Shown: piece after piece, positions 1 to 16,339 of the stretch
Position numbering within the stretch: the first letter of the stretch is position 1
How the letters are laid out: each line of letters starts with the position of its first letter
Assembly (NCBI GenBank): GCA_919901875.1
Contig: CAKKQG010000126.1
Coordinates: 24,363 to 40,701, forward strand
Direction of reading: 5' to 3'
Source of the DNA: Anaerolineales bacterium
GTDB lineage: Bacteria; Chloroflexota; Anaerolineae; Anaerolineales; VGOW01
Length of the DNA: 16,339 nucleotides
Made by a program: the position numbers and the translations under genes
Notes under the pieces: model-generated
Told to the model about the DNA's origin: nothing
What the model saw: the letters and a program-made list of their open reading frames with translations, nothing else
Databases searched by the model: none

Positions 1-647
1 TGCGCTTTGGTCTTCGTCTGCGCTTCTACATCTTTCGCCCAAGCGTTGGCGTCTTGCTTGATCAAATCCCATGTGCTGTAGTGAAGAGGGATGACGTGAG
101 TCGGGCGGATCAATTTCACGGCACGCAGCGCATCGGCGGGACCCATCGTAAAGTTATCGCCGATGGGCAAGGTGGCAACGTCAACCACTTCGTCGCCGAT
201 CAACTGCATGTCGCCGAACAAACCGGTGTCGCACGCCAAATAAATTTTGTTGCGCGGAGTCGTGATTAAAAACCCACAGGGGTTGCCGCCGTACGATCCA
301 TCGGGCAGAGCCGAGCCATGCAGCGCGAGCGTGAGCTTGACGTAACCAAATGGATGCTTGAAGCCGCCTCCCAAGTGTTGGGCGTGAGTCGTCGGCGCCC
401 CCTGCGCTTGACACCAATTAGCGATTTCAAAATTCGAAATGATCGTCGCCCTCGTCCGTTTAGCAATTGCAATCGCGTCGCCGACATGATCACCATGACC
501 GTGCGAGATCAAAATAAAATTCGCCGGGACTTTGTCGGGCGTGATGGAGGCGGCGGGGTTGCCGCCGAGGAAGGGGTCAACCAACACCTGATGTCCGCCA
601 AGTTCCAGACCCACTGCGCCGTGACCATACCAAGTGAGTTTATCCAT
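1..647 (-). CDS. UPF0173-type metal-dependent hydrolase (metallo-beta-lactamase fold), 3' end cut by window edge
   Basis: The reading frame is open from the ATG at 647 to the left edge, giving 215 residues without a stop, close to the roughly 225-230 aa usual for the family; only a short C-terminus should be missing. The start MDKLTWYGHGA and the metal-binding motif SHGHGDHVGD (His49, His51, Asp53, His54) are typical of the UPF0173/YtkL-like branch of metallo-beta-lactamase-fold hydrolases, and a later PLHYSTWD segment carries a further likely ligand His. Two divalent metals, usually zinc, are expected. The substrate is not known for the family. The protein is probably cytoplasmic, as no signal peptide is visible. 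A Shine-Dalgarno GGAGG lies 9 nt upstream of the ATG, inside the end of the preceding gene; the two genes overlap by 8 nt, which suggests translational coupling. Confidence 0.88.
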   Translation of the reverse strand, partial: MDKLTWYGHGAVGLELGGHQVLVDPFLGGNPAASITPDKVPANFILISHGHGDHVGDAIAIAKRTRATIISNFEIANWCQAQGAPTTHAQHLGGGFKHPFGYVKLTLALHGSALPDGSYGGNPCGFLITTPRNKIYLACDTGLFGDMQLIGDEVVDVATLPIGDNFTMGPADALRAVKLIRPTHVIPLHYSTWDLIKQDANAWAKDVEAQTKTKA

Positions 648-1302
648 CTTCCATATCCTCCTTCGCCAAAATTTGACTCGCCGGTGAAAGTTTCATCTCT
701 TCTTTGCGGCGACGACGTTCCAGATAATCGTGACGATAGACTTCGATCTCGCGGCTCAAGCCCATCCAATCGGGCGTCATAAATAGGAATCCGGGATCGC
801 GCGGCATAAACATGAATCTGCTGAACCAGAATTTGAGCCAACGGATCGGCAGAGGAAATTTTTTCACGGGGACGCCGACAACGGTCAGTTCACCCGTACG
901 CTGCTCTTTGAACAACGGTGTGAGCAACAGCTGTTCGAGCTCTTTCTGTTTACTCAACGGATACTGAGTTCCGAAATTCACCGCCGACACTTGCCCGAGT
1001 CGTAAATACGAAATGTTCATGCGATAAAACGGCGAGGCGATAAGCAAATAATCGGCGAAGCATTGGACATAACAAAATGCGGGGGCGATCAGCGAACCAA
1101 TGAAAATGATCACGGCAATGATGACGACGAGAATCAAGTAATCGCGCCCCGAAGCCAGCACGCCGTAGTCGGGAGCGATCCACCACAAGAAGTAGGAGAG
1201 GATCGGGATCAAAAATGTGATGGGTTGAAGCATCTCAAAGCGCCGTTGATAAACGCGCAATGGATGTCGTTTGCCGGGAGGAAGTTTTTTTGCTTTTGCC
1301 AT
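640..1302 (-). CDS. Conserved membrane protein, two TM segments followed by a PH-like region
   Basis: This gene encodes 220 aa starting at the ATG at 1302 (MAKAKKLPPG). An in-frame ATG nine codons upstream exists, but that extension is encoded entirely by the palindromic repeat at 1311-1338, so I reject it. A basic N-terminus is followed by two hydrophobic segments (about residues 26-42 and 54-75). Then comes a region (about 77-112, with LLIASPFYRMNISYLRLGQV) whose pattern of basic and aromatic residues resembles bacterial PH-like domains that follow paired helices. The C-terminus is charged (YLERRRRKEEMK) and probably cytoplasmic. No catalytic motif is seen and the function is unknown. It lies between the histidine kinase (69-nt gap) and the UPF0173 hydrolase (8-nt overlap) on the same strand. 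The start has only a weak AAAGAG ribosome-binding site. The PH-like assignment is a judgement from pattern, not a search. Confidence 0.75.
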   Translation of the reverse strand: MAKAKKLPPGKRHPLRVYQRRFEMLQPITFLIPILSYFLWWIAPDYGVLASGRDYLILVVIIAVIIFIGSLIAPAFCYVQCFADYLLIASPFYRMNISYLRLGQVSAVNFGTQYPLSKQKELEQLLLTPLFKEQRTGELTVVGVPVKKFPLPIRWLKFWFSRFMFMPRDPGFLFMTPDWMGLSREIEVYRHDYLERRRRKEEMKLSPASQILAKEDMEDG

Positions 1303-1310
1303 GTCTCTTT

Positions 1311-1375
1311 GTAGAGACGTTGCATGCAACGTCTCTACGTTTTTATGCAGAGACGTTGCACTGCAACGTCTCTAC
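1311..1375. repeat. Tandem pair of GTAGAGACGTTGCA palindromes
   Basis: Positions 1311-1338 form a perfect 28-nt palindrome (arms GTAGAGACGTTGCA and its exact complement). After an 8-nt spacer, 1347-1375 is a second copy with a 1-nt centre and one arm mismatch (GCAGAG for GTAGAG). Both could form strong hairpins in DNA or RNA. The right end of the second copy supplies the TAG stop of the histidine kinase (1374-1372), and the first copy ends about 9 nt from the ATG of the downstream gene. Closely similar REP-like palindromes are scattered in many cyanobacterial and Chloroflexota genomes as far as I recall; copy number cannot be judged from this window. Confidence 0.92.
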
Positions 1376-3039
1376 GATTTCTGTTCAAAGATCGGCGTGG
1401 TGAACCAGAACGTGCTGCCTTTGCCTAATTCACTCTGCGCGCCAATCTCCCCACCAAAAAATTCCACCAACTTCTTTGTGACGTGCAAGCCCAAGCCCCA
1501 GCCTTGTTGTTCGCGCACGTTAGAATCTTCTGATCGGAAGAATTGCGAAAATAATTTTTGTTGATCATCGGGACTCATGCCGATACCCGAGTCGGCGACA
1601 GAGACACGAACAAAGGGGGCGCGGACTTCTGCCGTGATAGCGATCACCCCTTCTGGCGGTGTGTACTTGCTGGCGTTGCTGATCAAGTTAACCAGTATTT
1701 GCGACAAGCGAGTCTTATCGGTGCGAACCGGCGGCAAAGCAGGAAGGTTAACTTTGATCGCCTGTTTCTTCTCCTCGATCTGCAATTTCAACGAGTCCAC
1801 ACATTCGTTGACCACCACTGCTATATCTACCGCGCCGATGTCTACCTTGAGCCGCCCGACTTCGATCTTGGAAATATCCGACAAATCGGTCACTAACACG
1901 TTCATGCGATCTACGTTAGTGCGGATGATTTGCAGAAATTGTTTTTGTTGATCGGTGACGGTGCCGGTGACGCCGCTCTTGAGCAAGTCGGTATACCCCT
2001 TAATTGAGGTCATGGGCAAACGCAATTCGTGCGAGACGTGCGAGACAAATTCGTTGCGTTTGCGATCCGCAACTTTTAATGCTTCGTATAAGCGCGCGTT
2101 CTCAATGGCAAAGGCGGCGTGATCGGCAAAGCGCGACATGAAAGAAACTGACACGGGAGGGAAGTCGCTCCCGCTTCGTTCTAATGCAATGAGAGCCAGA
2201 GGTCGCCGCTCACGGCGCACGGGCGCAAAAAGTCGGGCGACGGGGCTGTTTGTATTTGCCGTGATCGCCGTCGCTTCAGTGGCGGCGAGCGCGGAGCGGA
2301 TCAGTTTATCGTCCAGCGAGATCGTTTTGTTCGTTTCATCTCCCGCCGCGATTCTGATCTCCTTCGCCGCCACATCTACCAGCCCGATCCATCCACCTTC
2401 TGCGCCGGTGTTTCGTTTTGCCCAATCGAGGGCGAGCGACATGACGTGGTTGAAATCGAGACTGGCGTTGAGTTCACGATCTATGTTTTGCAAAGTCTCC
2501 AATTCTTCAATGCGTTGAGCGAGGGCTTGATCGGTGAGGGTGTAGAGGCGAGCGTTCTCAATGGCGACTGCGGCTTGGTTGGCAAATGATTCGAGGAGGG
2601 TTAAACTTTCTTCGCCGAACATCCCACTGCGCGCTTTGTTATCCACATACAACACGCCGATGGTTTTGCCGCGCGCTTTGAGCGGCACGGACATGATCGA
2701 GCGAAGCGAAAATTGCACGACCGACTCTTGCAACGAAAAACGCGGATCGTTTTGAGCGTTAGTGGTCACAACACCTTTGCCGATCTTCGCCACTTCGCGC
2801 ACCACCGAGCGACTCACTTCCATCGCTTGCCCGTCAATCGTTTCTTTGTCCACGTTGCGCGCGGCGCGCACATCCAGCCCGCCCATTTCGTTGAAGAGCA
2901 TAATGAAGCCGCGATCGGCTTTGGTGAGTCGAATCACGGCATCCATCACTTGATTCAAAACTTCGGCGAGATCGAGCGACGAGCCAATGGCTTGAGAAAC
3001 TTCGTAGAGCGCGGAGAGACGATCTTCGGGGAGAGCCAT
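1372..3039 (-). CDS. Soluble sensor histidine kinase, GAF-GAF-HisKA-HATPase
   Basis: The gene encodes 555 aa. Two GAF-type sensor regions (about residues 10-165 and 175-318) each end in a near-identical AAVAIENARLY / AAFAIENARLY helix. They are followed by the dimerisation/phospho-acceptor H-box (SHVSHELRLPMTSIKGY, His337) and a full catalytic ATPase domain. The N-box is NLISNASKYTP (Asn451, Asn455), G1 is DSGIGM (483-488), the F-box is FSQFF, and G2 is GWGLGLHV (513-520). All residues needed for autophosphorylation are present. No transmembrane segment is visible, so it should sense a cytoplasmic signal through the GAF domains; the ligand is unknown. No response regulator is adjacent, so it is an orphan kinase within the window. 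The ATG at 3039 lacks a clear Shine-Dalgarno and sits directly after a heptamer-repeat tract. The stop codon lies inside a palindromic repeat. Confidence 0.95.
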   Translation of the reverse strand: MALPEDRLSALYEVSQAIGSSLDLAEVLNQVMDAVIRLTKADRGFIMLFNEMGGLDVRAARNVDKETIDGQAMEVSRSVVREVAKIGKGVVTTNAQNDPRFSLQESVVQFSLRSIMSVPLKARGKTIGVLYVDNKARSGMFGEESLTLLESFANQAAVAIENARLYTLTDQALAQRIEELETLQNIDRELNASLDFNHVMSLALDWAKRNTGAEGGWIGLVDVAAKEIRIAAGDETNKTISLDDKLIRSALAATEATAITANTNSPVARLFAPVRRERRPLALIALERSGSDFPPVSVSFMSRFADHAAFAIENARLYEALKVADRKRNEFVSHVSHELRLPMTSIKGYTDLLKSGVTGTVTDQQKQFLQIIRTNVDRMNVLVTDLSDISKIEVGRLKVDIGAVDIAVVVNECVDSLKLQIEEKKQAIKVNLPALPPVRTDKTRLSQILVNLISNASKYTPPEGVIAITAEVRAPFVRVSVADSGIGMSPDDQQKLFSQFFRSEDSNVREQQGWGLGLHVTKKLVEFFGGEIGAQSELGKGSTFWFTTPIFEQKS

Positions 3040-3042
3040 AAT

Positions 3043-3115
3043 GAAATTATGAATTATGAAGGGTGAATTATGAATCGTTGTTCATTGTTCATTGTCTCAT
3101 TGTTCATTGCTTCAT
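3043..3115. repeat. Heptamer repeat tract (GAATTAT and TGTTCAT units)
   Basis: Between the nuclease and kinase genes the sequence runs in 7-nt steps. GAATTAT occurs at 3051-3057 and 3065-3071 with variant units between (GAAGGGT, GAATCGT). It is followed by TGTTCAT at 3079-3085, 3086-3092 and 3101-3107 with interrupted copies. The tract covers almost the whole gap and includes the TGA stop of the endonuclease gene (3114-3112). Confidence 0.85.
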
Positions 3116-3777
3116 CCATTTTTATAATACCCGCAGTTCCGACGCAAGATACATTGGTCACACTTCGGGTTTCGGGCGTGGCACACCTCGCGCCCATGAC
3201 GGATGAGGTTGAGATGCGCCGCATAATACGTTTTGGGATCGAAGAGTGATTCGAAATAAGTGTGCGCCTCTTCCACCGACATTTTTTCCGGGCGGAGTCC
3301 GAGCCGTCCGGTGACCCGATAGACATGCGTATCCACTGGAAAGGCGGCGACACCGAGCGAGAAGAGTAAAACTATCGCCGCCGTTTTGGGTCCCACTCCG
3401 TTGAATTTGGTTAACCACGCGCGAGATTCCTCTACGGGCATGTCGCGCAAAAATTCTAAATCGAGGGAGCCGCGCTCCTCTGTGATCTGACGCAGGACAT
3501 TTTGAATGCGCGGACCTTTTTGATTCGCCAAACCCGCCGGACGAATCGCCTCGATCACTTTTTTTGTCGGCGCATCGCGCACCGCTTCCCATGTTGGCAG
3601 TGCCGCGCGCAACAAACCAAAGGCGCGTTCCGAATTAATGTCATTCGTGTTTTGCGAAAGGATGGTCAGAACCAATTCGTCGAGCGCGGGGTGATGCGCG
3701 CGCCATGTCGGTTCGCCATAACCCTTGTGTAAAAGTTCGTAGATACGTTGAGCGCGTTTGGTGGAGGCACTCGGCAT
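3112..3777 (-). CDS. nth: Endonuclease III-like DNA glycosylase/AP lyase with [4Fe-4S] cluster
   Basis: This is base-excision-repair machinery: enzymes of this family remove oxidised pyrimidines and cut the abasic site. The 221-aa protein starts at the ATG at 3777 (MPSASTKRAQRIYELL); longer in-frame starts read through the promoter region and look spurious. The helix-hairpin-helix (FNGVGPKTAAI, residues 125-135) contains the catalytic lysine (Lys131). The catalytic aspartate is in PVDTHVYRV (Asp149). The C-terminus has the cluster ligands in the family spacing C-X6-C-X2-C-X5-C (Cys199, 206, 209, 215). Length and domain order match bacterial Nth. It is the first gene of the left minus-strand group, 72 nt from the kinase. 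A TATAAT box lies 7 nt before the ATG, suggesting a leaderless message. Exact substrate range within the Nth/MutY superfamily is not certain. Confidence 0.93.
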   Translation of the reverse strand: MPSASTKRAQRIYELLHKGYGEPTWRAHHPALDELVLTILSQNTNDINSERAFGLLRAALPTWEAVRDAPTKKVIEAIRPAGLANQKGPRIQNVLRQITEERGSLDLEFLRDMPVEESRAWLTKFNGVGPKTAAIVLLFSLGVAAFPVDTHVYRVTGRLGLRPEKMSVEEAHTYFESLFDPKTYYAAHLNLIRHGREVCHARNPKCDQCILRRNCGYYKNG

Positions 3778-3784
3778 AGACCGC

Positions 3785-3790
3785 ATTATA
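3785..3790 (-). promoter_or_regulatory. Candidate -10 box for the endonuclease III-like gene
   Basis: On the minus strand a perfect TATAAT ends 7 nt before the chosen ATG. With usual sigma-70 geometry transcription would begin at or next to the A of the start codon, giving a leaderless mRNA. The hexamer at the expected -35 position (TATCAT with a 17-nt spacer) is a poor match, so this rests on the -10 box alone. Confidence 0.45.
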
Positions 3791-3881
3791 AAACATATAG
3801 TTTGCTTATGATATACTACGCCGCGCATACGCAAAATTAACAGTGTGCCGCTCAAGGATACGCTACTATTGAGTGACGAAG

Positions 3882-3900
3882 GATGAGGCAAGACCTCATC
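3882..3900 (+). other. Short hairpin in the leader of the first lipoprotein gene
   Basis: GATGAGG (3882-3888) and CCTCATC (3894-3900) form a perfect 7-bp stem with a 5-nt loop, 27 nt upstream of the lipoprotein start. There is no T-run, so it is not a terminator. It could be a leader structure or a chance hairpin. Confidence 0.4.
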
Positions 3901-3927
3901 GCATCACACATACACAAAGGAAGAAAG

Positions 3928-4836
3928 ATGATGAAACGTATTACCCTACTTTTGACTTTACTCGGTCTGCTTGTCACGGCATGTGGTCCCTCCGCTGAAG
4001 TGCAAGCAACTGTGAACGCGCAATCGAATCAGGTGGCAACAGTTAACGCGCAGATCGCCACCGTGAAAGCGCAGCCGCCTCAACAAGTGACGGTACAAGT
4101 GCCTGTACCGATGACAGTGCAAGTACCCGTCACTGTACAAGTGACGGTGCAAGTGCAAGCGACCCCTGCCGCGCAGCCGACCACCGCGCCCACTCAAGGT
4201 GGCGCCGCCACTGCCGCTAAACCCACCGCCGCGCCCGCCACCGCAGCTCCGGCGCAAGACCCACTTGCTGGCGCAAACCCCAACCCGGTATTCCGCGAAA
4301 CATTCTTAGCCTCTATTGCCAAATATTGGTTTGAAACCGAGACCAGTACCGGCAAAACAAAAATTGAGAACGAAGCCTTCACTATTATTGCCAAAGAAGT
4401 TGACAACATCACATGGACATTTGGCGGGCAAAAGTTTGGCAACACCTATACCACCGTTGTCACCCGCATCCCGGATGGCAAATGCAAAGCGTTCGACAAC
4501 TACGGGTTAATTTTCCGCTACAAGAACAACGCGAACTTTTATTTATTCGGCATCTCGTGCGACGGCACGTACCGTTTGCTCCGCCGCGTGGAAGGCGTGT
4601 TTGAAACGCTTGTGGATTTCACTAAATCCAACTCCATTAACCCATTAGGGCAACGCAACATCTTGGGCGTACGCGCCGCCGGCGATAACTTGAGCCTCTA
4701 CGTCAACGACAAATTCCTCACCACTGTAACGGATAAGCAATTTGCGGATGGCGCGATTGGTTTATACGCCGCTTCGCGCTTGACCCCCAACATGACCGTC
4801 ACCTTTGATGATGTGGAAGTGTACGAAATCAAATAA
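3928..4836 (+). CDS. Lipoprotein with VTVQVP repeat and C-terminal jelly-roll-like domain (paralogue 1)
   Basis: The gene encodes 302 aa beginning MMKRITLLL. I chose this start because it gives a standard lipoprotein signal peptide with lipobox VTAC (Cys19) and has an AAGGAAG ribosome-binding site just upstream; an ATG at 3931 is equally possible. After the signal come a Q/A/V-rich segment, a low-complexity VTVQVPVPMTVQVPVTVQ repeat (about residues 54-77) and an Ala/Pro/Thr linker (78-116). The C-terminal domain (about 119-302) has strands typical of a concanavalin/LamG or DUF1080-like jelly roll, with YGLIFR, a CDGTYRLLR strand, NILGV and LYVNDKF motifs. Two Cys (186, 211) are shared with the next gene and may form a disulphide. 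It is probably a surface-anchored binding module, perhaps for glycans; no catalytic residues were identified. The next gene is a paralogue. Confidence 0.85.
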   Translation: MMKRITLLLTLLGLLVTACGPSAEVQATVNAQSNQVATVNAQIATVKAQPPQQVTVQVPVPMTVQVPVTVQVTVQVQATPAAQPTTAPTQGGAATAAKPTAAPATAAPAQDPLAGANPNPVFRETFLASIAKYWFETETSTGKTKIENEAFTIIAKEVDNITWTFGGQKFGNTYTTVVTRIPDGKCKAFDNYGLIFRYKNNANFYLFGISCDGTYRLLRRVEGVFETLVDFTKSNSINPLGQRNILGVRAAGDNLSLYVNDKFLTTVTDKQFADGAIGLYAASRLTPNMTVTFDDVEVYEIK

Positions 4837-4852
4837 GTCTTAACTCTCGCAC

Positions 4853-4917
4853 AAAGGACGGTGGACGAAAGACGGATCAATCTTTCCGACTAAGCGTTTG
4901 TCCATCGTCCTTTTTTT
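4853..4917 (+). terminator. Rho-independent terminator-like hairpin built from a heptamer repeat
   Basis: The left arm (4853-4869, AAAGGACGGTGGACGAA) pairs with 4897-4913, with two G-U wobbles and otherwise full complementarity, and is followed by seven T (4911-4917). It lies 16 nt after the stop of the first lipoprotein. The left arm reads as 7-nt units (GGACGGT, GGACGAA, AGACGGA). The T-run ends 6 nt before the ATG of the second lipoprotein gene. Confidence 0.75.
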
Positions 4918-4923
4918 GTCTCT

Positions 4924-5838
4924 ATGTATTTGCATTTTGTTAAACGCGCCCTGCTTATTGCCGGAATGATTTTGATCGCCGCTTGCAGCCCTCGACCCAT
5001 CGTGATCGAAGTCGGGGTCGCCGCCACGCTGACCGCACTAGCCCCCACTCCGGTGGTGCCGTTAGATCGCCCGACCAGCACGCCCGTGCCGGTTGTGATG
5101 CCTGCCAGCGAAACCCCGCTCATCAAACCCACCACACTACCGCCCACACCTGCGCCCACTTTGCCAAGCGCGGCGCCGACTCAAAACATTTCTACGACAA
5201 CTGCCGCGCCCACTTCTACTTCTGCTCCTACCTCGACCACTGCGCCCACTGCCACCGCGACTGAAGCGCCCACTGCGATAAAAGTTGGCGCGTTGATCTT
5301 TGAAGAAACTTATGAGTCGCAAGGTCTTTGGGCAATCGGCGACGCGGGCGACAGTATAGTCAACATCGCCGGTGGCATTCTTACTTATACTCAAAAGAGT
5401 TCCGGCTCGTATTCGGTGCGCATCATTGGTCGTCAGGGTGATGACTTCTACGCCGAAGTCGGCGCGACCCCGCCGGGCAACTGCGGCACGCTGGATAAAT
5501 ATGGGTTGATCTTCCGCGCTCAAGATGTGGCGAACTATTACGTCTTTCAACTCGATTGCGATGGTCGTTATCGCTTGCTCCGTTTTGGAGGAAGCGCGGC
5601 GAATCCTTTGATTGATTGGACGACGTCCTCTGCCATCACACGCGGCTCACGAGCATTCAATGTATTAGGCGTACAAACCAAAGGCTCGACCATGACCTTA
5701 TTCGTCAACCAAACAAAAGTGGATACTGCCACCGACTCGGCTTACTCCAACGGACGATTCGGTTTGTGGCTTGGTTCAAACATCACCCGCGACTTCACCG
5801 TGAAGTTCAACGGAATGAAAGCGTATAAGTTACCGTAG
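4924..5838 (+). CDS. Lipoprotein with Thr/Pro linker and C-terminal jelly-roll-like domain (paralogue 2)
   Basis: The 304-aa product starts MYLHFVKRALLIAG. The signal peptide ends in lipobox IAAC (Cys21). Residues about 36-118 are a Thr/Pro/Ala/Ser-rich linker, likely a flexible spacer holding the domain away from the membrane. The C-terminal domain (about 122-304) aligns by eye with that of the upstream gene. The shared pattern is GNC/GKC, then YGLIFR, ANYYVFQLDCDGRYRLLR, N(V/I)LGV, LFVN and GRFGL; the two Cys (187, 212) are conserved. The pair therefore looks like a tandem duplication whose linkers have diverged. There is no Shine-Dalgarno, and the gene begins 6 nt after a terminator-like T-run, which leaves no room for an independent promoter outside that hairpin. 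The TAG stop falls inside a palindromic repeat. A binding role is inferred; no enzyme motif is seen. Confidence 0.85.
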   Translation: MYLHFVKRALLIAGMILIAACSPRPIVIEVGVAATLTALAPTPVVPLDRPTSTPVPVVMPASETPLIKPTTLPPTPAPTLPSAAPTQNISTTTAAPTSTSAPTSTTAPTATATEAPTAIKVGALIFEETYESQGLWAIGDAGDSIVNIAGGILTYTQKSSGSYSVRIIGRQGDDFYAEVGATPPGNCGTLDKYGLIFRAQDVANYYVFQLDCDGRYRLLRFGGSAANPLIDWTTSSAITRGSRAFNVLGVQTKGSTMTLFVNQTKVDTATDSAYSNGRFGLWLGSNITRDFTVKFNGMKAYKLP

Positions 5839-5861
5839 AGCGAATTGGCAATTCGCTCTAC
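5835..5861. repeat. GTAGAGCGAATT inverted repeat
   Basis: GTAGAGCGAATT (5835-5846) and its exact complement (5850-5861) form a perfect 12-bp stem with a GGC loop. It shares the outer GTAGAG...CTCTAC ends with the palindromes at 1311-1375. The TAG at 5836-5838 is the stop of the upstream lipoprotein. The element fills most of the 34-nt gap to the methyltransferase start, and there is no T-run after it. Confidence 0.9.
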
Positions 5862-5872
5862 GCCATCCCTCT

Positions 5873-6685
5873 ATGCCCCTCAATCGGCTCAACGACCTCG
5901 AACCGCGCGAGTGGCTCAAGTTTCAAAAATCGTGGTTCACCCACAACCCACCGCCGCGCAAGAAAGGCGTGCTGCAGCATCCGGCGAAATTCCCCGAAAC
6001 ATTAGCCGAAGAGTTCATCCGCTTCTTCACCAAAAAAGATCAAACGGTGCTAGACCCGATGGTTGGCACGGGCAGCACGTTGATCGCCGCACTTCGATCA
6101 AGCCGCCGAAGCATCGGCATTGAGCTCAATTCCAAGTACGCGGCTATCGCTCGCGAGATCGTCGAAGAGGAGATCGGGTCGCGCGGCAAACGTCTCCCTA
6201 AAAAATATCGCCCGCAAATTTTCAACGACGACGCTTCAAATGCAGTCAACTTGAATCTTCCGTCAATTGACTACGTGATCACGTCGCCGCCGTACTGGGA
6301 TATGTTGCGAATGCGCGGCAGTGAGACACAGAAGAAACGCCAGAGCGCGGGCTTGGATGTGTTTTACTCCGACGATGCGCGTGATGTGGGCAACATCGCC
6401 GATTATGAGTCTTTCGTCGAACAGCTCTGCCGCATTTACGAATCACTTCGTCCATTACTTAAAGACAAAGCTTATCTGACGATCATCGTCAAGAACGTCA
6501 AGAAGGGCGGAAAAATTTATCCGTTGGCGTGGGACATTGCGCGGCGATTAAGCAAAACCTACACGCTCAAAGATGAAAAAATTTGGGTGCAGGACAATCA
6601 ACGTCTCGCGCCGTATGGTTTAAACAGCGCGTGGGTCAGCAACACTTTTCATCATTATTGTTTGCAGTTTCGGAAAGAAGAATGA
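5873..6685 (+). CDS. Site-specific DNA methyltransferase, SPPY type (N4-cytosine or N6-adenine)
   Basis: The 270-aa product belongs to the N6_N4 DNA methylase class, which transfers a methyl group from S-adenosylmethionine to an exocyclic amino group of a DNA base. Visible motifs are a motif-X-like HPAKFPETLAEEF (36-48), motif I DPMVGTGST (61-69), the motif II acidic residue in GIELN (Glu84), and catalytic motif IV TSPPYWDM (137-144). Later strands (AYLTIIVKNV, 200-209) resemble the rest of the fold. SPPY is most often found in N4-cytosine enzymes, but adenine specificity is not excluded. Motif order X-I-IV is the gamma-like order, although the motif sequences look like those of beta-class enzymes. 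There is no large target-recognition insert, so the recognition element should be small. The stop overlaps the next start (ATGA). Together with the nuclease gene two places downstream it may form a restriction-modification pair. Confidence 0.9.
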   Translation: MPLNRLNDLEPREWLKFQKSWFTHNPPPRKKGVLQHPAKFPETLAEEFIRFFTKKDQTVLDPMVGTGSTLIAALRSSRRSIGIELNSKYAAIAREIVEEEIGSRGKRLPKKYRPQIFNDDASNAVNLNLPSIDYVITSPPYWDMLRMRGSETQKKRQSAGLDVFYSDDARDVGNIADYESFVEQLCRIYESLRPLLKDKAYLTIIVKNVKKGGKIYPLAWDIARRLSKTYTLKDEKIWVQDNQRLAPYGLNSAWVSNTFHHYCLQFRKEE

Positions 6686-9000
6686 TTAAGAATTGGGTTG
6701 AGTCATCAAAGAAGTGGGCAACACAGTATGGGCAGATCATCGTTTGGGCAACGTTGATTTTTTTTGCGTTTGATTTGTTGTATTGGCGGATCATTCGCGG
6801 CTACACACCGCCCGTCTCGTACGTGCCGTGGCCCCCCGCCCCCGATTGGGTTGAGGCATTGTACGCTGGTCGTTGGGCGTTGCGCGTTTTGGAAGCGGCT
6901 GGCGGCATCACTTTGTTATTTTTAGAGGGGATCGATCATTCATTATCACGTTGGCTGCGGGCGACGTTGGAGAATCGAATCCGCTTATTTATGTTCGTCG
7001 GCGTCTCGGCGTTTTTGTTGGGGAGCTATTTGATTCAACCTGGCAACGTCGGTTCAGGCGATGCGATGGCGCACATTGGCACACCGTGGGCGATCCGCGA
7101 ATCGATCCGGGATGGCAACGGGTTTGCCTTCTGGTCAAACTATGCTTACTTCGGACATCCCTTTTTGCAATTCTATAGCATCGCCTATTATTATCTCGTA
7201 GCATGGATCAGTTTTCTCGCGCGCGATGTGGAAGATGCCGCCGAAGTGACTCTCTTGATATTGCATATCGCCTCGGCCTATCCCATGTATTTGTACGTGC
7301 GGCAATTAACCGGCTCACGAGTCGCCGGGGCTGCCGCCTCGCTGGCGTGGAGCGGAACATTTTATCGCTATCACTTAATTCTCATCGTCGGCAAATTATC
7401 GGTCTCACCCTTTATTGCTCTTTTGCCGTTGCAGCTGTATCTGATAGAACGACTCTCAACCGACGAACACCACAAACACAAACTCTGGGCGGCGCTTGCT
7501 CTCACCATTGGCGCAATGGTATGGACGCACAAGTTGTATGCAGCGTGGGCAATTGCTTTAGGCTGCATTTATGTTGTGACTCGTCTCTTTGATGGGACAG
7601 CAAAACATATTCCGCTTGGATTGCGGCGAGTGATTTTTGTCGTGACCGCTCATCTCGCCGGACTCGTCGTTGCTCTCTATGAGATCGTTCCAACATTCGC
7701 CGAGCAAGCACTCGTAACCATTGGCGGGATGCTAGATCGAAATACTTTTGGGTTGCCTGTAGTAAGACTCGAAAATGTTTTGATCTTCAAGGACAGTTAT
7801 TACTCCGATTGGTTCGGCGGATATGTCGGCAACTCCATTTTAAGTTTCGCGGTGCTGGCGATTTTCTTTATCGTTGTCAGCCGTTACTGGAAAAGCGCCG
7901 CGCTCGTCCTGCAATTTGCCATTGCCGTCTTTATGACATTTACGCCCGCCTACTTTCCTTCTCTCTTTGACGCGATCTTCCACACAGTACCGTTAGGAAG
8001 TCTTGCTTACGTGACCGGCACCTCGCCGGGTTTGTATTTGATGATCCTCATCGCGCCTGCTTCGGCTTTAACGGGCGTATTAGTTCATCTGGTCGGCGAA
8101 CAGTTGCGGAGCCGGGCAAATCAAGTTTCTCGCTTGATACAATCCGTGATCGGCAGCGACTTTGTGTATGAGCGTGTGGGAGTTGCGATAGGCTTGATCG
8201 TCCTCGCCGATTTAATTTCAACATCACTTTGGGTCAACATTAAATACCCTGACACCTATTCCGGAGATCGTTTGGGGCGGCAACCGATCTGGAACACGTT
8301 GAGGCAATCGGGTGACAAAACATCGCGCCTTTACGATCTACGAGGCGGCTATACCAACGCCTTCTCCGTCTCAATGTGGAGCGGACAACCGGGATTGTTG
8401 GGTCAAATCCCAGATGCGCCCAATAAAATTCATACGCTGGCTTATGAAGTCATCACCTCACTGGAGGCAGACGCGAAAGATGGACGACTGCGAAGTGAGA
8501 CTCTCAATTTGCTTTATCAACTTGATATTCGATATATCACTACCGACTCAACGGTGACTCGTTTAGATGGCGCAGAACGAGTGATGCAAACAAGTGAAGC
8601 GATCTTGTGGCAAACCAAACACGCGCCGATTATTGCTACATTGACTCCGCAGGCAAACAATGTGGTTCAAGTTAACGATGCCAACAGTGTGCCGGTTGAG
8701 ATTAAGGATTACACTCTGACGAATAATCGGGTGGAGATAAATTTTTCTTTCCCTCAACGCGCCTTTGTCCAACTCGCCTACTCCGCATATCCCTATCAGA
8801 AAGTGGTGTTAGATGGGCAAACGATTCAGGTGACGCCGACAGCCTTGGGGCTGATCGGGTTTTGGGCAGAGGGCGGCACCCACGCGGTGACGGTGACACC
8901 GGAGTTGTCGCCGCTTCGTCAATGGACATTGGCGGTGAGCGCGATCACCGTCATCCTCTTGATCGTGATGATCGTTCTGCCAATTCGCCGCATTAAGTGA
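6682..9000 (+). CDS. Large polytopic membrane protein, GT-C / PTPS-related / YfhO-like
   Basis: The gene encodes 772 aa starting MIKNWVESSKK at the ATG in the ATGA overlap with the methyltransferase; GGAAAG upstream serves as ribosome-binding site. There are about a dozen hydrophobic segments between residue 17 and 520 and one more at the C-terminus (QWTLAVSAITVILLIVMIVL). After the third comes SGDAMAHIGTPWAIRESIRD (125-144), then WSNYAYFGHPFLQFYS. This acidic-His loop is characteristic of the membrane family annotated as 6-pyruvoyl-tetrahydropterin-synthase-related, related to GT-C glycosyltransferases that use polyprenyl-linked sugars. Before the last helix is a beta-rich outer domain with AYSAYPYQKVVLDG and a FWAEGGTHAVTVTP strand, as in YfhO-type proteins. 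Likely role: transfer of a sugar to a wall, glycolipid or protein acceptor; acceptor unknown. Its tight coupling to DNA-acting neighbours is unexpected. The next gene starts 1 nt before this one ends. Confidence 0.85.
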   Translation: MIKNWVESSKKWATQYGQIIVWATLIFFAFDLLYWRIIRGYTPPVSYVPWPPAPDWVEALYAGRWALRVLEAAGGITLLFLEGIDHSLSRWLRATLENRIRLFMFVGVSAFLLGSYLIQPGNVGSGDAMAHIGTPWAIRESIRDGNGFAFWSNYAYFGHPFLQFYSIAYYYLVAWISFLARDVEDAAEVTLLILHIASAYPMYLYVRQLTGSRVAGAAASLAWSGTFYRYHLILIVGKLSVSPFIALLPLQLYLIERLSTDEHHKHKLWAALALTIGAMVWTHKLYAAWAIALGCIYVVTRLFDGTAKHIPLGLRRVIFVVTAHLAGLVVALYEIVPTFAEQALVTIGGMLDRNTFGLPVVRLENVLIFKDSYYSDWFGGYVGNSILSFAVLAIFFIVVSRYWKSAALVLQFAIAVFMTFTPAYFPSLFDAIFHTVPLGSLAYVTGTSPGLYLMILIAPASALTGVLVHLVGEQLRSRANQVSRLIQSVIGSDFVYERVGVAIGLIVLADLISTSLWVNIKYPDTYSGDRLGRQPIWNTLRQSGDKTSRLYDLRGGYTNAFSVSMWSGQPGLLGQIPDAPNKIHTLAYEVITSLEADAKDGRLRSETLNLLYQLDIRYITTDSTVTRLDGAERVMQTSEAILWQTKHAPIIATLTPQANNVVQVNDANSVPVEIKDYTLTNNRVEINFSFPQRAFVQLAYSAYPYQKVVLDGQTIQVTPTALGLIGFWAEGGTHAVTVTPELSPLRQWTLAVSAITVILLIVMIVLPIRRIK

Positions 9001-9998
9001 TGCCGCTGACCGCGTCTGATATTCTCGTTCTCCCTTACGACACACAATTCTCCATTGCCGGCGTGCAGTATGCGCGCGACTCGCTTCATTACACGCACAA
9101 TCGAATGCATTTAAAGAAGGTAGACCGTTTGCGAAAAATTGTGGCGGGCGTGGCATTTGAAATGGCGGTGCGCCGCTGGTTAGAAAACGAGTCGGTGCCG
9201 TATCAACGACTGGGCGCGACACCATTCACCGAAGTAGATAAATTTGATCTGGCGATTGGCGGCAGGCGGTGCGACTTGAAGAGTCATTTGATTTATAACC
9301 GTTTCAAGATCGCCTCATTGCACAAGGATCCATCTTGGGCGTTAGAGGCGCAGGCGTTGATCCCCGAAGATCAATTTGAGAGCAAGCGCATGGAAGAAAA
9401 CGATCTCTACATCTTCGGCTTTGTCACCGGACTTGAGGCGCGTCATTCATCTGAAACAGAAAAGGCGTTGGCAAAAAATTTGCCCGCCTTTTTAGTTTAC
9501 ACGCCGCCCGCACTCTGGTTGAACGGTCACGAATGGAAACCGTTGGGCGAGATCGCTTTGAAAACAAACGAGGCTGAACCGATCACGGTTGAAGTGGGCG
9601 GGCAAGGCGCAGATCGATCTGCGATCCATGAACGGGTTCGTCTCTTGCCGCGCACGCGCACAACAGTGAGTCACGAATATTATTCGATCTTATATTGTGC
9701 CGTCCCGCGTATACCACGCGGTGACATCGGGTTGCGTAGTTCCACGCTCAACCAGACGCACCTCATCGCGCCGAGTGATTGGGGAAATATATGGATTTAT
9801 GGTCAGCGAGTCTACGTGTGTGGCTGGATGAACAAAAGCGATTTTCGCGTGGCGAGTCATAAACTTGCGGCGGGGAGTCCGGTGAAACAATATACGCACA
9901 CCTCAACCGCCAACCGCGCGATGCCGATTCGTGATCTGCGGCAGATGAGTGAGTTGGTGGAGATTGCCAAGAGGCATATAATGACCCAAAGAGATTAG
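9000..9998 (+). CDS. PD-(D/E)XK-type nuclease candidate, possible restriction endonuclease
   Basis: The 332-aa product starts at the ATG in TGATG, sharing one base with the stop of the membrane protein; a GTG one codon earlier is possible but unnecessary. I do not recognise a named family. The N-terminal half carries the usual PD-(D/E)XK pattern: a helix with GVAFEMAVRRWLENESVPY (Glu54), a strand with FDLAIGG (Asp83), and CDLKSH (Asp92, Lys94), matching D...DxK metal-binding and catalytic residues. The second half (about 160-330) has no motif I recognise and could hold DNA recognition. There is no signal peptide or membrane helix. Being in one coupled operon with a DNA methyltransferase makes a type II-like restriction enzyme the leading interpretation; a repair or other nuclease is the alternative. 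The last two residues and the TAG stop come from a GAGATTAG repeat. Confidence 0.72.
   Translation: MPLTASDILVLPYDTQFSIAGVQYARDSLHYTHNRMHLKKVDRLRKIVAGVAFEMAVRRWLENESVPYQRLGATPFTEVDKFDLAIGGRRCDLKSHLIYNRFKIASLHKDPSWALEAQALIPEDQFESKRMEENDLYIFGFVTGLEARHSSETEKALAKNLPAFLVYTPPALWLNGHEWKPLGEIALKTNEAEPITVEVGGQGADRSAIHERVRLLPRTRTTVSHEYYSILYCAVPRIPRGDIGLRSSTLNQTHLIAPSDWGNIWIYGQRVYVCGWMNKSDFRVASHKLAAGSPVKQYTHTSTANRAMPIRDLRQMSELVEIAKRHIMTQRD
9954..9982 (+). promoter_or_regulatory. Candidate sigma-70-type promoter for the YtxH-like gene
   Basis: TTGGTG (9954-9959) and TATAAT (9977-9982) are separated by exactly 17 nt, within the 3' end of the nuclease coding region. The -10 box is perfect and the -35 box matches the first half only. 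Transcription would begin near 9989, placing the hairpin at 10000-10029 and the strong Shine-Dalgarno in the leader. Confidence 0.4.
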
Positions 9999-10043
9999 GG
10001 ATTAGAGATTGGAGATTCAATCTCTAATCTCCAATCACCAATC
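9991..10043. repeat. GAGATT/AATCTC repeat forming a 12-bp hairpin
   Basis: The gap holds GAGATTAG-like units followed by their complements. GATTAGAGATTG (10000-10011) and its exact complement (10018-10029) form a 12-bp stem with a 6-nt loop. The first unit includes the TAG stop of the nuclease gene (9996-9998). No T-run follows, so termination is unlikely. Confidence 0.85.
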
Positions 10044-10057
10044 TCAAGGAGGTTAGT

Positions 10058-10288
10058 ATGCAACGCACATTCAGTTTCATCGCCGGGGCGTTTTGTGGCG
10101 CAGTGGTTGGGTCGGTAGCAGCGTTGTTGCTGGCGCCGATGTCGGGTCGAGAGTTGCAAGTGATGGGCAGAGCCAGAACCGACGCGGCATTCGCCGAAAT
10201 TCGCAAAACTTACGAGGAACGCGAAGCCGCTCTCAGGGCGCAGCTTGCGGCGTTGACCGCGCCGAAGACAACAAAACCCGCTGAATAA
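10058..10288 (+). CDS. YtxH-like small membrane-associated protein
   Basis: The 76-aa product has an N-terminal hydrophobic segment GAFCGAVVGSVAALLLAPMSGRELQ (the Gly/Ala-rich helix then LLLAP-SG-EL), the signature of the YtxH domain. It is followed by a charged helix (EIRKTYEEREAALRAQLAAL, about 47-66) likely to form a coiled coil. YtxH proteins are small membrane-anchored proteins, in some bacteria linked to general stress; the molecular role is not established. The start is secured by a strong Shine-Dalgarno AAGGAGG (10046-10052) 5 nt before the ATG. It is followed directly by a bidirectional terminator. It may be the last gene of the methyltransferase operon or be driven by the promoter at 9954-9982. 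Confidence 0.85.
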   Translation: MQRTFSFIAGAFCGAVVGSVAALLLAPMSGRELQVMGRARTDAAFAEIRKTYEEREAALRAQLAALTAPKTTKPAE

Positions 10289-10289
10289 A

Positions 10290-10330
10290 AAAACCCGAAG
10301 GGTCTGGCAGACCCTTCGGGTTTTAGTTTT
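10290..10330. terminator. Bidirectional Rho-independent terminator
   Basis: AAAACCCGAAGGGTCT (10290-10305) pairs with the exact complement at 10309-10324 across a GGC loop, giving a 16-bp stem. On the plus strand TTTTAGTTTTTT follows; on the minus strand the A-run at 10285-10293 becomes a T-run. It should end both the YtxH-like gene from the left and the S41 protease gene from the right. Confidence 0.92.
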
Positions 10331-10339
10331 TTACGGACT

Positions 10340-10374
10340 CAGACTTCCGAAGTCTCAAAGACTTCGGAAGTCTG
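10340..10374. repeat. Perfect 16-bp inverted repeat CAGACTTCCGAAGTCT
   Basis: CAGACTTCCGAAGTCT (10340-10355) and its exact complement (10359-10374) are separated by CAA. The element starts 7 nt after the TAA of the S41 protease gene on the minus strand and has no proper T-run of its own. It looks like another REP-like palindrome; it could also protect the transcript's 3' end or assist the adjacent terminator. Confidence 0.88.
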
Positions 10375-10380
10375 AAACCT

Positions 10381-12864
10381 TTACGGCGCCGTCACCGTAT
10401 ACACATATAAATGTGTCCCTGCCGGATAATCGGCAGTGCCATCGTTGATCTTGTTGGCAAACGTCACTTTCGTTTCGAGCTTGGTGTCGCCTTTGGACCA
10501 ATTTGAAATTGAAGCCATGTAAAGTTTGCAAAACTGCGTTCCTTGTTTTCCCTCTAACACAGCAAACTGCGTGATGTCCAGCGGCTTGCCGTTCATCGAA
10601 AATGTGTAGGTGGTGTTTTTGTTGTTGTCGTCGAGGATCGCTTGCGTGGTCGCGCACCAACCGGTGATCCACATTAAACTTTGCGCGCTCGTTGCTCCAA
10701 TAGTATAGGTGTATGTCTTACCCGCTTGCGAGAGTTCGTTGTCTTTGTATTTTTCCTTCGCAACATCTTCGAGAGTCTTAATAGTGCCGAGCGCTTTTCG
10801 GGAGTCGGCAGCCGAAGCAAAGGTGGGTCCACTTCCGCTTGCGCCGCCGCCGATGGTTTTGCCAAGTGCGGCAGCTTCCGCCGTCTTCAAAACGACATCC
10901 TCACTTGAGAGCGCGAACTTTTCATCCACCGCAACTTTGAGAGTCGGTTGCACGCCCACGCCCTCCAAGAAAATCGAACCATCCGGGTTTAAAAAACGCC
11001 CGGTGGAGATTTGCATACTCAACCCTTCCGGCAATCTGAACTGACCGCGCGCCACTTCGGCCTCAACCCCGGCGGATGAATTTGCGCTGACGACGATCGC
11101 TCCCGGCACTTTTGAAAAACCATAAGACTCGATCTCGCACGCGCTGAAGCAGGCAAACGAAACCATCAGCACGAGTTTTTCGAATTTGTATTGATTGACA
11201 TTCGGCAGAATTTTTTGGCGCAGTCCTTCGTTCTCAAATTTGCCGGTCTTCTCGCTGTAATACTGCAACTGACCCAGCAGAATTTCTTTGTCGTAAAAGA
11301 AACCGGCTAACCCCAACGGCGCGCCGCCGCTGTTTTGACGCATATCAATGACCACGCCTGTCACGCCATTGGCTGTGAACACTTTAAGCGCGCGTTCAAA
11401 AAGACGGATGATCAAATTGAGATCATCGCTGTTGGTGTTGATCTTGATGTAGCCCGCACCCGAGTCGAGAATTTTTGATTCGACGGGCAGGGCATTCGAA
11501 TCGAAACCGCGAAAGATAGAAGTCACGCTGTAACTATTTCGTTCCGCTACCGCCGTGACTTTGGCAGTTTGTGGTTGACCGTTGGCGTTCACAAATTTTA
11601 CGGTTGCCTCTGCGCCCAACTTATCACGCAGAAGATAGCGAGTCTGTTGATAGCGTTTATAAGGTTCTTGCGAAAAGGGCCCGGCGAGAGAGGCATCCGC
11701 CTTGCTGATGGCATCTTTGATCGGCAGTCCGTTGAACTCGGTCACTTCGGCGCCCACTTTGATTCCGGCTTTATCGGCCGGGCTGTCGGTTGTCACGTAG
11801 GTGACGATCACTTTGCCGTTATCCAATTCTCGAATAGCGAATCCGTAACCATTATCAATCCTCGCGCGCAGCACCTCGTTGGCAAACGCGCCGCCGCCCA
11901 CGCCTACGTGTCCATCCGGAATTGAATTGGCATACTCTTTCAAAGCAAGATAAAACGCCTTGCCGTCTTTGTTCTTTTGCGCTTCGGCAACTTTCGGGGC
12001 GATGCGATCATAAAGTGCTTTCCAATCCACCTTCTTATTCGGTATATCGTTGAACGACCACTCCACCGATGCTTTTTTGTGAAGCGCATCAAAGGCGTCG
12101 CTATAAGTCATCTTCGAATAATCTTTGATCTCGGCATCCTTCGGCTCGTAAAGTTCAAGAGACGGTTCCGAGTCGCGGATAATGCCAAACGGTTTTTTGT
12201 CGAGGTCAATGACCGTGTAGCCTGCCGGGATCGACGCAACAGGATCATCGGCAGTGAACAGCAAACCATCGTTGCCAAACCCGGTTGGGAATTGTTGCTT
12301 ATCATCCGCCGCCCAAACAATTAACTTGCCGCCAATGATCTCTTGTTTATTTTCCGTGTCCACCTTGACCGAAGCAAGATACGAAGGCCAACCACGATAA
12401 CGATCATCACCTTCCAAGAACGGACCGCCCGCCAGATTGACGTTGTAATCCACCGCAAAAATTTGCACGCCCTTATCCGGCTTGCCGTTGTTGTCCACGT
12501 CGTCAAAGCTGCCTTCAGGACGTATCGGCAATGAAAGTTGGTATTCGCCCTTCTGCGCCTTCTCATCAAGTTGAAGGAAACCCAAGACCTGCGACTTCAC
12601 CGGCACTTCCCATTCACGATCACGCTTGACGAATCCTGTCAGATCGATCAGCGCGACGAAATGTTCAACATAATATTCGGTGATGATGTTGTTGGAATAT
12701 GTGAACTTTCCGGTGACTCGAACCGTACCGCTCGCGGTTGCCGACAACGGCTGTGCAACTGCCGTGGGTTCAGGAGCCTTCGTGGGTGCGGGAGCGGCTG
12801 TCGGCGTAGCGCACGCCGAGAGTAATAGAGCGATTACAAAGAAGAGAGAAAGTGTGCGGTTCAT
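10381..12864 (-). CDS. Lipoprotein S41-family serine protease with PDZ domain and novel C-terminal domain
   Basis: The 827-aa product starts MNRTLSLFF with lipobox LSAC (Cys18) and an AGGAG site 5 nt before the ATG. A linker and a beta-rich N-terminal region (about 45-230) follow, including the calcium-loop-like DDVDNNGKPD (121-130). The S41 part runs from about 255 to 650. SIPDGHVGV holds His319, a candidate general base as in CPAF/tricorn-like members. The PDZ region is about 335-395. IDMRQNSGG (506-514) matches the family DLRxNxGG. CFSACE (572-577) holds the probable nucleophile Ser574, and GVGVQP is the usual late strand. The final segment (about 690-827) is not part of known S41 enzymes; it aligns by eye with the neighbouring lipoprotein and has two conserved Cys (737, 779). 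It probably cleaves extracytoplasmic proteins. Substrate unknown; the assignment of the third catalytic residue is uncertain. Confidence 0.9.
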   Translation of the reverse strand: MNRTLSLFFVIALLLSACATPTAAPAPTKAPEPTAVAQPLSATASGTVRVTGKFTYSNNIITEYYVEHFVALIDLTGFVKRDREWEVPVKSQVLGFLQLDEKAQKGEYQLSLPIRPEGSFDDVDNNGKPDKGVQIFAVDYNVNLAGGPFLEGDDRYRGWPSYLASVKVDTENKQEIIGGKLIVWAADDKQQFPTGFGNDGLLFTADDPVASIPAGYTVIDLDKKPFGIIRDSEPSLELYEPKDAEIKDYSKMTYSDAFDALHKKASVEWSFNDIPNKKVDWKALYDRIAPKVAEAQKNKDGKAFYLALKEYANSIPDGHVGVGGGAFANEVLRARIDNGYGFAIRELDNGKVIVTYVTTDSPADKAGIKVGAEVTEFNGLPIKDAISKADASLAGPFSQEPYKRYQQTRYLLRDKLGAEATVKFVNANGQPQTAKVTAVAERNSYSVTSIFRGFDSNALPVESKILDSGAGYIKINTNSDDLNLIIRLFERALKVFTANGVTGVVIDMRQNSGGAPLGLAGFFYDKEILLGQLQYYSEKTGKFENEGLRQKILPNVNQYKFEKLVLMVSFACFSACEIESYGFSKVPGAIVVSANSSAGVEAEVARGQFRLPEGLSMQISTGRFLNPDGSIFLEGVGVQPTLKVAVDEKFALSSEDVVLKTAEAAALGKTIGGGASGSGPTFASAADSRKALGTIKTLEDVAKEKYKDNELSQAGKTYTYTIGATSAQSLMWITGWCATTQAILDDNNKNTTYTFSMNGKPLDITQFAVLEGKQGTQFCKLYMASISNWSKGDTKLETKVTFANKINDGTADYPAGTHLYVYTVTAP

Positions 12865-12876
12865 AAAAACTCCTAT

Positions 12877-12950
12877 TGGAGATTAGAGATTTGAAATTTG
12901 AAATTTGAAATTTTTGATTTTGTTTTGTTTCATTGTTCATTGTCTCATTG
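12877..12950. repeat. Heptamer repeat tract (GAAATTT, GAGATTA, TTCATTG units)
   Basis: Three exact GAAATTT units occupy 12893-12913, preceded by GGAGATTAGAGATTT and followed, after a T-rich stretch, by TTCATTG-type units (12929-12950). The tract fills nearly the whole gap between the S41 protease and lipoprotein genes, leaving only the S41 Shine-Dalgarno. It contains the TGA stop of the lipoprotein gene (12947-12945). Confidence 0.85.
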
Positions 12951-13568
12951 GTAGGTCACAATATATTTGTAGTAATGCGTCCCCTTGGGATAATCGCCCA
13001 TGCCATCGTTGATCTTCGTATCGAATGTCACGGCAACTTGCAACTCTGTTTTGCCTTTGGGCCAACCGTACATCACCACAAAGAATGAGCGGCAAAAGAG
13101 CCCCCCGTTATCTTCGCGTTCGCTGACGAGTATGAGGTTGTCGTCAATCGGCGTGCCGTTGATCGAAAATTCCATTTTGATGTTCTTGAAGTTATCGCGC
13201 AGGATCTCTTGCGTGGTGGCGCACCAGCCATTGAGCATCACCAGATTCTGTTCTTTGTTAATAGTGATCGTGAAGGTGTAAGTCTTACCCGCTTGCGATA
13301 AATCGTCCGTGTTATAACTTTCCTTCGCCAACTGTTCCAAAATCTGAATATTAGAATCTTTCTCGAGGATGTCCTGTGCCGTCTGCGGAGAGGCGACGAT
13401 GGGACCCTTTCCGATCTTGCTATCGCCCGATGCGGTGGCGCTGGCTGCCGCGCGCGTTTGCAACGACGGAATTTGAATGCTCGGCAGCGAAGTGGGAAGT
13501 GAGCAAGCGAGAATCACGAATAAAAAAAAGGGAATCAAAGGAACTAAGGGAAAACGGGAGCGGTTCAT
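12945..13568 (-). CDS. Lipoprotein carrying the same C-terminal domain as the S41 protease
   Basis: The 207-aa product starts MNRSRFPLVPLIPFF with lipobox ILAC (Cys22). A short Ser/Pro/Ala linker (23-60) leads to one domain (about 65-207) homologous to the end of the downstream S41 protease. Shared blocks are LSQAGKTYTFT, the NGWCATTQEIL segment (Cys116), a second Cys in GLFCRSF (Cys159), the K-TELQVAVTF strand, KINDG, and DYPKGTHYYKYIV. The two Cys are 43 residues apart here and 42 in the protease, so a disulphide is plausible. I do not recognise this domain. It is probably an all-beta extracytoplasmic module that binds a substrate or partner of the protease. No Shine-Dalgarno is visible; a GGAGATT array lies upstream. 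Gaps of 80 and 97 nt to same-strand neighbours suit an operon. Confidence 0.85.
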   Translation of the reverse strand: MNRSRFPLVPLIPFFLFVILACSLPTSLPSIQIPSLQTRAAASATASGDSKIGKGPIVASPQTAQDILEKDSNIQILEQLAKESYNTDDLSQAGKTYTFTITINKEQNLVMLNGWCATTQEILRDNFKNIKMEFSINGTPIDDNLILVSEREDNGGLFCRSFFVVMYGWPKGKTELQVAVTFDTKINDGMGDYPKGTHYYKYIVTYQ

Positions 13569-13579
13569 AGTAGGTGGTT

Positions 13580-13665
13580 GGAGATTGGAGATTGGAGATT
13601 GGAGATTGGAGATTTGAAGTTTGGATTTTGAGATTTGGGTTTTTGGGATTTGGGATTTTGCTTTT
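13580..13665. repeat. Five exact GGAGATT heptamers and degenerate continuation
   Basis: GGAGATT repeats five times without change at 13580-13614. It is followed to about 13660 by degenerate units of about the same length (GAGATTT, TGGGATT, TGGGATT). The tract fills the 97-nt gap between the metalloprotease stop and the lipoprotein start. Confidence 0.9.
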
Positions 13666-15690
13666 TTATTTTATTTCGTATTTGTAACTCGCCAATTCAG
13701 TTGTGAACTGCGTCGTGCCGGAGACAACCACGATCACGTTATCACTCGCCGAGGCGATATCCACTTTGATCGATCCGTTATTCGCCCCATCCAGCGTCAT
13801 TTGCTCCACCGTCGTTTTCGATCCCGATTTGCGAATCACCTGCACCACATAACTTTGCGGCAAGATGTTGTCGAAGCGCACAAAGCCTTCGGCTTTCCAA
13901 CCGCACTCGTCCGATTCAAAATCGCAGCTATAGTTAAGTTCAGGGACGGTGACATCGTCAATGAGCAAACCACTGCGCGTGGCGGCGTCATCGGTGATGT
14001 ATTCAAAACGCACTTGAATCTTTTTGCCAATATATGGGGCGAGATCAATTTTTTCTTCAACCCATTGCGGAGTCTTTGAACCGCCGCTGTTATCGGTATA
14101 CCCTGAGCCAAAGTTATTGCCTGTTGGATTCGTGTCGCGCATACTGGGCGTCTTGATGATCTTCCACGTCTTGCCGCCATCGGTTGAGACTTCCAAGTAA
14201 GCATAGTCATAATCTTCTTCAATCGTCCACAACGCCCAATACTTCAGCGTTGCGGTTTTTACGTTCGTTAAATCGAATTCGCGGGTGAGAGACGTATCGC
14301 TCTTGTCGCCGCGATTGCTCCAGAAGGCGAATTTGCCACTGTGCGGAGTCGCCGGCATCACAGCCACTTGCTGCGAGCCGCTGAAGTCGAGTGTGAATGT
14401 TCCGCGACACGAAATGCGAATGTAATCCGCGCCGAATTGATGCACGGTTGCCGACTTCACTGAAACAGGACAGGTCGTTGCCGAAGCAGCGTGTTGTGTC
14501 ACGCGCGGCGCTTTGGAATAGTTGTTGTAGTAATAACGTCCATCGCCCACACCCTTGTCGCCGACGTAATTGGCGATAACCCAATCACTAAAAACATCCA
14601 CAGCCGTTGTCGGCTTCCCCGTAGTTTTGTCGGTAATCTTTAATTCCTTCAGTGTGTTCTCAACCGCTTGCAATCCATTTTCTTTTTTGGTCAACAATGT
14701 TTTTGTAGCCTCTTCGCCAAAGCGATCCAAAAAATACGCCAGATACATGAACGACGCGCCATAATGACCGGAGTTAGCGCCCGCACCCGAGTCATCCCAG
14801 GCGTTCAATTGCAAATCGGGAGAGGCGACAAAAGAAAATTCGGAGCCGGTGCGATAGCCGTTGAGAAATTCGGCAAGCATCGAAGAGCCTTCGTTCATCC
14901 AGGTGTCTTCGTTGCTGTCGTGATAGCCTTGAATCATATGCTGAAATTCATGGGCGAGTGTGCCGGGCAGATCCGGGTTCGCCGGACTGCCGTAGGCTTC
15001 GGCATTGATATAGAAAATTTCTTTTTCGTTGGAGTATTGTTGCGCTAGCCGCGAATAACCATCGGCAGAGGAGGCGTAGCCGCCAACGTTCTGTCCGAGT
15101 CCGCGCGTGTATAAAATGAAAAGATGCGGGTCGCCGTCCACGCCGGGGTTCGGCTCGTCGCCAAAAAATTTTCGATCCGTCGGATAAATTTTTGTCTGGA
15201 AGGTGTCCACCAATTTCTGCACGTCACTGTCTTTCACCGACAAATCTCTGTGAACAAAGAAATAAACGTTATCGGTTTTGTAAACCAAGCGCGCCGTGAT
15301 CTGAAAATGCGATTTGGTGTCTTCGTTGCTCACCCAAAATTTTTCTTCATCGCCCACTTTATAACCGCCGGATTTCGGCGCCACCGTTACCGGAATATCG
15401 GGGATGCCTTTCAAGCGCATCGCCAGTGTGCGTAGATCGTTGACCGGAAGATCCGTGTCTTGCAATGTCTTGAGCGTGTTGCTTGTGCTAGGGACGGGCG
15501 TGGTGACAACTTTGATCGCGGGGGTAGTAGTGGGACCCTTCGCCGCTTGAGTAAACACAGGCGCAACCGAAGTGCTAACGTCTCGCGCGGTGAAAAACAT
15601 AATCCCGCCCGCCGCGCCCAGCACGCCAACACAAGCGCAACATGTAATTAATCCAGTGATGACAATGGCGATGATATTTTTATTGTTCAC
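13666..15690 (-). CDS. Membrane-anchored HExxH metalloprotease with immune-inhibitor-A-like C-terminus
   Basis: I set the start at the GTG at 15690 because AGGAG lies 5 nt upstream. A longer ATG-started frame exists, but its extra residues are read from a TTGGATG repeat. The 674-aa product has one N-terminal hydrophobic segment (about 6-34, unusually with CCAC), then a Thr/Pro linker. The catalytic domain (about 135-400) has LAHEFQHMIQGYH with the zinc ligands His247 and His251 and catalytic Glu248, and WMNEG with Glu267, 16 residues on, as probable third ligand (gluzincin-like). The C-terminal part contains DYDYAYLEVSTDGGKTW and VRFEYITDDA...GLLIDDV, the pattern of immune inhibitor A / M6-type accessory beta domains. 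It should degrade proteins outside the cell membrane. The exact MEROPS family (M6- or M30-like) is not decided. Confidence 0.88.
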   Translation of the reverse strand: MNNKNIIAIVITGLITCCACVGVLGAAGGIMFFTARDVSTSVAPVFTQAAKGPTTTPAIKVVTTPVPSTSNTLKTLQDTDLPVNDLRTLAMRLKGIPDIPVTVAPKSGGYKVGDEEKFWVSNEDTKSHFQITARLVYKTDNVYFFVHRDLSVKDSDVQKLVDTFQTKIYPTDRKFFGDEPNPGVDGDPHLFILYTRGLGQNVGGYASSADGYSRLAQQYSNEKEIFYINAEAYGSPANPDLPGTLAHEFQHMIQGYHDSNEDTWMNEGSSMLAEFLNGYRTGSEFSFVASPDLQLNAWDDSGAGANSGHYGASFMYLAYFLDRFGEEATKTLLTKKENGLQAVENTLKELKITDKTTGKPTTAVDVFSDWVIANYVGDKGVGDGRYYYNNYSKAPRVTQHAASATTCPVSVKSATVHQFGADYIRISCRGTFTLDFSGSQQVAVMPATPHSGKFAFWSNRGDKSDTSLTREFDLTNVKTATLKYWALWTIEEDYDYAYLEVSTDGGKTWKIIKTPSMRDTNPTGNNFGSGYTDNSGGSKTPQWVEEKIDLAPYIGKKIQVRFEYITDDAATRSGLLIDDVTVPELNYSCDFESDECGWKAEGFVRFDNILPQSYVVQVIRKSGSKTTVEQMTLDGANNGSIKVDIASASDNVIVVVSGTTQFTTELASYKYEIK

Positions 15691-15710
15691 AATGACTCCT
15701 CTTTTAGATG

Positions 15711-15786
15711 TTGGAAGTTGGATGTTGGATGTTGGATGGCAATCTCTAATCTTCATTGTTCATTCTTCATTGTTCATTGTTCATTG
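15711..15786. repeat. Heptamer arrays TTGGATG and TTCATTG
   Basis: TTGGAAG plus three exact TTGGATG units (15711-15738) are followed by 12 nt and then five units TTCATTG, TTCATTC, TTCATTG, TTCATTG, TTCATTG (15752-15786). The second array overlaps the 3' end of the zinc-ribbon gene and encodes its last residues and stop. Confidence 0.92.
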
Positions 15787-16153
15787 TCTCTCCCCCTCCC
15801 ACATTCGGCATCGTTTGTTCGATGGATTCCGGCGACTCGCCCGACTCGAGCCGTTCCACAACATCGCTAAACTCGGGACCCAAATCTTCGCCCATCTCCG
15901 AGCCCATCTTCTTCATGAACTTGGCAACCGACTTTGGATCGTTTTCATCCACGCCGGAGAAGTTCGAAGGATCGGACATCGTTTCCATGCGCGCTTCTTC
16001 GGACTTGGCAATGCGCACCCGACCAATGACGCGCTTTAAGTTCGGGTTGCCGCATAACGGGCATTTAGGTTTGGCGGTGTCATACTCGGCGTAAGAAAGT
16101 TTCACCGACACTTTTTGTTGACAGGAGGAACAACGATACTCGTAGAAAGGCAT
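15767..16153 (-). CDS. FmdB-family zinc-ribbon protein
   Basis: The 128-aa product starts MPFYEYRCSSCQ, the hallmark of FmdB/CxxC small zinc ribbons. Two CxxC knuckles (Cys8/Cys11 and Cys31/Cys34) should bind one zinc ion. An acidic, helical tail (about 50-120) follows. Members are annotated as putative regulators, but a general function is not established. The last residues (MNNEQ) and the TGA stop are encoded by the CAATGAA heptamer array, so the original C-terminus may have been replaced when the repeat grew. No Shine-Dalgarno is visible; an AATTATG array lies just upstream. It is the first of four minus-strand genes leading to the metalloprotease and S41 protease, 76 nt before the former. 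Confidence 0.88.
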   Translation of the reverse strand: MPFYEYRCSSCQQKVSVKLSYAEYDTAKPKCPLCGNPNLKRVIGRVRIAKSEEARMETMSDPSNFSGVDENDPKSVAKFMKKMGSEMGEDLGPEFSDVVERLESGESPESIEQTMPNVGGGETMNNEQ

Positions 16154-16159
16154 AGTGAA

Positions 16160-16270
16160 GATTATGAGTTATGAATTATGAATTATGAAAACAATCGCCG
16201 TATTGTTCATTGTTTCATTCTTCATTGTTCATTGTCTTCATCCTTCTTCCTTCATAATTCATCCTTCAAA
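16160..16270. repeat. Heptamer arrays AATTATG and TTCATTG / CCTTCAT
   Basis: Four AATTATG-type units (GATTATG, AGTTATG, then two AATTATG) run from 16160 to 16187, directly upstream of the zinc-ribbon gene. TTCATTG units follow at 16206-16234, then a degenerate continuation of 7-nt units (CCTTCTT, CCTTCAT, AATTCAT, CCTTCAA) to about 16270. No coding region is seen between 16154 and the right edge. Confidence 0.85.
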
Positions 16271-16289
16271 GATTCTAGCACACCCCCTT

Positions 16290-16298
16290 TGTTATAAT
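16290..16298 (+). promoter_or_regulatory. Extended -10 promoter element for a gene beyond the right edge
   Basis: TGTTATAAT is an exact extended -10 element (TG-N-TATAAT). No good -35 box lies 16-18 nt upstream, which is common for extended -10 promoters. Transcription would start near 16305. The only ATG after it within the window (16306) is followed by a stop after two codons, so the gene must start outside. Confidence 0.45.
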
Positions 16299-16339
16299 AC
16301 CTTTGATGGAATAATTTTCTCCAAACACTCATCTCTTGA

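Follow-up and report, generated by a model that had tools for sequence, protein, structure and literature searches.

Two genes of an Anaerolineales genome, one encoding a predicted DNA methyltransferase (MT) and the other a predicted PD-(D/E)XK nuclease (NU), form a pair that is found across the order. The reading that we favor, with a probability of about one half, is that this pair works like a restriction-modification system and that the membrane protein gene located between the two (MP) is a lineage-specific passenger. As judged from gene order in related genomes, it is the outer pair, and not all three genes, that is conserved as a unit, and the pair is likely an old, vertically inherited, restriction-like one. 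MT would mark the cell's own DNA, NU would cut DNA without the MT mark, and the two would read the same site; after loss of MT, NU would be kept safe by another methyltransferase, by a changed specificity or by low activity. MP probably entered the gap between the outer genes in the sub-lineage of the window (the whole 16,339-nucleotide stretch of DNA that was analysed), and now overlaps both neighbours. The taming or repurposing of restriction enzymes can be followed, as in a natural experiment, in an order-wide pair whose nuclease has repeatedly outlasted this methyltransferase. NU adds an unannotated predicted nuclease family, and the case of MP indicates that overlapping genes by themselves are weak evidence of common function.

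The window lies on contig C126 of a 2.63 Mb genome that is 63.67% complete. Three open reading frames were called on its plus strand, namely MT at 5873..6685 (270 aa), MP, a polytopic membrane protein, at 6682..9000 (772 aa counted from ATG), and NU at 9000..9998 (332 aa counted from ATG, with an in-frame GTG at 8997). MT and MP are joined by an ATGA stop/start overlap (6682..6685, plus strand), and MP and NU by a TGATG overlap (8998..9002, plus strand), in which one base is common to the MP stop codon TGA (8998-9000) and the NU ATG. The three plus-strand genes, their coordinates, both overlaps and the motifs described below had been given by a first-pass annotation of this DNA, and were all recovered when the reading frames and residues were rechecked. 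Base composition does not single out MP, with GC contents of 0.513, 0.508 and 0.521 for MT, MP and NU, respectively. A promoter and terminator scan of the window gave 4 promoter-like sites compared with 4.3 in shuffled sequences, i.e., no excess. Between the convergent genes 3' of NU, a hairpin of 16 base pairs, flanked by T-rich sequence on either strand (10290-10324), is likely a bidirectional terminator. Two adjacent predicted lipoproteins, LP1 and LP2 (3883-5838), have C-terminal halves that match each other in relatives, so the pair looks like a tandem duplication; they precede MT in sister genomes as well.

MT matches the Pfam N6_N4_Mtase profile (PF01555) at E 2.4e-25 and 90.3 bits, above the cut-off of 26.7. 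Motif I (DPMVGTGST, residues 61-69; 6053..6079, plus strand) is near-invariant in the 56 rows of the alignment. It lies ahead of motif IV (TSPPYWDM, residues 137-144; 6281..6304, plus strand), in which TSPPYW and M are invariant in the 56 rows and D is present in 55. These two motifs are the hallmarks by which the gene had originally been called a DNA methyltransferase, and the profile match agrees with that call. MT is predicted to make N4-methylcytosine, with the TSPPYW motif, which we take to be of the N4-cytosine type, as the sole support. The same predicted modification and the same class, Anaerolineae, are shared by M.AbaBS3I (EMGBS3_12600), an N4-cytosine methyltransferase of CL500-11 with the motif GCWGC, beside which reportedly no restriction gene was recognised (PMC6329791); this enzyme was compared with MT by description only and serves as a lead. 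In two lineages the MT gene is split by inteins (L061:5803-7680 and L053:6001-7944). The L061 intein sits inside the catalytic motif, between T and SPPYW, and the L053 intein sits ahead of a QDNQ stretch; LAGLIDADG domains occur in both, and splicing domains were matched in L053.

No convincing family for NU was found in Pfam, NCBIfam, PADLOC or PDB sequences, where the NCBIfam and single-sequence PADLOC searches used only the window NU protein as query, and 0 of 99 NU relatives from a protein search carry a precomputed Pfam domain. NU belongs to a previously unnamed family of predicted nucleases, for which Pfam, NCBIfam and PADLOC offer no model. The weak single-member matches, the best being AbiEii (E 0.0015, in 1 of 41 members), were treated as chance, as was BB0689 (E 0.43). 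In the structural model of NU (pLDDT 92.3), an alpha-beta core spans about residues 1-160 and a beta-sandwich about residues 163-260, and the latter may bind DNA or a partner. The predicted active-site residues, all on the plus strand, comprise Glu54 (9159..9161) in helix 40-63, Asp83 (9246..9248) just ahead of strand 84-86, and Asp92-Leu-Lys94 (9273..9281), with Asp92 and Lys94 in strand 89-98, so that Glu, Asp and Asp-x-Lys fall in the elements expected of a PD-(D/E)XK core. They are conserved in 119 (Glu54), 115 (Asp83), 113 (Asp92) and 114 (Lys94) of 120 alignment rows, which include some copies of one locus. The first-pass annotation had called the 332-aa protein a PD-(D/E)XK nuclease and had proposed structure prediction as a check; a core-type fold is present in the model, which together with the conserved residues predicts a PD-(D/E)XK core, with all fold matches being weak. 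No Foldseek match reached E 0.001, and for the N-terminal domain many of the rows were TDP2, which to our knowledge is not a PD-(D/E)XK enzyme. NucS, MutH and Vsr, which may still be related to NU, did not appear among the matches listed by the fold searches.

A scan of GTDB genome contigs for NU confirmed 149 places, and the best 80 of the 149 were taken as loci. MT lies upstream of NU on the same strand in 59 of these 80 loci; among the 59, MT bears an intein in L053 and L061 and is cut by a contig end in L014, L051 and L079. The other 21 have no same-strand MT match, and in 6 of them the contig ends less than 1 kb upstream of NU. We also drew 251 genomes of the window's order, asking for at least 85% completeness and excluding the source genome; this draw overlaps the locus set (L002 is the G004 locus and L003 the G002 locus). 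NU was present in 110 of the 251, a count that takes in partial or weak matches (e.g., G059, G306, G313, G319, G352, G365, G390 and G519), and MT, counted as present at E <= 1e-50, in 97, with both genes in 69 genomes and MT without NU in 28. The linkage of methyltransferase and nuclease genes known from type II restriction-modification was found in 59 of the 69 genomes with both, where the two share one contig, lie on the same strand with MT first in every case (59/59), and are within 300 bp of each other in 46; they are on different contigs in the other 10. In class-wide draws, NU was found in 20 of 297 genomes and MT in 11 of 248, every one in the window's order, and a search for NU in phage, plasmid and viral-contig collections gave no match. 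Pairwise identities of MT and NU (means 0.75 and 0.53) are correlated (Pearson 0.81 over 56 rows, a value reached in 0 of 999 permutations), as shared descent alone would produce. G001, a 97% complete genome of the same genus, is without NU, MP and MT at the thresholds used.

The pair resembles type II restriction-modification systems with separate M and R genes in that a PF01555 gene directly precedes a predicted PD-(D/E)XK gene on the same strand. Unlike such systems, it is confined to one order in class-wide draws, was not found in the phages or plasmids searched, and often keeps its predicted nuclease without this MT. The common view of restriction pairs is that they are mobile and addictive, and that a cell should die when it loses the methyltransferase (PMC3488263). 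The original label of restriction-modification is only in part borne out, because NU is often kept without this MT; the linked methyltransferase-nuclease pair stands. We file MT-NU as likely working like restriction-modification, which denotes a predicted likeness and not proven membership. No paper on the pair was found in the literature searched, most subscription journals lying outside it.

MT (E 1e-50) is missing from 41 of the 110 genomes with NU, some of these NU matches being partial or weak. A looser MT search of the 41 genomes at 1e-8 found some match in 31, mostly short, and none in 10; near-full-length matches occurred in 5 genomes (32-37% identity), matches of about 200-235 residues in 5 more (29-33% identity), and the remaining ones were short. 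A tree was built from 73 NUs, of which 58 have MT upstream and 15 have none in the DNA read, 8 contig-end loci being left out. The MT label requires 9 changes on this tree, 8 of them forced by well-supported branches, compared with an average of 13.8 for shuffled labels, and loss of the linked MT recurs. The dN/dS of NU was 0.06-0.14 in six pairs without linked MT (three in one clade), 0.05-0.18 in seven pairs with MT and 0.08-0.09 in two mixed pairs, with synonymous change near saturation in several pairs. These low values indicate that NU is selected for with or without linked MT, and its active-site residues are mostly intact in rows without linked MT. In a strict type II reading, an endonuclease that lacks its methyltransferase is highly toxic (PMC3488263), and this selection strains such a reading. 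The same paper describes solitary restriction endonucleases, i.e., nuclease genes found without their methyltransferase (PMC3488263); set against these, solitary NU genes recur across the order with residues mostly kept and under purifying selection. Where NU occurs without MT, other methyltransferases may give protection, NU may serve in maintenance, or its cutting may depend on modification. Palindrome counts covered 200 kb from each of 10 genomes, of which four were NU-only, four carried both genes, one was MT-only and one had neither. AGCT, GGCC and many 6-mers were depleted in NU carriers, in a pattern of general palindrome avoidance among 8 carriers that all belong to one family, and GCWGC was mildly depleted in these 8 and not in the 2 controls; no recognition motif for MT or NU was found in this 10-genome scan.

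Repeated occurrence of NU without MT under purifying selection is not readily reconciled with toxicity of a restriction enzyme and counts against the restriction-modification reading, as do the 10 of 69 split-contig genomes, the weak fold matches and the want of a recognition motif. A tentative variant, possible but well short of even odds, is that NU is a new PD-(D/E)XK family, vertically inherited across one order, which was born in restriction, turned to house-keeping or modification-sensing, and has outlived MT many times with its active site kept. We consider it doubtful that NU is instead a core genome-maintenance nuclease of the order, active in nicking or repair and reading the methylation of new DNA, to which MT is helpful and dispensable. 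MutH, for comparison, reads Dam marks. Such a role would fit the 41 of 110 genomes with NU and without MT, the repeated loss of linked MT, the purifying selection and the mostly intact residues, as well as the phage, plasmid and viral collections in which no NU was found. However, neither a match to a repair family nor a repair gene nearby could be identified for NU, and NU is missing from 141 of the 251 order genomes and from the 97% complete G001 of the same genus, and is therefore not essential. Modification-dependent cutting in the manner of a type IV-like or BisI-like nuclease, directed against modified foreign DNA with MT as a frequent neighbour that has its own role, seems improbable: the fold match of NU to NhoI (BisI family) is weak and tied with unrelated beta-sandwich proteins, a sequence match to NhoI/BisI was looked for and none was found, and the tight MT-NU order in 59 genomes would be left unexplained.

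As for the membrane gene, MP has 10 hydropathy peaks and is probably a relative of envelope glycosyltransferases. Of 11 family members, five match PTPS_related (PF10131; E 0.01 or better) and one matches PMT_2, which makes the PTPS-related/GT-C label given to it earlier a reasonable one for the family, whereas the single Pfam match of the window MP itself is at chance level. At E 1e-4, not one of the 80 NU loci (best 80 of 149) has MP within the DNA read, some of it short contigs, so that the proposed search for MP between nuclease and methyltransferase in other genomes yielded 0 of 80. The sister genomes G002 and G004 have flanking genes that match those of the window on either side, and in them MT is followed directly by NU without MP; G002 is without the S41 gene of the shared neighbourhood. 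Counted at E 1e-30 in 251 order genomes drawn at >=70% completeness (at least 70%), the MP family is present in 14 and adjoins MT in G000 and G003. Among the other 12 genomes, MP, MT and NU are each on different contigs in G300, neither MT nor NU was seen in 8 whose best copy was read with about 1.5 kb flanks, and G522, G524 and G525 were left out. A gene resembling a short-chain dehydrogenase precedes MP in the 5 MP loci with listed reading frames, and a second MP comes next in 4 of the 5.

Tandem MPs are also found in G003 (L089:2826-7241), where MT overlaps the first MP, the second MP comes next, and the contig ends inside this second copy, before any NU position could be read. Identity between the window MP and the second G003 MP is 80-97% in 60-base bins; the two G003 MPs are 84-97% identical over the first 240 bases and mostly 41-72% beyond, and over the first 120 bases the window MP is closer to the first G003 copy. 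By this pattern, the window MP looks as though it arose through exchange between tandem copies or through collapse of an array of them. Because MP is absent from the 80 NU loci and the syntenic sisters and has relatives elsewhere, it is best read as a lineage-specific insertion, likely a passenger and not a part of the system. The first-pass annotation had offered two readings; a membrane gene inserted into a methyltransferase-nuclease operon with coupling kept agrees with these results, and a restriction or phage-defence system with an envelope component is not supported by them.

The MT/NU gap holds other genes elsewhere, including non-membrane genes such as GH15 (L025), NUDIX (L080), DUF1016/YhcG (L048) and a zinc-ribbon protein (L016), as well as a second PF01555 methyltransferase (L004:2216-3562), with a matching fragment in the same place in L005. 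This repeated uptake of varied genes again makes a passenger the best reading of MP. Membrane genes unrelated to MP were found in the gap too: L015 has a weakly GT87-like protein, L026 a similar reading frame, and L033, L048 and L065 small membrane proteins. That several inserts are membrane proteins counts against the passenger reading. It is nevertheless very unlikely that MT, MP and NU make up a real three-part defence or envelope-linked system in which MP anchors the pair or changes the envelope, since the overlaps at both junctions, the MPs directly after MT in G003 and the unrelated membrane genes in the same gap are set against the lack of MP in 80 of 80 NU loci and in G002 and G004, the non-membrane and methyltransferase inserts, and MP relatives that sit without MT or NU where read.

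In several lineages, the gene immediately preceding NU encodes a small membrane protein of some 110-120 aa (L033:7610-7945, L048:7635-7967, L065:7548-7913 and possibly L067:7657-7998). Across the scanned loci, a model built from these four proteins matched nothing beyond them and second copies of those places.
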